A DNA stretch of 64,000 bases from Fimbriimonas sp. (GTDB lineage Bacteria > Armatimonadota > Fimbriimonadia > Fimbriimonadales > Fimbriimonadaceae): contig JARXAE010000030.1 in NCBI GenBank assembly GCA_029866005.1, forward strand, positions 1 through 64,000. The letters are read 5' to 3'. Of the stretch, positions 1-64,000 are shown one piece after another. How positions within the stretch are numbered: position 1 is the first letter of the stretch; each line of letters begins with the position of its first letter. A program made the position numbers and the translations under genes. Below the pieces are notes generated by a model that searched no databases, was not told the origin of the DNA, and saw only the letters and a list, made by a program, of their open reading frames with translations.

Positions 1-385
1 TAGGTGGAGCTACTGGTTGCGTTGTGTTTTGATCATCAGGAGGCAATCCAGTGTTCTCCGCTGGTCGAGGAACAATCACGAACACGCCAGCTTCGTAGCG
101 GAATGTCGCATTGACCTGATTCAGCAGATTCTGAAGGACAAGCTCGAATCGCGCGTTCTTCAGGTTGATCGTCACAGTTCCCTGGACCTCTGGAAGAATG
201 CTATAGTTCGCGTCCACCTGCCGGAAGAGTGTTTTCAGCGCCTCACGAATGTCGGCCTGCTGATATTCAGCAGAGGCGATCACCTTGTCGAGGATGTTGT
301 CTTGCGCATGTGCGCTAGACACTCCACCAATTGTCATTGCTGCAAGTGCAGCGATCATCATCATGTTCCTCATTCGGGTTTTCAT
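1..385 (-). CDS. pilQ: Secretin N-terminal fragment, PilQ-like (runs off window)
   Basis: Only the first 128 residues lie in the window; the frame is open to base 1. The ATG at 383-385 has a GAGG ribosome site just upstream. A signal peptide (residues 1 to about 28, ending SSAHA-Q) is followed by a secretin STN/N0-type fold. This shows the helix pattern DIREALKTLFRQVDANYSI, a TVTINLKN strand and a FELVLQNLL helix, and then a Pro/Gln/Asn-rich linker from about residue 115. Secretins form the outer-membrane gated ring through which pili or pseudopili pass. It is the last gene after pilM-N-O-P, separated from pilP by 54 bases, which is the classical pilQ position. A T2SS GspD cannot be excluded from the fragment alone, but the pilMNOP context argues for PilQ. 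Confidence 0.8.
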   Translation of the reverse strand, partial: MKTRMRNMMMIAALAAMTIGGVSSAHAQDNILDKVIASAEYQQADIREALKTLFRQVDANYSILPEVQGTVTINLKNARFELVLQNLLNQVNATFRYEAGVFVIVPRPAENTGLPPDDQNTTQPVAPP

Positions 386-439
386 GTTTTCCTCAGTTTT
401 ATGGACGTTCCTAATCTTGATTCGATATCGTTTTGTTCG

Positions 440-1147
440 TTATTTGTCGGCACCAGCTGCACCACCGCCACCAGGCAAGTTACTAGGTCTTCCGCCAGTA
501 GGCCCACCTCCGCCAGGTACTCCCCCACCGGATGGAGCTCCACCCATTCCGGGAGGGGCGACTTCAAGTCTGACAATAACTTCGTTCGGTTGAATGTTAC
601 CGCTTCTTCGGAGCGTGACCCCATCTCGGTCAATAGCGACGACAACCCAGTTTGTATCTGGAATCGTTGTTCCTGGACGAATAATGGTTGAACGACCATT
701 TTCTTCCAGGATGGCGTACACAGCGTCGCCGATAACGATACCGGAAATTCTGCGGTACGGCTGCTCCTCTTGAGCAACGAATACATCATCCTTGTCCTCC
801 GGTAGCTCAAATGAATTTGGAAAGTGACCAGATTCCGAAAGAAACCTCTCGGAAGCCTGCAATTCATCAAATCTAATTTCTTCACCGGACAAAGCAAATG
901 GATTACCTCTCGCTCCAAACCGGGCAGTCGATGCGATAAGCCCTTTCATCCGATCAGGACTCATGGACTTGGATACATCTTTATCTACTCCAGCGAGGGC
1001 ATTTGGCTTCACTTCCTGAACCTTTTTGATGGTGGTCGGCTGTGGATCTTCAAGATTAGCCGTAAGGTCAGCACAACCGGCTATACCCACCGCTAAACTT
1101 AGTACCAATCCGAACTGGAGAGATACGACTGAATTTTTTTCTCTCAT
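440..1147 (-). CDS. pilP: PilP-like pilus alignment lipoprotein
   Basis: 235 aa. It has an N-terminal lipoprotein signal with lipobox VGIAGC (Cys25) and a disordered middle. The compact beta domain (about residues 128-192, RRISGIVIGD ... YAILEENG ... IIRPGTTIP ... VVVAIDRDGVTLRR) matches the PilP C-terminal domain, which contacts the secretin N0 domain. In the family PilP joins PilN/PilO and links the inner-membrane platform to PilQ. After the domain comes an unusual tail of about 40 residues, almost entirely Gly, Pro, Ala and Ser, ending GGAAGADK. The ATG overlaps the pilO stop in a TAATG junction, so translation is probably coupled. Identification rests on the domain pattern, lipobox and gene order; sequence identity to characterised PilP looks low. 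Confidence 0.8.
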   Translation of the reverse strand: MREKNSVVSLQFGLVLSLAVGIAGCADLTANLEDPQPTTIKKVQEVKPNALAGVDKDVSKSMSPDRMKGLIASTARFGARGNPFALSGEEIRFDELQASERFLSESGHFPNSFELPEDKDDVFVAQEEQPYRRISGIVIGDAVYAILEENGRSTIIRPGTTIPDTNWVVVAIDRDGVTLRRSGNIQPNEVIVRLEVAPPGMGGAPSGGGVPGGGGPTGGRPSNLPGGGGAAGADK

Positions 1148-1962
1148 TATTTATCTCCTCCTGCGGCACCGCTTGAAGCGCCGCTCGCAGCAAATGCCGG
1201 GGCAGCCGGGGCACCTCCGCTCGGACCCCCGAATGGAGATCCCCCTCCGGCAGCGGGTGCCGAGGCCCCACCACCGTCTGGCACTGGACCATAAATGCCG
1301 TCGTAGCGAATGTAGCCTACTAGGGATAGGTCATAAGTTCCCGTAAGCCTAGGAGCTGTTCCGCTCAGAGCCAAATTGTGGGCGACTGCCAAGTAACGTG
1401 GCATTCCTGCCCAAGATCGAACGTTGAGAAGTATTTCCTCGTACGTACCTTGAACCGTCACCTGCCCCAGATCATAGATCACTACTGGGAACGGAGCAGA
1501 CGGATAGTTGAAGTAGCTTGCCAAGACGCCGTTCGGCGCGTCTTGATCCGTCACACCAGGAATTCGAGGCCCACTGATGACTTTCACGCCACCCTTTTTC
1601 AACTGAGTATTCAAAGCAGTTTGAACACTATCTCTGAATTTCTTAGTGTCTAAAAGCAACTGGTACTGATTGACATTTAAGTTAATGCCACCCTGAGCAA
1701 CACCTTCAAGCGGAGTTTTTGTCTCTACGTAGGGGAGCCAGCCAGCTTGTGCGACCTGGATCGCCTTTGCTGCATTTTCTTTCTTCTTCACTGCAGCGGT
1801 GACCTTATTGGTCTCAGTGACATATGCGTTGTAGACCGTCACCCTGTTTTGAATCGTTTCCTGGTTAGGCGCCCAGAAACGGAAGTAACCAGCAGCTAAC
1901 ACAATGAACGAGAAGGACAAGAACATCAACCAAATTGTTCGAGCATAAAGTGATTTAAGCAT
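1147..1962 (-). CDS. pilO: PilO-like inner-membrane alignment protein
   Basis: 271 aa. One transmembrane segment near the N terminus (about residues 10-28, IWLMFLSFSFIVLAAGYF) is followed by a coiled-coil stretch (about 35-70, Lys/Asn/Thr-rich) and an alpha/beta ferredoxin-like periplasmic region. This is the PilO layout. A C-terminal tail from about residue 228 is Gly/Ala/Pro/Ser-rich (GGGSPFGGPSGGAPAAPAF), which standard PilO lacks. In the family PilO heterodimerises with PilN and contacts PilP. The pilN stop is two bases upstream, and a GGAGG site lies in the last pilN codons. The next gene, pilP, overlaps by one base. The call depends mainly on architecture and on its place between pilN and pilP. 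Confidence 0.8.
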   Translation of the reverse strand: MLKSLYARTIWLMFLSFSFIVLAAGYFRFWAPNQETIQNRVTVYNAYVTETNKVTAAVKKKENAAKAIQVAQAGWLPYVETKTPLEGVAQGGINLNVNQYQLLLDTKKFRDSVQTALNTQLKKGGVKVISGPRIPGVTDQDAPNGVLASYFNYPSAPFPVVIYDLGQVTVQGTYEEILLNVRSWAGMPRYLAVAHNLALSGTAPRLTGTYDLSLVGYIRYDGIYGPVPDGGGASAPAAGGGSPFGGPSGGAPAAPAFAASGASSGAAGGDK

Positions 1963-1964
1963 GA

Positions 1965-2822
1965 TTAATCCTGACCTCCTGGCAATGGCTGACCGCCCTG
2001 GGCCGCCCCAGGAGCTACTGCCGCACCTGCCGCGGTGATCCCCGTCGCTCCCCCGAGCGTCGTAATGGTGGCCCGAGGATTCGGCACTCGCAGATCCTTA
2101 GGAACCGTCACAACCACAGAAATGAGTGACTCACCCGGTCGAATCGTCTTAACCGTCCCTGGCTCAGTAACCCCAAAGTTGCCGGAGTTCAAGTATCCAG
2201 TTGGAAGTGACTGATCGGTGAAGTACTGAAGTCGATCAAGTGGATCATCTGGAATTGGCGCTTCGGACTCCTTTCGTGCCTTGCCAACTTGATCAATCTC
2301 GCTGAGAGCTGGAACCACCACATCCTCGGCTTGGAAGCCGGCTCTTGAGACTGAGGTAGAACCTGGGATTCGGAGCAATGCCAACATCAAATCGGCATAT
2401 TCCTGAGCATTTCGAACAGTTCCCGTCAAACTCAGTGTTGCCGTTTTATCGTCAACCGCCGAAGCAGACATCTGAGTGATGCGGAAGAAGGCTGGAATGT
2501 AGCCTTTAACTCCGTCATAAAAATCGGGGTACACACGGCTAGACGCAAGCATTGATTTCGCGAGCGCCGTGTTCACCACGACTTGCCGAACCTGCGGTGC
2601 AGACATCATCGTGTCAGCCTCAGTCGCAACTGCCACAACCTTGGTGTAGTTAGGCTTGATTTCCTCAATCTTTTCGGTGACCTTGGTCAGCTGATCTCCA
2701 GAAATTTTCGCCATTGCGAAGGCCGCTAACAGCGAACCTATGAAAACCAGCGATCCACCGAACAAGGCGAATTTCGCCCTTCCTGACGTGTCGACTGTCT
2801 TTGGTAAAAGATTAAGCTTCAC
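1965..2822 (-). CDS. pilN: PilN-like inner-membrane alignment protein
   Basis: 285 aa. It opens with MKLNLLPK, the short cytoplasmic motif (usually INLLP) by which PilN docks into PilM. One transmembrane helix follows (about residues 18-38, FALFGGSLVFIGSLLAAFAM), then a coiled coil and a periplasmic alpha/beta domain. The domain contains a clear fimbrial-assembly segment (ATLSLTGTVRNAQEYADLML, about 148-167). PilN couples the PilM ring in the cytoplasm to PilO and PilP in the periplasm. It is longer than the usual 180-220 aa because of added C-terminal sequence that ends in an Ala/Gly/Pro/Gln-rich tail. It lies nine bases downstream of pilM and two bases upstream of pilO, in one transcription unit. 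Confidence 0.85.
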   Translation of the reverse strand: MKLNLLPKTVDTSGRAKFALFGGSLVFIGSLLAAFAMAKISGDQLTKVTEKIEEIKPNYTKVVAVATEADTMMSAPQVRQVVVNTALAKSMLASSRVYPDFYDGVKGYIPAFFRITQMSASAVDDKTATLSLTGTVRNAQEYADLMLALLRIPGSTSVSRAGFQAEDVVVPALSEIDQVGKARKESEAPIPDDPLDRLQYFTDQSLPTGYLNSGNFGVTEPGTVKTIRPGESLISVVVTVPKDLRVPNPRATITTLGGATGITAAGAAVAPGAAQGGQPLPGGQD

Positions 2823-2831
2823 TGATTCCCC

Positions 2832-4169
2832 TTAATAAGCAATATGCAGTCCGTTTCCAATCGCAACCGCGAGCTCCTGGCGGTGCTCGTTCAGGTAGTC
2901 CATGCCAACTTTTTTGGAGGCGAACCCGAGGCCGTTGAAAGCGTCGTACATTTCAACCGGAGTGTTGAGCGATCTGCTCAAGTAGCCAGATAAGCCTCGC
3001 AACTTGGAACCACCACCACACAACACAACTCGGGATACATTACCCCCTCGACTTGCATAATAGTCGATAGAACGCTGAAGTTCTCCGACTAAATCTTCGA
3101 GAATTCCTTGCACCGCACCAAAGTCTTCATCGGAAGAGTGCGCAGCGACTGGCATCATCAAGTTGTCAGAGACAAATGCTGGCTCAGGCGCAGGGCTTGA
3201 AGAAAAGGGATCATTCGCGTAAGTTGGCGCAGTCGACTCAGCTGGCTGATCTATTGGCAATCCGGTAATCGGGTCAATTGCCAGCTCATCCATCGGACTC
3301 ATGGACGCGGTCGCATTGGAAACTGGATCTGCAGCCGAATAGGCATCCACCGCAAAACCACCGTCAAACGCTTGAGTGGCATTTCCAAATGGATTACCAA
3401 ACCCTTGGTTGGCCGCCACTTCCTCGGAGATCGCAAACCGACCAACTTTATAGTCTTCAGCTTCTTGGATTCCGATTTGTTTTGCATCAGCAATCGCTCT
3501 CGTCACCATCTCCCCTCCACCGGGAACTGGTCGAGGCAACACCAAATTGCCTTGGTCGTAAATGTTGATCGACGTCGTTGAGTGACCGATGTCGACGATA
3601 CAGACCCCGTTTTCACCTGCCCATTGCGGGTAGCTACTCTTCATGGAGCGCGCAAGTCCCAGCGGCTCGACATCAATCGCGTATGGCTTCTTTCCTGCCT
3701 TCTTAATGCAGTCAACAATCGTATCAATCGCCGACTGAGGCGCCATTGCCATCACAACGTCCATTTCTGCGGAGTTTGGATCGCCGCCCTCAACAACTTT
3801 GTAGTCCGACTGGATTGTCGTTTCTGCAAACGGAATGTTTTTGCTAATCTCCCATTCCATGTGCGATTGAAGCTCTTTGTCAACATCCATTCTTGGGACG
3901 GGGATAACCCGAACCAGCACGGACTGCTGACCAGCGATCGTTACAACAGCTGACGTGCTTGATGCACCAGATGCCTTGAGGACTTCTGCTAGCGCTTTGC
4001 CGACCTCGTCACTGTTGTAGACGCCGCTATAGTCAACGGCTCCTTCTGGAGTCGCTACGACGCCGATTGCGGTCACGGTCGCACTGTTGCCCGAAGTCTT
4101 AACTTCCGCAACTTTGATGCTGTGACTTCCGATGTCGATTCCAAGCACGCTACTGAGCTTTTTTGCCAT
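2832..4169 (-). CDS. pilM: PilM, actin-like pilus assembly ATPase
   Basis: 445 aa. It is an actin/FtsA-fold cytoplasmic protein. The phosphate-1 motif GIDIGSHSIKVAEVK is at residues 10-24, the central motif CIVDIGHSTTSINIY at 190-204, PGGGEMVTRAI at 216-226 and the adenosine-loop motif VVLCGGGSKLRGL at 381-393. In T4P systems PilM forms a ring under the platform and binds the PilN N terminus, which is intact in the next gene. The protein is about 90 residues longer than typical PilM. The excess is an acidic, Pro/Ser/Ala-rich, probably disordered insert at about residues 244-348, inside the actin core just before the final helix and phosphate-2 segment. It is the first gene of the pilMNOPQ unit and has its own promoter at 4201-4230. 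Confidence 0.93.
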   Translation of the reverse strand: MAKKLSSVLGIDIGSHSIKVAEVKTSGNSATVTAIGVVATPEGAVDYSGVYNSDEVGKALAEVLKASGASSTSAVVTIAGQQSVLVRVIPVPRMDVDKELQSHMEWEISKNIPFAETTIQSDYKVVEGGDPNSAEMDVVMAMAPQSAIDTIVDCIKKAGKKPYAIDVEPLGLARSMKSSYPQWAGENGVCIVDIGHSTTSINIYDQGNLVLPRPVPGGGEMVTRAIADAKQIGIQEAEDYKVGRFAISEEVAANQGFGNPFGNATQAFDGGFAVDAYSAADPVSNATASMSPMDELAIDPITGLPIDQPAESTAPTYANDPFSSSPAPEPAFVSDNLMMPVAAHSSDEDFGAVQGILEDLVGELQRSIDYYASRGGNVSRVVLCGGGSKLRGLSGYLSRSLNTPVEMYDAFNGLGFASKKVGMDYLNEHRQELAVAIGNGLHIAY

Positions 4170-4200
4170 AAACTAGCACCTACCACTACGGGGGCGGTTC

Positions 4201-4230
4201 ATCTTATCACCCTGATGCCAGAGTTGTCAA
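4201..4230 (-). promoter_or_regulatory. Sigma70-type promoter of pilMNOPQ
   Basis: On the minus strand, TTGACA (plus positions 4225-4230) is followed after 18 bases by TAAGAT (4201-4206). The -35 is a perfect consensus match. The predicted transcript would start near 4194 and leave about 25 bases of leader before the pilM ATG at 4169. A terminator-like hairpin lies just upstream, so this promoter probably starts an independent unit. It is predicted from sequence only. Confidence 0.7.
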
Positions 4231-4287
4231 CGACCTTTCGATCCCTTATTCATTTGATTGTACATGGACGTGGGCAAGTTACAGCAA

Positions 4288-4321
4288 AACGCCCTCAGAT
4301 TTCATGAAATCTGAGGGCGTT
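4288..4321 (-). terminator. Rho-independent terminator after the giant tip-protein genes
   Basis: A perfect 17+17 base inverted repeat is centred at 4304/4305. On the minus strand it ends GAGGGCGTT followed by further T residues (GCGTTTTG). It lies 16 bases after the stop of the 2370-aa gene and before the pilM promoter, so it separates the two halves of the pilus locus. Confidence 0.75.
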
Positions 4322-4336
4322 TATTTGGATTTGGGG

Positions 4337-7300
4337 TCAGTTTGGCAGGTGAGGAGTGGTCTTTCTCGCCATCGTCTGGAAGAACAGGCTCGGTGCTCCC
4401 TTGCGCATGCTCGACCAGATCATCCAGATGATCTCTCTGCGATTTAATGCATCTCCCATTGGATCAATGAAGAGTGACATGTTAGCTTCGTTCAGGGCGC
4501 TTTCCATAGGCACGAACTCCTCGACCGTTTCACCGATGAGTGAGACTGGCCTGGTGACATCGATCGCCGTTGCGCCTGAACCGATCTGAATTCGCACCAG
4601 TCGATTGTCATCGAAGTGGGTGAAGTAGATTCGACCGGCAGCAGCATCAAGCTGATACGAACCAGTATTGCCGCTTACGGTCATTGGTTCTCCCAACGTT
4701 CCGTTGCTGTTCACAAGAACGGCCCTACCGAGGCGCACACCGTATCGGAAACTTGTCATGACTGGACGCGACGTCTGACCACCAGAGACGGCGCCGCGAA
4801 CAGCCGTGAGGATGAACCGGTCGGCGAGCGTGTTGACACTTCCGTTTGGTTCAACGCCGCCACTGGGTGTAAACCAAAGCGCAGGGGTGACCGCAGTGTT
4901 CCCGGGTGAGAGGCGTCCATCAAAGAGCATTGAGGGTGCACTGTATCCAGAAGAGCTGGCACCAGTCAATCTGAGTTGCGTGGGAACGTAGCTCAGAACC
5001 ATTTGTGTCGACTTTGGCAACTGGGAGCTCGTGAACCTGATCAGGCCAAGCGCAGGATCGATCGTGACCCGCCCTCCGAAGATAGTTGGGTAACTGAGAA
5101 GACCAGTTTCTCGATCAAGCGTCTGGACTGGTGTATCCGTAGGGATACCTGTCGCGTCGGCAAACACCGAAACTCCAGCGGCACTGCGAAGCGTAAAGGT
5201 TCCTGCCCAGTTCGTGCCTCGAGCCCGGAAGCCGTTGAACTTGCTGTCAAACGTGATCGACTCCACTAGACTTCCTCCCACTGTGTTCGGTTGTCCGAAG
5301 TAGGTGGGAACGTTGGTCTGCACAGCCAGGGTGACCGGATCAAGGAGGTACTTGGTCGTAAGGACCTCAGTGACTCCGCTTCCTCTGAGTCTGCCGGTAA
5401 ACGTGAGCACAAGGTCCGTTTCGCCGGTTGAACGTCGTTGAAGCACAGCGGCAGGATCCGATACCGACTCAAAGCCCTTCCCGAATCGCAATTGCGTGGG
5501 TACCGCAAACGTTCCGCCGAGGGTGTAAACCACTTGATAGATGCTTGAGGTGCCATTGCTAGATCCTGCGTAGAACACACTGACCGCGTTTCCGTTTTGA
5601 ACAACGGACGGACGTCCCTTGATCATCATCGGATCAGCATCTAGAACAACTGGAGTTCCTGCGGTTCCATCCAGTGCGACCTCGGAAATCATCAGTCGAC
5701 TGTCTAATATCGGCCCAGACGCCGTCTGTCGTTTCGTTTCACCGATCATGGCAAGCGCCAGCCTGTTCATCGGAGCTCCGTTCAAAGACCTGTCTCCTCC
5801 CGAGGGGAAGGTCGGATGAGAGATTCGATTCTCGGTGGCAATTATCGTTCCGCCGATTGAGGCACCGCCGGTCGGTACACCTGTTGTGAGCGTCGCAGGG
5901 AATGTTGCATTCGTGATGAAAGAAGGCAGAATATTGCCCGTAAAGTCCGTCCAGCGGCGATTGGCGGGATCAGCAGGCGTGAACTTGTTGAGGTCACGGA
6001 GCCACGAATCTTCTCCTCGGCCGTCTGGAGCCCCAAGACCTGCACCCTGGATGCGTGAAAGGTAGACACCAAAATTCTTTGAATTAGGGTCAGGGTTTCC
6101 AAACGCCGGGTAGAGGGATGGGCGGTTCGATGCAAACGCCATCATCAAGGTTCCGTTGGTTCGACGCACGCCACTCGGCTGGATGTCCGACCATTGGGCA
6201 GGGGCGAGGGAGTTAACGGGTGTCGCACCGCTCACAAATGTGTCAGTGAACTTGCTGGATCCGCCAGTTAGCTGAGTCTCCTTGATCGTAAAGCTCACCT
6301 GGAAAGTTGGATCGCTAAAGGCTTCGAACAAGTTCATGCTTCCGGAGGCAGTGTAGCCAAGGGAAATGCTTTCATCGTTAAAGCCACCGATACCACTTTG
6401 CCCAAGGTCTTCAATCAACCGCATCGTCTGCGAGTATCGCCCCACAGGTGTTCCGATGGGAGGCGTCACGCCGATGCGTGCGTCTCTGCTCAGAGTTCCG
6501 AGCATCGGCTGAAGCAGTCCACCTGATCCGGGAAGGTTCGGGTTGATGCGCGAACTTGGATTCACCTTGAGTTCTCGACCACGCTTGTCACCAACTCGCG
6601 GCTTTTGAACAACAACGTAGTTGAGACCACTTGCGCCAAGCTGAGGAGCAAAGCGAGTGTCGAGATCACTGTGAACATCAGTTGCAGAGTCGAGCCACAC
6701 TTGGTCGTTATTGCCGAGTGAAAGGAGCTGCCATGGCCAGTATTGGGTGATCGCAGCACCAGCGACCTCGGCAGTACCCTTAGCAAGGCGAACGTTGAGC
6801 AAGTTCACATTCCCTTCGTTGTAGGCAACGAAAGGTTTGAACATGTCTGTGTATTCGACCGCTGAAGGGTTGAACACTGAGGCAAGGTTGAGGGTTCGGT
6901 ACGGCGCAATAGGTCCGTAGGCTAGCCGCGTGTCGTAACCTGCTCCCGCTGCCAACGATCCAAGTTCAACGTTCGGCGTACCGATGACGATCTTGGTGTC
7001 TGGCGCAACGGCCGTGGCGAGATTGAATGACCGGTTCGCCTCCCTTGATGATCCCCCAAACTGGTTGTTATTGTCACTATCGATGAAGACAGTGAATCGA
7101 CCGGCGTACCCGGCAGACCAACTTGTGGTGTTGCCATACTGGTTTGCCAAGGAGTTTCCGCCGAGGTTAGTCGGTTGATACTTAGGTACCTCAACTTGGA
7201 ATTCGAATACGGTTGGGATCAAGGCTCGTGCAGAGGCAGTCGATTCGTCTACCGGGTTACCAGAGACATCTCTCGGCCCTCGGAGCGTGACTCCGTTGAA

Positions 7301-10300
7301 CACGGGATTCTCCACGTTTCCGTTAGGATCCTTTCGGACCCGAACGTTTTCGCGCCGGACATCAGGATAGTCAAGGCTATCGTTGGGGAACTTGATGGGT
7401 AGATCTTCGAAATTAGCGAAGAGCCCGACGATTGATGCAGGCATCGAGCCAAACGGTTTTAGTACCGATCCAGAGCCACCTTGCCATCGAAGGTCTCTTC
7501 GATCAACTCGTACTCCGTCGAGACCCCGTCCTTCACCGCGCTGCAACGTGATAAGGCTGCGGTCGGTAACTTCAATACTGACCTTTTTAGAACCACCGTG
7601 GGATGCGATTCCGACTGAAGAGCCAAACTGAGCTCCGTTCACCAATCCGATGCCAGTAACGTTAAGGTTCCTTGAACCGTTGGCCAAAGCATCTTCGCGA
7701 GTTGGGTCAATCGTGTAACCAAGTTGGTCAAAGTTTGTTGAAGCGACGCGAATAGCAAGAGGATTCGCAACTTGGTAGTCCAAGTTGGTGACCGCTGGGT
7801 TGAGGCTGATCGCCTGCATCGTTCCATTTCGGTTCGTCGCACTTGTTCTCAGTTGGATACGAATTGAACCCGGCCCCGGAACTTGGGACGTGTTACCACC
7901 AGCTGTGAGCGGGATTTGGTAAATCGCATAACCACCGTCACCGTCAAGTTCCGTTTTGTCAGCGAACAGCCTTGCTTCCGCGGCAATTGGTCGACCTGGG
8001 CGACCTTCGGAGGTCACGGTCGCTTCAACGATTGGAGGCGGAACGTCATTTCCGTTGGTATCTTGGGTTCTGACTGGGAAGTTGTAGACGACCAAGTAGA
8101 TTGTCTCGCCCCACTCAAATGCTTCACCGTGCGTGCTTCGGAACGGCGGCAACACTTTGCCATAAGGCTTCGTGTAAGGCGCGGCCGTATCGATCACGCT
8201 CGCAAAATTTTCGACGCCCTTTGCTCCACCAGGAATTGACTTTCGCAGCCGGATATAGCCTTCCCGACTCAAGAACGCGCACTCTGCATTTCGATAATCC
8301 TCATAGAGCGGATCGCGATTATTATCCGGTACGAATTCGGAGCCTGGAGGAATGAATCCGATTGGGAGTGTTCCACCCGGGTTGACGAAGTCAGACCAGG
8401 CAAAGAGGAATCCGTTAGCGGACGCTCCAAAGAGCCACTTGTTGGAAACTGTCATCGATGAATGAACTGCGTCATTCATGTTGTAGCCCCATGCGCTACG
8501 GTTTCCGAACCGCGTTTCCTCACCGAGTCTACAGAAGAGAGCTGAGAATCGCCCGCTAGCAGTTGGCACGAAGATCACTGGGAAGTCAGCAAGTGCACCC
8601 GCTCCCGCATCCTCGGTTCTAATGTTTGAATAGATAATGGAACCGACGCCTCCCGATTGGAGTTCATTAGTGCGCCATTGAACAGCACCAGTATCTGCAT
8701 TGATTCCGTAAACGTAGCCATTTTCGTTCATGGCGAAAAGCATGCTTGGAGTCGTGAGTGCAGTCACCGACCCAGGAAGGCTTGTGATTTCGGCTTGGGA
8801 GACATAGGCCATTCCCGAGTACCAATCAAGTCGATTCGGAACAGTGGCTGTCACCGTATCTGTGCCGTTCACCCAGTTAGGTAGACCGGTATCAACATTC
8901 ATCGAAACTAAGGTGCCAGGGTTGTCATCCAGCATCTCCGTTCCGAAGAACAGCCGATTGTTAGCGGCATCATAAACCGGCGCGCCAGAGATGGCACCGA
9001 GCGTTTCTGATGTCGCCGACGGATACTGCCAAAGCACAGTGGTCTTCAACTCATTGTTTCCTGCGTAGTTAAAGTCACCTGCAGCATCAAGGCAGTACAT
9101 ACGCCCCTGCTCGGTTCCAACAAATACAACCGGACGAACTACTCCACCAACAGTGGCGGTGGCCTGAACCACGGAGGTGATAGCTCCAAGCCTCGTCGTT
9201 TGTTCAACGGCAGCAGGGAATGTCTCTGGGTAAGTCCAGCTTCGGAAGGTTGTTCCATGAATATTGGCCGCGTTGTTAAAGTCACCTCGGCCCTCCATAG
9301 CAATGCTGAACACTCGTCCGTTGGTGCTGCCGATGACCAGGAAGTCTCGCTGCACCACGGTGGGAAGAGGCAATGTCGGTTGCGTCACGTTGAGTCGATG
9401 GACAACCGCGGTGCTCAGATCAAAGTTTGCCGGCATGGCTGCGCTGAGCGTGTCTGCTTCGCCATCAAACTTTTGGAAGGTTCCAGAAATGTTTGGATCC
9501 GTAGCATCTTGACCTTGCTCAAGGTTTGGATCAAGTGCTGTGGTTCTTTCGCTCGGATAAGTCCAGTAGCACGTGGTGGTTCCGTCTCCGTTTCCTGCCG
9601 CATTGAGACAGTGAATCCTTCCCTGCTCATCGGCAGCAATGACGACGTTGGTCTCAACCGGTGCTCCAGCAGGTGTGAGTCGCACAAATGCTCTGGTGTG
9701 AACGGGTGTCGACTTGAACTCAGACGTTGCAGAGCCTACGAATCGGAATTGGTCAACATAGATTGACTTTCCTAGATCTCCAGGAAGGTCCGATCGATTC
9801 TCCATCACTACCGTGATAGGGAGTGCCGTGGAATGGGCATATCGTTTGTCGCCAATTCTTACCCAACCAGCAGGACCAGCAAGGTTGATCGGAAATCGAC
9901 CTTGCGAGACGCCACCAATGAAGACTTCGTACTGTGCCTGTTGAGCGTAAGCAACCGCTGGCAAAGCAACGTCGCCACCGACATACATTTGGATCTCGTA
10001 AGAACCATCTGGAATATCCGTCGACGGAGCAACCGTCACTGATTCATCCGCGGCAACGTTATTTACCGAAGGGCATTTGAGATAAGTTCCGCCTCGAGCC
10101 AGCGGATTGTCCGTGTCCGCCGCAAAGCCACCTGTTGGCGTGAAGTTAGCGCCATTCTCATCCAGAGCAATGGTCCTAGAACTGGTCTCTAGAGGGCTGT
10201 ACTTCCACCTAACGTTTCCGGTGTTAAAGTCGTAGCTCGTCAGAACTCCCTTTGCGACAGTGAAAGGCTTTACCTTGTACTGTCCAACGGCAGGGATAGT

Positions 10301-11449
10301 CGTAGGATCAACCAGCCGTTCGTTACGGGCCCCGGTGACACGAATATCTGCCGTTCCAAAACCGGCAGATGTTGGGGTTGCCATGTAGCCATCGGTTTCA
10401 GCGGAGAACAGAGCAGCGTCCGCAAGAACTGCAAAGCGGTTATCCGGCTTTGCGAGCGTCACTTCTTCCATCAACTGATCAACATCGTTCCGCGGGATCG
10501 TGTTGTACAGAGTAATGCTGATTGGATTGAGGACCAGTGGCGCCAACGGGTTAACGCCGAGATATGGGAAGACCTGATTGGTCGGACCGCCTCCATTTCC
10601 GAGACGCACCCAGCCAGCGCCAGATCTCCATGTGTCAACAACATCAACGTACTTCTGGCCGAAACCGTAAGTGATTTCATAAACCTGGTACCGAGCTTGA
10701 AAAACGTTAACACCGGCACCGTTCTTGACCGGACCTTGAGGAATCCAGACATAGAGAGCGTAATCCTTCGGAGTAAGGTTGTTAGCCGGAACGAACAAAG
10801 GTCCAACTTGTGTGCTTGTCATCGGTTGGAACGTCCAAGTCCAAGTACGGAGGTTTCCAGGTACTGCTGCAATCCTTGGGTCTCCACCAACGCCGGCGGC
10901 AGACGAAGTCGTACTCTGCCAAACGTGGGATGGGAAGCGCTGGGTGTAGTTTCGTTGTTGGAAGCCAGGTGCGTTCACCGTGTTAACATTGCGCCGAACG
11001 TAGAGGTCTTGGGTGAACTGCGCTTCTCGATCCGAGTCTGGCGTATTCCACACCCCAAGTGACGTCACAACGCCGTTTGGAAGCGGGTCATACGGCCCGA
11101 CATTGTTTCCTGTTTCATCAAGGTTGACTGCGGCGGGAAGTCCAGCTCCAACCGCATCGGTGTTATCGATCCGAGTTCGGAATGGATTGATTTCGTTGAG
11201 GCGTAGCGAATCAACTTCCCGAGCAGATTGGAATGGAGCAAACCAGCGAAGCGCCGATGGGAGGCGTCCGCCCATGCCATCAGTGCCTTCGACGCGCAGA
11301 TATCCGGGACCGGAGTTCAGGACATTGCCATTGACACCTGTCCTGGCGTTTCCACCTTTCAAGTTGGGGTGATCCGTGGTGGATTGCCCAAAACTGCTCA
11401 CCACCAGGGTGAGTCCGATTACGCTTAGTAGTCCTTTCATTGTTTGCAT
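4337..11449 (-). CDS. Giant secreted beta-propeller protein, candidate pilus-tip adhesin (about 2370 aa)
   Basis: I chose the ATG at 11447-11449 because GAGG sits six bases before it; the longer TTG start at 11461 has no such site. A signal peptide (MKGLLSVIGLTLVVSSFGQ) leads into a very large extracellular protein. In numbering from the TTG, a golvesin/xanthan-lyase-CBD-like beta-sandwich is at about 225-355 (YALYVWIP ... YVDVVDTWRSGAGWVRLGN ... FAVLADAALF). A second copy is at about 470-575 (YEIQMYVGG ... GWVRIGDKRYAH ... IYVDQFRFVG). PQQ/quinoprotein-type propeller blades run from about 605 to 1025 (GRIHCLNAAGNGDG, GRVFSIAMEG, GRMYCLDAAGDFN, GTLVSMNVDTG, GYVYGINADTGAVQW). The remaining 1350 residues are beta-rich with no family I can name. 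No enzyme active site is visible. Placed last after the minor-pilin genes, it resembles PilY1-class tip proteins in position and in having a propeller; that role is inference. Confidence 0.75.
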   Translation of the reverse strand: MQTMKGLLSVIGLTLVVSSFGQSTTDHPNLKGGNARTGVNGNVLNSGPGYLRVEGTDGMGGRLPSALRWFAPFQSAREVDSLRLNEINPFRTRIDNTDAVGAGLPAAVNLDETGNNVGPYDPLPNGVVTSLGVWNTPDSDREAQFTQDLYVRRNVNTVNAPGFQQRNYTQRFPSHVWQSTTSSAAGVGGDPRIAAVPGNLRTWTWTFQPMTSTQVGPLFVPANNLTPKDYALYVWIPQGPVKNGAGVNVFQARYQVYEITYGFGQKYVDVVDTWRSGAGWVRLGNGGGPTNQVFPYLGVNPLAPLVLNPISITLYNTIPRNDVDQLMEEVTLAKPDNRFAVLADAALFSAETDGYMATPTSAGFGTADIRVTGARNERLVDPTTIPAVGQYKVKPFTVAKGVLTSYDFNTGNVRWKYSPLETSSRTIALDENGANFTPTGGFAADTDNPLARGGTYLKCPSVNNVAADESVTVAPSTDIPDGSYEIQMYVGGDVALPAVAYAQQAQYEVFIGGVSQGRFPINLAGPAGWVRIGDKRYAHSTALPITVVMENRSDLPGDLGKSIYVDQFRFVGSATSEFKSTPVHTRAFVRLTPAGAPVETNVVIAADEQGRIHCLNAAGNGDGTTTCYWTYPSERTTALDPNLEQGQDATDPNISGTFQKFDGEADTLSAAMPANFDLSTAVVHRLNVTQPTLPLPTVVQRDFLVIGSTNGRVFSIAMEGRGDFNNAANIHGTTFRSWTYPETFPAAVEQTTRLGAITSVVQATATVGGVVRPVVFVGTEQGRMYCLDAAGDFNYAGNNELKTTVLWQYPSATSETLGAISGAPVYDAANNRLFFGTEMLDDNPGTLVSMNVDTGLPNWVNGTDTVTATVPNRLDWYSGMAYVSQAEITSLPGSVTALTTPSMLFAMNENGYVYGINADTGAVQWRTNELQSGGVGSIIYSNIRTEDAGAGALADFPVIFVPTASGRFSALFCRLGEETRFGNRSAWGYNMNDAVHSSMTVSNKWLFGASANGFLFAWSDFVNPGGTLPIGFIPPGSEFVPDNNRDPLYEDYRNAECAFLSREGYIRLRKSIPGGAKGVENFASVIDTAAPYTKPYGKVLPPFRSTHGEAFEWGETIYLVVYNFPVRTQDTNGNDVPPPIVEATVTSEGRPGRPIAAEARLFADKTELDGDGGYAIYQIPLTAGGNTSQVPGPGSIRIQLRTSATNRNGTMQAISLNPAVTNLDYQVANPLAIRVASTNFDQLGYTIDPTREDALANGSRNLNVTGIGLVNGAQFGSSVGIASHGGSKKVSIEVTDRSLITLQRGEGRGLDGVRVDRRDLRWQGGSGSVLKPFGSMPASIVGLFANFEDLPIKFPNDSLDYPDVRRENVRVRKDPNGNVENPVFNGVTLRGPRDVSGNPVDESTASARALIPTVFEFQVEVPKYQPTNLGGNSLANQYGNTTSWSAGYAGRFTVFIDSDNNNQFGGSSREANRSFNLATAVAPDTKIVIGTPNVELGSLAAGAGYDTRLAYGPIAPYRTLNLASVFNPSAVEYTDMFKPFVAYNEGNVNLLNVRLAKGTAEVAGAAITQYWPWQLLSLGNNDQVWLDSATDVHSDLDTRFAPQLGASGLNYVVVQKPRVGDKRGRELKVNPSSRINPNLPGSGGLLQPMLGTLSRDARIGVTPPIGTPVGRYSQTMRLIEDLGQSGIGGFNDESISLGYTASGSMNLFEAFSDPTFQVSFTIKETQLTGGSSKFTDTFVSGATPVNSLAPAQWSDIQPSGVRRTNGTLMMAFASNRPSLYPAFGNPDPNSKNFGVYLSRIQGAGLGAPDGRGEDSWLRDLNKFTPADPANRRWTDFTGNILPSFITNATFPATLTTGVPTGGASIGGTIIATENRISHPTFPSGGDRSLNGAPMNRLALAMIGETKRQTASGPILDSRLMISEVALDGTAGTPVVLDADPMMIKGRPSVVQNGNAVSVFYAGSSNGTSSIYQVVYTLGGTFAVPTQLRFGKGFESVSDPAAVLQRRSTGETDLVLTFTGRLRGSGVTEVLTTKYLLDPVTLAVQTNVPTYFGQPNTVGGSLVESITFDSKFNGFRARGTNWAGTFTLRSAAGVSVFADATGIPTDTPVQTLDRETGLLSYPTIFGGRVTIDPALGLIRFTSSQLPKSTQMVLSYVPTQLRLTGASSSGYSAPSMLFDGRLSPGNTAVTPALWFTPSGGVEPNGSVNTLADRFILTAVRGAVSGGQTSRPVMTSFRYGVRLGRAVLVNSNGTLGEPMTVSGNTGSYQLDAAAGRIYFTHFDDNRLVRIQIGSGATAIDVTRPVSLIGETVEEFVPMESALNEANMSLFIDPMGDALNRREIIWMIWSSMRKGAPSLFFQTMARKTTPHLPN

Positions 11450-11473
11450 GCTTTGCCTCAAGCTGCTGGTTCT

Positions 11474-14400
11474 TTATCGTCGATCTGCAAAAACAGGGAG
11501 TGAGAGTCCTCGGGTGCCCTCTACCGGGCCAAACAGGAGCTTGATACTCTTGAAGTTGAAGCCCAAGTTGTGCGCGAAGAGAGAGAATCCGGGTTTGTCG
11601 ATGTCCGCAAGAACGCCGGTTCCGAAGGCTCCGTCGACTTGTACGACTTCACCATCGAATGCCGAGTTCCCGAGAGTAACTCCGTTGTAGCCGTTGACAA
11701 CCATGACGTTGTCATCATCAATGCGTCGAGCATAGGTTGGGAAGAACTTGAGTGGGTTATTTGCACTGACCACCCCAGCGGCAGCGGCTGGTCTTCTCAT
11801 GCTCTGATATGCCCATGAAGGAAGCATCCATCGAGTGTTGAGCGCGACAGGATTTGCCGAATCAGCGAGAACCTCGTAGACTCCAGTTGCGTCTGCAATC
11901 ATGATCGTGTAGAGCGGAGCACCGATGCCTTGAATCAAGGACGCTGTGACCGATTGGAGATTGACCATGGGTCTCTCCCTCGCCAAAATGTCTGCCGCCG
12001 CATTTGTTGACCAAGTCCCCGTCGTGAAGTCCCAACGCATGGTGTGGTTCACCGCGGGAGTGTTGAACGTGCTGAATACGCGATAGCCGCCTGCAATAGT
12101 CGGGTCAAAAATCACGATCCCGCCGTTTCCAGTTTGATCCGTTCTGCTATTGGTCGGTGCTAGATCACCAACTCCGGAGCCGCCCTCGCCTGAATCTCTG
12201 CGGGTTGGCGCCTTACCACCGAGACCAGCAATGACCACAAAGCGATTTCCGACTTGCAACCGCGTAAAGCTGTTGTATCCCCATCCTGCGCCACTGACTT
12301 CGGAAGGCGAATGCCAAAGCAACGTTCCTTCGCTCAGCCGGCTTGTGATTCGGCCTGTAGCCGCGTCTTGAGCATATCGATCAACAAGCTCAATAAGTCG
12401 CCCGTTCCCCTGATCGGCGACCAAGTAGTGAACCCAGTACTCTTGAGCCTGAGCGCCCGAGAACCGGTTGTTTCCACCGCTTCCAACTGGCGTCTCTTGC
12501 GATACCCAAGTCCACGCGTCTCGTGGGTTTGAGAACTCAAGCGACTCGTTAGACTTGTAACCCGTTGGTACAAACGCTGAATCAATCGTCATTTCGGAGA
12601 CAACTCTTCCGACCACCCCAGAAGGATTCATTCGGAACACCCGACCCTTGTCACTATCGACGACGAGCACGTCGCTTGATCCTGGGATCGGATAGATTCG
12701 GGTGGGTCGTCCGAGTTGTCGAAGGTTAACGGCTGCCGTACTGCCACCTGTCGATCCCGAGATGACCGCCTTGCTGGAATCGAAAAGTGGGTTGCCACTT
12801 GGATCTAGAAGAGCAATTCGACCTTCGTCGGCCACCCACGTGTTTGCTCGTCTGAATCCGTACACACGCTCGTTGTTCCAAGCGGCAAGCAATCCATCTC
12901 CAGCAACAACGCCGAAACTACTAGGTGTAAACCCTAATCCGGTCGTTCCCGAGGTTTTGAGGACGCACTGGTTAATGCGAACCACGAAGTCCTCAAAAGA
13001 CAACTGACCAAAGTCAGTTGAATTGCGCGGGGACTGAGGCCAGATATAGGCTTGGCTCGGCCGGATTCGATTGATGGAGAGTTCAGTAGCCGTGAACGAA
13101 TTCGCCGCCCGAACATAGTCCATTGAGATGACTTGTCGCAAGTAAGGACGAGCCTGGTCTGCAACGATTTCAAGTGGCTGGAAGTTGGCGGGATTCGTCG
13201 TGAACGCGCCAGCATCGTTAGGTCGCTTTGCCTGACCTGGATCAATATTGGTATTGAGGGCCATGACAATTGCTTCCTCCCGGAAGTTCGGATCACCAGG
13301 GAATACACCGTTGAGAATCGGAGGTAAGAACGACTTGCCGCTGACAAAAACTGTATTTCCAGTTCCTAGCGCGGTGCTACTCAACTGAGTTCCGTGCAGG
13401 ATCGTGTACCACTTAAGCGGGTTCCAGCGATCGCCCTGTTGCGAAGGATCAATGACGATGTCTTGGAGACCGTCCTGTCGAATAATGACCGGCTGGCTCA
13501 CGCTAATTGAATCCGTGATCTGCCCTCTCTGAGCGGTGAATAGGTTATCAAGTCGGATGATTCCACCAACTTGCCCCTCCTCTTTTTCGACTCGAACTCG
13601 ATCCGGCGGCAGCGCCGAGAATGTGGTCGGGTTCGTTGGGTCAGAAGATCGAGCCATGTCCGGTTGGACAATGATCGCGTTCTGCCCGAGTCTTCGTCCA
13701 ACGCGAATTTCTCGAGTGGAAGCATCGTCGGAGAAGCAAAGAAGAGCCCCCGCTGGGACACTGAATCCACCAAGATTTCGCTTCGCGCCGCTAACAGCAA
13801 CGTAGACCTCACCGTTCCTGATGACCGGAGCGCCTTGGAAGGTGGCTAGGCGATATCCGCCACCGAGAACAAAGTTCAAGTTGATCGAGCCAGCTCCAAC
13901 TGGAACCGTCAGGTTTTGCACCGGATCATTGTCGGCCAGAACTGCTTGAACCGTTGTAGATGTCCCGTTGTTGGCGAAGCTGTGCTGAGGGTAAAGATCC
14001 CACTTCCACGGGCATCGGAACTGGCCTCGACCTTCTTCGCGGATCGCGAAAAGCGAGCCGTTATAGTCATTGACGTTGAACGCGGCTGGGTTGGCGTTTT
14101 GGGTGCTGACCGTCGCGTAGATGGTGCCCGTTGGTGAGAGAGCAATACCACCGATCACCGTTCTTTGGAGACCTGTTGGCGATGGGAAGTTAAGTCTTCC
14201 GCGCTCGATGCCTGCGGTGAGGCTTGGAAAAGACGCGCCCCAATCAATCGTGTAGTCAACTCGTACGCCGTTATCTGGATCCACGCCTACCGGTGGCCAG
14301 ACGGCCATCGGACTGAGGGTCAGCGAAACCGTGCCGTTGCTTTGGGTGACGGCTCCGGTGAAGAGTGAGGCCATCTGAGCAGCGGTAAAGAGGGTGCCAT

Positions 14401-16387
14401 CATTGCGCAGAATTGAAAGGCGGAATCCCAGCGGATCGCCTGCGCCGGCACTCAGGTAAATCGGAAGACCACCCTGTGTTGCGGCACGAGTCGTGATTGC
14501 AACGACCCCACCGGATTCTGCAACAGACGTTGGCCTTTCGCCCTTTACACCCGCCCAAATCGACATGACACCGGCGTTAGCCTGAGGAGACGGTTGCTCC
14601 TTGAGTGGCGCGTACACCACCTTGTCGAGCCCGCCAGAGTTGTCCATGATCGGGATGTATCCGACTGTCGGAGAACCTGAAATTCGCTGGATTGCGGCAG
14701 CAGTGCCTCCGAACACAAAGTTGTTACCGGAGATCGGGCTTTGAACGACGCTGAGAGTTCGAAGATCAACCTGCCACATGCGCCCAACGTCCTGACCGGA
14801 AGAGTTCACCGTATCGGCAACATAAGCAATTCCTTCGTGAACCGTGGGTGCAACTGGCCATTCGCCAGCAACCAAAGATGCGGCTCCGCCGGCGCCTGGA
14901 GTAAGCAGGGCATCCGGTGCAAGGGCTAGTCCAGCGCGCAATCGACGATTATTGTCGAATAGGGAGAAAATTGCGAGCTGACCGTTTTCGGTGGTAACCA
15001 AAACCAGATCCCGTAGCGCTAGAGTGGCTGCTGACGGCACCTCAACGCAGACTGCACTTGAAATTCTTCCTGGGAAAATGTTGCTCGCCCAGATGAGATC
15101 GCGATCCTCGCCAAGGCTGAGATCGGTACTGCCATCGTCCTGATTTCCGTCTCCGTCGGCGTCGCTACGTGGATCCCCGTCGAGGACGACGACTCGATTG
15201 TCAGCGACTGCGACGGTCAGCCCTTTGTAGATAACCGGTGCTCGACCATTGCGCTCAGTAGCTGTGTAGATCGAACCAGTGCCATAAGCAGCGTTCCATG
15301 TCTGGAGTAGCGGGGCACCGACGTCAATGAACGAACCAAAGTTTCTTCGGCTTCCCGAGCCGTTCTGAGCCGACTCTGCTGCGAGCGAAATGACGTTAAC
15401 GGCAAACTTAATAGCGGCCGAGGCTTCTACAGAAGCAGCCCCCGATCGTCCGAGTTGGCCGTTCGGATCCGCCGCGAAAAACCTTCGATTCGTCGAAGCA
15501 CTCGTCCGATTCGCCATTTCAGAAGTGCCGCGCGAAGTTACAACAACATAGCCGTCGCCAACCCTTCCATACATTGCGGTTGGGCTTCCCGCAGCCGCGG
15601 TAACGGGCTTGAGATGGCTAAACGAGCCGGTCACTCCAACAATACTGTTCAGGAGAGGAGCCACGGATGCCGCACCCTCAACCGAGAGGTCAACCGGATT
15701 GATATTGCCTCGGAAAATCGCCTCCGTTCCATAGGTCGGTCCGATTGCTAGAGTCTGAATTTCGTTATTCGTCAAGGTGTTCGGATAGCGAAGCAGCGGA
15801 CTCTGTAGATCCCACTGCGGGTTTGCGTTTGGAGTACCTGGATAAGTGAGCCGGAAGGGGAAAACACTACCGTTCGCTTGATCAAACGAACCAAATGCCA
15901 GGTCAACCCATAGGACACCACCCTTGTCCACAAATCGTCGCAGTCGTTCTCGGTCTCCTGGAGAGACCTGCAAATTTGGCGTCGTGACCTGAAGCAGTCC
16001 AACATCGAGCTGCCCCATCTCTTCGTCATTCAATCCGGCAACGTCAAGCCACCAGTAGCCAGCCATTCGCTTGGTTTGCTCAACTCCCGGACCCGGTGTA
16101 TCGGCATAAATTGAAGAAAAGAAGGTTGCAGATTGAGCCGTGAGAACTCCCGCGGCAAGAGGGTTGAAAACGTTCCACCCTGCCGGCTTGAGAGCAACAT
16201 TGGAGTCCACGTTGAACCAAACGTGAGGTGCAGTCGCGGAGTAGCCTGGACCGGCCGGAAGGTGGTCGCCATTCAGGTGGAAGTAAGCGGCCCGAATGTC
16301 CGTTTTTCGCATTGCATAGCTCTGTTGAGCCGCAGAAGCCCCAGCGATTGCTAGGGCACCAAGGGCGAGGGTTATTCGAGTAATCAC
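11474..16387 (-). CDS. Giant secreted beta-propeller protein with DUF4159/GATase-like N-terminal domain (1637 aa)
   Basis: The GTG start at 16385-16387 overlaps the preceding stop in a GTGA junction and has GGAG seven bases upstream. It has a signal peptide (ALGALAIAGASAAQQ). Residues about 30-340 look like a DUF4159/ThuA-type class-I-GATase fold: YWWLDVAGLNDEEMGQLDVG, then a helix and VDKGGVLWVDLAF. An Asp-rich loop at 403-423 (LDGDPRSDADGDGNQDDG) has the DxDxDG spacing of calcium sites. Propeller-like repeats with NGQLAIFSLFDNNRRLRAGL and GSLFAIREEG elements follow. The C-terminal third has further propeller or strand repeats (GRVFRMNPSG, GNGRLIELVD). The gene ends 12 bases (24 from the preferred start) before the 2370-aa gene and is surely co-transcribed with it. 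Export is well supported. A role as a pilus-tip or surface protein is inferred from position and the propeller/calcium-loop combination seen in PilY1. Confidence 0.75.
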   Translation of the reverse strand: MITRITLALGALAIAGASAAQQSYAMRKTDIRAAYFHLNGDHLPAGPGYSATAPHVWFNVDSNVALKPAGWNVFNPLAAGVLTAQSATFFSSIYADTPGPGVEQTKRMAGYWWLDVAGLNDEEMGQLDVGLLQVTTPNLQVSPGDRERLRRFVDKGGVLWVDLAFGSFDQANGSVFPFRLTYPGTPNANPQWDLQSPLLRYPNTLTNNEIQTLAIGPTYGTEAIFRGNINPVDLSVEGAASVAPLLNSIVGVTGSFSHLKPVTAAAGSPTAMYGRVGDGYVVVTSRGTSEMANRTSASTNRRFFAADPNGQLGRSGAASVEASAAIKFAVNVISLAAESAQNGSGSRRNFGSFIDVGAPLLQTWNAAYGTGSIYTATERNGRAPVIYKGLTVAVADNRVVVLDGDPRSDADGDGNQDDGSTDLSLGEDRDLIWASNIFPGRISSAVCVEVPSAATLALRDLVLVTTENGQLAIFSLFDNNRRLRAGLALAPDALLTPGAGGAASLVAGEWPVAPTVHEGIAYVADTVNSSGQDVGRMWQVDLRTLSVVQSPISGNNFVFGGTAAAIQRISGSPTVGYIPIMDNSGGLDKVVYAPLKEQPSPQANAGVMSIWAGVKGERPTSVAESGGVVAITTRAATQGGLPIYLSAGAGDPLGFRLSILRNDGTLFTAAQMASLFTGAVTQSNGTVSLTLSPMAVWPPVGVDPDNGVRVDYTIDWGASFPSLTAGIERGRLNFPSPTGLQRTVIGGIALSPTGTIYATVSTQNANPAAFNVNDYNGSLFAIREEGRGQFRCPWKWDLYPQHSFANNGTSTTVQAVLADNDPVQNLTVPVGAGSINLNFVLGGGYRLATFQGAPVIRNGEVYVAVSGAKRNLGGFSVPAGALLCFSDDASTREIRVGRRLGQNAIIVQPDMARSSDPTNPTTFSALPPDRVRVEKEEGQVGGIIRLDNLFTAQRGQITDSISVSQPVIIRQDGLQDIVIDPSQQGDRWNPLKWYTILHGTQLSSTALGTGNTVFVSGKSFLPPILNGVFPGDPNFREEAIVMALNTNIDPGQAKRPNDAGAFTTNPANFQPLEIVADQARPYLRQVISMDYVRAANSFTATELSINRIRPSQAYIWPQSPRNSTDFGQLSFEDFVVRINQCVLKTSGTTGLGFTPSSFGVVAGDGLLAAWNNERVYGFRRANTWVADEGRIALLDPSGNPLFDSSKAVISGSTGGSTAAVNLRQLGRPTRIYPIPGSSDVLVVDSDKGRVFRMNPSGVVGRVVSEMTIDSAFVPTGYKSNESLEFSNPRDAWTWVSQETPVGSGGNNRFSGAQAQEYWVHYLVADQGNGRLIELVDRYAQDAATGRITSRLSEGTLLWHSPSEVSGAGWGYNSFTRLQVGNRFVVIAGLGGKAPTRRDSGEGGSGVGDLAPTNSRTDQTGNGGIVIFDPTIAGGYRVFSTFNTPAVNHTMRWDFTTGTWSTNAAADILARERPMVNLQSVTASLIQGIGAPLYTIMIADATGVYEVLADSANPVALNTRWMLPSWAYQSMRRPAAAAGVVSANNPLKFFPTYARRIDDDNVMVVNGYNGVTLGNSAFDGEVVQVDGAFGTGVLADIDKPGFSLFAHNLGFNFKSIKLLFGPVEGTRGLSLPVFADRR

Positions 16388-19300
16388 TTTACTTCTCCAA
16401 AGAATGCAAGGGTTGGGCTGACGGGTAGCCTCGGCATCGGCGGTAGCTGATGCGTCACTCCGTTCAGAGTTGTTGTTCGAATCGCAGGGTTAACCGGGTC
16501 GTTCAGCGGGGTGTTGGTCGAGAATCCGTTGGCACGTCCGGTAGCGAGCATCGGATCGTAGCTGACAATCAAGTTCTCAGTGAACGGCCTTCCGGCTGGG
16601 TTAGCCTTCGTCCAATCACTCACGTGAGAGACCGGGATAAAGCGGCTGGCACCAGTTGCAGGATTAAAGACTCCGGCTTGTTTGGTTGGAATCCAGCCCC
16701 ACTTCTTTTGCCATTCGGCTTGCTGAGCAATTGGTGGAGCCATATTCTCGGCAATCGACCCAACGATGTTGATCTTGATGTCGGCAGGCTCAGCATAGAA
16801 TGGCGCATAGGGCGTCGTTCCGAAATTCTCCAGGCGCTCTTGAGCCGCTTGGTTTCGAGCAGCGGCCGTCCCACCAAGGGCGGTAACTCGTTGCTCAAAC
16901 ACATCGCGTCGGTCGTTGGGGTTCGTGTTGAACCAATCGCCCGGGATGACAAAGAAGGAGCCCTCTTCGGCAAAGATCGAAGCTTCGATTCGCACGTCCA
17001 TGGGCACGGCGGCCGAGCGAGCCAGCATGTAGTTGCCACTTGCCTGAGTACCGAACTGGGTGAGACCAAGTTCGAGGTAGTTCGTGTTCTGCATCAAGAG
17101 CTCGTAGTTGTTGCTATTGAACGTGTTCAGGAACCGGTTGTTAACAAGATCAAGTGTTGTCGCCGCAGGAGTAATCAGAGGAATCTGAACAGTTTCAAAC
17201 TTGGGCGACTGTTGCCAGGCTTCATTTCCAAGTCCATAGATTGGCGCGAACGCTGGCGCAGGACCAGGATTGTTGATTGACGCCCAGATGATCTGCGCTG
17301 TATTGGTCTGTGAGCCAAGAGTCTCGAACTGGTACGGCGCAACGCCAGCTACCTGGTTACCAGCATTGACTTGCATGTTGAAGAATGCGTTCGCAGGACC
17401 TGGATTAGTGAACTCGAGCGCATGGGTCAGCAAGAGATTCGTGTTTTCACGTGCGGTTGTACCCGTGGGGTTGTTAGGCGCAGCAGGATTCCACTCGAAA
17501 TAACCGAGCGATGCTGGGACTCGGCTCTCGAACGGAAGGATCGTAGAACCGTCCACAGGGCTGAGGGGCGAGAGCGGAAGATCAACCTGAAGTGTCATCG
17601 CGCCATCCGGAGCTCCAAGCTTTACTGGGCTATAGCCTCCAACTCCGCTTGAGGCGAGTGCGACGCTGGCGTTACGCTCGCTGGAAGGTCCCGTGAACAT
17701 CGTCGGATTGAGCGCGACATAATCCTTTGCCATCAGCATCAACGCAGACTTTGAGGCCCGGTTAAGACGTCCATTGGTGAGGACTGCCGGGGTAGCTGAG
17801 GTGACGTCGTTTGCTTGAACACCCTTTAGGAGGCTTCCTTCAATATAGATCGTGCGACCGGAGACGAGGCTGATTTGCACATCCGTAGGGATGACTCCTC
17901 GGACTCTGACGTTGCCTTCGAAGTACATCACACCGTTGAAGACGGACCCGTTCATGTACTGAGCTGGAGTCAAAGTTCCGTTGATGGAGGCCCCAATGCC
18001 TGGAGTTGCTTGGTTAACGATGCGAATCTGACCGTCAGTTCCATAGCCAATTCGATAGCGAATTGCAGTGAGTCCGGTGTCGGATCCATCTGGGTTGCGC
18101 CAGGTGCGCTCGTTCACGTTTTGGTCAGGGAAGGCGTTGCGACTGACGATGAAGCCATCCTTGTCAAAGTGGACCATCGCACCAACCGGGATGTAAAACG
18201 GTCCGTGCCAACCTGATCGGAAGGTGACACCGTCCCCGTAAGGATTAAGCCAGTCTTGAACCAACGAAGCAGATCCACCAGCATTTCGGCGACCTTCTTC
18301 ATCGACGGGAGTTTGGTAATCAGAGAAGTTGTCAACGTAGACTCCTTCGCCATGACCAAACTGCCCGCTAAAAGCTGCTCCTCCCTGGAGTCGACCCGAA
18401 TCGCGGGTCATCTTGACGTAGCGGCTGATTGCTGAGGCCTCTCCACCTTCGCCTGTACCGAGGATGGAAGGTGAGGTCAAATATCCAACATTTCTGGCGT
18501 CTTGGTTCGCATCAGTTCCGGGGAGACCGTCGCGAATGATGCCGCCGAGTGTGGAGAACAGATTGCTATAGCTGTCCATGACCGGAGCCGGAGTTGTGTT
18601 CAGCCAAGAACTGGTGATTGGGTTCCACTCTGACCTGCGAATAGAAACTTGCGCACCATTCTCAGTTGCAACTGCGCCCGAAGCAAAGATTCCTTCACCG
18701 AGCGACTTGTTGAGACTGAACTCAGTGTTTCCAACGAACTTCACATCAGTGTTCGCCCTGAGCGAACCTCCAAAGAAGACGGTTGAGGCTGTCGCAGATG
18801 GACCACCCGGGCCAAAATCAGGAACACTGGCTAGTCCACCGTGACCCATCGGGGAGTTGACCGCGAGACCTTCCGGAATACCGGCGATATTCTCACGGTA
18901 TCGAGCACCCGAGTCAATTGACATTCCAAGCTCAAGGGGCTGGGCGATCCGGTTCTTGTTGGTAACAAATCGAGCGTAGTCAATAATCCCAATCTGCGCA
19001 AAAGCGATGAGCTTTCGGCCCGTGATCTCTTTGGAGTCGTACTCGCGCATTCTTGCAATCTCGGTCACCATGACCGCTTGCGATGCGAAGCCGATATATT
19101 GCACAGCTCCACGATTACCTGCTAGGGATGGATCGTTCGGATTAACGTCGCCTTGACGTCCAACTGACTCGATCACGAGGAAGTTATGCGCCATTCCTGG
19201 AGTCTTGAGATAACCCTCAGGTTGTGCACTGAAGTTGCTTTCGTCTCCAGCTGCGTAGCGAACTCGGATCAGTGCACGACCGCCACGATAAAGAACTCGG

Positions 19301-19680
19301 AAGTACGGACCGAGACCATCTGGGCCACCTTTGTCAGCTCGGTTGGTGCCTGGTGTGAGGAACACAGGTGAGGCTGGGCGAAGGTAGTAGATGTCCGGAT
19401 CACGTGTGAAATTGACAGCGGTTTCAACGATCACTTCCGGCTGGCCCCGCCAGTCGGCTCCAAGTTCGCTGTTCACGAGCTGGGAGTGGGCGTAGCGAAC
19501 GCCAGATTCGGCGAAGTCATTACTCTGCCCCCTAGTCTTGCTTAGCTGGGTTCCTTTGATCGTTCGGCTAAGGATTCCCGCGAAGACCGCGCCCAGAATC
19601 AGCAGCACACCAAGGATGAGCAACGCAATGATCAGCGTTTGCCCTTGTTGTGATCGGCGATTTCTTTGCATCAGTTTCAT
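16384..19680 (-). CDS. Oversized PilX/GspK-like minor pilin (1098 aa)
   Basis: The N terminus (basic RNRRSQQG followed by QTLIIALLILGVLLILGAVF) has the prepilin layout. A basic leader ends in Gly and is followed by a long hydrophobic helix without the usual Glu5. Loss of Glu5 is characteristic of GspK/PilX-type tip pseudopilins. PilX and GspK are normally about 180-330 aa. Here roughly 1050 residues follow, apparently all beta-rich extracellular domains, including a GRTIYIEGSLLKGV element near residue 605. I recognise no catalytic motif. It follows the PilW-like gene by eight bases and overlaps the next giant gene by four. The order V-W-X matches both the T4P minor-pilin and T2SS I-J-K order, which supports the call more than similarity of the large domain does. 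Confidence 0.7.
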   Translation of the reverse strand: MKLMQRNRRSQQGQTLIIALLILGVLLILGAVFAGILSRTIKGTQLSKTRGQSNDFAESGVRYAHSQLVNSELGADWRGQPEVIVETAVNFTRDPDIYYLRPASPVFLTPGTNRADKGGPDGLGPYFRVLYRGGRALIRVRYAAGDESNFSAQPEGYLKTPGMAHNFLVIESVGRQGDVNPNDPSLAGNRGAVQYIGFASQAVMVTEIARMREYDSKEITGRKLIAFAQIGIIDYARFVTNKNRIAQPLELGMSIDSGARYRENIAGIPEGLAVNSPMGHGGLASVPDFGPGGPSATASTVFFGGSLRANTDVKFVGNTEFSLNKSLGEGIFASGAVATENGAQVSIRRSEWNPITSSWLNTTPAPVMDSYSNLFSTLGGIIRDGLPGTDANQDARNVGYLTSPSILGTGEGGEASAISRYVKMTRDSGRLQGGAAFSGQFGHGEGVYVDNFSDYQTPVDEEGRRNAGGSASLVQDWLNPYGDGVTFRSGWHGPFYIPVGAMVHFDKDGFIVSRNAFPDQNVNERTWRNPDGSDTGLTAIRYRIGYGTDGQIRIVNQATPGIGASINGTLTPAQYMNGSVFNGVMYFEGNVRVRGVIPTDVQISLVSGRTIYIEGSLLKGVQANDVTSATPAVLTNGRLNRASKSALMLMAKDYVALNPTMFTGPSSERNASVALASSGVGGYSPVKLGAPDGAMTLQVDLPLSPLSPVDGSTILPFESRVPASLGYFEWNPAAPNNPTGTTARENTNLLLTHALEFTNPGPANAFFNMQVNAGNQVAGVAPYQFETLGSQTNTAQIIWASINNPGPAPAFAPIYGLGNEAWQQSPKFETVQIPLITPAATTLDLVNNRFLNTFNSNNYELLMQNTNYLELGLTQFGTQASGNYMLARSAAVPMDVRIEASIFAEEGSFFVIPGDWFNTNPNDRRDVFEQRVTALGGTAAARNQAAQERLENFGTTPYAPFYAEPADIKINIVGSIAENMAPPIAQQAEWQKKWGWIPTKQAGVFNPATGASRFIPVSHVSDWTKANPAGRPFTENLIVSYDPMLATGRANGFSTNTPLNDPVNPAIRTTTLNGVTHQLPPMPRLPVSPTLAFFGEVK

Positions 19681-19688
19681 GGCGGTCT

Positions 19689-21965
19689 TTAGCGGATAAA
19701 GTTTTTGACGTTGGCGGTTGCCTTCATCGTGACGGTCTGTGGGTTAGGCACGTTCGATTGCGGATAGTTGCGAATCGTTACCAGAATCTGCATCAGCTGC
19801 CTCGTGTCGTAGTCGACTCGGACGGTGTCGGTTGTATTTGTGAACTGGAATCGATACGCCACACGGATTCGACCAGGAACGTCGAAAGTTGTTCCCGCTG
19901 CGACCCCTCGAATTCGCATTGTTGCGGGAATCGGGACTTCTGGATTAGAACATAGCTGAACATAGCCGACTTTGTAACGAGGTTGAACGATCGCGCTCAC
20001 AAAGCTTGCCGGGGTGTAATTGGGAGGAGGTACGGGAAGTCCTAGCGCAGTGTAACCTGCAACTGAAGGCTCAGCAAGATTCGTGTAGTTGATCCTGTAC
20101 TCGTTCGGTCCTGGCTCCTTGTTCACCCGTCGATAGCGAACTTCATAACCGTAGTTCGCGCCCGGATTCTGATCTGGACCCCAAATCTCTTCGGAACTTG
20201 GAACGATTGAAGCATTCGGGAAAAGGACGAGGGGACTCAGTGTCCTATCGCCTTGGGGGACAAGTCGAAGATCAATGAAGCGATGCGCTCCACCTACTTC
20301 GCCGAACTGAGAGGGCACTCCGTTCCGGTTAGCCTGGGCATCTGCCCAAACCTTGTTAAACACCCGATTCATGTTAAATCGATCGAAAGCAGCGTCGTAG
20401 AACGGGGCAGCGTCAAACGTACCTGCGGCAACTGCGGGATCAGTCGTCGGAGTCAATGCAGAATCTGTGACCGCCCAACCACTTGCGGTATTGCCTTGAG
20501 CGGCAATCTGCGGGAGGTTATTCGGGTTCAAATCGTCTGGCGAAAAGATGTTCGCCGCCGAATTCGGATTCTGGCCCACATTTCCATGATCTCCAATTGC
20601 AAAGCTAGCGCTGATGCGACCCTTTTCCTGATTAGCCGTGAACGGCTTAAACACTAGGGAGCCAGGACTGATACTTGCCGCTGCAGAAGTCGACTGGGTG
20701 AACGGGTAGCGAGCCGTGGCGTCTCCGGCGGTGTATTTCCGCCTGAACAGGTCGGCATAACTGGTGACGTTGAAAAGCTCTGTTCCCGAACCTGGTGTGG
20801 TATCGGCAACTCCGGTGGTTGGGTCAAAAAAGAAGATTCTGAGCTGATCAGCATCGGTTCTTGCAATCTGATACGGCTGAGGCGGCGCGTAGGTGCCAGG
20901 GTACGAGCGAACGGTGAGGCTGCTCCAAGCTCCATACTTTCCGACGTAAGTTTCCGAACCAAGTTGCGCCGCACCTTCGGTTTCGGTACCCAAAGGCATC
21001 GTCATGGCGGCATCAGAGCTATCGCCCTCAACGTGCGAGGGCCGGAACTGAATCAACGGAGTAATGCGCGGTGAGTAGAGGCCGCCGTTATCATTCAGCT
21101 TGACCAGCCGGCTGGTCTTATCGATCACGGGCTGAATCATGTCGTACCGACTCAACTCGGTAACGATCTGAGCTTTGTTCAACCAGTTGCGAATTCGATC
21201 AGCCTTCGCGTCGTTGTTTACCGGGGCACCTGCAGGAGCACCCGTAGCGAGGAAGAAGTTCGGGTCGTTGTAGTTCGGCGTTCGTCCGGTTCCATCGGCG
21301 GGGTCCACGTCGAAAAATGCTGCATTGACAGTAGGGTTGCCGGCGACTCGAACCACTGGTTCAACTTCGGCCATGTATAAGACGAAAAGATTATCTCGCC
21401 CGCCGGATTGTGGCGTCAGGATGCCTTCGAAAGGGTTCGTGTAATTCGTGAACGGGTCGCGCAGACCGATCCAATAGCGTCGAATCGTTGTTCCTGGTGC
21501 AAGAGGAAGCTGAACTTGCCCCTTTGGCGCTCGGAGCGTAGGATCCTCCTTTCCAGTGTTCGGATCAATGAAGCCACCACCGACGCCTCGATTTCCGACT
21601 TTGGCCGGAAGAACGATGTCGAGCTTCGAATAGTTCATGCCGACCGTAACCCATGAGCTACCTGTCGGGTTGATTACGGTTCCATTCTCCAGAACACCTC
21701 TGGCGGGAGTTTGGACAACAATGCTGACCCGACCGCCAACACCCTCAACGTCTTTAACACCTACAGACTCACTGATTTCGCGCGTCAAGCGCTCGGTAAG
21801 GAGTCGGGCTTTATCCTGAGCATCGGCAAATGCTTGCGCCGTGCGAGTTGCCCGGAAACTCTCAAACATCGGGACAACGATGATGCTGAGCAAGATCGTC
21901 GAGATCGCCATCACGGTGATCAGCTCAATCAAGGTAAAGCCGCGGTTACGTTGGGTTTGTCTCAT
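19689..21965 (-). CDS. Oversized PilW/GspJ-like minor pilin (758 aa)
   Basis: I chose the ATG at 21963-21965. It gives the short basic leader MRQTQRNRG followed by FTLIELITVMAISTILLSII, a canonical prepilin cleavage site (Gly-Phe) with Glu5. It also overlaps the previous stop in an ATGA junction. An upstream start at 22028 would add residues inside the previous gene. PilW and GspJ are usually 200-300 aa; this protein carries about 720 residues after the helix, beta-rich and Pro/Asn/Gly-rich, with no domain I recognise. Minor pilins of this class form the priming complex at the filament tip. PilD, encoded upstream at 25023, would process it. Confidence 0.75.
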   Translation of the reverse strand: MRQTQRNRGFTLIELITVMAISTILLSIIVVPMFESFRATRTAQAFADAQDKARLLTERLTREISESVGVKDVEGVGGRVSIVVQTPARGVLENGTVINPTGSSWVTVGMNYSKLDIVLPAKVGNRGVGGGFIDPNTGKEDPTLRAPKGQVQLPLAPGTTIRRYWIGLRDPFTNYTNPFEGILTPQSGGRDNLFVLYMAEVEPVVRVAGNPTVNAAFFDVDPADGTGRTPNYNDPNFFLATGAPAGAPVNNDAKADRIRNWLNKAQIVTELSRYDMIQPVIDKTSRLVKLNDNGGLYSPRITPLIQFRPSHVEGDSSDAAMTMPLGTETEGAAQLGSETYVGKYGAWSSLTVRSYPGTYAPPQPYQIARTDADQLRIFFFDPTTGVADTTPGSGTELFNVTSYADLFRRKYTAGDATARYPFTQSTSAAASISPGSLVFKPFTANQEKGRISASFAIGDHGNVGQNPNSAANIFSPDDLNPNNLPQIAAQGNTASGWAVTDSALTPTTDPAVAAGTFDAAPFYDAAFDRFNMNRVFNKVWADAQANRNGVPSQFGEVGGAHRFIDLRLVPQGDRTLSPLVLFPNASIVPSSEEIWGPDQNPGANYGYEVRYRRVNKEPGPNEYRINYTNLAEPSVAGYTALGLPVPPPNYTPASFVSAIVQPRYKVGYVQLCSNPEVPIPATMRIRGVAAGTTFDVPGRIRVAYRFQFTNTTDTVRVDYDTRQLMQILVTIRNYPQSNVPNPQTVTMKATANVKNFIR

Positions 21966-23986
21966 CGGGCAGATTCTCCTTGATGTAGGTAGGTTTCTTT
22001 CGTCGTGATGTTCCATTGCTGGGACCATTGGTTAAATCCTGAAGTGAGGTTCGCGGCAGTATTCGTTGTCAGATTGAACTTTGCATTGTTAAAGAACACC
22101 TTGACGAGAACAGACACGCCCTGAACGTTGCTCACTGAGTACGGCAGCGAGGTTGGACCTTGGTCCGCAAAGATTCCGATTGCGCCTGGCACGAGGTCAC
22201 GAATGTCGATCGAAGGCATCGGCGTTGCAATTGTGTCCGCTCCTGGTCGCTGCAAAACGCTGAACTCAGCTCCCTCAAGAATCGCTTGCTGACCACCGAG
22301 GATGTAACGAATTCGCCCGATCGAGACCTTTCTGTTCGTATCCATTCTTGGGAAATAAATCCGAGTTGGAACTCCGGCCAAAGTTGGATCGGAGCCACCA
22401 ACATAGAACTGACCTGCGCCTGGTATGCCAAGTGTCGAAGTGTAGTTCGACGGGTTTCGGGTGACCTGCACCGCCCACTCGTCTTTGCCCATAAAGTAGC
22501 AACGAATGACTCGGCCCGTGAGGTTGGTTGGAACCACCGTTCCGTCGAGCATGACGATGTTCTGAGTCAAACCATTCGCGTCGTTGTTGTCGATGTCAAA
22601 GAAGGTGACAGTTCCCGAGGACTTATCAACCCTGAGTGATGGAACTCCAGCAACGCTCTCCATGATCTGTCCGCCCGTGGCAACGTCAATCGCAAGGAAG
22701 TTGTCGGCGACGTCAGTATTGGTATTCGCAACTGTTGTGTTGTCAGCAACAAAGACGTCTTCCATGCTGTCGTTAGGGATATCGCTTCCACCGATGACTG
22801 CGGCGTGGGAAAGACCTTGTCGTCCGTCTGCACCCGCGACTGTATTTGTTTTGAGGGAAGATATTGGAAGCCGAATCGTCTTTGCAAGACCAGCCGGCGA
22901 GCTTTGCGTGATTCGGAAATCCTCGTGCAAGATTCTCCAATCGCGGACATCGTAATCAACGCGGGCAACGTATGGTCGTCGAGACTGTCCCGCTCGCTCT
23001 TCATACCGACCAGCAAGGACTGGATTCAGCAGCAGCATCCCAATGCGATCATTCAGAAGCTTGTAGGTGAATGGGGCATTGCCCGTGAATGCGGTCGCAT
23101 TTGGAATCCGCACAAATCTGCGTGCGATTCGCACTGAAGTCAGTTCGACACTCACCAAGGTTTCACCACCACCCAGCACCCCTGGGATGGCGCCCACAGG
23201 AACCGTGACGTAACCTGGAACCGGAGTCGCGGGAATCACAACGGTAGATCTGAACACAGGCCGTCGGACAATGTTTCCAGAATTGTTGACCATTGCGGTT
23301 AAGGAGACGCGATACTCGCCAGCAGTGGCAGCGGGGAAAGCAATCTCAGCCGCGCCAGTTGTTGGATTATTCACAAGGAACTCGTACTCTCGCAGTCCAA
23401 CATAGTCGCTCGTCTCTCGAACAAGACGATAGGACATATCTCGACCATAAACATGAACAGTGTCGGTTGGGACGCCGATGTCACGAGCAATCGGACCCCG
23501 CTCAACGACTAGCAATGAACCAAATGGAGCCGTTCCGGATGTCGGGTCAGTTGTGAGCGCTCGCGGCGAGGAGATAACGTGGGTCTCGCCAATGATGCGA
23601 CGGTAAGAGTTTGCACCCGAAATCAGCTGCCAATCTCTTCCAGCTTCTGGAACTTGACCGGTGGCCGAGATACCAGTACCGGAAGGAGCATAAGCATTGA
23701 TCAGTTTGGTTGGATCAGTCTGCGGATCAAAGAATCCGGAGTTAACGTAGGTAATTGGAAGCACGGCCTCCGGAACCAAGCCAGGGTTTGACTTGAGAGA
23801 TTCAATTTCAGCACGAGCCAGCGCCTGCGCCATCGAAACGTTCCGAGTTCTCGCGAGAATCTTGATACCACCCGGAAAAATCTGGGCGATCGCTAGAATT
23901 CCGATCAAAAACACCACGATTACAACGAGCACTTCGACAAGCGTTGTGCCACGGCGGAATCGACGAAAAGCAGGAGGGTTATGCAT
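21962..23986 (-). CDS. Oversized PilV/GspI-like minor pilin (674 aa)
   Basis: The ATG at 23984-23986 is preferred over an in-frame TTG four codons upstream, because GAGG lies six bases before the ATG. The leader MHNPPAFRRFRRG precedes TTLVEVLVVIVVFLIGILAI, so cleavage after Gly leaves Thr1 and Glu5. The T-L-V-E-V form is typical of PilV/GspI. The usual length is 120-180 aa; about 640 residues follow the helix here, with strand-rich stretches and no recognisable enzyme motif. It is flanked by a GspG/H-like pilin (upstream) and the PilW-like gene (4-base overlap), which reproduces the H-I-J-K order of secretion-system tip pseudopilins. Confidence 0.75.
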   Translation of the reverse strand: MHNPPAFRRFRRGTTLVEVLVVIVVFLIGILAIAQIFPGGIKILARTRNVSMAQALARAEIESLKSNPGLVPEAVLPITYVNSGFFDPQTDPTKLINAYAPSGTGISATGQVPEAGRDWQLISGANSYRRIIGETHVISSPRALTTDPTSGTAPFGSLLVVERGPIARDIGVPTDTVHVYGRDMSYRLVRETSDYVGLREYEFLVNNPTTGAAEIAFPAATAGEYRVSLTAMVNNSGNIVRRPVFRSTVVIPATPVPGYVTVPVGAIPGVLGGGETLVSVELTSVRIARRFVRIPNATAFTGNAPFTYKLLNDRIGMLLLNPVLAGRYEERAGQSRRPYVARVDYDVRDWRILHEDFRITQSSPAGLAKTIRLPISSLKTNTVAGADGRQGLSHAAVIGGSDIPNDSMEDVFVADNTTVANTNTDVADNFLAIDVATGGQIMESVAGVPSLRVDKSSGTVTFFDIDNNDANGLTQNIVMLDGTVVPTNLTGRVIRCYFMGKDEWAVQVTRNPSNYTSTLGIPGAGQFYVGGSDPTLAGVPTRIYFPRMDTNRKVSIGRIRYILGGQQAILEGAEFSVLQRPGADTIATPMPSIDIRDLVPGAIGIFADQGPTSLPYSVSNVQGVSVLVKVFFNNAKFNLTTNTAANLTSGFNQWSQQWNITTKETYLHQGESAR

Positions 23987-24005
23987 CAAAAGCCTCAAAT
24001 CGAAA

Positions 24006-24887
24006 TCAGAAAGTGAATCGCCAAGATCGCTCAGACATTAGCTTGGAGTCAACCGGTCGAGCGGCTCCGCCGAGTTGAAGAACCATGTCCTTGCTTCCGC
24101 CGTTTGTCAGCGCGCCGTTGTTGTAGTCGCGGAAGAACGAGTTCCAAGTAACGACAGTCGTTTCAGGCGGCTCGGTATAACCAAGCTGGCGGGGGTCATC
24201 GTTAACACTGCCGGTCGTCGTTCCAAGAAGGGTCCAGAACGGGGTGTAGTGAACTTCGTAGTAGATTTGCCCGCCGATTCGAACCTGAGCAACGTCGTAA
24301 CCACTCAGCGCATAGAATCGACCAACATCCGTGGTTGCGCTAGCTGCATTGGCGCCGATCGAAGGCGTTATGGTCCTATCCTGGTAGTAATACTGAACTG
24401 TTGCCGCGCTGTAGCTTGAACCAAATGCCTGTCGGGCGTTAGGAATGTCATCAGCGTTGTTAATTACCCCATCTCCGTTGGTGTCAACAATTGGAGCAGA
24501 ACCCGTTGGTCGGTTATCAACCTGAGGCCAGATTCCTGGAACCATCAGATCTCGAGCAACACGATTCTGGGAAGGACGTAACGTCTCGAGAGAGTCAATT
24601 CTCTTGGGAAAGAGCGCGCCGCGCACCTGATCTGCCGGAACCACGGTGACGCCCCCTGCATACTCGTAAGGCGAGATGTAGCCGAGCAGTGCAGGCGGAT
24701 ACCCACCTTGATCATCTCGGTAGAGTTGCAGTGCATTGCGAATCGAGTTCATCGCAGACATATCGCCACTCTTATAAGCGTTCAGTTTGACTCGAGCAAA
24801 GACCGGGAAGATGATTCCCGCAAGGATCGCAATGATTGCGATCACTACCAATAGCTCAATGAGTGTGAATGCGCGTTTTCGATTCAT
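24006..24887 (-). CDS. Type IV pilin-like protein, GspG/GspH class (293 aa)
   Basis: It starts MNRKRA and then FTLIELLVVIAIIAILAGII, a textbook prepilin helix with Glu5. The residue before the cleavage point is Ala rather than Gly, a variant common in the large pilin families of Planctomycetota and Armatimonadota. The N-terminal helix continues through a GspG-like segment (MNSIRNALQLYRDDQGGYPP, about residues 43-62) with the Tyr/Pro pattern of major pseudopilins. A globular domain of about 230 residues with several predicted strands follows. It is the smallest pilin in this locus, so it could be the major subunit or the GspH-like member of a tip set; sequence alone does not decide. It lies first in the pilin series after a 135-base gap that may hold a promoter, although I see no convincing -35/-10 pair there. 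Confidence 0.85.
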   Translation of the reverse strand: MNRKRAFTLIELLVVIAIIAILAGIIFPVFARVKLNAYKSGDMSAMNSIRNALQLYRDDQGGYPPALLGYISPYEYAGGVTVVPADQVRGALFPKRIDSLETLRPSQNRVARDLMVPGIWPQVDNRPTGSAPIVDTNGDGVINNADDIPNARQAFGSSYSAATVQYYYQDRTITPSIGANAASATTDVGRFYALSGYDVAQVRIGGQIYYEVHYTPFWTLLGTTTGSVNDDPRQLGYTEPPETTVVTWNSFFRDYNNGALTNGGSKDMVLQLGGAARPVDSKLMSERSWRFTF

Positions 24888-25022
24888 AGCACTACTTCCA
24901 ATTTCCCCTTCCGATTTCGACTGCCCTATGATCTGAGGTGTTCCACGGTTTCGGTGAACAACTTTCGATGAGGCGATAGTCCTAAACAGATGCCTCCTGA
25001 TTATGGCGCGTCGAACACCCGT

Positions 25023-26060
25023 TTATGGCAAGAAAGCGGGTCCTTGCATTGTTCTTAGGTATTCCGTCCACTTGTCGAGAAGATCAGTCTTGAATAGGAT
25101 ACAGACTAATGCCCCAATTGCCAAGTAGGGTCCGAATGGAATCGTGCTTAAACTAGGTTCCCAATCATCATCTTCAACGCTAAAGTCTTCGACGGGATAT
25201 CCAAACTTGGTGTAAACCTGCGGAAACCAGATGGCGAGGATATCAATGCAGAAAAGATAACTGATTCCCAAAATAAAGAGATCCTTGATGGATTCTGGTT
25301 TGTAATCTACTTCTTCAATTGCTCCTGTTGCTTTGTCGACCTCACTCTGGGCAGCCTTGCCCTTCCGAGCAGCAATCGCCATGAAGAGAAGGCCGAAGAC
25401 CAGACCTGCAACGACAGCTATACCAACACTAAAAACTGTCAGGACTCCGCCAATCAGCGCGCCAACACCACGCATCATCTTGATGTCGCCATGCCCCATC
25501 GCGTCCTTCCCGAAGGCAACCCGGCCTAAAAATGCAATTCCGAAGATGATTCCCCAGCCGACGAGGTACCCAACGAAGCAGTCGCGCATGGTGCCCTGGA
25601 CGAGATGAAAGACGACCCCGACAAGTAGCAAGAAAGCGTTTATCTCATCAGGGATGATGTAGTGCTCTCCATCGATGAATATAATCGAGACAAGTGCAGC
25701 CGCCCCAATTGCGTAGGCACAGCCATACTTCCATGCTTCGTTGCCGCCCTCATAGCAGAAGTAGCGGTACCAGATCGCCGCCCACAGACAACCTGTCACG
25801 AGCTCGACCCAGAAGTATCGACTTGGAACGGCAATGCCGCAATGACGACACTTCCCTTTCGATGTCAGCCAGCTGAACAGGGGAATGAGATCAGGTCCGC
25901 CAAGCTGATTCTTGCAGTTGGGGCAAAAGCTGTTACGGGGGTTCCCCAAAGACATCCGCCTAGGAAGGCGGTAGATCACGACGTTAAGGAAAGAACCGAT
26001 GGTGGCACCCACCATCAGCCCGACAATCCATGTCCATTCAGGAAAAATCCCGGCACCCAT
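25023..26060 (-). CDS. pilD: Prepilin peptidase (A24 aspartyl protease, PilD/GspO)
   Basis: 345 aa, polytopic inner-membrane enzyme that cleaves prepilin leaders and N-methylates the new terminus. The N-terminal motif GSFLNVVIYRLPRR is at 22-35. The four zinc cysteines are present (CPNC at 46-49, CRHC at 71-74). The catalytic aspartates are in FIDGEHYIIPDEIN (Asp130 and nearby) and MGHGDIKMM (Asp192). The closing PFGPYLAIGAL motif is at 308-318. It is about 60-90 residues longer than most relatives because of a charged, probably cytoplasmic insert around 231-305. The ATG at 26058-26060 lies in the loop of a terminator-like hairpin (26043-26074) and has no Shine-Dalgarno site. The next Met (residue 16) would shorten the first membrane helix, so I keep this start. 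Transcription order is pilB-pilT-pilC-pilD. Confidence 0.93.
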   Translation of the reverse strand: MGAGIFPEWTWIVGLMVGATIGSFLNVVIYRLPRRMSLGNPRNSFCPNCKNQLGGPDLIPLFSWLTSKGKCRHCGIAVPSRYFWVELVTGCLWAAIWYRYFCYEGGNEAWKYGCAYAIGAAALVSIIFIDGEHYIIPDEINAFLLLVGVVFHLVQGTMRDCFVGYLVGWGIIFGIAFLGRVAFGKDAMGHGDIKMMRGVGALIGGVLTVFSVGIAVVAGLVFGLLFMAIAARKGKAAQSEVDKATGAIEEVDYKPESIKDLFILGISYLFCIDILAIWFPQVYTKFGYPVEDFSVEDDDWEPSLSTIPFGPYLAIGALVCILFKTDLLDKWTEYLRTMQGPAFLP

Positions 26061-26074
26061 AAGAGTTGCCGGGA
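26043..26074 (-). terminator. Terminator-like hairpin enclosing the pilD start codon
   Basis: On the minus strand the arm TCCCGGCA (26067-26074), an 11-base loop and the arm TGCCGGGA (26048-26055) are followed directly by TTTTT (26043-26047). This has the full form of a Rho-independent terminator. It lies 23 bases after the pilC stop. The loop contains the pilD ATG (26058-26060), and the T tract encodes part of codons 5-6. It may attenuate pilD relative to pilBTC. Confidence 0.65.
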
Positions 26075-26097
26075 TGGTACCTGTTTAGAGCCGATGA

Positions 26098-27327
26098 CTA
26101 CTCGTCTGCGCCGCCCGAAGAAAGCGAGGAAATGACTTTAACTAGAGGAAGGAACATCGAGATAACGATGAATCCGACCATAAATCCGAGACCAACAATC
26201 ATGATTGGCTCAAGAGCCGCAGTGAGCGATGCAAGAGCCGCTTCAACTTCGTCCTCGTAAAAGTCGGCGATCTTCTGGAGCATGAAGTCGAGAGATCCCG
26301 ACTCCTCACCAATTCCGATCATGTGAACGACCATGGGTGGGAACAACTTGGATTCTTCGAGCGGATCTCCGATTCGATCTCCTTCACGGATTCGGGCGCG
26401 GGCTTCGAGAAGCGCGTCCGACATGATCGTGTTGCCAACCGTTCCGGCAACCGTCTCCATAGCCTGAAGAATTGGAACACCCGAGGTAAGAAGGGTTCCC
26501 ATCGTTCGGCTGAAACGAGCCATGCAGATCTTGTGGTGAAGCTTTCCAAAAACAGGAACCTTCAACCGAACCCGGTCCATAACACGTCGCCCAAAGCGGG
26601 TGCTAGTGAACAGCTTGTTTGCGAAGAAAAGTATGACCAGAGAGATCGCAACGATATATCCCTTGTTAACAAGGATGTCCGAAACATCGATCAGGAACTT
26701 TGTGGGAGCCGGAAGGTCGTCAGCCTTGAGTCCAAGGTCAACAAGAATCGCCGCCCATTGAGGAACGAACCAGTAGACGAGGAAGCCCGTAATGCCGAGG
26801 GACATGACAAGAACCAGAACTGGATAGGTTAGAGCCGACTTAACCTTTCGGCGAAGTTCGACGTCTTTTTCAAGGAAGTGGCTGAGTCGCTGGAGGGATT
26901 CCTCCAAGACACCACCGATTTCACCAGCTTTGATAAGACCAATAAACAGTGAACTGAACGCCTTAGGGTGCCGCTGCATGGCACGGCTGAGAGATTCACC
27001 ACCTTCAACGCGGGTTCCGAGATCGGCAATGATCTTCTTAAGTCTAGGGTTCTGCGTTTGACGACCAAGAACGTCCAGACAGCGAACCAACGAAACACCA
27101 GCATCAACCATCGTTGAGAACTGACGGCACCAGACAGAAAGGTCTGTGAGCTTGACTTTTCCAGGCGATTTTGACTTCGGGCTTTTCGCCTTGATCATCG
27201 TCAATTCGGTAATCACGAACCCTTGTTCGGTAAACCTTGACCGTAGAAGCTCTTCGCTTTCTGCGTCGGCCGTGCCTTTTTGGATGGAGCCCATGGCGTC
27301 CTTGAATGTGTAGCTGAAGATTGGCAT
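26098..27327 (-). CDS. pilC: PilC/GspF-family pilus platform protein
   Basis: 409 aa. MPIFSYTFKDAMGSIQKGTA is the usual GspF/PilC opening (about 1-20). Two T2SSF domains follow (about 75-195 and 275-400), each with helical bundles such as FSTMVDAGVSLVRCLDVL and FSRTMGTLLTSGVPILQAME. Three membrane helices are near 168-190, 218-240 and 375-400 (LEPIMIVGLGFMVGFIVISM). PilC sits in the inner membrane and transmits rotation or strokes of PilB and PilT to the growing filament. The ATG has GGGAG six bases upstream. Length and motifs are normal for the family. It lies between pilT and pilD. Confidence 0.95.
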   Translation of the reverse strand: MPIFSYTFKDAMGSIQKGTADAESEELLRSRFTEQGFVITELTMIKAKSPKSKSPGKVKLTDLSVWCRQFSTMVDAGVSLVRCLDVLGRQTQNPRLKKIIADLGTRVEGGESLSRAMQRHPKAFSSLFIGLIKAGEIGGVLEESLQRLSHFLEKDVELRRKVKSALTYPVLVLVMSLGITGFLVYWFVPQWAAILVDLGLKADDLPAPTKFLIDVSDILVNKGYIVAISLVILFFANKLFTSTRFGRRVMDRVRLKVPVFGKLHHKICMARFSRTMGTLLTSGVPILQAMETVAGTVGNTIMSDALLEARARIREGDRIGDPLEESKLFPPMVVHMIGIGEESGSLDFMLQKIADFYEDEVEAALASLTAALEPIMIVGLGFMVGFIVISMFLPLVKVISSLSSGGADE

Positions 27328-27357
27328 TTTCGCTCCCTTATCTCGTTCTTGTTTCTA

Positions 27358-28671
27358 TTATCGTCGAATTTGTTGGGTTGTTGGACTCGTTCCGGGACCC
27401 TGTGCCGTTGCGAGCATCTTTTTGAGCTCTTCAACATTGCTACAGCGAGCCATCACGTCCTCAAGTTTGACCCAGCCCTTCATGTAAAGATCACGCAAGC
27501 ACTGATCCATCGTAAACATTCCCATTTGGGCACTTGTCTGGATCATCGAAGTGATCTGGTGCGACTTTGCTTCCCGGATAAGGTTCCGGATTGCTGAAGA
27601 TGCGATCATGACTTCGTTCGCGGGAACCCGGCCCTTGCCGCTTGCGTGGGGTAGCAACTGTTGCGAAATGATGGCAATGAGGTTATTGGAGAGCTGAACT
27701 CGAATCTGCTCTTGTTGCCCCGGAGGGAAAACGTCGACCATTCGGTCAACCGACTCGGCGGCAGAGTTAGTGTGAAGTGTTGCGAAGACCAAGTGACCGG
27801 TTTCCGCCGCAGTAACCGCGAGCGAAATCGTTTCCACGTCGCGCATTTCACCGACGAGCAGAATGTCCGGATCCTCACGAAGACTTGCGCGAAGGGCGTT
27901 GTTGAAGCTCTTGGTGTCCATGCCAAGCTCACGCTGGTTGATGACGCATAGCTTGTGCTCATGCAGATACTCGATCGGATCTTCGATCGTAATAATGTGA
28001 TGAGCATGATTCATGTTGATGTGGTTAATCATCGCCGCGAGCGACGTTGATTTTCCAGAACCAGTAGGACCCGTGACCAAGATGAGACCTCGAGGCTTTT
28101 CGACCAAGGTCTTAAGAATGACCGGGAGTCGCAACTCTTCAACCGTTGGAATCTTGGACGCGATTAATCGAAATGCAGCTGCAACCGCGCCGCGATCCTT
28201 GTACATGTTGACTCGGAATCGAGCTCGAGCCGTCGGACCGTCCGGAACTCGTTGACTGAATGGAATCGGCAACGAGTAGGAGAAGTCGAGTTCGTGAATC
28301 GTTTCAAATTTCTGAATATTGTCGTCAGAGATGATTTCATACAGCATTCGCTGAATGATTTCAGGGCTAAATTTATCGTAATTCAGCCTCTTCAGTCCAC
28401 CGTCGTGTCTGACGACCGGGGGGCTCGCCGCACAGATGTGAAGGTCCGACGAGTTGAGATCAACAACGATGTTGAGGAGCTCGTCGATGTGCAGATCATC
28501 TACAGGCTGACGAGGACCAAGCGGCTTGTCATCGCCCAAGATTCCCGAGATGGTCTGAACGCGTTCGCGCCAAGCTTCTGGGTCTTGCTGATTCATGTTG
28601 CCCTGCGCCATTGGGTTCAAGCGCTGAGGGGGCATGCCGGGTTGATTCTGTCGAGTCGGATCGTTCTGCAT
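27358..28671 (-). CDS. pilT: PilT pilus retraction ATPase
   Basis: 437 aa cytoplasmic hexameric ATPase that depolymerises pili. The Walker A motif GPTGSGKST is at 201-209, the Asp box around ITIEDPIEYLHEHK (227-240), Walker B at DILLVGEMRD (269-278), and the His box near TGHLVFATLHTN. The PilT-specific AIRNLIREAK signature, needed for retraction, is at 360-369. Core PilT begins at about residue 62 (IDELLNIVVDLNSSDLHI). The first 60 residues are an added Gln/Pro/Asn-rich segment that standard PilT (about 345 aa) lacks, and there is a short extra C-terminal tail. The ATG at 28669-28671 is preceded by a purine-rich stretch. It lies 26 bases downstream of pilB. Confidence 0.95.
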   Translation of the reverse strand: MQNDPTRQNQPGMPPQRLNPMAQGNMNQQDPEAWRERVQTISGILGDDKPLGPRQPVDDLHIDELLNIVVDLNSSDLHICAASPPVVRHDGGLKRLNYDKFSPEIIQRMLYEIISDDNIQKFETIHELDFSYSLPIPFSQRVPDGPTARARFRVNMYKDRGAVAAAFRLIASKIPTVEELRLPVILKTLVEKPRGLILVTGPTGSGKSTSLAAMINHINMNHAHHIITIEDPIEYLHEHKLCVINQRELGMDTKSFNNALRASLREDPDILLVGEMRDVETISLAVTAAETGHLVFATLHTNSAAESVDRMVDVFPPGQQEQIRVQLSNNLIAIISQQLLPHASGKGRVPANEVMIASSAIRNLIREAKSHQITSMIQTSAQMGMFTMDQCLRDLYMKGWVKLEDVMARCSNVEELKKMLATAQGPGTSPTTQQIRR

Positions 28672-28697
28672 TTTCTCTCTTGTCGTTTGTGAAAATC

Positions 28698-30461
28698 TTA
28701 GTAGCCTGCGGTGAAGACAACTCGCATAACTTCTTCAGGAGTTGTGATTCCGCTAAGAACCTTGACGAGCCCATCCTCGCGAAGTTCCTTCATTCCGTTC
28801 GCTTTAGCCGCCTCTTTAAGGTCGTTCAACGGAGCACGGCGAACAACAAGCTCAGCAAGCTCGGAGTTCATCGTCATCAGCTCGTGGAATCCAGTTCGCC
28901 CCTTGTAACCGGTCATTCGGTTATTCTCCGCCGGAATTCCTCGGTACAACGTAACCAGAGCCTCCGGATCGGTGACATTAAAGCCGAATCGGCGCAGGTC
29001 CATCTGAGTAACGTCGTAAGGCTCCTTGTTCGCCGAGTCAATTCGGCGGCCGAGTCGCTGGGCAAGAACACCAACGATCGTCGCAGCGATCAAGTAAGGC
29101 TCAACACCCATGTCGATCATACGAAGAGTAGCGGAAGGAGCGTCGTTCGTGTGAAGCGTGGAAAGAACCATGTGACCCGTCAGAGACGACTCAATCGCGA
29201 TTTCTGCCGTTTCAAGGTCTCGCATCTCACCGACCATGATGATGTCGGGGTCTTGTCGAAGGTAAGCGCGAAGCGCAGTTGCAAACGTCAGACCTGCCTT
29301 TCGGTTCATCTGAACCTGAGCAATACCGTTGAGCTGGTACTCAATCGGGTCTTCAGCAGTGATGATGTTGACGCCGACCGTATTGAGGATGTTGAGAACC
29401 GAATACTGCGTGGTGGTCTTCCCCGATCCCGTAGGACCCGTACAGAGGAACATACCGTTCGGCTGACTGACAAGCTCTTCAATCTTAAGCTGGTTCTCTT
29501 CCGTAAATCCAATGCTATCCAGACCGAGCAAGACGCTGCTCTTATCCAGAATACGCATAACGATCTTTTCGCCGAACGGCGTTGGGATCGAGCTAACACG
29601 AAGGTCGATTTCTTTGACTCCGTGGCGAACCTCGATACGACCATCTTGAGGAATACGTCGCTCAGCGATGTTCATGTCCGCCATGATCTTGTAGCGGCTG
29701 ATCAGCGGAGCCATCAGGTTCTTTGGAACCGTCATCGCTTCCATCAAAACACCGTCAATTCGATATCTGACGCGAATCGCTCGGCTACCTGGCTCAACGT
29801 GGATGTCCGAAGCCCGATCGGTAATCGCCTGCTGAATAATCGCACTGGCAAGTTTGATGATCGGCGCGGCGTCTGCGGCGGCTTCATCTTCTCGGTTCCC
29901 GATGTCCTCGAAATCGGATCCTTGCTTAACGCCCGCTTCGGCCATGATCTGGGCAAAGTTTCGGCTCGCTGGAGCGTTCGCGGCAGCAGCGGCGGCGGCG
30001 GGAGTGTTGTCTACCGGAGTCGACGACGAAGCAGCGTAATACTTCTTAATCGCATCTTCAATTGCCCCAGGAACGGCAAGAACCGGAACAACTCGGCAAC
30101 CCGAAGCGAGACGCAGATCATCGATCGCTGCGATGTTGCTAGAGTTCTTCATCGCAACATAAAGCGTTTGACCGTCTTTTCGAACTGGAATAGCGGAGTG
30201 GTTTTTGACGATCCGCTCAGGCACAACGTTTAGTGCACTGGAATCGATGCTCATTCGATCAAGGTCGGCAAAGCCAAGCCCCATCTCCTGCGCCTTCCCT
30301 TGAAGCACCTCTCGTTCACCAGCAAACCCCAACTGAACGATGACTTTGTCAATCGGCGAATTGGTTTGTTGCGACATCTTAGTCGCCTCATTAGCTTGAT
30401 CCGCGGACATGAAGCCCTTCGAAATCAACCACTGTAACATCGGAACGCGTTGCGCAGCCAT
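28698..30461 (-). CDS. pilB: PilB pilus extension ATPase (cysteine-poor variant)
   Basis: 587 aa. An N-terminal MshEN/T2SSE_N domain (about 5-140) is followed by an Ala-rich linker (154-165) and the ATPase core. Walker [11 protein letters not shown], is at 341-350. The Asp box is around ITAEDPIEYQLNG, Walker B at DIIMVGEMRD (406-415), and the His box at TGHMVLSTLHTND. PilB drives filament assembly together with PilC. The usual C-terminal tetracysteine zinc site is missing: the stretches at 472-482 (RRIDSANKEPY) and 506-521 (before GYKGRTG) hold no Cys. The N-terminal domain also lacks the clear RLG-type c-di-GMP motif. It is the first gene of the pilBTCD run. Confidence 0.95.
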   Translation of the reverse strand: MAAQRVPMLQWLISKGFMSADQANEATKMSQQTNSPIDKVIVQLGFAGEREVLQGKAQEMGLGFADLDRMSIDSSALNVVPERIVKNHSAIPVRKDGQTLYVAMKNSSNIAAIDDLRLASGCRVVPVLAVPGAIEDAIKKYYAASSSTPVDNTPAAAAAAANAPASRNFAQIMAEAGVKQGSDFEDIGNREDEAAADAAPIIKLASAIIQQAITDRASDIHVEPGSRAIRVRYRIDGVLMEAMTVPKNLMAPLISRYKIMADMNIAERRIPQDGRIEVRHGVKEIDLRVSSIPTPFGEKIVMRILDKSSVLLGLDSIGFTEENQLKIEELVSQPNGMFLCTGPTGSGKTTTQYSVLNILNTVGVNIITAEDPIEYQLNGIAQVQMNRKAGLTFATALRAYLRQDPDIIMVGEMRDLETAEIAIESSLTGHMVLSTLHTNDAPSATLRMIDMGVEPYLIAATIVGVLAQRLGRRIDSANKEPYDVTQMDLRRFGFNVTDPEALVTLYRGIPAENNRMTGYKGRTGFHELMTMNSELAELVVRRAPLNDLKEAAKANGMKELREDGLVKVLSGITTPEEVMRVVFTAGY

Positions 30462-30508
30462 ATTTGAACTCTCAAGCAGACTCTCTCTCTCCCAGAGCGA
30501 GTCAGGGG

Positions 30509-30514
30509 ATTGTA
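30509..30514 (-). promoter_or_regulatory. Possible -10 box upstream of pilB
   Basis: On the minus strand TACAAT lies 48 bases before the pilB ATG. No good -35 is present at 16-18 bases. A run of alternating GA (30479-30493) separates it from the start codon and may serve as a ribosome-entry region. Confidence 0.35.
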
Positions 30515-30575
30515 ACCCAGATCAGTCCGTCACCGATATAGGTTTCAGCGTTCGTTTGCACAATTTGACGACAAT

Positions 30576-30938
30576 TTATCCACCAGCCGGGAACTTTGAA
30601 CCGAGGGCGTATCCAAGCGAGCAGACCAGCACCCCTCCGATAACCTGAATTGCTAGATTCAAGATGGCTAAAACCGGCTGATTAGACCGGAGTTGTTCGA
30701 GTACTTCAAGCGAGAATGTTGAGAAGGTCGTGTAGCCTCCCAAAAAACCAATTCCGAGCAGAAGGCGCAAAGGGTGATCCTTCGCCCAAACCGCGGCGAC
30801 AATACCCAGAAGGAAACTTCCAGAGAGATTGATTAGAATCGTCGCCCAAGGAAATTCAGACTTGGCAAGGAGCTTCCCAATTCCGTATCGAGACACTCCA
30901 CCGAAAAAGGCTCCGAGCCCAACCAAAAGTGCATCCAT
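30576..30938 (-). CDS. crcB: Fluoride channel FluC/CrcB
   Basis: 120 aa small membrane protein with four predicted helices that exports fluoride as a dual-topology dimer. Family marks are GGVSRYGIGK (13-22), the pore Asn in ILINLSGSFLLG (about 34-45) and the phenylalanine-box segment GGYTTFSTFS (67-76). Only one copy is present, consistent with a homodimer. TAAACT stands six bases before the ATG on the minus strand, the layout of a leaderless promoter, and no fluoride riboswitch is visible upstream. It diverges from the DUF1287 gene at 30987 and lies 114 bases downstream of the pilB start. Confidence 0.93.
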   Translation of the reverse strand: MDALLVGLGAFFGGVSRYGIGKLLAKSEFPWATILINLSGSFLLGIVAAVWAKDHPLRLLLGIGFLGGYTTFSTFSLEVLEQLRSNQPVLAILNLAIQVIGGVLVCSLGYALGSKFPAGG

Positions 30939-30950
30939 GCCACTAGTTTA
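30939..30950 (-). promoter_or_regulatory. Candidate leaderless promoter of crcB
   Basis: On the minus strand the hexamer TAAACT, then AGTGGC, then ATG. With the standard 6-7 base distance from a -10 box the transcript would begin at the start codon. No recognisable -35. Confidence 0.5.
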
Positions 30951-30986
30951 CGGAACCCTCAGACCAATATCGTTGTTCAGAGTCGC

Positions 30987-31496
30987 ATGATCGCCTCCCT
31001 TGTGTTTGCTACCCACGCCGCAAAACTGGTCGCGTCGGCTCGAGACCAACTCACCTGGGGCACCCGGTACGATGCCCGATACGTAAAACTGAACTATCCC
31101 GGTGGCGATGTCGCAAAAACTCGTGGAGTCTGCACCGACGTCATTATCCGCGCCTATCGAAGCGTCGGACTCGATCTGCAAAAACTGATCTTTGAAGATA
31201 AAAAGCGGTCGCCCTCAGCCTATCCTGCCGCAAAACTTGACCCGAACATCGATCATCGCAGGGTGCCCAACATGGTGGCTTTTCTCCGCCGAAAAGGCAC
31301 GTCCTTGTCTCTTTCCAGAGATTGGCAAGCCGGAGACATCGTTTGGTGGAAGCTAGACACTGGCCTTAACCACATCGGTCTTGTAACTGATCGCCGGGGG
31401 CCTTCCGGAGACCTCATGGTAATCCACAACCTCAGCACTCCGAAAGAGGAAGATTGTCTCAAAACGTGGAAGATCTACGGCCATTACCGGTGGTAA
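30987..31496 (+). CDS. DUF1287 family protein (NlpC/P60-like fold)
   Basis: 169 aa. The first 14 residues could be a short signal (MIASLVFATHAAKL), so it is probably exported. The core shows the DUF1287 pattern: WGTRYDARYVKLNYPGGDV, then GVCTDVIIRAYRSVGLDLQK with the conserved Cys, FLRRKGTSL, WQAGDIVWWKLDTGLNHIGL with the conserved His, and a C-terminal VIHN. The Cys-His arrangement resembles NlpC/P60 cysteine peptidases, but I know of no established substrate for the family. It is divergent from crcB with 48 bases between the starts. No good ribosome site is visible before the ATG. Confidence 0.85.
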   Translation: MIASLVFATHAAKLVASARDQLTWGTRYDARYVKLNYPGGDVAKTRGVCTDVIIRAYRSVGLDLQKLIFEDKKRSPSAYPAAKLDPNIDHRRVPNMVAFLRRKGTSLSLSRDWQAGDIVWWKLDTGLNHIGLVTDRRGPSGDLMVIHNLSTPKEEDCLKTWKIYGHYRW

Positions 31497-31559
31497 CGAC
31501 TCGACCTCTGATGCAGGGTGATGTGAACTCACTCGTTAAACTCAAGCGCATTGATAAGG

Positions 31560-32228
31560 CTATTCCTTACTGATTTCAACCAAAGCCATGTAGCAGCGTC
31601 CGCACATTCGCCGATCGTGATACTTGGTTCCGGTAGCCCGAAACGCGTGCGAGTATCCACCATGATCACCAAGGACGCAAAGGGTTTCCAGACACACTTC
31701 GCAGTGATCGTGGCACGGCACGGGTTCAAAAGACCACTTGTAGTCGCGCACGAGTTCCAGCCACCATGCAAGATCCCCCCGTTTGTCACTCAGTAACCAT
31801 TGTCGGCGTCGCTCTGCTTGCCTCTCCCGACCAACCTCACATTCAAAATCGATGAACTTGATCCCGTCCGAGCATTTGCCCCACGTCTTTCCGAGAATTA
31901 TCCACACGACCCGACCCGAGTCTCGAATTTCGGCTCTCTTGAAAAACTCCAGGCTCTGGTCGGAGACCTCGATTCGGATGATGTGAGCTAAGAAGTCGTA
32001 TTCCGGCGAGTCCGCCACAATATCCTCCGTTTCCGCAATTGCGCCGGTCAGAGTCTCCAACATCCAGAACGACTTATAATCGTTTTCAGGCCTTGGAATC
32101 GCGCACTTCTCTTGGCTCACAGAAGTCATCTTCGCCCACTCGGTAGGGGAGACTGCGGTGTAGAACAATCCCATGCGAAAAGTTTGACAGGCGATAGCCA
32201 TCCAAACTGCACTCTCTGTGGTTGACAA
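31560..32228 (-). CDS. Unknown protein with C-terminal zinc-ribbon-like cysteines
   Basis: 222 aa; not a family I recognise. The predicted start is TTG at 32226-32228; an ATG nine codons in is a credible alternative. The protein has no signal peptide and is rich in Trp, Arg and acidic residues. The C terminus holds a cluster CHDHCEVC ... LETLC, and about 30 residues later CGRC. The CxxC ... CxxC spacing suggests a zinc ribbon, with extra His nearby. It stands alone between the DUF1287 gene and a 332-base non-coding stretch. The codon pattern looks coding: long frame, sensible composition and no competing frame on the other strand. Confidence 0.6.
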   Translation of the reverse strand: MSTTESAVWMAIACQTFRMGLFYTAVSPTEWAKMTSVSQEKCAIPRPENDYKSFWMLETLTGAIAETEDIVADSPEYDFLAHIIRIEVSDQSLEFFKRAEIRDSGRVVWIILGKTWGKCSDGIKFIDFECEVGRERQAERRRQWLLSDKRGDLAWWLELVRDYKWSFEPVPCHDHCEVCLETLCVLGDHGGYSHAFRATGTKYHDRRMCGRCYMALVEISKE

Positions 32229-32560
32229 ACCGCTAACTTCTTCGCCTAGAGATTGATGCTGATTATTTCTAAATTCGTTCTGCCAATAGCAGACATGCCT
32301 GGCGAAGAGTTTTTACCCCTCTTTACCCCGTTTGACCCAATTTCAAACGGCCCGTTGAGCCTGAATTACCCCATTTACCCACCCCCCTTCTCAACAGGCC
32401 TATTGGGTAACTCACCCCAATCCAGCAACGCGAATCCCAAGAAACACTCACTTGGGCCAATAACGCCAACACACATTCGGCTAGTGCAAAACTATCACAA
32501 AAAAACACTGAACTCCTTTGTCAACTTTGCGTTTGGGCGGGGTAGCGGAGTCTATTTGAC
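32229..32560 (+). other. Non-coding region with phased TTTACCC repeats
   Basis: A 332-base gap between divergent genes. It contains a C-rich/G-poor plus strand with ACCC units whose A falls at 32315, 32325 and 32335 (exactly 10 bases apart). More units lie at 32368, 32377, 32381 and 32414. The first two units are TTTACCCC. Helical phasing suggests repeated protein-binding sites, or a curved or G-rich-strand structure. An open frame at 32253-32564 runs through it but is Pro/Ser/Asn-rich and not convincing. No clear promoter was found for the gene at 32561. Confidence 0.5.
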
Positions 32561-33286
32561 ATGAAATTTGCTCGAAACCTAATCGTAATATCTCTTCTCG
32601 CAGTAACTTCCCTCGCACTCGCCCAAGGCGGAGGCGGTCAGGGACGTGGACAAGGTCGCGGTGGCTTCGGCCAAGGTCGTGGCGGCGGAATGACCCCGAT
32701 GACCCTTCTGATGCGCGCTGACGTTCGAAAGGACCTGGATCTGTCAGAGGAGCAAATCTCAAAGGTCGAAGCCCTTCAGCCACAGCGCGGTCAAGGTGGC
32801 GCAGGCGGTGCAGGCGGAGGTCAGCGTGGTCAAGGCGGCGGTCAGCGACAGGGTGGCGGCCAAGGAGGTCAAATGACCGACGAGCAGCGAGCAGCAATGC
32901 AAGAAGCCGCTCGAAAGCGTGCCGAAGAGCAAAAGGCAGCCATCGCAGCAATCCTCAAACCGGAGCAGGTCACCCGACTCAGCGAGATCGGCTACCAACT
33001 TCAGGGCAACATGGCACTCATGCAAGCCGATACCCAAAAGGCACTCGGCCTCGATGAAAAGCAAATCGCTTCTATCAAGGACCTGCAGACCAAGCAGCAA
33101 GAGGCAATGCAAGCACTCATGCAGAAAATGCGCGACCAAGAGCTCACCCGAGAAGAGCTTCAAGAAAAGATGACCAAGAACACGGACATCATGAAAGCCG
33201 AACTCGGAAAGATCCTCAAGGCTGACCAAGCTGCCAAACTGAAAGCCATGGGCGGCACCAAGCCGTTCGTCGCTGATCCAGCCTAA
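32561..33286 (+). CDS. Secreted Gly/Arg/Gln-rich protein with duplicated LTxxQ-like helical unit
   Basis: 241 aa. Signal peptide MKFARNLIVISLLAVTSLALAQ. Two low-complexity blocks follow the pattern GQGRGQGRGGFGQGRGG (about 24-42) and GGQRGQGGGQRQGGG (about 82-106). Between and after them is a repeated helical unit: LMRADVRKDLDLSEEQISKV (about 49-68) and LMQADTQKALGLDEKQIASI (about 153-172). The L-x-L-S/D-E-x-Q-I element resembles the LTxxQ motif of periplasmic Spy/CpxP-type proteins, which suggests a small periplasmic helical chaperone or metal/stress sensor; that is inference. A long Lys/Glu/Gln helix follows. It ends 15 bases before a strong bidirectional terminator. Confidence 0.75.
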   Translation: MKFARNLIVISLLAVTSLALAQGGGGQGRGQGRGGFGQGRGGGMTPMTLLMRADVRKDLDLSEEQISKVEALQPQRGQGGAGGAGGGQRGQGGGQRQGGGQGGQMTDEQRAAMQEAARKRAEEQKAAIAAILKPEQVTRLSEIGYQLQGNMALMQADTQKALGLDEKQIASIKDLQTKQQEAMQALMQKMRDQELTREELQEKMTKNTDIMKAELGKILKADQAAKLKAMGGTKPFVADPA

Positions 33287-33300
33287 GTTGCAGCGATGAT

Positions 33301-33339
33301 AAAAAGGAGCTGGAGATTCAACTTCTCCAGCTCCTTTTT
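33301..33339. terminator. Bidirectional Rho-independent terminator
   Basis: A perfect 16-base-pair stem (33301-33316 and 33324-33339) with a 7-base loop and A5/T6 flanks. It lies between the convergent genes ending at 33286 (plus) and 33359 (minus) and can serve both. Confidence 0.9.
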
Positions 33340-33358
33340 TGCTGCCTAGTAAAGCAGA

Positions 33359-34459
33359 TTAGACATTGAATAGGAATTCCATGACGTCGCCTTCAGCGAC
33401 AACGTAAGCCTTCCCTTCTGCCCTGAGCACTCCCTTATCGCGTGCCGCGGCTTTGGAACCGCATTCAACCATGTCGTGATATGCAATGGTTTCCGCCCGA
33501 ATGAAACCTCGCTCAAAGTCAGAGTGAATGACACCCGCAGCCTGAGGGGCGGTCATTCCCTTCGTGATCGTCCAAGCGCGAGTCTCCTTTGGACCGCAAG
33601 TGAAGTAAGTCTGAAGACCAAGTAAGTCGTAAGTCGTCCGAATCAGGCTCTGGAGCCCGCCTTCCTGAACTCCGAGGGATTCAAGAAACTCTTGACGATC
33701 TTCATCTGAAAGTTCGATCAGCTCTGACTCAACTTGGGCAGAGATGACGATCACCTCAGCGCCTTCGTCCTTAGCAATCTTTCGGACCGACTCAACATAG
33801 GCATTGCCTGTCGCAAGGTCGTCTTCGTTAACATTAGCCGCGAAGATGATTGGCTTCCGCGAAAGCAACCCAAGCGGCTTGATCGAAGCAGCTTCATCTT
33901 CGGTCAAAGAAACACTCCGAGCCGGCAGACCCGCTTGAAGCGCAGGAACAATTTTCTCTAGGGCATCAACTTCAATCTGAGCTTCCTTCTTGAACCGCAC
34001 GTCTTTTCGCGCTCTGTCAAGCCGCCGCTCAGCTTGAGCCATGTCAGCAAGAATGAGCTCCATATTGATGATCTCTATATCGCGTACGGGGTCGATCGAT
34101 CCTGCCACGTGGATGATGTCGTCGTTGTCGAAACATCGCACAACGTGAATAATTGCATCCACTTCGCGAATATTGGCAAGGAACTGGTTGCCAAGTCCTT
34201 CACCCTGCGAAGCACCCTTGACGAGTCCTGCAATATCAACGATCTCCAGGCGAGCCGGAAGAATATTTTCAGACCCAGCGATCTTGGCAAGAACCTCAAG
34301 CCGAGGATCAGGCACCGAGACCAACCCAACGTTTGGCTCGATCGTGCAGAACGGAAAGTTCGCGGCTTGCGCCTTGCTATTGGCGACGACCGCGTTGAAC
34401 AGCGTCGACTTTCCGACGTTTGGCAAACCTACATTTCCGGCTCTGAGCATATTGGACAC
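33359..34459 (-). CDS. ychF: YchF/OLA1-type P-loop GTPase/ATPase
   Basis: 366 aa. G1 motif [14 protein letters not shown] (about 11-24), switch region [13 protein letters not shown]3 [20 protein letters not shown] with the YchF signature, the G4-equivalent [10 protein letters not shown], and a C-terminal TGS domain ([20 protein letters not shown] ... [12 protein letters not shown]). YchF binds ATP in preference to GTP and associates with ribosomes. Length and motifs are standard. The GTG at 34457-34459 gives MSNMLRAG; the ATG three codons in is equally possible. It is divergent from clpP, with about 150 bases between the starts. Confidence 0.97.
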
Positions 34460-34608
34460 ATAGCAAGACCGTCCGAGCGATTCCTGCGAAACACAAGTTT
34501 ACCGTTTACGGCCAATTCCTTCGGTAGCCAACTGTTTTGCTCGAGATTCAGCATAAGCACCCTACCCAGCGGACCGAAAGCCGCCACAATGGAGTACAGG
34601 TAATTGCG

Positions 34609-35190
34609 ATGGGAATTCCTTACGTCATCGAACAAACAGCACGCGGCGAGCGAAGTTACGACATCTGGTCGAGGCTTCTCAAAGACCGAATCATCTTCTT
34701 GGGAACCGAGGTTGACGACTATATCGCCAATCTCTTGGTCGCCCAACTCTTGTTCCTCGAAAAGGAAGATCCGGACAAGGATATTGATTTCTACATCAAC
34801 TCCCCCGGCGGATCAGTCACGGCTGGCTTGGCCATCTATGACTGTATGCAGCACATCAAGTGCGATGTCGCGACGATTTGCGTTGGTTCGGCAGCTTCAA
34901 TGGGAGCAGTTTTGCTCGCAGGTGGCGCGGCTGGCAAGCGTTATGCATTAAAGCATTCGCGCATCATGATCCACCAGGTTTCGGCTGGCTTCCGAGGAAC
35001 TGCAGCAGACATCAATGTTCAAGCAGCGGAGATCAACCGGATGATGGATTCCCTTATGGGAATTCTTAGTCACCATACCGGTAAATCTGAGGAGCAGGTG
35101 CGGAAGGATTGTGACCGAGACTACTTTATGTCGAGTCCGCTAGCCGTTGAATACGGTTTGATCGACAAGGTCTTGGAACGAGCTCCGTAA
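34609..35190 (+). CDS. clpP: ATP-dependent Clp protease proteolytic subunit
   Basis: 193 aa, the normal length when started at the ATG at 34609; a longer frame begins at 34537 but adds 24 non-conserved residues. The start gives [20 protein letters not shown], the classical ClpP N terminus. The catalytic Ser97 is in GSAASMGA and His122 in RIMIHQ; the Asp is expected around residue 170. [10 protein letters not shown] is at 61-70. ClpP forms the tetradecameric peptidase that degrades substrates unfolded by ClpX, encoded 27 bases downstream. Ribosome-site candidates GGAG and AGG lie 8-15 bases before the ATG. Confidence 0.97.
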
Positions 35191-35217
35191 ACCGATATAG
35201 TTAAAGAAGGCACCTGA

Positions 35218-36537
35218 ATGGCGAAAATTCCCGAACGAAGAGATCAATGTTGCCTCTGCGGTAAGCAGAAAGAGCAAGTACGAAAACTAATCGTCGGACT
35301 GCATGGCGCGGTCTGTATCGATTGTATCGATCTTTGCAACGACATCCTTCACACGGATACGGAGCCTCGCGTTTCAGGTGCCAAAGCCGCCGCTGCGGCC
35401 GCGGCAGCTCCAGTAGCCCAGCCGATGGCACCAGTTCGGTCGCACTCAGGGGTTCCGAAGCCCCGAGAGATTGTTAGTTATCTCGACTCGTACGTCGTTG
35501 GACAAAGCCACGCCAAGCGGGCTCTGTCGGTTGCGGTGTACAACCACTTTAAACGAGTCAACGAAAAAGGGAAAGGGCAAAACGATGTCGAGCTTCAGAA
35601 GAGCAACATCTTGATGGTTGGACCGACTGGCTCGGGCAAAACGCTTTTGGCGCAGACCCTTGCGAAAATGCTAAACGTTCCTTTCGCAATTGCCGATGCA
35701 ACTGCACTCACCGAAGCTGGATATGTTGGCGAGGACGTTGAGAACATTCTTCTCAAGCTTTGGCAAGCCGCCGACGCAATGGACCCCAACAACACCAAAG
35801 AGCTTTGTGAGCGAGGGATCATTTACGTCGACGAAATTGACAAGATTGGTCGCAAAAGCGACAACCCATCGATCACCCGAGATGTCTCTGGAGAAGGTGT
35901 TCAGCAGGCGCTCCTCAAGATTCTCGAAGGCACCACAGCTAATGTCCCACCTGGTGGAGGTCGAAAGCACCCTCAGCAGGAGTACATGCAGATCGACACC
36001 TCGAACATTTTGTTCATCTGCGCCGGAGCCTTTGAAGGCATAGAAGATTTGATCCGGCGCCGAATGAAAGAGAACACGATGGGCTTCCGTTCGAACCCAA
36101 CGGGCAAGAAGGAAGAAGTCACCGATGTCCTGCAAGGACTTCTGCCAGAGGACTTGCTCAAGTTTGGCCTCATTCCCGAGTTCATTGGCCGGCTCCCAGT
36201 CATCGCAACTTTGGATATTCTTGATGAGGATGCGCTTGTAAAGATTCTGAGCGAGCCCAGAAACGCGATCTTGAAGCAATACGCCCGCTTCTTCGAACTT
36301 GACGGTGTTGACCTGGTTGTTGAGCCTGCTGCACTACGCGAAGTTGCCCGTGAAGCGATCAAGCGAAAGACCGGAGCGCGAGCTCTGCGGGCGATTATTG
36401 AAGGCGTGATGATGGACGTGATGTACGAAGTTCCTTCGAATGAGGATATCAAGCGTGTCATCCTTCCGGCAGGAATCATCGACCACAACGTCCATCCGAT
36501 TCTATTGAGCGAGTCGGATTTGCTGAAGGCCAGCTGA
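35218..36537 (+). CDS. clpX: ClpX AAA+ unfoldase
   Basis: 439 aa. The N-terminal zinc-binding domain has its four cysteines (CCLC at 11-14, CIDC at 33-36). An Ala-rich linker (57-67) follows. Walker A is GPTGSGKT at 135-142, pore loop GYVGED at 168-173, Walker B IIYVDEID at 201-208, an RKH loop at 249-251, sensor motifs, and the IGF-equivalent loop further on. It recognises and unfolds substrates for ClpP, its immediate upstream neighbour and likely operon partner. An AAGAAGG-type site precedes the ATG. Normal length. The poly-Ala linker is longer than in most homologues. Confidence 0.97.
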
Positions 36538-36547
36538 GGTAAGAGTT

Positions 36548-37792
36548 CTGAGTCCAGATGCGTCAGCGCCCACAGACTTAGCGGAAAGACCAAAAAAGTT
36601 CTGCCCGCAATTGACATCAGCCCGGTTTTTTGCCGCGGCTGTTGTCGTTTTGTATCACTACCACAAGGAACTTTCGCCGCTAAAACCCGATGGGTCTGCC
36701 ACGCCTTTCCGCGAACTCCTCGACAGGGGGTTTCTTGGCGTCACGTTCTTTTTTGTATTGAGCGGTTACATTCTGTCACTTAACTACCTCGAGAAGTTTC
36801 GAAGTGGATCGGCAGACATCAAGTCGTTCTTTGTCGCAAGGTTTGCTCGCATTTACCCACTGTATCTTGCGTCTGTCGTTGTTTGTATCCCGTACGTTTT
36901 TTTCGATCCTTCCAAAATTCCCCACGGGAATGACATTGTGAATCTCCGCAATAACCCGCTCTCTGCTGGTGTGATGTACCTTTTGGGTGCCGAATCCCAC
37001 TGGCCAGATGGAGTCGGAAGGCTCACAGTCCTGCCCTCTTGGTCAATAAGCACAGAATTCTTTTTCTATCTTCTGTTCCCCTTTTTCGCCACCATTGTTA
37101 GCCGTTTGAGTAGAAATGCTTCCAAAGTTCTGTTGGTCTTGGTTGCGATGTGGGCACTTGCTTACGCTTTGATGTTTCACTTCGCGAGCTTGTCCCGCGT
37201 GTTGTTCTTCATGGACCCTGACCGAGTCCAGATCATTAACGACTTCATCTTTCAAAGGCCAGTCTCAGGAATTCATGCGAACTGGCCCCTGTTTGCTGTC
37301 GGCATGCTCACCTTCAAGGCTTTCGAGGGTGATCTCTCGCCAGTCTTCCAAAAGTGGTTGCCCAAGCTTTTTGCATTCTTTTTGGTTGTCAACCCGCTCT
37401 GGTATGTCTTGCAACCTCCGGAATTGAAAACAGAGTTGTTTTTCGTCACCAAGTTCTTCGATGCGTTGCCACTTTGCATTCTGGGAATTCTTTGGCTCCA
37501 CAAGGGCACGGGTGCGATACACGCTTGGTTAGGAAACAACAGGCTGGTTCTTTTGGGAGAAATCAGCTTCGCGCTCTACTTGGTTCACTCTCCCGTCAGA
37601 CTTGCTGGAAGATTTTTGCTTGCAAAACCGCTCGGTATCCAAGAAACTTCGCCGTTGTTCTATGTCCCACTTTGGGCACTATCCTTAGTCATCTCTTGGT
37701 TGGCTTGGAAGTACATTGAGGTACCGGCTCGAGGTGCGATTCTCTCATCCTGGAAGCGGCGCCAGACCGCAAAGCAACCAGCATCGGTATAA
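36548..37792 (+). CDS. Acyltransferase 3 family membrane protein (OafA/YrhL type)
   Basis: About 10 transmembrane segments. The N-terminal catalytic region reads RFFAAAVVVLYHYHKE with the conserved His, then GFLGVTFFFVLSGYILSLNY, then FFVARFARIYPLYLASVV, all characteristic of acyltransferase 3. These enzymes O-acylate surface polysaccharides, lipids or peptidoglycan. The start is uncertain. The frame has no ATG or GTG before the conserved motif. A TTG at 36611 would leave only three residues before RFFAA and has no ribosome site. A CTG at 36548 follows GAGG by eight bases and adds 21 residues ending KKFCPQ, the kind of sequence that normally precedes this motif. I annotate the CTG as the likelier start. 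It is downstream of clpX but unrelated in function. Confidence 0.8.
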   Translation: MSPDASAPTDLAERPKKFCPQLTSARFFAAAVVVLYHYHKELSPLKPDGSATPFRELLDRGFLGVTFFFVLSGYILSLNYLEKFRSGSADIKSFFVARFARIYPLYLASVVVCIPYVFFDPSKIPHGNDIVNLRNNPLSAGVMYLLGAESHWPDGVGRLTVLPSWSISTEFFFYLLFPFFATIVSRLSRNASKVLLVLVAMWALAYALMFHFASLSRVLFFMDPDRVQIINDFIFQRPVSGIHANWPLFAVGMLTFKAFEGDLSPVFQKWLPKLFAFFLVVNPLWYVLQPPELKTELFFVTKFFDALPLCILGILWLHKGTGAIHAWLGNNRLVLLGEISFALYLVHSPVRLAGRFLLAKPLGIQETSPLFYVPLWALSLVISWLAWKYIEVPARGAILSSWKRRQTAKQPASV

Positions 37793-37805
37793 TATTCTCT
37801 CGCAT

Positions 37806-37879
37806 TGCCCATTCGTCTAATGGCAGGACGACGGTTTCTGGTACCGTTAATCGTGGTTCGAATCCACGATGGGCAGCCA
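37806..37879 (+). tRNA. tRNA-Gln (anticodon CTG)
   Basis: 74 bases including the encoded CCA. The acceptor stem TGCCCAT pairs with ATGGGCA, and the discriminator is G. The anticodon stem ACGGT/ACCGT encloses the loop TTCTGGT, giving anticodon CTG (reads CAG). The T arm has TCGTG/CACGA around GGTTCGAATCC. The D arm contains AATGGCAGGAC. All four helices form. Confidence 0.95.
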
Positions 37880-38020
37880 TTTTAGGTACACCCACCCGCT
37901 ACAAACTTGTTGACTTCGGGACTGCTCCCAAACCGACTGAGGCAAACAAGGTGAATATCTGATCAACCAGTAGGTCGGTTGCAATTGTGCTTCACATATT
38001 CATAATGTGAGCACGCTGAT

Positions 38021-38505
38021 CTAAAACCAGTTGTTCTTCCCGTCGCCACCCAGGCCCTGAATGACGTTTAGCTGTCCATTATGGTAATTGGTATGGATCG
38101 CTACAAACTGGGCGACCCAGTAGGCTGGTTTTTCACCGAAGAAGGACTGCCGAGGCGCAAGCATATCTTCGTCAGACATACCGTTCACAATCTCACGCAC
38201 TTCCGCGATGGATGCCTTGAAAGCTACCAGAGCTTCCTGATGAGTCAACGACGAGGGAGCGATGACGAACTTGTTTTCATCTTGTTGTTGCTCGCTAAAC
38301 AACGGATTTGGGTCTTCGCCGCGCAGTTGGCAGGCGATTCCCCGATTCACAACTGTCACTTCGTGCACATATCGATCGGCCTTCGCGCCGCGCCGCCAGG
38401 AGAGTACATCACCTGTTCCTCAGAGAGGAGTTCAAGATCCTGTGCAAAAAAGCCGCCCATGGAGTCGAGTAGCTGTAAAGTGCACTGTTTAATCGATGTA
38501 GACAA
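38021..38505 (-). pseudogene. DinB-like protein gene split by a single-base frameshift
   Basis: Two minus-strand frames together make one DinB/YfiT-like four-helix protein. The N-terminal part (about 38373-38505, TTG start) reads STSIKQCTLQLLDSMGG ... FFAQDLELLSEEQ ... SPGGAARRPID and then hits TGA. The C-terminal part (38021-38368) continues HEVTVVNRGIACQLRGEDP ... and later AIHTNYHNGQLNVIQ with the His pattern of the family. The junction near 38370 needs one extra base to join RPID to YVHEVT in frame. Either the gene is a recent pseudogene or the sequence has a one-base error. DinB-fold proteins are small metal-binding or thiol-transfer proteins; no specific role can be given. Confidence 0.75.
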
Positions 38506-38527
38506 GCCGGGAAGGGTATCACATTGA

Positions 38528-38539
38528 TAGAGTCAATCG
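38528..38539 (+). promoter_or_regulatory. Candidate leaderless promoter of accC
   Basis: TAGAGT, six bases (CAATCG), then the ATG at 38540. No Shine-Dalgarno site precedes the start and no -35 is evident. Confidence 0.45.
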
Positions 38540-40054
38540 ATGAAGATTAGAAAGCTGCTAGTTGCAAACCGAGGAGAGATTGCGGTTCGGGTGTTTCGCA
38601 CAGCGCGGGCAATGGGAATCCCGACTGTAGCCGTGTACTCCGAGGCAGATAAAGACGCGATTCATGTGACCTTAGCAGATGAGGCAATCTTTATCGGAGA
38701 TTCAGCACCGTCCGAAAGTTATCTTCGTATTGATGCGATTTTGGATGCCTGCGCGCAAACCGGAGCTGACGCAGTTCACCCCGGCTACGGCTTTCTTTCC
38801 GAGCGAGACGAATTCAGTGAAGCTTGTGAAGCGGCAGGGATCAGATTTCTTGGTCCACCGGCAATAGCGATGCGACGCCTTGGCGGAAAAATTGAGGCAA
38901 AAACTCTTGCCGTTGAAAGTGGAGTACCGATTACGCCGGGTTTCTTTGAACCTGGCGCTTCAGATTTTGCTCTCCGGGAGGCGGCAGAGCAGATTGGCTA
39001 TCCAGTGATGCTAAAGGCGTCGGCGGGCGGTGGGGGACGCGGAATGAGAATTGTCCGGTCTCCTGAAGAGTTTGCGGACGCGCTCGCCCTCGCCAAAGAT
39101 GAAGCAGCTAAAGGATTCGGCGATGACGCGATGATGGTCGAAAAGCTCGTCGTCGATCCTCGACACATTGAAGTCCAGTTCGTCGCCGACTCCCACGGAC
39201 AGGTGGCCTGCCTGTTCGAACGAGAATGCTCCATCCAGCGGCGTCATCAAAAGTTGATCGAAGAGGCTCCATCAGCTCTTCCTCTCAATCAACCGAAGAG
39301 TTTTGACTGGGAGGGAATGCAATCCTCCGTTCGCCGCCTCGCCCTTGCCGCAGGCTATATCGGAGCCGGAACTGCCGAGTTCATGGTAGATCGAGAAACG
39401 GGAGAGTTTTATTTCCTTGAGGTCAACGCCCGGCTACAGGTCGAGCATCCGGTCACAGAAGCAATCACAGGACTGGATTTGGTAGAGCTTCAAATCAGGG
39501 TTGCCCAAGGTGAAATGCTGGAAATCGACCCAAGGCTCATCGAAGGTAACCGCACCGCGATGAACGGGCACTCGATTGAAGTTCGAATCGTCGCTGAAGA
39601 TCCAGCGGCAGGATTTATGCCTTCAATTGGAAGAATTGTTGGTTGGGCTGAACCTCGTCATCCGGGAATCCGATTCGATACCGGGTTCGCGGCCGGAAAG
39701 GAAGTCACTCGCTTTTACGACTCCATGATTGCCAAGGTGATCGCGCATGGTCCCTCTCGCGAGGTAGCGAGGAAACGACTGGTCGCGGCGCTACTCGACT
39801 TCCATGTGCTGGGAGTCAAGACCAATGTCGGATATCTCATCGATGTGCTGACTCACCAAGAATTCATTGACGGCACGATTGATACCGGATTTCTAGCCCG
39901 GGAGTTTGCTGACTGGACTCCTCCGGAGCCACCTCAAGAACTACCCGCTATTGCCGCAAAATCGACCGTACAAACTCGAGCGAAAAGTGAAACAAAACAG
40001 CCTAAAGACGTATGGGGCCAAACTGACGGATGGCGCGTTTTCGCGCTAAAGTAG
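38540..40054 (+). CDS. accC: Biotin carboxylase / truncated acyl-CoA carboxylase alpha subunit
   Basis: 504 aa. All biotin-carboxylase marks are present: KLLVANRGEIAVRVFR (5-20), HPGYGFLSE (80-88), the ATP-grasp glycine loop KASAGGGGRGMR (159-170), EVNARLQVEHPVTE (294-307) and RFYDSMIAKVIA (391-402). It carboxylates biotin on a carrier protein using ATP and bicarbonate. AccC is normally about 450 aa. The extra 50 residues (455-504) are Pro/Lys-rich and end DVWGQTDGWR-VFALK. This resembles the DPW...DGWR segment that opens the BT domain in acyl-CoA carboxylase alpha subunits, yet the protein stops there without BT or biotinyl domains. No accB or carboxyltransferase gene is nearby. It ends four bases before the next ATG. 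Confidence 0.9.
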   Translation: MKIRKLLVANRGEIAVRVFRTARAMGIPTVAVYSEADKDAIHVTLADEAIFIGDSAPSESYLRIDAILDACAQTGADAVHPGYGFLSERDEFSEACEAAGIRFLGPPAIAMRRLGGKIEAKTLAVESGVPITPGFFEPGASDFALREAAEQIGYPVMLKASAGGGGRGMRIVRSPEEFADALALAKDEAAKGFGDDAMMVEKLVVDPRHIEVQFVADSHGQVACLFERECSIQRRHQKLIEEAPSALPLNQPKSFDWEGMQSSVRRLALAAGYIGAGTAEFMVDRETGEFYFLEVNARLQVEHPVTEAITGLDLVELQIRVAQGEMLEIDPRLIEGNRTAMNGHSIEVRIVAEDPAAGFMPSIGRIVGWAEPRHPGIRFDTGFAAGKEVTRFYDSMIAKVIAHGPSREVARKRLVAALLDFHVLGVKTNVGYLIDVLTHQEFIDGTIDTGFLAREFADWTPPEPPQELPAIAAKSTVQTRAKSETKQPKDVWGQTDGWRVFALK

Positions 40055-40058
40055 AAAC
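40047..40058 (+). promoter_or_regulatory. Candidate leaderless promoter of the DUF1549/DUF1553 gene
   Basis: TAAAGT, then AGAAAC, then the ATG at 40059. A CTGACG 18 bases upstream of the hexamer (40023-40028) could be a -35. The hexamer overlaps the end of accC, so it may partly be coincidence. Confidence 0.5.
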
Positions 40059-42968
40059 ATGCGAGTTTTCATTTGGGGAGTTGGGATGGCTGCTCTAAGC
40101 GCCGGGCTATGCCTCCCATTGGGAGCCCAAACTGCGGCTCAGAAAAAGTGGCCGACTTACACCGAAAACATTGCCCCGGTGATGAAGACTAACTGCCTGA
40201 GTTGTCACACCGGCAAAGACTCAAGTGCCGGATTGGATTTGACCAAACCAGAAGTCGTCAAATCCAAAGTTGCATTGTTAATTCAAAGGATGCGTGGAGA
40301 AGGCGGAAAGCCGATGATGCCCTTGGGATTCAAGGCGGTGCCAAAAGAACAGATTGCCAAGATTGAAGAGTGGGCAAAGTATGGGGCGCCGATTGGCGGG
40401 CCAAAGCGGACGCACTGGGCATACGTCGCGCCAATCAAACCTAAGCCGATTGCCCTCAAGGGTTGGGGTACGAATCCGATTGACGGGTTTGTTCTTGAGA
40501 GACTGAAGAAGGCCGGACTGTCGCCAAGCAAACCCGCTAGCCGCGAAACGTTGCTTCGAAGGGTCTATCTTGACCTCATCGGGATACCGCCAACCGTCGA
40601 GCAGATGGATGCATTCCTGTCCGACTCCAGACCCGATGCTTACGAACGAGTTGTAGACCAACTCTTGAAAAGTCCCCACTACGGCGAACGACAAGCTCGA
40701 TTTTGGCTTGATTTGGCTCGCTATGCAGATTCAAACGGATACGAAAAAGACCTGAACCGGGTGGCGTTTCCCTACCGTGATTGGGTGATCGAAGCGTTCA
40801 ACAAGAATCAACCCTTTGATCAGTTTACAATTGATCAAATTGCCGGAGATCTTGTTCCAAGCGCGACACTATCGCAAAAAATCGCTACTGGATTTAACCG
40901 CAATTCGATGGTAAATGAGGAGGGAGGCGTTGACCCCGCCGAGGCACACTTCCTCACAATCATAGACAGGATTTCTACAACATCCACGGTTTGGATGGGA
41001 ACAACACTCGGATGCGCCCGGTGTCATGATCACAAGTTTGATCCGATCAGCCAGAAGGACTTTTATAAGACTTACGCGGTTTTCTCCAACGTTGACTTTA
41101 GGCGTGATGGCGACTACGAAAAGAACCATCACGAGGTTTGGCGAGAGCCAGCAATCAAAGTCATCACGCCGGAAGTTGAGAAACGTCGAGCGCTCCTCGC
41201 GGCAAAAACCATGCTCGCAGAAGCAAATTTAAAGGCAGAGTTTGACTCTCATCAAGAGGAATTCGACCGCTGGAAGTCGGCTCTTGCGACTGGCGATAAA
41301 GCAAGTCCTGTTCGGCTACTCAATCCCCGGAGCAATTCTGGGGCAGTTCTGTCAGTTCGACCCGATGGATCCGTCGTCCCAAGTGGTCAAAATCCTGCAC
41401 AGGACACCTATGAAGTCGAGTTCGCTATTACCAATGAAGGTGGAAAGGCGCTGAAGCTCGATGTCCTTCCCCTTGATAAACAGCCTGTCGGACGTTCCCC
41501 AGGAGGCAACTTCGTCTTGACCGAGTTAGACTTGGTGGTTAACGGCGTACGCCAAGATGCCGAGATCGCCAAAGCAGATTTCACTCAGGAGCTTTTTGAT
41601 CCTCAAAGTCTGGTCGGAGGATCAGGAAAACCAGGCTGGGCGGTTTTTCCTCAGTCCAGCAAGCCGCACACCCTGATCGTTTCCTATAAGTCTCCTCTGC
41701 CCTCCGGACAAGCAAAGTTGACCCTCCGGTGCAACAGCGTTTACGCCCAACATAACCTCGGGGCATTCCGTGTGTCCCTGGTCAGTGGCGAGTACCCGTT
41801 CATCGGTCTGGTTCCAGAAGCCACAAAGAAGAACCCCGAGCTGACCATGGTGCAGTTCGCTCAGTCCTCGCCTGAGCTTGCCAAAGTTGCAAAGGCGGCA
41901 CAAGCTGCTCGAATGGCCCAAGCGAACTACGAGCGAGAAATCCCAAGTGCCTTGGTTACGGCAGAGAAGCCCGCAAAGGGGATTCTCAAGGCAGCCGTTC
42001 ATCATCGTGGTGAGTTCTTGAGCCCAGGCGAATTGGTGAACGCCGGGGTACCAAGCATCTTCCCTCAGCCAGCGGAATCGATGAACCGACTCAGCTATGC
42101 GAAGTGGCTCGTTTCACCCAAAAATCCAATGACCGCCCGGGTGCAGGTCAACCGTTTTTGGGCCCAGTATTTCGGGCGCGGCATTGTCGAGACCGATGAA
42201 GACTTGGGAACTCAAGGGTCAGTTCCGACCCACCCCAAACTCCTTGATTGGCTTGCCACTGAGTTCATGGACCGCAAGTGGAATATGAAGGCGATGCACC
42301 GGCTGATCGTAACAAGTGCAACCTATCGACAGTCGTCGGTCTCGAGTCCAAAGCTCCAAGAAAGAGACCCCGAAAACCTACTGTTCGCCAGAGGTCCGCG
42401 AGTTCGGATGGATGCCGAAATGATTCGCGATAACGCCCTTGCGGCAGGAGGAATCTTGAACCCAAAGATCGGTGGACCAAGTGTCATGCCGTTCCAGCCG
42501 GACGGCGTATGGGCGATGTTGTACTCCAGCGAAGCTTGGATGACGGCAAGAGACGCCGAACGCAACCGACGCGGTATCTATGTGTTCCTCAAGCGCACTG
42601 CTCCCTATCCGAGCTTTATGACGTTTGACGCGACACCTCGAGAAGTCTGTACAACCCGACGATCGAGAACCAACACACCTCTGCAAGCCCTTACGCTCCT
42701 CAATGACAAAGCGTATCTTGAACCGGCGAGTGCGCTTGGCGTCGTGATGTCAAGCAAGGGTGTGGCATATGGCTTCCGTTCTGCCACGGGTCGCAAGCCA
42801 AGTGCGAAAGAACTGGTTGTGTTGAACAGAGCACTCAGCAGCTTCAAGGCGAAGTACTCCGCCAAACCAGAGCTCGCCCAGCCGCTCGGCGGAAGTGCAA
42901 CCACCGCCGCTTATACAATGCTGGGGAACGTCATCCTCAACCTCGACGAAACTATTACAAAGGAATAA
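40059..42968 (+). CDS. Exported PSCyt1-DUF1549-DUF1553 protein (planctomycete-type cytochrome c)
   Basis: 969 aa. Signal peptide [20 protein letters not shown] ... GAQ. One haem-c site CLSCH (46-50) sits in a PSCyt1 domain (about 32-115) that ends [11 protein letters not shown]. The DUF1549 domain (about 140-350) contains [51 protein letters not shown] and [18 protein letters not shown]. The DUF1553 domain (about 675-920) contains [31 protein letters not shown] and related motifs. Between them is a beta-sandwich-like region. These proteins are typical of Planctomycetota and relatives and occur next to DUF1501 genes, as here. They are thought to act in extracytoplasmic sugar or polymer breakdown, but the chemistry is not established. 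It probably forms an operon with the following gene, whose ATG is one base after this stop. Confidence 0.93.
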
Positions 42969-42969
42969 C

Positions 42970-44427
42970 ATGAACGAGCGAGACTTTCTTCAAGAAATCA
43001 CCCGACGAACCCTATTCAAAAAGGTCGGCTACGGGCTCGGGAATGTTGCTTTGGCGACAATGCTTGCGGACCCCGCCTTTGCGTCTCTCGTGACGCAGCA
43101 GAAGAAACGGCAGGATCCCATGGCTCCCAAGAGGCCGCACCACAAGCCGAAAGCTAAGTCAATTATCTACTTGTTCATGGCAGGTGCGCCCTCAACCCTC
43201 GATCTGTTTGACTTTAAGCCAGTTCTCAACAAGTTCGATGGCGACTACTGTCCAGAGGAGTATCTCAAAGGTGAGCGGTTTGCGTTCATTCGCGGCAAGC
43301 CAAGGCTACTCGGCTCGCCCCACAAGTTTGCTCAACACGGCAAGTCCGGACAGTGGATATCGGAGCTTTTGCCCCACCTGGCAGGAGTTGCCGACGACAT
43401 CAGCGTCATCCGAACGATGAAGACAGAGCAGTTCAACCACGCTCCTGCCCAGCTCTTCGCCAACACCGGTTTCCAAATTCCTGGTCGTCCGTCGCTTGGC
43501 TCATGGCTTACTTATGGCCTCGGCACTGAAAACGCCGACCTTCCTGGCTTCGTCGTCTTAATGAGTGGCGCCGGAAATCCGGATGGTGGAAAGTCTTGCT
43601 ACGGTAGTGGATTCGTTCCTTCGGTGTATCAAGGTGTTGAATTCCGATCACAAGGCGAACCGGTTCTGTTCGTTCAGAATCCCGAAGGTGTCTCTTCGCA
43701 AATCAGGCGAGACTCACTGGACGCCATTCGTGACCTTAACTCAATGCGATCCAAAGAGGTTCTTGATCCGGAAATAGAGACTCGAATCGCTCAATATGAG
43801 CTCGCATACCGTATGCAAACCAGTGTTCCTGAATTGATGGACATCAGCGACGAATCGAAAGCGACTCAAGAACTGTACGGCGTTGAGCCAGGCAAAAAAT
43901 CGTTCGCGAACAACTGCCTTCTTGCCAGGAGAATGGTCGAGCGAGGCGTTCGATGTGTCCAACTGTACCATCGAGGCTGGGATCACCATGGAGATAGCGA
44001 AGGCACGGACTTAACCCACGGTCTTCCTGAGCTATGCCGCCAAGTGGACAGGGCCGCAGCGGCTCTGATAACCGACCTCAAACAGCGCGGAATGCTCGAT
44101 GAGACCATCGTCGTTTGGGGCGGTGAGTTTGGTCGCACGCCAATGATTGAAGCTCGTAACGGAGTGAAATTCCCTGGTCGCGATCACCATCCGAAGGCGT
44201 ACTCGATGTTTGTTGCCGGTGGTGGTTTCAAGCCCGGAGTTTCGTATGGCAAGACCGACGATCTCGGTTACAACCCTGTGGAAAACGAAGTATCGGTGCA
44301 TGACCTGAACGCCACACTCCTGCACCTCATGGGACTGGAGCACACTCAGTTGACCTACAAGTATCAGGGCAGGAATTTCCGGCTGACGGATGTCAGCGGG
44401 GATGTTCTTACCAAGCTAATTGCCTAA
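42970..44427 (+). CDS. Tat-exported DUF1501 protein (sulfatase/phosphatase-like fold)
   Basis: 485 aa from the ATG at 42970, one base after the previous stop; an apparent earlier start at 42895 lies inside that gene. The N terminus [20 protein letters not shown] is a twin-arginine signal. DUF1501 motifs include [59 protein letters not shown] and [18 protein letters not shown] ... [17 protein letters not shown]. The Asp/His pattern resembles the alkaline-phosphatase superfamily, but activity is unproven. It is exported folded by Tat, presumably to work beside the DUF1549/DUF1553 partner. It converges on the minus-strand isomerase gene with a four-base overlap. Confidence 0.93.
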
Positions 44428-45293
44428 CTAGCGGCGAGGATGCTGGCGCCAAGTCGGATGCCTAGCTTCTCGCCTGCTTCGGTACCGTTGAAGTTCTCGT
44501 CCTCTAGCTCGATGCTTACCGCACCCTGGTAGCCAGCCTTCTCCAGCTCACTGAAGATCAGGGGCCAGTTCGATTCGCCGTAGCCAGGGATGGTGTAGCG
44601 CCAGACGGCGGTTCCGAAGTCGTGGCTCTTTGCGCTGGTTGCGGGCTGTTCCCAGCCGTACTCCTGCAGAGCCTCACGGTTGATGAAACAGTCTTTCCCG
44701 TGCACATGGTAAACGCGATCGGCGAACTCTGCGAGGAAGCGGTGCGGATCAATCCCCATTCGAATCAGGTGGCTGGGGTCGAAGTTGATGCCGATGCATT
44801 TTGGCGTTGCCGAGAGTACTTGGCGATAGCTCTCAGGGGTACAGCAGAGGGCACCCTGGCCCGGCCAGCCTTCAATCACCAGTCTTCCATCGTGCTGGTC
44901 AATGATTGACGCCAGTTGGGTTAGAGCGGGAACAAGGAGGTCAAGATTCTCCTGTCGTGGCTTGGACGGGTCGGCGGGAACCATGACAGCAAAGAAGTTC
45001 TTCGCGCCGTGCCGACAACAGTCGGCAATGTAGGTGGCATTGAGGTCCAAGGTCTTCTGGAGATCATCTGGCGTGTTCGCCATGAGACCCTGCCATGCTT
45101 GAAGATCAACCGAGCCGACTCGGAATCCCTCGCCAACGACCTGTGACAAGTGTGGACGAGCATCGCCACCGAGGTCTACGACACCCAGATTCTCACTCTT
45201 TGCGAACGCGAGCATCCCGGAGAGGTCTTTGAACCATTCCGTCCATCCTTGTCGAAAGCCAATGGGAAATCCGCCGGTGCGCGTTGTGAGCAT
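44424..45293 (-). CDS. Sugar phosphate isomerase/epimerase-like TIM barrel
   Basis: 289 aa, xylose-isomerase-like TIM barrel (AP endonuclease 2 superfamily). Metal-site segments are visible in order: [13 protein letters not shown] with a Glu (about 156-168), [13 protein letters not shown] (about 189-201), VYHVHGKDC (about 214-222) and [16 protein letters not shown] (about 258-273). There is no signal peptide, so it is cytoplasmic. Members interconvert sugars or inositols; the substrate cannot be read from sequence. It lies 15 bases downstream of the cyclophilin gene in the same direction. Confidence 0.85.
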
Positions 45294-45308
45294 CAGCGGA
45301 TAATTTAC

Positions 45309-46202
45309 CTACTTTGGCTCAACAAACCGGACGTTCTTAATCAAAGGTGGCTTCACCGGCCGATCATCTTTTGGACCAATCTCAATCGCCGCGATTTTTT
45401 TCAAGACGTCCTGTCCACGTACCGTTTCGGCAAAGGTCGTATAGCGTCCGTCGAGATGCTGGGTGGCTTCGCGGCTGAGGCCAAAGTAGAACTGCGCGCT
45501 TCCCGTGTTTGGGTCGGTAGAGCGCGCCATCCCGACGATTCCGAAGTTATGAGGTAAGGATGACTTCTCAAGCGGGATGCTGTAACCGGGAGACCCCATG
45601 CCAGTCCCTGTTGGGTCGCCCCCCTGGGCGACGAATAATCCACCATTACGACCCTTTTGTACGATACGGTGGAAGATCACGTCCCGGTAGAAACCACCCG
45701 AAACAAGACCAACGAAGTTAAAAACCGTGTTGGGTGCGACGTCTGGGCGCATCTTGATTTCGATCTCTCCTTCGCTGGTCTCAAGAACCGCGTTCTGGTT
45801 GGACCAGGCGCGCACTCCGGCGTAAATGTCGTCCTCATCTGGGTCCCACTTAGGGTTCTTCGTGGTGGGGTCAAGCGTGGCGACGGGAGGATTCGTCATC
45901 GGTTGAAGGACGAGAGGACTTCCCTTCGGCTTTCCATCGGCCGTAAGCTGCGCGAAGAGCACCTTTCGTCGTTTCTCTGTAAAAAGGCTGGGGAGTAGCT
46001 TCCCAAGATCGTTCTTCCCTCGCTTCGCGGCGCCTTCTTCAAGCACTTTATTATCGGTTGGATCAACAAGTTGCAGTGTCAACTTCCCTTTTGCCTCAAT
46101 GCTGATTGGGAACGGCCGATCGATTCCGTTGTAAACAAACTCGGCAGTCAGGGCGGGACGAGCGGCGAGAGCAACGGCAGTTGCGAGGACGGCTAGGCTC
46201 AT
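45309..46202 (-). CDS. Exported cyclophilin-type peptidyl-prolyl isomerase
   Basis: 297 aa. A weak signal peptide (MSLAVLATAVALAARPALTA, no basic residue before the hydrophobic part) is followed by a beta-rich domain of about 120 residues I do not recognise. The cyclophilin domain occupies about 140-297: EIKMRPDVAPNTVFNFVGLV, FYRDVIFHRIV, FVAQGGDPTGTGMGSPGY, FGIVGMARSTDPNTGSAQFY and LDGRYTTFAETVRGQDVL. It should catalyse proline isomerisation in exported proteins. The ATG stands three bases after a 13-bp hairpin that probably terminates secDF transcription. A TAACGT eight bases before the ATG could be its -10. Confidence 0.9.
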   Translation of the reverse strand: MSLAVLATAVALAARPALTAEFVYNGIDRPFPISIEAKGKLTLQLVDPTDNKVLEEGAAKRGKNDLGKLLPSLFTEKRRKVLFAQLTADGKPKGSPLVLQPMTNPPVATLDPTTKNPKWDPDEDDIYAGVRAWSNQNAVLETSEGEIEIKMRPDVAPNTVFNFVGLVSGGFYRDVIFHRIVQKGRNGGLFVAQGGDPTGTGMGSPGYSIPLEKSSLPHNFGIVGMARSTDPNTGSAQFYFGLSREATQHLDGRYTTFAETVRGQDVLKKIAAIEIGPKDDRPVKPPLIKNVRFVEPK

Positions 46203-46205
46203 ATG

Positions 46206-46243
46206 AAAATACGTTACCCGCCGGAGGCTAGGTAACGTATTTT
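46206..46243 (-). terminator. Terminator hairpin after secDF
   Basis: A perfect 13-bp stem (46231-46243 with 46206-46218) and a 12-base loop. The minus strand ends ACGTATTTT. It lies between the secDF stop (46258) and the cyclophilin ATG, only three bases from the latter. Confidence 0.75.
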
Positions 46244-46257
46244 TCGTCCCGAACGAT

Positions 46258-48765
46258 TTAGTCTAGCTCTTGCCAGCTGTCCTTAACGGTGTCCTTTGCT
46301 CGGCGTCGAACCTGACCGTAGGATCGTCCGCCTTCAGAGACGTTTGCCTGAGCTCGAGGCACGGACTGCGGTGCGTGGTTGAACTGAGCGGATCGGGCCA
46401 TTTCGGACCTTGCGAGACCGACGAGGCCCGCCTTCTCACCCTTCTTATCAACAATCGACTTATCCCAGAGATAGAGGATCGGCGATGCGTTGTAGATTGA
46501 CGAGTAGGTTCCGGAGACGATACCGATGAGCATCGTCACAACGAAGAACTTTAGGTCTGGGGTCGGAGTTCCGAACAGAACCAAGATCAGCAGGGTGACA
46601 ATAACCGTTCCCGATGTATTGATGGATCGTGAGAAGGTCTGCGTGATCGACCGGTTCATCAGGTGGGCGATGTCTTCGCCCGCTTCTTGGTGACGCAAGT
46701 TTTCTCGAATTCGGTCGAACACGATGATCGTGTCGTGGACAGAGAATCCGATGATCGTCAGCATCGCGGTAAGGAACAGCGATGAGATGTCCCATTTGAA
46801 GAAGTAGCCGAAGAGAGCCGCCATGAACACCACGACAAGAATGTCGTGGAACAGAGCGCCAATTGCGGATAGACCAAATTTCAGACCTTCCTTGAATCCG
46901 CCGACGGAGAAGCCGAAACGAAGCGCAAGGTACGCGATGATGAGCAAGATCGAGATTCCAACACCGGTAGCAGCACCAACTTGAACTTCCCTTTGCAGGG
47001 TTGGGCCAACGGTCGTACTCCCAGCGTCAGTAGCGTTCTGCAGCCCTGATGCAGCGAGGACAGCCTGAGTTCGCTTGCCTGGATCCTTCTCACCCTTGAA
47101 GGCGTCGTCAGGTACCGAAATGATTGCAAGCTTATTGCCGTCTTTTCCTTCACCAAACTTGACGGTCGAGCCCTTAAAGCCTGCCTTCTCAAGTCCTTCG
47201 CCGATCGAGGCGGTCGTGTTATCGCCCTTGAAGAGGAATTGAGCTTCGGTTCCGCCTTGGAGCTCAACGTTGAATTTAAATCCACCAAGTGGAACGAACA
47301 CGAGTCCGATCAGAACAGTTGCGACCGAGATAGCGAACCACTTCTTCCACTTCTGAAGGATCGGCAGAATCTCGTGACCAAGGGTGTACTTCTTGAACCA
47401 GTCGCGATCTACCGCGTACCACTTCGGATCGTTTCCGATACCAGAGCCAACCAGGAAGATCAGGAGCGAGCGGGTGACCGTGACGGCGGTGAAGAGCGAG
47501 ATCGCAACACCGATGATCAGGGTCGTGGCAAAGCCTTTGACCGGTCCGGTTCCGATGTTCGCTAGAACCAGCGACGTGAGAATCGTACAGGCGTTCGAGT
47601 CAATGATCGCGGGGAGGGCTCGTTTGAATCCGATCTCCATCGCCGACATCAACGGACGGCCGTTTCGCATCTCTTCCTTGAATCGCTCGAAAACAAGGAT
47701 GTTCGCGTCAACCGCCATTCCAACGGAAAGGATGAAGCCAGCGATTGCGGCGAGCGAGAAGGTTGCTCCGATGAACTTCAGCGCGGTGAGCGTGAAGAGC
47801 GTGTAGAGGCAGAGAGCGCAGAGAGCTACGACACCAGGGAAGGCGTAGTAGCCAATCAGATAGAGGCTGATGATGCCGAAGGCGATGGCGCCAGCAGTGA
47901 CCATTTTGCCGTAAGCCGCATCGCCAATGGTCGGGCTAACCGCCGATGAGCTGAGCTCTTCAAGCTCGGCAGGTAGTGAGCCACCATTAAGGAGAGAGAC
48001 CAACGAGGTCACGTACTTGGTTGAGAACTCGCCGCTGATGAACGCATTGCTTGTGATGCGAGCATCCCTCATAACTGGGGAGACGCTGAGGACTCGACCG
48101 TCCATGACGAAGGCGATTGGCTCTTCCTTACCGTAGTAGCGATCCATCCACTGGGACATCTTGCGGGTTCCGTCGTTGTTGAACTCCATCGCCGGTTGGT
48201 AGGAGTTTTGTCCGGCGGGCTGCGCGGTAGCTGCGGCAAGATCAGTTCCAGCGAGGATCAGGTACCAGCCTTGGATGACCGACTTGTACTCGGCGGTGCC
48301 GGGTTCGATGAGCTTTCCGTCGCCTCGTTTGCGGAACTTGACCACCGGGGTGTTGGGGTCGTCTGATCGAACTTCGTCGTAGGCACGATTTGTATCCTGA
48401 GCCGAATTAAGGTTACGGGCATGATACAGTTCAATCCGGGCACTAGAGCCGATGACTTCCCGGGCGGCATTGATATCGCTGATGCCGGGGAGTTCGACGA
48501 CGACTTGATCTTCGCCTTTGGCAACGACTACTGGCTCAGCGGCCATTCCGCTCGCGCGGTTCAGCAGAACCGAGATGATCTGTGAACGAGCTTTAGGCAG
48601 CGCGATCTTGCCCTGTTGGTCTTTGAGGAGCTTGACCTGATAGGTTAAGCGGGTTCCCCCCTTGATGTCGAGACCGTAAACGGTCTTAAACTTGGTGAAT
48701 CCCACGGCGGCCAGAGCGCCCATGGCAATCACGAAAAGAAGGAAATAATAGCTACGTCGCTGCAA
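46258..48765 (-). CDS. secDF: SecD-SecF fusion protein translocase subunit
   Basis: 835 aa, one polypeptide carrying SecD then SecF, each an RND-type six-helix unit. SecD half: TM1 at about 7-25, VYGLDIKGGTRLTYQV, periplasmic P1 region, GEFSTKYVTSLVSLLNGGSL, and the membrane motif SVGMAVDANILVFERFKEEM. SecF half: FKFNVELQGGTEAQF, ALRFGFSVGGFKEGL, and SVHDTIIVFDRIRENLR. SecDF uses the proton gradient to pull exported proteins across the membrane. The start is TTG at 48763-48765 with GGAGG eleven bases upstream. A cytoplasmic C-terminal tail of about 70 residues is basic and Ser/Gln-rich. It lies 63 bases downstream of purA. Confidence 0.97.
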   Translation of the reverse strand: MQRRSYYFLLFVIAMGALAAVGFTKFKTVYGLDIKGGTRLTYQVKLLKDQQGKIALPKARSQIISVLLNRASGMAAEPVVVAKGEDQVVVELPGISDINAAREVIGSSARIELYHARNLNSAQDTNRAYDEVRSDDPNTPVVKFRKRGDGKLIEPGTAEYKSVIQGWYLILAGTDLAAATAQPAGQNSYQPAMEFNNDGTRKMSQWMDRYYGKEEPIAFVMDGRVLSVSPVMRDARITSNAFISGEFSTKYVTSLVSLLNGGSLPAELEELSSSAVSPTIGDAAYGKMVTAGAIAFGIISLYLIGYYAFPGVVALCALCLYTLFTLTALKFIGATFSLAAIAGFILSVGMAVDANILVFERFKEEMRNGRPLMSAMEIGFKRALPAIIDSNACTILTSLVLANIGTGPVKGFATTLIIGVAISLFTAVTVTRSLLIFLVGSGIGNDPKWYAVDRDWFKKYTLGHEILPILQKWKKWFAISVATVLIGLVFVPLGGFKFNVELQGGTEAQFLFKGDNTTASIGEGLEKAGFKGSTVKFGEGKDGNKLAIISVPDDAFKGEKDPGKRTQAVLAASGLQNATDAGSTTVGPTLQREVQVGAATGVGISILLIIAYLALRFGFSVGGFKEGLKFGLSAIGALFHDILVVVFMAALFGYFFKWDISSLFLTAMLTIIGFSVHDTIIVFDRIRENLRHQEAGEDIAHLMNRSITQTFSRSINTSGTVIVTLLILVLFGTPTPDLKFFVVTMLIGIVSGTYSSIYNASPILYLWDKSIVDKKGEKAGLVGLARSEMARSAQFNHAPQSVPRAQANVSEGGRSYGQVRRRAKDTVKDSWQELD

Positions 48766-48828
48766 AACTAGGGTCGCCTCCAGGCGGTTTTGAACTCAGC
48801 AGTGTACCCGCTTAACTCAACCGCCCGA

Positions 48829-50118
48829 TCAGCCCCAGATCAGGTCTTCGCGGACGATGATTGTCTCAGCTCGATCGGGTCCGATGGAGACAATCGCGAC
48901 TGGAGTCTTTGTGTAGTCCGCCATGAAGTCCAGATAAGACCGTGCGTTATCCGGAAGATCAGACATCTTGCGGCAAGAACGCAGGTCACCTGTCCAGCCA
49001 GGTAGCTCGTGATAAACCGGCTTCACTCTAGCCAAAACATCGACATCCCCCGGAAGGTAGTTGATCTGCTCCCCATCCAGTTCGTAGCCGACGCAAACCT
49101 GAATCGTTTCGAACTCAGAGAGGATATCTAGTCGAGTCACAACCAGACCGGAGAGCGAGTTGAGCCGACATGCATGCCGCAAAGCGACAAGATCGAGCCA
49201 GCCGATCCGGCGTCCACGTCCGGTTGTGGTTCCAAACTCTTTACCGATTGTTCGGATATGGTCGCCAAGTTCGTTATCAAGCTCGGTTGGGAAAGGTCCG
49301 CTTCCTACTCGAGTTGTGTAAGTTTTGCAGACACCCAAGACGGAATCGATATGTCGAGGTCCGATACCGGTTCCCAGGCAGGCTCCGCCTGCGACGGGGT
49401 GGGAGGAGGTGACGTAAGGATAGGTTCCCGAATCGAGGTCAAGGAATGTACCTTGCGCGCCTTCGAGAAGAACTCGCTCCCCCGCCTCAACTGCTTCGGC
49501 AACCATGGGCTCGATGTCTCGAACGTAAGGACGTAGCCGCTCGGCGTAGGCGGAGTACTCAGCAAGAACTTCTTCGAACACCAATGGAGTTTGCCCGAAC
49601 CGAACAAGCATCTCGTTCTTGGCTTCGAGAACTGCCTTGAGACGAACCGAGAAACGAGCGGGGTCGACGAACTCGCCCATCCGGATGCCGATTCTTGCGA
49701 CCTTATCCTGATACGCCGGACCGATTCCACGTGAGGTCGTCCCGATCTTGTTGGAACCACGAGCCGTCTCTTCTAGTGAGTCGAGCATGCGGTGATACGG
49801 GAAAACGACGTGGGCAGCGGACGAGATGATCAGTTCGCCAAGATCCTTTTTCTGAAGTAGTGTTCTGTCCCACTCATCAAGCAGACCTTTCGGGCAGACA
49901 ACCATGCCAGATCCAACAATCGCACGGGTACCGGGGTGCAGGATTCCGGCTGGGATGAGGTGGAATTTGTACTCCTGCCCGTCGGCGATCACGGTATGGC
50001 CGGCGTTATTGCCACCGGCATATCGAACTACGAGGGAAGCCTGGCTTCCGAGGACATCAACGAGCTTTCCTTTCGCTTCGTCGCCCCACTGGGCACCGAC
50101 AATTACAAGTGTTGGCAT
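48829..50118 (-). CDS. purA: Adenylosuccinate synthetase
   Basis: 429 aa, normal length. It converts IMP and aspartate to adenylosuccinate with GTP. Motifs: LVIVGAQWGDEAKGKLVDVL at the N terminus with the catalytic Asp and the P-loop, GNNAGHTV, GTTSRGIGPAYQDK, LEGAQGTFLDLDSGTYPYVT, and TTTGRGRRIGWLDLVAL. The ATG at 50118 has AGGAG ten bases upstream. A stable hairpin (50159-50194) lies in its leader. It diverges from the lipoprotein gene at 50251. Confidence 0.98.
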   Translation of the reverse strand: MPTLVIVGAQWGDEAKGKLVDVLGSQASLVVRYAGGNNAGHTVIADGQEYKFHLIPAGILHPGTRAIVGSGMVVCPKGLLDEWDRTLLQKKDLGELIISSAAHVVFPYHRMLDSLEETARGSNKIGTTSRGIGPAYQDKVARIGIRMGEFVDPARFSVRLKAVLEAKNEMLVRFGQTPLVFEEVLAEYSAYAERLRPYVRDIEPMVAEAVEAGERVLLEGAQGTFLDLDSGTYPYVTSSHPVAGGACLGTGIGPRHIDSVLGVCKTYTTRVGSGPFPTELDNELGDHIRTIGKEFGTTTGRGRRIGWLDLVALRHACRLNSLSGLVVTRLDILSEFETIQVCVGYELDGEQINYLPGDVDVLARVKPVYHELPGWTGDLRSCRKMSDLPDNARSYLDFMADYTKTPVAIVSIGPDRAETIIVREDLIWG

Positions 50119-50158
50119 GGTTCACAAACTCCTTTGTACGTGACCTTCGACATAGAAG

Positions 50159-50194
50159 AAGGCCAGCGCACCCTGCTGAGGATCCGCCGGCCTT
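50159..50194 (-). promoter_or_regulatory. Hairpin in the purA leader
   Basis: On the minus strand a 10-bp stem (AAGGCCGGCG with CGCTGGCCTT, one G-T pair) closes a 16-base loop that can itself form a CCT/AGG mini-stem. It is 41 bases before the ATG and is not followed by a T run, so it is a structured leader rather than a terminator. Confidence 0.4.
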
Positions 50195-50229
50195 TAAAGA
50201 ACCGTTGAGCCTTCTCCCAACGGTATAGA

Positions 50230-50244
50230 AGTATAGCTTATACT
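50230..50244 (+). promoter_or_regulatory. AGTATA-GCT-TATACT palindrome at the -10 of the lipoprotein gene
   Basis: A perfect 6-bp inverted repeat with a 3-base centre. Its right half contains TATACT, which stands six bases (GCACCC) before the ATG at 50251 and so forms a leaderless-type -10. A regulator bound here would block the promoter. Confidence 0.5.
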
Positions 50245-50250
50245 GCACCC

Positions 50251-51186
50251 ATGCGTTTCGTTGTCGCAATTCTTGCCTTGGCCGCCCTCATCGGTTGTGC
50301 TCGAACTTCCTCTACAACCGTGGTTGATGCGAACGGAGATTGGCATCGTACGGTCAAGCTAACGATCTCAAAAGGAACAGGAATGAGTGATCCTTCCGCC
50401 TCCGCTGAGGAGTGGCCCAACCCGTTCAAGTTTCCGAGTGGCGCCGAGTGGACCAAGACGGAAAGTGTCAAAGACAGCGAGAAGACGATCACTCTTTCGC
50501 GAGACGTCAAAGCGGGCGATACTCAACTGACTGACATCATCGCACAAGACGAGAAGAGCAAGAAGACCACTCTCAAAAACTTCGTTCAGGTGAAAGAGCT
50601 CGAACCGGGGGTTTACGAGTACTACGAGAAAATTGTCAACCCCAACCCAGAGCCGTTTTCAACCAATACTGACGCCATCAAGTTCAAAGAGAGTCTTACG
50701 AAAGCTCTCCCCCAGGGTATCACGCTGGACGATGAAACGATGATTTTGATGACCAAACAGATGGTCATCAGCATTTCCCGTATCATGTTCGGACCAGACG
50801 ATCACATTTTTGGCTCGCTCATCACAAACCCCGAAGGGGCTGGACGTCGTATGAAGGTCCAGCTTGGGAAAGTTCTGGATACCGCATTCAAGACTCACCT
50901 TTCAGCGAAGCTCAATGATGAACAGCGCAAAGCCGTTATCACAAAGCTCATGGCCGAGGTGGACGGCGAGTCGATCAAGAACTCCAAGAAGTCAGAAACA
51001 TCTCCCGATAAAGCCAGCGAGGGGTCCTTCATCGGAATGTCCGTCTGCGTGAAGTTTCCAGGCGAAGTTATCTCCTCAAACGGCGAGATCGACCCTTACA
51101 CGGGCGAAGTCTTTTGGGACTTCCTTTCCGCGACTGCGGAACTCGAACCGCTTGAACTTCGCGTCAAGTTCCGCGTCAACAAGTAG
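50251..51186 (+). CDS. Predicted lipoprotein of unknown function
   Basis: 311 aa. A short signal with lipobox ALIGC (Cys16) implies membrane anchoring outside the cytoplasm. The rest is Lys/Asp/Ser-rich with alternating strands (WHRTVKLTISKG, KTITLSRDVKAGDTQL, GVYEYYEKIVNP). A helical middle (FKTHLSAKLNDEQRKAVITK, about 210-229) and a final beta segment (ELRVKFRVNK) follow. I recognise no domain. It is the first of four consecutive plus-strand genes that each appear to have their own start-codon-proximal -10 box. Confidence 0.7.
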   Translation: MRFVVAILALAALIGCARTSSTTVVDANGDWHRTVKLTISKGTGMSDPSASAEEWPNPFKFPSGAEWTKTESVKDSEKTITLSRDVKAGDTQLTDIIAQDEKSKKTTLKNFVQVKELEPGVYEYYEKIVNPNPEPFSTNTDAIKFKESLTKALPQGITLDDETMILMTKQMVISISRIMFGPDDHIFGSLITNPEGAGRRMKVQLGKVLDTAFKTHLSAKLNDEQRKAVITKLMAEVDGESIKNSKKSETSPDKASEGSFIGMSVCVKFPGEVISSNGEIDPYTGEVFWDFLSATAELEPLELRVKFRVNK

Positions 51187-51212
51187 AGGAACTTAGGTCT
51201 GCCCGAGGCGTC

Positions 51213-51224
51213 CATAATAACTGT
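51213..51224 (+). promoter_or_regulatory. Candidate leaderless promoter of the S1/P1 nuclease gene
   Basis: CATAAT (five of six matches to the -10 consensus), then AACTGT, then the ATG at 51225. No ribosome site is present. Confidence 0.5.
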
Positions 51225-52166
51225 ATGCGCCGCCTCGCTTTGCTTCTGTCTTTCGCCCCATGCACCTTGCTCGCCTGGAGCGCAGATGGGCACAGGCAAG
51301 TTGCGGACATCGCCTGGACAAGGTTGACTCCCGCCGTCCAAGCCAAGCTAGGCAAAATCCTTGCCGCGGGGGAGCCGACTTTCACTCCGCTGAACAATGA
51401 TGTCCGAGAGTCATTCCGACAAGCATCCACATGGAGTGATTTCATCAAGGGCACCAAACCAAGCATCTTCGACGATATGATCAAGGCAAACAACACTCGC
51501 TTTGAGCCGAACATTGAGAGCACGCCGGGCAACGAGGGTGTGAGGTGCAAGACTTGGCACTACTATGACGTGCCGATTCGCTATCGAGGTGCGGAACCAG
51601 CCGTTCGACCTAGCAACGCTTTGGTCGCTCTTACGTTTTCCATCAACCAAACCGATCGCCTCAACAAGTTGCCTGATGCAAGTTTGAAAGAGCAAGCCTT
51701 CTGGGTTTATTGGATCAACCACGTCGTGGGTGACCTCCATCAGCCGCTCCATTGCACCAGTAACCACGAGCACGAAGAGGCCGGTGATGATGGAGGAAAC
51801 AAGTTCATGATCACCGCTCCCGACAATGATCGATCCATTCGACTTCACGGATTCTGGGACGGCGCGGTCGGAAAGGCCATCGCCAAAGACCGAGAAGCGG
51901 GCCTCAATGCGAGTGTCGAGGCTGTCACCGAGCGCTGGTCCTCTGATCCAACGCTTCAGCCCACGACCGCCCAAGTCAAGAACCTCGACATCATGTCCTG
52001 GCTCAAAACCGGTGCCGCTCTCGCCGATAAGTTCACCTACGATGGTCTCAAGCCAAACGACAAGCCAAACGCCGAGTACTTGGAAGCCATGATCACCCTG
52101 AGCAAGAAGCAGGTGGTGCTTGCTGGCTACCGAATGGCGGCAATTTTGAATAAAGCGCTGGGTTAA
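51225..52166 (+). CDS. Exported S1/P1-type zinc nuclease
   Basis: 313 aa. After the signal peptide (MRRLALLLSFAPCTLLA) the mature protein would begin at Trp18 of WSADGHRQVADIA. In S1/P1 nucleases the N-terminal Trp amino group and the following His (here His23) bind zinc. Further zinc ligands are seen in WINHVVGDLHQPLHC, SNHEHEEAGDDGGNKF and IRLHGFWDGAV. These enzymes cleave single-stranded nucleic acids and 3'-phosphate bonds outside the cytoplasm, probably to scavenge phosphate and nucleosides. Complete and of normal length. Confidence 0.95.
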   Translation: MRRLALLLSFAPCTLLAWSADGHRQVADIAWTRLTPAVQAKLGKILAAGEPTFTPLNNDVRESFRQASTWSDFIKGTKPSIFDDMIKANNTRFEPNIESTPGNEGVRCKTWHYYDVPIRYRGAEPAVRPSNALVALTFSINQTDRLNKLPDASLKEQAFWVYWINHVVGDLHQPLHCTSNHEHEEAGDDGGNKFMITAPDNDRSIRLHGFWDGAVGKAIAKDREAGLNASVEAVTERWSSDPTLQPTTAQVKNLDIMSWLKTGAALADKFTYDGLKPNDKPNAEYLEAMITLSKKQVVLAGYRMAAILNKALG

Positions 52167-52207
52167 TTCTTCAGCCTTTATTCTTGGTAACTGGACAGCA
52201 AATGGCG

Positions 52208-52219
52208 TAAAGTAGAGGC
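52208..52219 (+). promoter_or_regulatory. Candidate leaderless promoter
   Basis: TAAAGT, then AGAGGC, then the ATG at 52220. TTGGTA at 52184-52189, 18 bases before the hexamer, is a reasonable -35. Confidence 0.55.
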
Positions 52220-53221
52220 ATGAGCCTCGTTGCTATCGCCGCGTCCATTCTTCTGTCTCAGGGTGGTCAAAAGCCGAAAACTAATCCGCCTAAGCCTTCG
52301 CAAACGGCGCCTACCCTCGGCACAGTCCAGCTTCCGGGAGACAATGGGAAGGTCGGCGTTACCTATCAGCTGGGCGCGAAGGGTCGAGAGCTGCACTTCA
52401 CTCTTGATTCTGCTACAGTCGGGATGAATTTTTCGGCTCCTGAGGATTCGTTGGTCGCAGGCGAAAACCAACGCATTTTGATTCTAAATTTCACGGTGCA
52501 GAACCCGCAGAAAGAAGAAATGGGGCTCAGCGCAACGACGTTCGGGTTCACCGCGGTGTCACCAGACGACGAGAACTTCAAGTTCAGCGGCTATGTGCTT
52601 GGGCTTCCGAAGAAGGGGAAAATCAGCCAATCTCTCAAACCCGCACAAAAGGTCAAGTGCGTTGTCGCTTTTCCAATCTACGCAACCGGTCCGGTCACCA
52701 AAGTAATGGTGAGCAAAGGCGACGCAACTCCGATCCTTCGCTACGACCTAAGTGGAAAGCTCGTCAAGATGGAATCGGCCTTCTCGAAGGATGGAATTGA
52801 TCTCGACCAGACCACCAAATTCCCCATGCTCGGCAAAGGAGAATCCCTCGACATGGGAGAGTTCGGTGTGACCTACAACGGCTGGGAGTTTACGACCGAG
52901 AAGATCAAAGGATACGCACCATCAAAAGGCTATAAGTATCTCGTCATAAAGACCAGCTACAAGAACCTCGTCGCCAAGGACGCTTTTCTCAGCTTTGCTT
53001 ACTTCGACTGGACCGTGAGCGATGCCGCTGGCCAGAAACTTCCTTGGAACAAGGACATTCTTTTTGACGGTACCGATACTCCGATTTACCAGAAGCTTGT
53101 CTTTGGGGAGGACGAGATCAAGGGACGCGTTTATTATCAAGTTCCGGAAACCATGGAGTCCTTCGCGGCAACCCTTACCCATGTTGCTTCAAAGAGAAAG
53201 GTGAAACTCCAAACTAACTAG
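52220..53221 (+). CDS. Probable secreted protein with two DUF4352-like beta domains
   Basis: 333 aa. A short N-terminal hydrophobic stretch (SLVAIAASILLSQG) may be a signal. Then a Pro/Lys-rich linker and two similar beta-sandwich units. The first is at about 40-170 (VGVTYQLGAKGRELHFTLDS ... QRILILNFTVQNP ... LKPAQKVKCVVAFPI). The second is at about 200-333 (FGVTYNGWEFTTEKI ... YKYLVIKTSYKNLVAKDAF ... VFGEDEIKGRVYYQVPE). The order (strand pair, a long strand reading LVIKTSYKN, a late pseudo-extension, then xGRVYYxVP) resembles DUF4352/telokin-like Ig domains. Function unknown. It precedes a DUF1800 gene. Confidence 0.65.
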   Translation: MSLVAIAASILLSQGGQKPKTNPPKPSQTAPTLGTVQLPGDNGKVGVTYQLGAKGRELHFTLDSATVGMNFSAPEDSLVAGENQRILILNFTVQNPQKEEMGLSATTFGFTAVSPDDENFKFSGYVLGLPKKGKISQSLKPAQKVKCVVAFPIYATGPVTKVMVSKGDATPILRYDLSGKLVKMESAFSKDGIDLDQTTKFPMLGKGESLDMGEFGVTYNGWEFTTEKIKGYAPSKGYKYLVIKTSYKNLVAKDAFLSFAYFDWTVSDAAGQKLPWNKDILFDGTDTPIYQKLVFGEDEIKGRVYYQVPETMESFAATLTHVASKRKVKLQTN

Positions 53222-53233
53222 TCAAACATCCCT

Positions 53234-53245
53234 TACAATGAACTT
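53234..53245 (+). promoter_or_regulatory. Candidate leaderless promoter of the DUF1800 gene
   Basis: TACAAT (consensus-like -10), then GAACTT, then the ATG at 53246. No ribosome site. Confidence 0.55.
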
Positions 53246-54706
53246 ATGGCTCTGACCCAACGCGAAAAGATTGCCCACCTCTACCGAAGGTTTTCGTTCG
53301 GTGGAACGGTGGCGGAAATAGAGGAAGGGACCAGTGCGGGCTTAGAGGTCACGATCAAAAAGTTGATTGACTATGATACTGTGCCCCAAAATGTCACCGC
53401 TCACCCGTACGAGTTTGCGTTCAAGGAGAAGGAAGAAGCTGAGTTCGGGATCTGGCGTTTCCGTCTCTGGTGGGTCCTCCACATGGCGGCAACCAAGCGA
53501 CCCGCTCAAGAAAAGCTCTCTCTCTTTTGGCATAGCCATTTTGCGGTCAGCGATGCGAAAGTCGAACACGCCGGCCTAACGCTCGAATATCTTCAAGTCC
53601 TTCGGAAGGGTGCGAATGGCAAGTTTGGTGAGCTTCTAAAGAATGTCGCCAAGAGCCCGGCGATGATGAAATACCTCGATATGGACCGAGCATTTAAGGG
53701 TCATCCGAACGAAAACTTCGCTCGTGAAGTGATGGAGCTATTCACGATGGGAATCGGAAACTACACCGAGAAAGATGTCCAGGAACTCTCCCGCGCTCTC
53801 ACCGGCTGGGGTTACATCGATACTTTTTGGGGCGGCGGCAAGGACAACACGGAGCGATTGATGACAATCTATCGCGATAAGCGTCCGTCGGGAGCCTTCT
53901 GCTACTTCCCTGCTATGCGAGATACCGACCCTAAAACGATCCTCGGCCAAACCAAGGATTTCGATGGGGACGCCGCACTTGACATGCTCGCCACTCGCCC
54001 AGAAACCGCGAAGTACATGAGCACGAAGCTTTGGGAGTTCTATGCTTACAAAAATCCTGAGCCGGCTGTCGTGGATCGGCTGGCGGCAACTTGGACAAAG
54101 ACTGGCGGAGACATCAAGCAGGTCTTACTCGCGATTGCCCGAAGCCCAGAATTCTTTAGCGACAAGTGCGTGATGAAGCACTATAAAAGCCCGGCTGACT
54201 ATGTACTTGGAACTGTCCGCCAAATGGGTCTGGGTGACGCTATCCTCGCGATGCGCCCTAAGGACGCCAATCCAACCACCCCGATCAAGCAAGAAATCAT
54301 CGACCAGTTGGGCTACATCCAATATCACATGTTTAAGATGGGACTTGACCTCTGCTATCCCAACGATGTCAACGGTTGGAAATGGGGCGAGGAGTGGGTA
54401 TCAACTAGCATGATGACCTACCGGATGCAATACCACGGCATGATGATCTGGAACGACAAGGGCCCTTATGTTGCCGCCCGAAACACCCAGGCGCTCATGC
54501 AAGCCAAAGCTCCGAAGACGGCGATCGAGTCGAAACAACGATTCTTCGAGATTTTTGACCTCCGACTATCGCCCAGCGCGGATGCAGTGATCCAAAAGAT
54601 CTTTGAAGCTAATCCGACAAGCTATACGGACACCGGCGCGTGGGCTGGCACGTTGTACGCTTGTCTGAAGCTGCTCTCAGCTTGCCCCGACATGCACGTC
54701 TGTTGA
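53246..54706 (+). CDS. DUF1800 family protein
   Basis: 486 aa. DUF1800 signatures: an N-terminal LYRRFSFGGTVAEIEE, then RLWWVLHMAATKRPAQEKLS followed by LFWHSHFAVSD, YLDMDRAFKGHPNENFAREV followed by MELFTMGIGNYTEKDVQELS, ALTGWGYID, KLWEFYAYKNPEP and LLAIARSPEFF. The family is common in Planctomycetota and Armatimonadota, usually beside a DUF1501 gene, and its activity is not known. Here no DUF1501 neighbour is present and no signal peptide is visible at this start. A hairpin at 54713-54746 follows the stop. Confidence 0.92.
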   Translation: MALTQREKIAHLYRRFSFGGTVAEIEEGTSAGLEVTIKKLIDYDTVPQNVTAHPYEFAFKEKEEAEFGIWRFRLWWVLHMAATKRPAQEKLSLFWHSHFAVSDAKVEHAGLTLEYLQVLRKGANGKFGELLKNVAKSPAMMKYLDMDRAFKGHPNENFAREVMELFTMGIGNYTEKDVQELSRALTGWGYIDTFWGGGKDNTERLMTIYRDKRPSGAFCYFPAMRDTDPKTILGQTKDFDGDAALDMLATRPETAKYMSTKLWEFYAYKNPEPAVVDRLAATWTKTGGDIKQVLLAIARSPEFFSDKCVMKHYKSPADYVLGTVRQMGLGDAILAMRPKDANPTTPIKQEIIDQLGYIQYHMFKMGLDLCYPNDVNGWKWGEEWVSTSMMTYRMQYHGMMIWNDKGPYVAARNTQALMQAKAPKTAIESKQRFFEIFDLRLSPSADAVIQKIFEANPTSYTDTGAWAGTLYACLKLLSACPDMHVC

Positions 54707-54712
54707 TCCATG

Positions 54713-54746
54713 TTTGGTTGAACCGGAGTTTTCCGGTTCAACCAAA
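54713..54746. terminator. Perfect 15-bp hairpin between convergent genes
   Basis: TTTGGTTGAACCGGA (54713-54727), loop GTTT, then the exact complement (54732-54746). There is no long T run on either strand, but its place between two converging genes suggests a shared terminator. Confidence 0.6.
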
Positions 54747-54755
54747 CCAGCCAGG

Positions 54756-56246
54756 TCACTTCACAGGAACGATTCGAACGATCTTATCCGGACCGTTCAG
54801 GGCAACGTAGATAACGCCGTCTGGTGCGGTTGAGATATCGCGAACTCGACCCATTCCGACCACAAGACCCTCTCGCTCAACAAACTTGCCGTCCTTTGTT
54901 CGGATTCGATCCACTGAACTACCGCTCAGCCCGCCGGCAATGAGGTCGCCTTTCCAGTTAGGGAAGGCAGCACCTTTGACCACATCAAGCCCTGAAGCTC
55001 CGATCGAAGGGATCCATCGGAAGATTGGCATCTTGTACTTTTCACCAGGGGCGTTAAAGGGCACCCAGTCTGGCGAGTCGTTGTAGTTGATGCTGAACGC
55101 AACCTTGCTCCATCCGTAGTTATCACCCTTGGTGCATTCATTGAGTTCGTCTCCACCCCGTGGACCGTGCTCGGTGTCCCAAATCCGTCCGTCCAGCCCG
55201 ATCGTCAGACCTTGCGGGTTTCGGTGACCGTAGGTCCAAACCTTTTCTGCGATCACTCCCTTACCAACAAACGGATTGTCCTTTGGCACTGACCCGTCCT
55301 CGTTGAGTCGATAAACCTTTCCGTTGGGGATGTTGAGGTCTTGGGCAGTGTTTCCGCCGCCTCGCTCGCCCTGCGAGATGAAGATGTGCCCTTTGCCATC
55401 AAAGGCTAGTTTGCAACCATAGTGGACTCCAGAGCCGTTGTAGTGCTCCTGACCAACCTGGTAGATCGTTTGCTGCGAGCCCCATTGGGCGTTGTCACCG
55501 TTCCAGGACAGCTTGCCACGGACGACCTTTGTCATCGCGGCCCTTCCTCCGTCGGCCTTGGGCTCCGAGTAACTGATGTAAATCCAGCCATTAGAAGCGT
55601 ATTGCGGGTGAACTGCGACTTCCATCTGACCACCCTGGCCAAGTTCAAGGACTTGAGGAAGCCCCATGATCTCTCCTACTCGCTGTCCTCCACGGAAGAT
55701 ATTGATTCCACCAGGACGATTCGAGACCAGCATTTTGCCGTCGGGAAGCCAGTCAATTGACCAAGGCACCTTCAGGCCTTGCCCCTGCTCAACGACAGTT
55801 TCAACTTTGTAGTTGTGCAGCTTGGAGTTGAAGACATCACCAGTCTTTTTGGGCTGCCCCAGACTCCATCGCAGCGCTTTGCCTTGTAGCTCGCGAATAT
55901 GGACAACCAACCCCCAGACTTCCTGATCTGAAAGAGTCTCTCCCATCGACTCCATTCCCGTGCCGGGAACGCCGTTTCGGGTTGCGTCGAAGAATGCGCG
56001 ATCGTACTTCTGATCAAATTTCTCCGCAGTCAGAAGACTCTTAGTCCCGCCACCGCCACCTTCACCATTCTCGCCGTGGCACTTACCGCAGTAGTCGTTG
56101 TACAACTTAGTTACATTTGTCCGTCTCTGTTGGGGCCCCTTTTTGTTCGGCTCATATGCTGGAGCCGCTTTTGTGCCTCCGGCAATTGTGGTGCACCCAA
56201 CGATAAGTCCAGACGATGCTAACGCTAGTTGAAAGAGTTTTATCAT
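54756..56246 (-). CDS. Lipoprotein cytochrome c fused to PQQ-type sugar (glucose/sorbosone) dehydrogenase
   Basis: 496 aa. Lipobox SGLIVGC (Cys18). The N-terminal cytochrome c domain (about 44-125) has haem site CGKCH (53-57) and an axial Met candidate in GTGMESMGETL. The rest is the six-bladed propeller of the glucose/sorbosone dehydrogenase (GSDH) family: VPWSIDWLPDGKMLVSNRPG, LGQGGQMEVAVHPQYASNGW, HYGCKLAFDGKGHIFISQG, TYGHRNPQGLTIGLDGRIWD followed by EHGPRGGDELN, and GLVVGMGRVRDISTAPDGVI. Such enzymes oxidise aldoses outside the cytoplasm and pass electrons to the attached haem. It starts nine bases after the glycoside hydrolase gene and may be co-transcribed. Confidence 0.92.
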   Translation of the reverse strand: MIKLFQLALASSGLIVGCTTIAGGTKAAPAYEPNKKGPQQRRTNVTKLYNDYCGKCHGENGEGGGGGTKSLLTAEKFDQKYDRAFFDATRNGVPGTGMESMGETLSDQEVWGLVVHIRELQGKALRWSLGQPKKTGDVFNSKLHNYKVETVVEQGQGLKVPWSIDWLPDGKMLVSNRPGGINIFRGGQRVGEIMGLPQVLELGQGGQMEVAVHPQYASNGWIYISYSEPKADGGRAAMTKVVRGKLSWNGDNAQWGSQQTIYQVGQEHYNGSGVHYGCKLAFDGKGHIFISQGERGGGNTAQDLNIPNGKVYRLNEDGSVPKDNPFVGKGVIAEKVWTYGHRNPQGLTIGLDGRIWDTEHGPRGGDELNECTKGDNYGWSKVAFSINYNDSPDWVPFNAPGEKYKMPIFRWIPSIGASGLDVVKGAAFPNWKGDLIAGGLSGSSVDRIRTKDGKFVEREGLVVGMGRVRDISTAPDGVIYVALNGPDKIVRIVPVK

Positions 56247-56255
56247 ACGGTGGTT

Positions 56256-58175
56256 TTACCTAGCTCGACGCGTAAGGACAACCAAAACATCGGAAGTTAT
56301 GTTGTCAAATTTGATCTTGCCACCCTTAATAGTGGTGGTTGTCTTGAACTCTCGATCACCGCTCAGGTCGAGGATTTTGGTGTCGTAGGCGCCATCCTTC
56401 CATTTCGCGTTGGAGATTGTGCAACTCGCGAGCTTTCCGTTTTCGACAGATGAGAGGATTCTGATGACACTTCTGTCGCCTGCTGAGCTCATTATCGCCG
56501 AACTTACCGGCATGATCCCTGGGATATCGATACTTCGCACCCGGAACCAATCCGGACCGTTGTTTTCGATGCGCAAGGTGTGCTTTCCGGCGGGAAACTT
56601 GACGTTTACAGTCTCTGGCTTGTTTCCCGAGCCTTTCCATTCTTTTGTGAAGACTCGACTGCCATCTAGAAAGACTTCGGCCTTTGAACCACCGGCTGAG
56701 AACTCGGCGAGGTTGATTTTTACCTCCCCCGAGTTTTCGGAAGCGAACGTCAGTGACACTGGTTCTGGTTGCATCTCTCGGTGCCCAGTGCCTTGGAAGA
56801 AGCCTGACAGCTGCCCAACCTTTTCGGCATCGGCAGGGAGGTTGAACGCCATCAAGTCGCTCTTTTCCCATCCTCGCCCGGGGATTAGCTTTAGGGTTGC
56901 TCCTTTTGGCGAATCCGTTGTTATCGGTTGCCGTTTGAATGTGGAGACATTCCCAAGGCTCTTGAGAACATCGATTGAGCGCTTGAATTCACCATACATT
57001 CCAGGCTTGTTCATCTGGTCCCAGTACCAGAACTGGGCGGCACCGGAGTGCCCAGCGAAGAAGGCGCCCCAGATGCCGTCCCGTATCGCCAGTCGATCCG
57101 AATTGCCTTGATCACCCCAGCCAATTTCGCCATAAAAGAGTGGGATCTCGGCATCCGGTGCCGTACCCATGACGAGTCCAAGAACGCTCGAGGGATACCC
57201 GTGCCCCTGCTTGAAATCCATCTTCGACCAGATTGGCTGGCCGAGCTCGCTACTTGTGGTAATCAGGTGGCGATACGGATCTAGCGAGCGGATGTAGGCA
57301 CCCATGTCATCGTGCCATTTCGCTACTGTCATCCAATCGGCTCCCTTTCGAATAGCCTCGACAAACTGAACCTCGTTGAACAGCTCCCAGGCCATGATCG
57401 AAGGTGACGAGCCCCACCGAGCAATGGCGTATCGGATGAAATTTTTCTCCCGCTTGATCGCTTCTGGGTTGGTGAAAAACTCGGTTGCTGTGTTGAGGAA
57501 CCCACCATTCTTCTTGTTCCAAGGATGGTCACTCCAGTTGGGATTCACGTCGGTGCTTACTTGGCCGTGGTGGAAGAAGACGAACTGGAACTTAAGGCCC
57601 GTTGCTTCCGCACCGGCCACTGTCTCATCCAGCCGTTTGAGAACTTCTGGAGAGAACTCACCGTCTTTTGGCTTTGGAAAGCTCGTTGGCCAGTACGGAT
57701 TACGGTTATCCCAGTGGCAAGCCCAAATTCGGGTCCAGTTGAGGCCGTTCGCCTTCATCAAATCCATTTGTTCTCGGAACTTGTACTCACCGCCTCGCCA
57801 GGCAAGGTTGTGTCCAACCGGCCAGTAGGGCTGACCTTGCTTTCCGTCTGTGAGTCGGAACACTGTGCCTTGTTTGTAAACGAAACCAGTTGAAGGCTGA
57901 GTTGCGTTAACTACAATCTCGGCACCGTGCCGAGTACCGTTCCGGTAAAAGAATCCCTTGTAACTCCCAGCCTTGGGAAACAGGGGCTTCGCCTTCCAAC
58001 TCCCTGCATCGTAGTAGGCGGGGAATGAGATCGATTTGCCTTGCACAGATACATCAAAGGCAACAGAATTGAGAGTTGAATCGTATGGATTTCCCGTTAC
58101 CGGGACGCTATTCCCGACGACCAGGGCGGAGGAGTAGACAACCTGAGGTGGCGCGATATAACCGTCTATCAGCAT
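56256..58175 (-). CDS. Glycoside hydrolase with N-terminal DUF5060-like domain (GH5-like TIM barrel)
   Basis: 639 aa. A beta-sandwich (about 10-95, NPYDSTLNSVAFDVSVQGKS) resembling DUF5060 is followed by a clan GH-A barrel: GQPYWPVGHNLAWRGGEYKF, LMKANGLNWTRIWACHWDN, acid/base Glu in SIMAWELFNEVQF, and a likely nucleophile Glu in IPLFYGEIGWGDQGNSDR. A carbohydrate-binding-like beta domain (about 455-560) with KHTLRIENNGPDWFRVRSID closes it. The ATG has AGGAG five bases upstream. No signal peptide is evident, which is unusual for such an enzyme. Substrate unknown; it is surrounded by sugar-oxidising genes. Confidence 0.85.
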   Translation of the reverse strand: MLIDGYIAPPQVVYSSALVVGNSVPVTGNPYDSTLNSVAFDVSVQGKSISFPAYYDAGSWKAKPLFPKAGSYKGFFYRNGTRHGAEIVVNATQPSTGFVYKQGTVFRLTDGKQGQPYWPVGHNLAWRGGEYKFREQMDLMKANGLNWTRIWACHWDNRNPYWPTSFPKPKDGEFSPEVLKRLDETVAGAEATGLKFQFVFFHHGQVSTDVNPNWSDHPWNKKNGGFLNTATEFFTNPEAIKREKNFIRYAIARWGSSPSIMAWELFNEVQFVEAIRKGADWMTVAKWHDDMGAYIRSLDPYRHLITTSSELGQPIWSKMDFKQGHGYPSSVLGLVMGTAPDAEIPLFYGEIGWGDQGNSDRLAIRDGIWGAFFAGHSGAAQFWYWDQMNKPGMYGEFKRSIDVLKSLGNVSTFKRQPITTDSPKGATLKLIPGRGWEKSDLMAFNLPADAEKVGQLSGFFQGTGHREMQPEPVSLTFASENSGEVKINLAEFSAGGSKAEVFLDGSRVFTKEWKGSGNKPETVNVKFPAGKHTLRIENNGPDWFRVRSIDIPGIMPVSSAIMSSAGDRSVIRILSSVENGKLASCTISNAKWKDGAYDTKILDLSGDREFKTTTTIKGGKIKFDNITSDVLVVLTRRAR

Positions 58176-58199
58176 GACTACTCCTATCTTATCTCAGCT

Positions 58200-59189
58200 C
58201 TAGTGCCAAGCGGCAGGAATATCCACCCATTTATGATTCTGTGCGCCCTCGTAGATTGCCGCCATCACTACGTCACGATTGGTCGCCTCTCTTGGGGTTA
58301 CCAAGTCAGCTGGCTTGCCCTCAAGGTAATCAAGCCAGCCTGAAAATCCTGCGGGTTTGGCTGGTTCAAGCTTTTCAAAAACGTTCAGCTTTCCATCTTC
58401 GCCAGCCACTTTGAGTTCGTTGCCGAGAGTCGCATACCCCTTAGTTCCCATCACCATCAATCGGTACGGATCCGCGACATCATCCCAACCGGCCGCCATT
58501 GTTCCGATCACGCCATTCGAAAATTTGAGCATTGCTTCTCCCAACTCTTCACAGCCGTCATATCGGGCGGTTCCATTAGCGAAAGCTCCTGTGACTGATT
58601 GGATGGAACCGAACATCCAGAGCACGAGATCGAGCACGTGGGTTCCGAGGTCACCGAAGGCGCCGACTCCAGCGCGCGATTTATCCGCCATCCATCGCCA
58701 GTCGGTATCGAACCAACCGCCCAGAGCTCCGGAGTGACAGTTACTTGCTCGAATCCGGGTGATCTGACCAAAATGGTTGTCGTTAACTAGCTTCTTCAGG
58801 GTCTGCATTCCTTCGGAGCCGCGCATGAAGTAGCCAGTCGAAAACACATTTTTGTTCTCGGTTAGCATTTTTAACAGGGCCTCGGATTGCTCAGCATTGA
58901 AGCCTACAGGCTTCTCCACGAAGATCGGCTTTCCGCTTTTTGCGAGCGCAGAAACGATTTCAAGATGGTGTACGGTTTCGCTCGTGACGACGTAACCTGT
59001 GGCGTCTGCGTTTTCCGCAAGCTCGTTCAGGGATTGAACTGGTCCTTTTAGATTCTCCGCGTTCTTCTTCGCTCGCTCGGAATCGTGGTCATAGACCCCA
59101 GCGCACTGAATTCCGCGCTTCAGAACCTCTCCCGAAAACCCAGGAGTGTGAATATGGCCCACTCCCGCCCAGCCTAGATTGATACCCAT
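58200..59189 (-). CDS. Gfo/Idh/MocA family oxidoreductase
   Basis: 329 aa, NAD(P)-dependent sugar or inositol dehydrogenase-like. The Rossmann start INLGWAGVGHIHTPGF replaces the more usual GxGxxG with GVGHIH. EKPVGFNAEQSEALL carries the family EKP motif, followed by FMRGSEGMQTLKKLV, the substrate-side GALGGWFDTDWRWMADK, and GDLGTHVLDLVLWMFGSI with the conserved Asp/His. Cytoplasmic. It is 24 bases upstream of the hydrolase gene and likely in one unit with it. TAAACT lies eight bases before the ATG. Confidence 0.92.
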   Translation of the reverse strand: MGINLGWAGVGHIHTPGFSGEVLKRGIQCAGVYDHDSERAKKNAENLKGPVQSLNELAENADATGYVVTSETVHHLEIVSALAKSGKPIFVEKPVGFNAEQSEALLKMLTENKNVFSTGYFMRGSEGMQTLKKLVNDNHFGQITRIRASNCHSGALGGWFDTDWRWMADKSRAGVGAFGDLGTHVLDLVLWMFGSIQSVTGAFANGTARYDGCEELGEAMLKFSNGVIGTMAAGWDDVADPYRLMVMGTKGYATLGNELKVAGEDGKLNVFEKLEPAKPAGFSGWLDYLEGKPADLVTPREATNRDVVMAAIYEGAQNHKWVDIPAAWH

Positions 59190-59218
59190 CGCGGGGAAGT
59201 TTATCCGGTACCGACTCC

Positions 59219-59241
59219 TCTCCCATCAGCTAGATGGGAGA
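59219..59241. terminator. Nine-bp hairpin after the aminopeptidase gene
   Basis: TCTCCCATC, loop AGCTA, then GATGGGAGA, between the M29 gene stop (59254) and the oxidoreductase start (59189). It has no T run, so it is at best a weak or Rho-assisted terminator. Confidence 0.4.
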
Positions 59242-59253
59242 AGAGTGTTAAGG

Positions 59254-60372
59254 TTAGAAGTTGTCCGGATTTAATCCCTTCAGCTCATCCAGCACGAACA
59301 GCCCATCCTTCCGAATCAGCACGTCGTCAAACCAAATCTCGCCACCGCCGTACTCCGGACGTTGGATGCAGACGATGTCCCAGTGGATCGAGCTCTTGTT
59401 ACCGTTTCCTCCGGGTGGGTCGTATGCGTTGCCGGGAGTGAGGTGGAATGAGCCGGCGATTTTCTCATCGAAGAGGGTGTCCTTCATTGGCTCAAGCACG
59501 TACGGGTTAAAGCCGATTGCCCACTCGCCGAAGTAGCGCGCACCTTCGTCAGTGTCGAGAATCTCGTTGAGTTTCTCGGTGTTTGCTCCCGCAGTCGCTT
59601 CCACGATCTTTCCGTTCTCGACTCGGAAGAAGATGTCCTTGAACTCGGTTCCCTGGTACAGCGAGACGGTGTTGTATTGGACGGTGCCGTTCATCGACTC
59701 GCGAACTGGAGCGGTGAAACACTCGCCATCAGGGATGTTTGCTTCACCAGCGCAACCGACGGCGCCGATGCCCTTAATGCTAAACGAGAGATCGGTTCCC
59801 GGGCCCGTAATCCGCACTCGATCCGTGCGAGCCATTAAGTCTTCTAGTGGCTTGGTCGCGGCGGCCATCTTTGCATAGTCGAGTGTGCAAACGTCAAAGT
59901 AGAACTTTTCGAACGCTGGGGTACTCATGCTCGCTTGCTGAGCCATTCCCGGAGTTGGCCAGCGAAGTGCGACCCACTTGGTCTTCGGCACTCGGACACC
60001 AAACACAACTGGAGTCGTGTACTCCCTCTGCCACATCTTCATGATGTCGCCCGGGACGTCGGAGGTTTCCGCGTAGTTGTGCGTACCGCGCAGAGCGATG
60101 TAGGCTGTCATCTGCTCCATCTCGTACTTCTCGATAGCCGCGATTGTTCGGGCGTTGGCCTCGGTCATGCCGTGCAGGAGCTGGCGCTTGACCAGATTGC
60201 TTTCGAGTCTCACCGCAACTTTTGCGCCCCGGGATTGGGCAAGCCGGACAATTTCCGCAACTGCCTCTTCGGGGATATCGAAGGCATGGACGAGGACTGC
60301 GTCCTCGGAATTGAGCCTTGTTGAGTGGTCGCAAAGCAACTCTGCTAAGCGAGTAATGCGCGGGTCAAGCAT
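59254..60372 (-). CDS. M29 family metallo-aminopeptidase
   Basis: 372 aa, cytoplasmic, thermophilic-aminopeptidase (AmpS/AmpT/PepS) family with two metal ions. Seen: ELLCDHSTRLNSEDAVLV at the N terminus, DLSFSIKGIGAVGCAGEANI followed by PDGECFTAPVRESMNGTV (first metal Glu and substrate loop), GARYFGEWAIGFNP (second Glu region), and HLTPGNAYDPPGGNGNKSSI followed by HWD (His/Asp ligands). Slightly shorter than the usual 400-410 residues. On the minus strand TAACCT stands exactly six bases before the ATG, suggesting a leaderless transcript. Confidence 0.93.
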   Translation of the reverse strand: MLDPRITRLAELLCDHSTRLNSEDAVLVHAFDIPEEAVAEIVRLAQSRGAKVAVRLESNLVKRQLLHGMTEANARTIAAIEKYEMEQMTAYIALRGTHNYAETSDVPGDIMKMWQREYTTPVVFGVRVPKTKWVALRWPTPGMAQQASMSTPAFEKFYFDVCTLDYAKMAAATKPLEDLMARTDRVRITGPGTDLSFSIKGIGAVGCAGEANIPDGECFTAPVRESMNGTVQYNTVSLYQGTEFKDIFFRVENGKIVEATAGANTEKLNEILDTDEGARYFGEWAIGFNPYVLEPMKDTLFDEKIAGSFHLTPGNAYDPPGGNGNKSSIHWDIVCIQRPEYGGGEIWFDDVLIRKDGLFVLDELKGLNPDNF

Positions 60373-60384
60373 GGTTCTAGGTTA
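60373..60384 (-). promoter_or_regulatory. Candidate leaderless promoter of the M29 aminopeptidase gene
   Basis: Minus strand: TAACCT, then AGAACC, then ATG. No ribosome site. Confidence 0.45.
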
Positions 60385-60395
60385 CCGCGCACACA

Positions 60396-60430
60396 AAATG
60401 CCCCGGTTCCGGCTAACCAGAAACCGGGGC
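60396..60430 (-). terminator. Rho-independent terminator after the small lipoprotein gene
   Basis: The minus-strand stem GCCCCGGTT/AACCGGGGC (60422-60430 with 60400-60408) is followed by ATTTTG. It lies nine bases after the stop at 60439. Confidence 0.8.
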
Positions 60431-60438
60431 AGAAGTGG

Positions 60439-60639
60439 TTACTTCTTGTCGGCTTCCGCAGGCGCGTCAGCTGCCGGAGGGGTTGCTTCCGGGGTGGTTG
60501 TCTCTGGCTTTGTTCCCTCTGGGGTTGAAGCGGACGGAGGGGTGTTGGTGTCGGTATTGCCTTCGGCGGGCGATCCGCAGCCGGTGACGAGAGCGCCAAC
60601 CATAAGGCTAGCGGTGATTAGTAGCATGTACTTTTTCAT
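60439..60639 (-). CDS. Small Pro/Thr/Glu/Ala-rich lipoprotein (66 aa)
   Basis: The ATG at 60637-60639 has GGAG four bases upstream; a longer frame begins at 60771 but its added residues do not look coding. The signal MKKYMLLITASLMVGALVTG with lipobox VTGC (Cys21) is followed by about 45 residues of Pro, Thr, Glu, Ala and Ser ending APAEADKK. It has no globular domain. It could be a surface spacer or a small periplasmic anchor. A good terminator follows it. Confidence 0.75.
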   Translation of the reverse strand: MKKYMLLITASLMVGALVTGCGSPAEGNTDTNTPPSASTPEGTKPETTTPEATPPAADAPAEADKK

Positions 60640-60733
60640 GTTTCTCCTGGATTTTCTTTGTTTGGAACTGGGGCTCTTGAACCCAGTACCAGGAGTAACA
60701 ACGGTCCCGACCCACAAAGGGTTTCCGTTATTT

Positions 60734-61240
60734 TTAGCCGCCACCAAATCCGCTGAACATGTCAAGCGCACTTACATCTACGCGAACATCTGAAATCCGC
60801 CACGCCTTCTTCGGGAACACCAGATACTCATAGCTATCCTCGCGCTTCAGAGTGATGGTGACATTTTTGAGCTCGACACTTTGGTTCATTCCGAGCATGC
60901 TGACCGACATTGTCGCGGGAGTTTCGATGCGGGCCTCGTCACCAAAGACTTGGGGTTCAAGCGACTTAAACTCGACATCAGGTTTGAGCCGCTTAATGTA
61001 GTCCGCTATTTGGCTTTTCGCACCAGGAGTACCCTCTCCATTCACAGTGAGGCTCGCACTGAGCTTTTCCAAAACTCCTCCCGGGCGACCTTCTTTGCTC
61101 GCCTTAAGACCGTCCTTCACAGCTTCGACGATCAGAGTTTTGTCGTCAACTTTTGTAAGAAGTCCTAAAGCGATCTTAACGCCAACCAGTGCAGCAACGA
61201 CGCCGCAAGTCACCGCAATAATCTTTCCGCCCCGAGCCAT
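60734..61240 (-). CDS. Membrane-anchored unknown protein (possible NTF2/SnoaL-like domain)
   Basis: 168 aa. One N-terminal membrane helix (IIAVTCGVVAALVGVKIALG, about 7-26) with a basic start. The remainder has two helices followed by strands (TLIVEAVKDGLKASKEGRPG, VLEKLSASLTVNGEG, ARIETPATMSVSML, VTITLKRED, AWRISDVRVDVSAL). This order (helical N part with a conserved-looking Leu pattern, then curved beta sheet ending W-R-I-x-x-V) recalls NTF2/SnoaL-like folds. That is a guess from pattern. It ends GFGGG. It follows ribF by eight bases. Confidence 0.65.
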   Translation of the reverse strand: MARGGKIIAVTCGVVAALVGVKIALGLLTKVDDKTLIVEAVKDGLKASKEGRPGGVLEKLSASLTVNGEGTPGAKSQIADYIKRLKPDVEFKSLEPQVFGDEARIETPATMSVSMLGMNQSVELKNVTITLKREDSYEYLVFPKKAWRISDVRVDVSALDMFSGFGGG

Positions 61241-61248
61241 GACTTAGG

Positions 61249-62160
61249 TTACGCCAAAAGTGCATGAACTGATTCGACGTCCTTCGCCATTTGCACTTTC
61301 AGAGCTTCAAGGGATGGGAAATCGAGTTCAGGACGCAAGAAATGCTCGAGACGAAGCCGGACGTGCTTGCCATACAGTGATCCGCCGGGATAGTCAAGCA
61401 GGTATGCCTCGATCGAACGGGGTCCGCCACCAGCCGCAGGTCGAGTTCCGATGGCAAGGGCCGAGTTGTAGCTGTGCCCCTCAAAAAGGAATCTACAAGC
61501 GTAAACCCCATCCGCAGGAAGCACTTGATCGAATGACCTCGCAATGTTGGCGGTGGGGAAACCAAGCGTGCGACCCAGCTTCTGCCCGTGATCAACGAAC
61601 CCCTGAATCTCGAATCCCCTCCCAAGCATCGCGTTTGCTTTCGCTAAATCTCCCGAAGAAACCGCTGCTCGAATCAAAGAAGATGAAACCCGTTCACTTT
61701 CGACCGAAAAAGCTGGAACGACGTCAGTTTCAATTCGGCCGGAGAGCCATTCAAGTGTTCCTTCACGCCCGTTGCCCATCGCAAAGTCGTGACCCACAAC
61801 GACGGTTGAAGCTCGCAGTTTTTCGACCAGAATCGTTCTGAAAAACTCATCGGCACTCATTCGGCTCAGCCATGCGTTAAAGGGCAAAACGACCGTCAAC
61901 CCAACGCCAAGATTCTGGAAATGCTCGAGATTCATCTTGAGCGAGGCGATCGCCTTCGGGGCCTGGGAAGGGTTGAGTACCACTGCCGGATGACGGTCAA
62001 ATGTCACCACAATCGATGGCAATTCCTCACGCCCGGCCCGCGCCACCGCCTCCGAGATAACGGCCTGGTGGCCGAGGTGGACTCCGTCAAATGTTCCGAC
62101 GCAAACCACCGCCCGTGTCCACTCAGGCTTTAGAAGCTCAATTCCGAAGTGAACCTGCAT
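61249..62160 (-). CDS. ribF: Bifunctional riboflavin kinase / FAD synthetase
   Basis: 303 aa. The N-terminal nucleotidyltransferase domain has CVGTFDGVHLGHQAVI (about 20-36), VTFDRHP and VVVGHDFAMGNGREG. The C-terminal kinase domain has GFVDHGQKLGRTLGFPTANI (about 190-210) and NSALAIGTRPAAGGG. It makes FMN and FAD from riboflavin. Normal length. Its ATG overlaps the previous stop in a TAATG junction. Confidence 0.97.
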   Translation of the reverse strand: MQVHFGIELLKPEWTRAVVCVGTFDGVHLGHQAVISEAVARAGREELPSIVVTFDRHPAVVLNPSQAPKAIASLKMNLEHFQNLGVGLTVVLPFNAWLSRMSADEFFRTILVEKLRASTVVVGHDFAMGNGREGTLEWLSGRIETDVVPAFSVESERVSSSLIRAAVSSGDLAKANAMLGRGFEIQGFVDHGQKLGRTLGFPTANIARSFDQVLPADGVYACRFLFEGHSYNSALAIGTRPAAGGGPRSIEAYLLDYPGGSLYGKHVRLRLEHFLRPELDFPSLEALKVQMAKDVESVHALLA

Positions 62161-62600
62161 TACTCCTTTCTCCTAAACGCAATCGGAATCGTCAGCAACC
62201 CAAACTGGGCAAGTCCGACCGGCAGAAACGTCCCAACCTCAGTCCAGTTTGCAACGACTGCCAGCACTGGCGGAACTCGTGAAGTCGAAGACTCCGCCGT
62301 TGTCAAGGCTGAGGCTATCAGCCAATTCATTAGCCCCCACACGATCGGAATCGTCACATTGAGTGGTGCACGCAAGCGCGAAAAAGGGACAAATGAAGGC
62401 ACCATGGCCGCCAAGAGCGCAACCGCGCCGCAAGCCGCCACTGGGCTGCAGAGTGAGACGAGGCGAGGCAACAATCCATCTTCAACCGGGATACAGCGCA
62501 CTGCCCAAACGAGCGCGACGAGCAGACAAATGACACAGCAACCCAAGGTCAGCATGACCCGGTCGGTGAAGTCAGCTGGGGAGATCTTCGGGTCGGACAT
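62160..62600 (-). CDS. Small integral membrane protein of unknown function
   Basis: 146 aa with four likely membrane helices ([72 protein letters not shown]). No recognised family. The ATG lies inside csrA (29-base overlap, different frame) and has no ribosome site of its own, so translation is probably coupled to csrA. The end overlaps ribF by one base. Its placement between csrA and ribF looks like operon packing rather than function. Confidence 0.7.
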
Positions 62601-62778
62601 CGGCAGCGCCGCGATTCTCCTCTGCGATTTGCTCGAAAATTTCTTTCCGATGGACAGTGACGTCTCGGGGCGCTCGGATACCGAGCCTTACTTGCTCGCC
62701 GCGCACTTCGAGGACGACGACCTCGATTCCATCTCCGATGACGATTGTCTGATTTACTTTTCTGGTGAGGACCAGCAT
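62572..62778 (-). CDS. csrA: CsrA translational regulator
   Basis: 68 aa. [20 protein letters not shown] is the unmistakable CsrA N terminus with the RNA-binding strand 1 residues. [20 protein letters not shown] supplies strand 5 and the core Arg (of RAP). CsrA dimers bind GGA motifs in mRNA leaders, and the FliW protein encoded next door sequesters CsrA to couple flagellin synthesis to secretion. A strong AAGGAGG lies about eight bases before the ATG, and a second GGA is nine bases further upstream, so autoregulation is possible. A C-terminal tail of about 12 residues is acidic. Confidence 0.97.
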
Positions 62779-62814
62779 CTGTCTGCCCTCCTTGGCATCC
62801 TCGTTCTCGGCAAA

Positions 62815-63273
62815 CTACGCCGCCAGCTTCTGTACAGGCGCAGACTGCTCCGAAAAGATCGGATGTCGCATAGTATACGCTTCATTGTCCAAAACGACTT
62901 GTTTTCCACGCTTTGTGTCGAGATTGATGAGGATCGGAGCGGCTAAATTGGCCGTTGCCTTTCGAGGTTCGCCTACCGGAATCGCGGATGTCACGAAGAT
63001 TCCGAAGTCTGCTCCGCTTGTGAGACCCAATTGAGCTGCGTCGTGATCCGAGATCTCCGGGTCATAGTCCTCAAAGAAGGCTGCAGGGTCTGTTGTCAAA
63101 AAAGCTAACGAAGGGTCCTGAGCAGATTGGAGCCAGCTAAACGGACTTCCAGGCTTGCTTGGAACCATCAAGAACTCAGTAGAGTCCCCAAAGCCGATCA
63201 GACCTCCTTCGAAGGTGATAATGTCTTCTGCGGTGAATTCGATATTGCCGAAACGAGTGTGGGTAAGGATCAT
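62815..63273 (-). CDS. fliW: FliW flagellar assembly factor, CsrA antagonist
   Basis: 152 aa. Family features: THTRFGNIEF at the start, DIITFEGGLIGFGDSTEFLM (about 17-36), SPFSWLQSAQDPSLAFL and FFEDYDPEISDHDAAQLGL, then FVTSAI and NLAAPILINLDTKRGKQVVL. FliW binds CsrA at a site away from the RNA surface and releases it when flagellin accumulates. Normal length. It follows flgL by five bases and precedes csrA by 36 bases, the standard flgL-fliW-csrA order. Confidence 0.95.
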   Translation of the reverse strand: MILTHTRFGNIEFTAEDIITFEGGLIGFGDSTEFLMVPSKPGSPFSWLQSAQDPSLAFLTTDPAAFFEDYDPEISDHDAAQLGLTSGADFGIFVTSAIPVGEPRKATANLAAPILINLDTKRGKQVVLDNEAYTMRHPIFSEQSAPVQKLAA

Positions 63274-63278
63274 GGTGA

Positions 63279-64000
63279 TTATTTGATGTAGTTCAACAAG
63301 CTGAGCCCAAATCCTTGGCTCATAACTTGAAGCGATGCCTGATAGGCAGTTTCGGCGCTCTTATATTCCATGATCGCCTGAGAAAGATCAACATCTTCAA
63401 GGTTGGAGATGCTGCCCGTGAGTTCTTCGATGCGACGCGAATGGTCGTTTTGGAAGGACTCGACACTTTTTGCTCGCGTTCCGACGTCACCTCGGATGTT
63501 GTTGAGCAGGGAGATGCCGTCTTGAACGGCCTTGATGCTCACATCGCTTATCGTTGTCGTACTTCCACCTTCAAGGTTGGTTTTGAGTTGGTCAAGCGTT
63601 GCGTAGATCGTCGTAAAAAGTTGCTGTGCGTCAGTATTGATCGTGACTGCGTCGTTTGCATTCGCTTCGACCTTCATCGTTCCGGAGTTGCCTTGGAATG
63701 CGATGCCAGTCGTCGTGATATTGAACGGCTGCTTGTCCGTCGCGGTGCCAGCGAAGAGGTACCCGCCAGTGGGCCCCTTGCTATTGGCAAGGCTAAAAAC
63801 CTGGTCTCGAATCGTCTGCACTTCAACGGCCATCGCCCTTCTGGAGTCCATCGACGTCGTGGCGCTGGCGCCTGAGATCGCAAGAGAATTCGCCCGATTC
63901 AGCAAATTTCCAACTTCGCTCAGCGAACTCTCGCTTGTTTTGAGCCAAGTCGACGCCCGATCAAGGTTGGTCTTGTATTGTTCAATCGACGCCTTCACTC
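63279..64000 (-). CDS. flgL: Flagellar hook-associated protein 3 (FlgL), C-terminal part
   Basis: At least 240 residues; the start lies beyond the right edge. It is the hook-filament junction protein. Coiled-coil D1 segments (ASTWLKTSESSLSEVGNLLN) and SANSKGPTGGYLFAGT-type beta motif (seen as SKGPTGGYLFAGTATDKQPF) identify it. The C-terminal helix with DLSQAIMEYKSAETAYQASL ... LSLLNYIK is the FlgL D0/D1 end. It opens the flgL-fliW-csrA run. Confidence 0.93.
   Translation of the reverse strand, partial: VKASIEQYKTNLDRASTWLKTSESSLSEVGNLLNRANSLAISGASATTSMDSRRAMAVEVQTIRDQVFSLANSKGPTGGYLFAGTATDKQPFNITTTGIAFQGNSGTMKVEANANDAVTINTDAQQLFTTIYATLDQLKTNLEGGSTTTISDVSIKAVQDGISLLNNIRGDVGTRAKSVESFQNDHSRRIEELTGSISNLEDVDLSQAIMEYKSAETAYQASLQVMSQGFGLSLLNYIK

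Follow-up and report, generated by a model that had tools for sequence, protein, structure and literature searches.

A terminator-like hairpin behind pilC has probably become the start region of pilD in one clade of Fimbriimonas relatives

Results

The pilD start codon lies in the loop of a terminator-like hairpin

In the window analysed here, a 64,000-nt stretch of a Fimbriimonas sp. genome (G000 in our numbering), the gene for the prepilin peptidase PilD very probably begins inside a GC-rich hairpin that stands directly behind pilC. The explanation that we favour, and in which we have good though not full confidence, is that a terminator-like hairpin of the pilBTC unit lost the spacer that had set it apart from pilD and became the start region of that gene. 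The genes concerned follow one another on the minus strand in the order pilB, pilT, pilC, pilD and were assigned by domain matches:

28698..30461, minus strand: pilB-type ATPase (T2SSE with MshEN domain)
27358..28671, minus strand: pilT-type ATPase (T2SSE)
26098..27327, minus strand: pilC (T2SSF), its stop codon at 26098-26100 and its 3' end marked by the hairpin
25023..26060, minus strand: pilD, prepilin peptidase (A24_N_bact and Peptidase_A24)

Two neighbouring regions drew our attention. At the head of the unit (30438-30514, minus strand), a TACAAT box lies 47 nt upstream of the pilB ATG in a conserved leader that contains a GACTC/GAGTC inverted repeat, and 46 nt at the pilB start (30483-30438) are identical across three species. 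Downstream of pilD lie two very large minus-strand ORFs, 19689-22028 (779 aa) and 21962-23998 (678 aa), both with N-terminal prepilin methylation motifs, the second of them just below the Pfam cut-off; their start regions are conserved at 57/65 and 58/65 positions in the trio of genomes compared below.

At the pilC-pilD junction, reading of the sequence and a pattern search gave, on the minus strand from 26075 to 26047, ATCCCGGCA ACTCTTATGGG TGCCGGGAT, followed by TTTTCC. The elements are:

26047..26075, minus strand: inverted repeat with a 9-bp ATCCCGGCA/TGCCGGGAT stem and an 11-nt loop (sequence, fold and relatives)
26058..26060, minus strand: ATG in the loop, start codon of pilD and sole in-frame NTG before Phe6
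26043..26047, minus strand: T-run, formed by the end of the pilD Ile5 codon ATT and the Phe6 codon TTT (frame reading)

The hairpin starts 22 nt after the pilC stop, and 37 nt separate that stop from the pilD ATG, so that the two genes do not overlap. In pilD the 3' arm is read as MGAGI, and the Ile-Phe codons provide the T-run. In this genome no in-frame NTG codon other than the ATG at 26060 lies between the preceding in-frame stop codon and Phe6; in one close relative (G018) two extra GTG codons, 23 and 25 codons before Phe6, lie upstream inside the end of pilC. The initial annotation had placed the ATG in the loop of a terminator-like hairpin and had seen no Shine-Dalgarno site, and both descriptions hold: the stem can be counted as 8 bp followed by T5 or as 9 bp followed by T4, and there is no SD4 motif 3-12 nt upstream of the ATG. 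The missing Shine-Dalgarno site is nevertheless a weak argument, because many starts in this genome have none.

The hairpin is predicted to be stable. Its energy is -16.9 in an in-house stacking model, which also gave the other hairpin energies (E) below, and 1 of 100 shuffles is as stable; two calculations put the stem at about -17 to -20 kcal/mol, and the fold of 101 nt has a z of -2.79, with 1 of 200 shuffles equally good. In the minimum-energy fold a bulged A and three further pairs close the loop down to a UUAU tetraloop, leaving the A and U of the AUG unpaired and its G paired. Such a start is rare in the sample that we used for start statistics (the window plus 1.1 Mb of the same genome, 815 genes called by an in-house codon-usage script, start positions approximate). 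Only 2 of 814 starts in this 1.16 Mb, pilD included, fall within the loop of a hairpin with E <= -12, and we suspect that the second (C16) is miscalled, because a further ATG lies just beyond its hairpin. A start-region fold of -26 kcal/mol or lower is likewise seen at 2 of 814 called starts, pilD being one, and 4 of 814, again with pilD, are at or below the accessibility of the pilD start region. Above the gathering score, Rfam matched nothing at the hairpin and only a tRNA (37806-37876) in the window. A simple terminator scan, limited to loops of 3-8 nt, did not return this 11-nt-loop hairpin; with 19 hits against a shuffle mean of 18.6, the scan carries no weight.

The hairpin follows pilC across relatives

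A comparison of 58 pilC-pilD junctions shows that the hairpin belongs to pilC. A hairpin with E <= -12 is present in 44 of the 58, a count that leaves out loci judged duplicates of our G genomes as well as L128 (partial) and L129-L132, and in which the junctions are related by descent and not independent (for instance L087/G030, L109/G022, L114/L117 and L123/L124). Of the 45 junctions with a spacer above 15 nt, 44 have a strong hairpin behind pilC, the exception being L100. In the other 13 of the 14 hairpin-less junctions, pilC and pilD nearly touch, with 2-15 nt from the stop to the Phe6 codon. Some genomes gave no usable junction: the N-terminus is missing in G052, no match was obtained in G016 and G060, the local search gave nothing in G054 and G038 and no pilD in G039, and in G014 and G015 the two genes are not adjacent. 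A hairpin at every operon junction is ruled out, such structures being rare between pilT and pilC (4/31) and between pilB and pilT (3/26); these controls came only from loci with longer flanks and were searched in windows extended by a further 30 nt on either side, so that hairpins were more likely to be detected there.

The distances tell the same story. From the pilC stop to the hairpin they range over 3-34 nt (median 19, sd 6.1), and from the hairpin to the pilD Phe6 codon over 1-112 nt (median 49.5, sd 26.4), the value of 1 nt belonging to the three genomes discussed in the next section. The sequence of the hairpin varies widely among species while its position after the pilC stop stays constant. 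Where pilD is elsewhere in the genome, the pilC hairpin is still present in 4 of 4 cases, 9-19 nt past the stop, and three of these have clear T-runs; conversely, a strong hairpin precedes just 3 of 26 pilD loci at which no adjacent pilC was found in the DNA covered, two of the three being near-copies; the upstream DNA covered was no more than 200-300 nt for some of these loci, and none was counted as a junction. Behind 36 of the 44 hairpins stands a T-rich tail (at least 4 T within 9 nt once terminal A-T and G-T pairs are removed), as compared with 14.8% of random 9-mers. Because its position tracks the pilC stop, because it recurs without an adjacent pilD and because of these T-rich tails, the hairpin is placed as the 3' end of the pilBTC unit and is probably an intrinsic terminator. 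That pilBTC transcripts end here, as the initial annotation proposed, agrees with this placement. The check that it suggested, for the same hairpin in relatives, gives a divided result: nearly all junctions with a spacer have a hairpin of different sequence behind pilC, and the core sequence itself is confined to 3 of 20 genomes of the genus.

A further alternative is that the inverted repeat is an operator recognised on DNA. It is a perfect 9-bp palindrome with half-sites 20 bp apart, as one might expect of such a site; the exact repeat nonetheless occurs a single time in the 2.8-Mb genome by pattern search, with no further copy at fewer than 3 mismatches and so no regulon, and across relatives its place follows the pilC stop while the sequence changes freely. 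We regard an operator as very improbable.

Two observations lie to the side of this comparison. In the sister family f2 (for example G041, G055 and G056), the pilC stop stands very near the pilD start or shares bases with it and there is no hairpin, and the peptidase is therefore probably coupled to the motor operon there. In the related loci L116 and L119, where no pilC was found beside pilD, a possible upstream ATG lies in a hairpin loop (E -16.1 and -12.3) 33 nt before the pilD Phe6 codon, with an alternative GTG start downstream of it.

One clade lacks the spacer between hairpin and pilD

In the window's genome and in G018 and G001 there is no such spacer, and 1 nt stands between the hairpin and the Phe codon. 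This fused state is confined to one clade: in a midpoint-rooted PilD tree (32 proteins that passed length filters of 51 tried, G010 not among them), the trio groups with support 100/99 and is nested among lineages that have the hairpin plus a spacer. The hairpin core, searched with up to 3 mismatches, occurs in 3 of the 20 genomes of the genus that were covered, the window's own genome among them. In G002, G003, G009 and G010, pilD starts at the codon aligned to Ile5 of the window's protein, with 18-23 nt from the hairpin to the Phe6 codon; an SD4 motif precedes pilD in G003 and G009 and is absent in G002 and G010. The simplest history is that the spacer and the old start codon were lost once and that the ATG of the loop took over.

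The exact agreement of these four starts with Ile5 raises another reading, in which the true start is still the ATT at 26048-26046 (position 5), aligned to the NTG of the relatives, and the loop ATG is unused. ATT start codons are very rare, however, inspection of the sequence showed neither a Shine-Dalgarno motif nor a -10 box placed for this ATT, and the loop ATG is kept in all three fused genomes. Very little probability attaches to an ATT start in our judgement.

The nucleotide sequence of the fused region is under strong constraint, as the alignment of the trio makes clear:

26017..26075, minus strand: 59-nt block identical in G000, G018 and G001 (trio alignment)

No longer run of identity occurs in the 19,001 aligned positions of these genomes, whose fourfold-degenerate sites differ at 0.51-0.56 in pilC and 0.55-0.64 in pilD, near saturation. 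We rejected conservation alone as proof of the hairpin, since several other start regions of the trio are as conserved or nearly so: 63 of 65 positions are identical at pilD, 63 at the gene at 34609, 62 at the gene at 24887 and 60 at pilB, and two other 62-nt windows are equally conserved (61/62). What distinguishes pilD from the operon-internal pilT and pilC is the part upstream of the start, in which 23 of 25 nt are conserved as against 9 at pilT and 10 at pilC (the only two clean comparators), a pattern that would fit either a hairpin or a promoter. Covariation within the trio is impossible, no stem base being variable.

Taken together, these comparisons suggest the following course of events. 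The old feature of the group would be a terminator-like hairpin at the 3' end of pilBTC, about 20 nt past the pilC stop. In the ancestor of the trio, the spacer between hairpin and pilD, with the old start codon and any ribosome-binding site, would have been lost once; the 3' arm would then have become the first pilD codons (MGAGI), the Ile-Phe codons would have come to serve as the T-run, and the ATG of the loop would have become the start. The hairpin may end a share of pilBTC transcripts, and PilD may hence be produced apart from the motor proteins and in smaller amounts, from read-through or short-leader RNA.

The fused hairpin would terminate only in part

The initial annotation also proposed that most pilBTC transcripts could stop at the hairpin. 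The d-score of the fused hairpin is -13.3 where the usual cut-off is 0, and its T-run is just T4-5 followed by CC. By this score the fused hairpin would be a weak terminator, and termination could be correspondingly weak. The d-score exceeds 0 in 20 of the 44 pilC-end hairpins. Short T-runs may be normal in this genome, because tails at convergent gene ends average 3.3 T in 8; strong hairpins are found at 91 of 262 such ends (where a hairpin between two convergent genes may count for both) versus 29 of 290 junctions with gaps below 40 nt. Some termination is likely, and partial termination is our best reading of these predictions.

The negative d-scores of the remaining 24 of the 44 hairpins, and three hairpins whose stem is followed by 9 nt without a single T (L117, G027 and L114), could also mean that the structure is a 3'-end stabiliser or processing site of the pilBTC mRNA and no terminator at all. 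We think this unlikely, given that T-rich tails are found behind most of the set and that the hairpins of G009, G036, L107 and L115, together with those of G014, G015 and L121 where pilD is not adjacent, resemble intrinsic terminators.

Two ways in which pilD could be translated

If the hairpin lets some transcripts pass, read-through pilBTCD RNA could be translated from the loop ATG, with the stem throttling PilD to a fixed ratio to the motor proteins. The low ratio of peptidase to motor proteins that had been proposed requires translation of this kind. The unpaired A and U of the AUG in the predicted fold, the lack of any other NTG start before Phe6 or of a Shine-Dalgarno site in this genome, and a stem that is unchanged despite near-saturated silent divergence all speak for it. 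On the other hand, a stem of this stability should strongly impair standard initiation by a rule reportedly general since the work on the MS2 coat hairpin, and the 37-nt gap leaves the two genes without overlap. Output from read-through would be low, because the start region is among the least accessible of the 814. We consider loop-gated translation possible but doubtful.

A second route would be a promoter of pilD's own within the hairpin region. A -10-like TANNNT box peaks 6 nt before starts in this genome (66 of 814 starts versus a background of about 8 per position), and the consensus of these leaderless-type boxes in the window plus 1.1 Mb of G000 is GGTAAACT, resembling GG-TAAACT. Read from sequence, the peak is a mark of leaderless genes, and absence of a Shine-Dalgarno motif is ordinary here. 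At pilD itself the candidate is weaker:

26074..26081, minus strand: weak -10-like box GGTACCAT (GGTACTAT in G018 and G001), a hypothetical promoter (box score and spacing)

No box lies about 6 nt before the pilD ATG; the nearest, GGTACCAT, is 13 nt away, overlaps the first two stem bases and scores 5.0-5.9 against 11.7 for the consensus. In the proposed arrangement, GGTAC(C/T)AT would be the -10 box and the A at 26067 the RNA start, 7 nt before the ATG and the last base of the 5' arm; such a near-leaderless mRNA could not form the hairpin, which would exist in pilBTC RNA only.

Several points favour this promoter. Leaderless-type boxes are common in the genome; in the congeners G004, G013 and G019 a box (PWM >= 7) lies 9-10 nt before pilD, past the pilC hairpin, and G011, G014 and G015 have one where pilC is not adjacent, in total 6 of 64 loci against 0.2 expected. 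GGTACNAT is kept in G002, G003 and G010, and the 25 nt upstream of pilD are conserved as described above. Against it, beyond the low score, stand the 13-nt spacing, which is not enriched (4 of 814 starts at this score versus a background of 3.5), the lack of a visible -35 and of conservation further upstream, and the 58 of 64 loci without such a box. A bare TANNNT 6-9 nt before the pilD start is also found in G005, G007, G012, G025 and L092. All in all an internal promoter is conceivable, and we would sooner expect it to be absent than present.

More speculative is a nested element for exit and entry, in which the same 30 bp end one transcript with a terminator hairpin and start the next. If this were true, the pilD RNA would begin where the 5' arm meets the loop; the hairpin that ends pilBTC transcripts could then not form in pilD mRNA, and geometry alone would keep the two messages apart.

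Discussion

The hairpin resembles two known kinds of element at once, as far as its sequence goes: the intrinsic terminator and the start-codon hairpin. With intrinsic terminators it shares the GC-rich stem, a candidate T-run on the 3' side, a constant position behind the unit's final gene and, in relatives, T-rich tails; it differs in that its 3' arm and T-run double as the opening codons of the following gene, that its loop holds a start codon and that the T-run of the fused form is only 4-5 long. With the MS2 coat-gene hairpin it shares a start codon inside a stem-loop, placed there at pilD by the predicted fold, whose stability can set translation, whereas the MS2 hairpin carries a partial Shine-Dalgarno and the pilD hairpin has none within 3-12 nt of the ATG (PMC9894550). 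Unlike the MS2 hairpin, the pilD hairpin seems to be derived from a terminator.

Leaderless genes that have a -10 box next to the ORF are described in Actinobacteria and Deinococcus-Thermus (PMC3160421; PMC12340547), and the string 'armatimon' does not occur in either text. The same architecture is seen at many genes here and at pilD of some congeners, the window's pilD differing in its weak box and its 13-nt distance instead of 6. Judged by titles and the beginnings of abstracts, no paper retrieved was on the topic of leaderless genes in Armatimonadetes. Among the matches listed, and as far as their entries go, none described a terminator hairpin that holds the start codon of the next gene, and none dealt with a terminator between pilC and the prepilin peptidase gene pilD. 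In another study, disruption of presumed hairpins upstream of a restriction gene made no significant difference (PMC2997769), a result that we take as a warning against reading function from predicted hairpins.

The junction described here would be a case, apparently of single origin, in which a terminator-like hairpin has become the region where translation of the following gene starts, and looser arrangements, with the hairpin 15-112 nt from the pilD Phe6 codon, persist in living relatives. Almost every junction with a spacer in this group of bacteria has a hairpin between the motor genes and the prepilin peptidase gene, and the dosage of peptidase relative to motor is therefore open to test.
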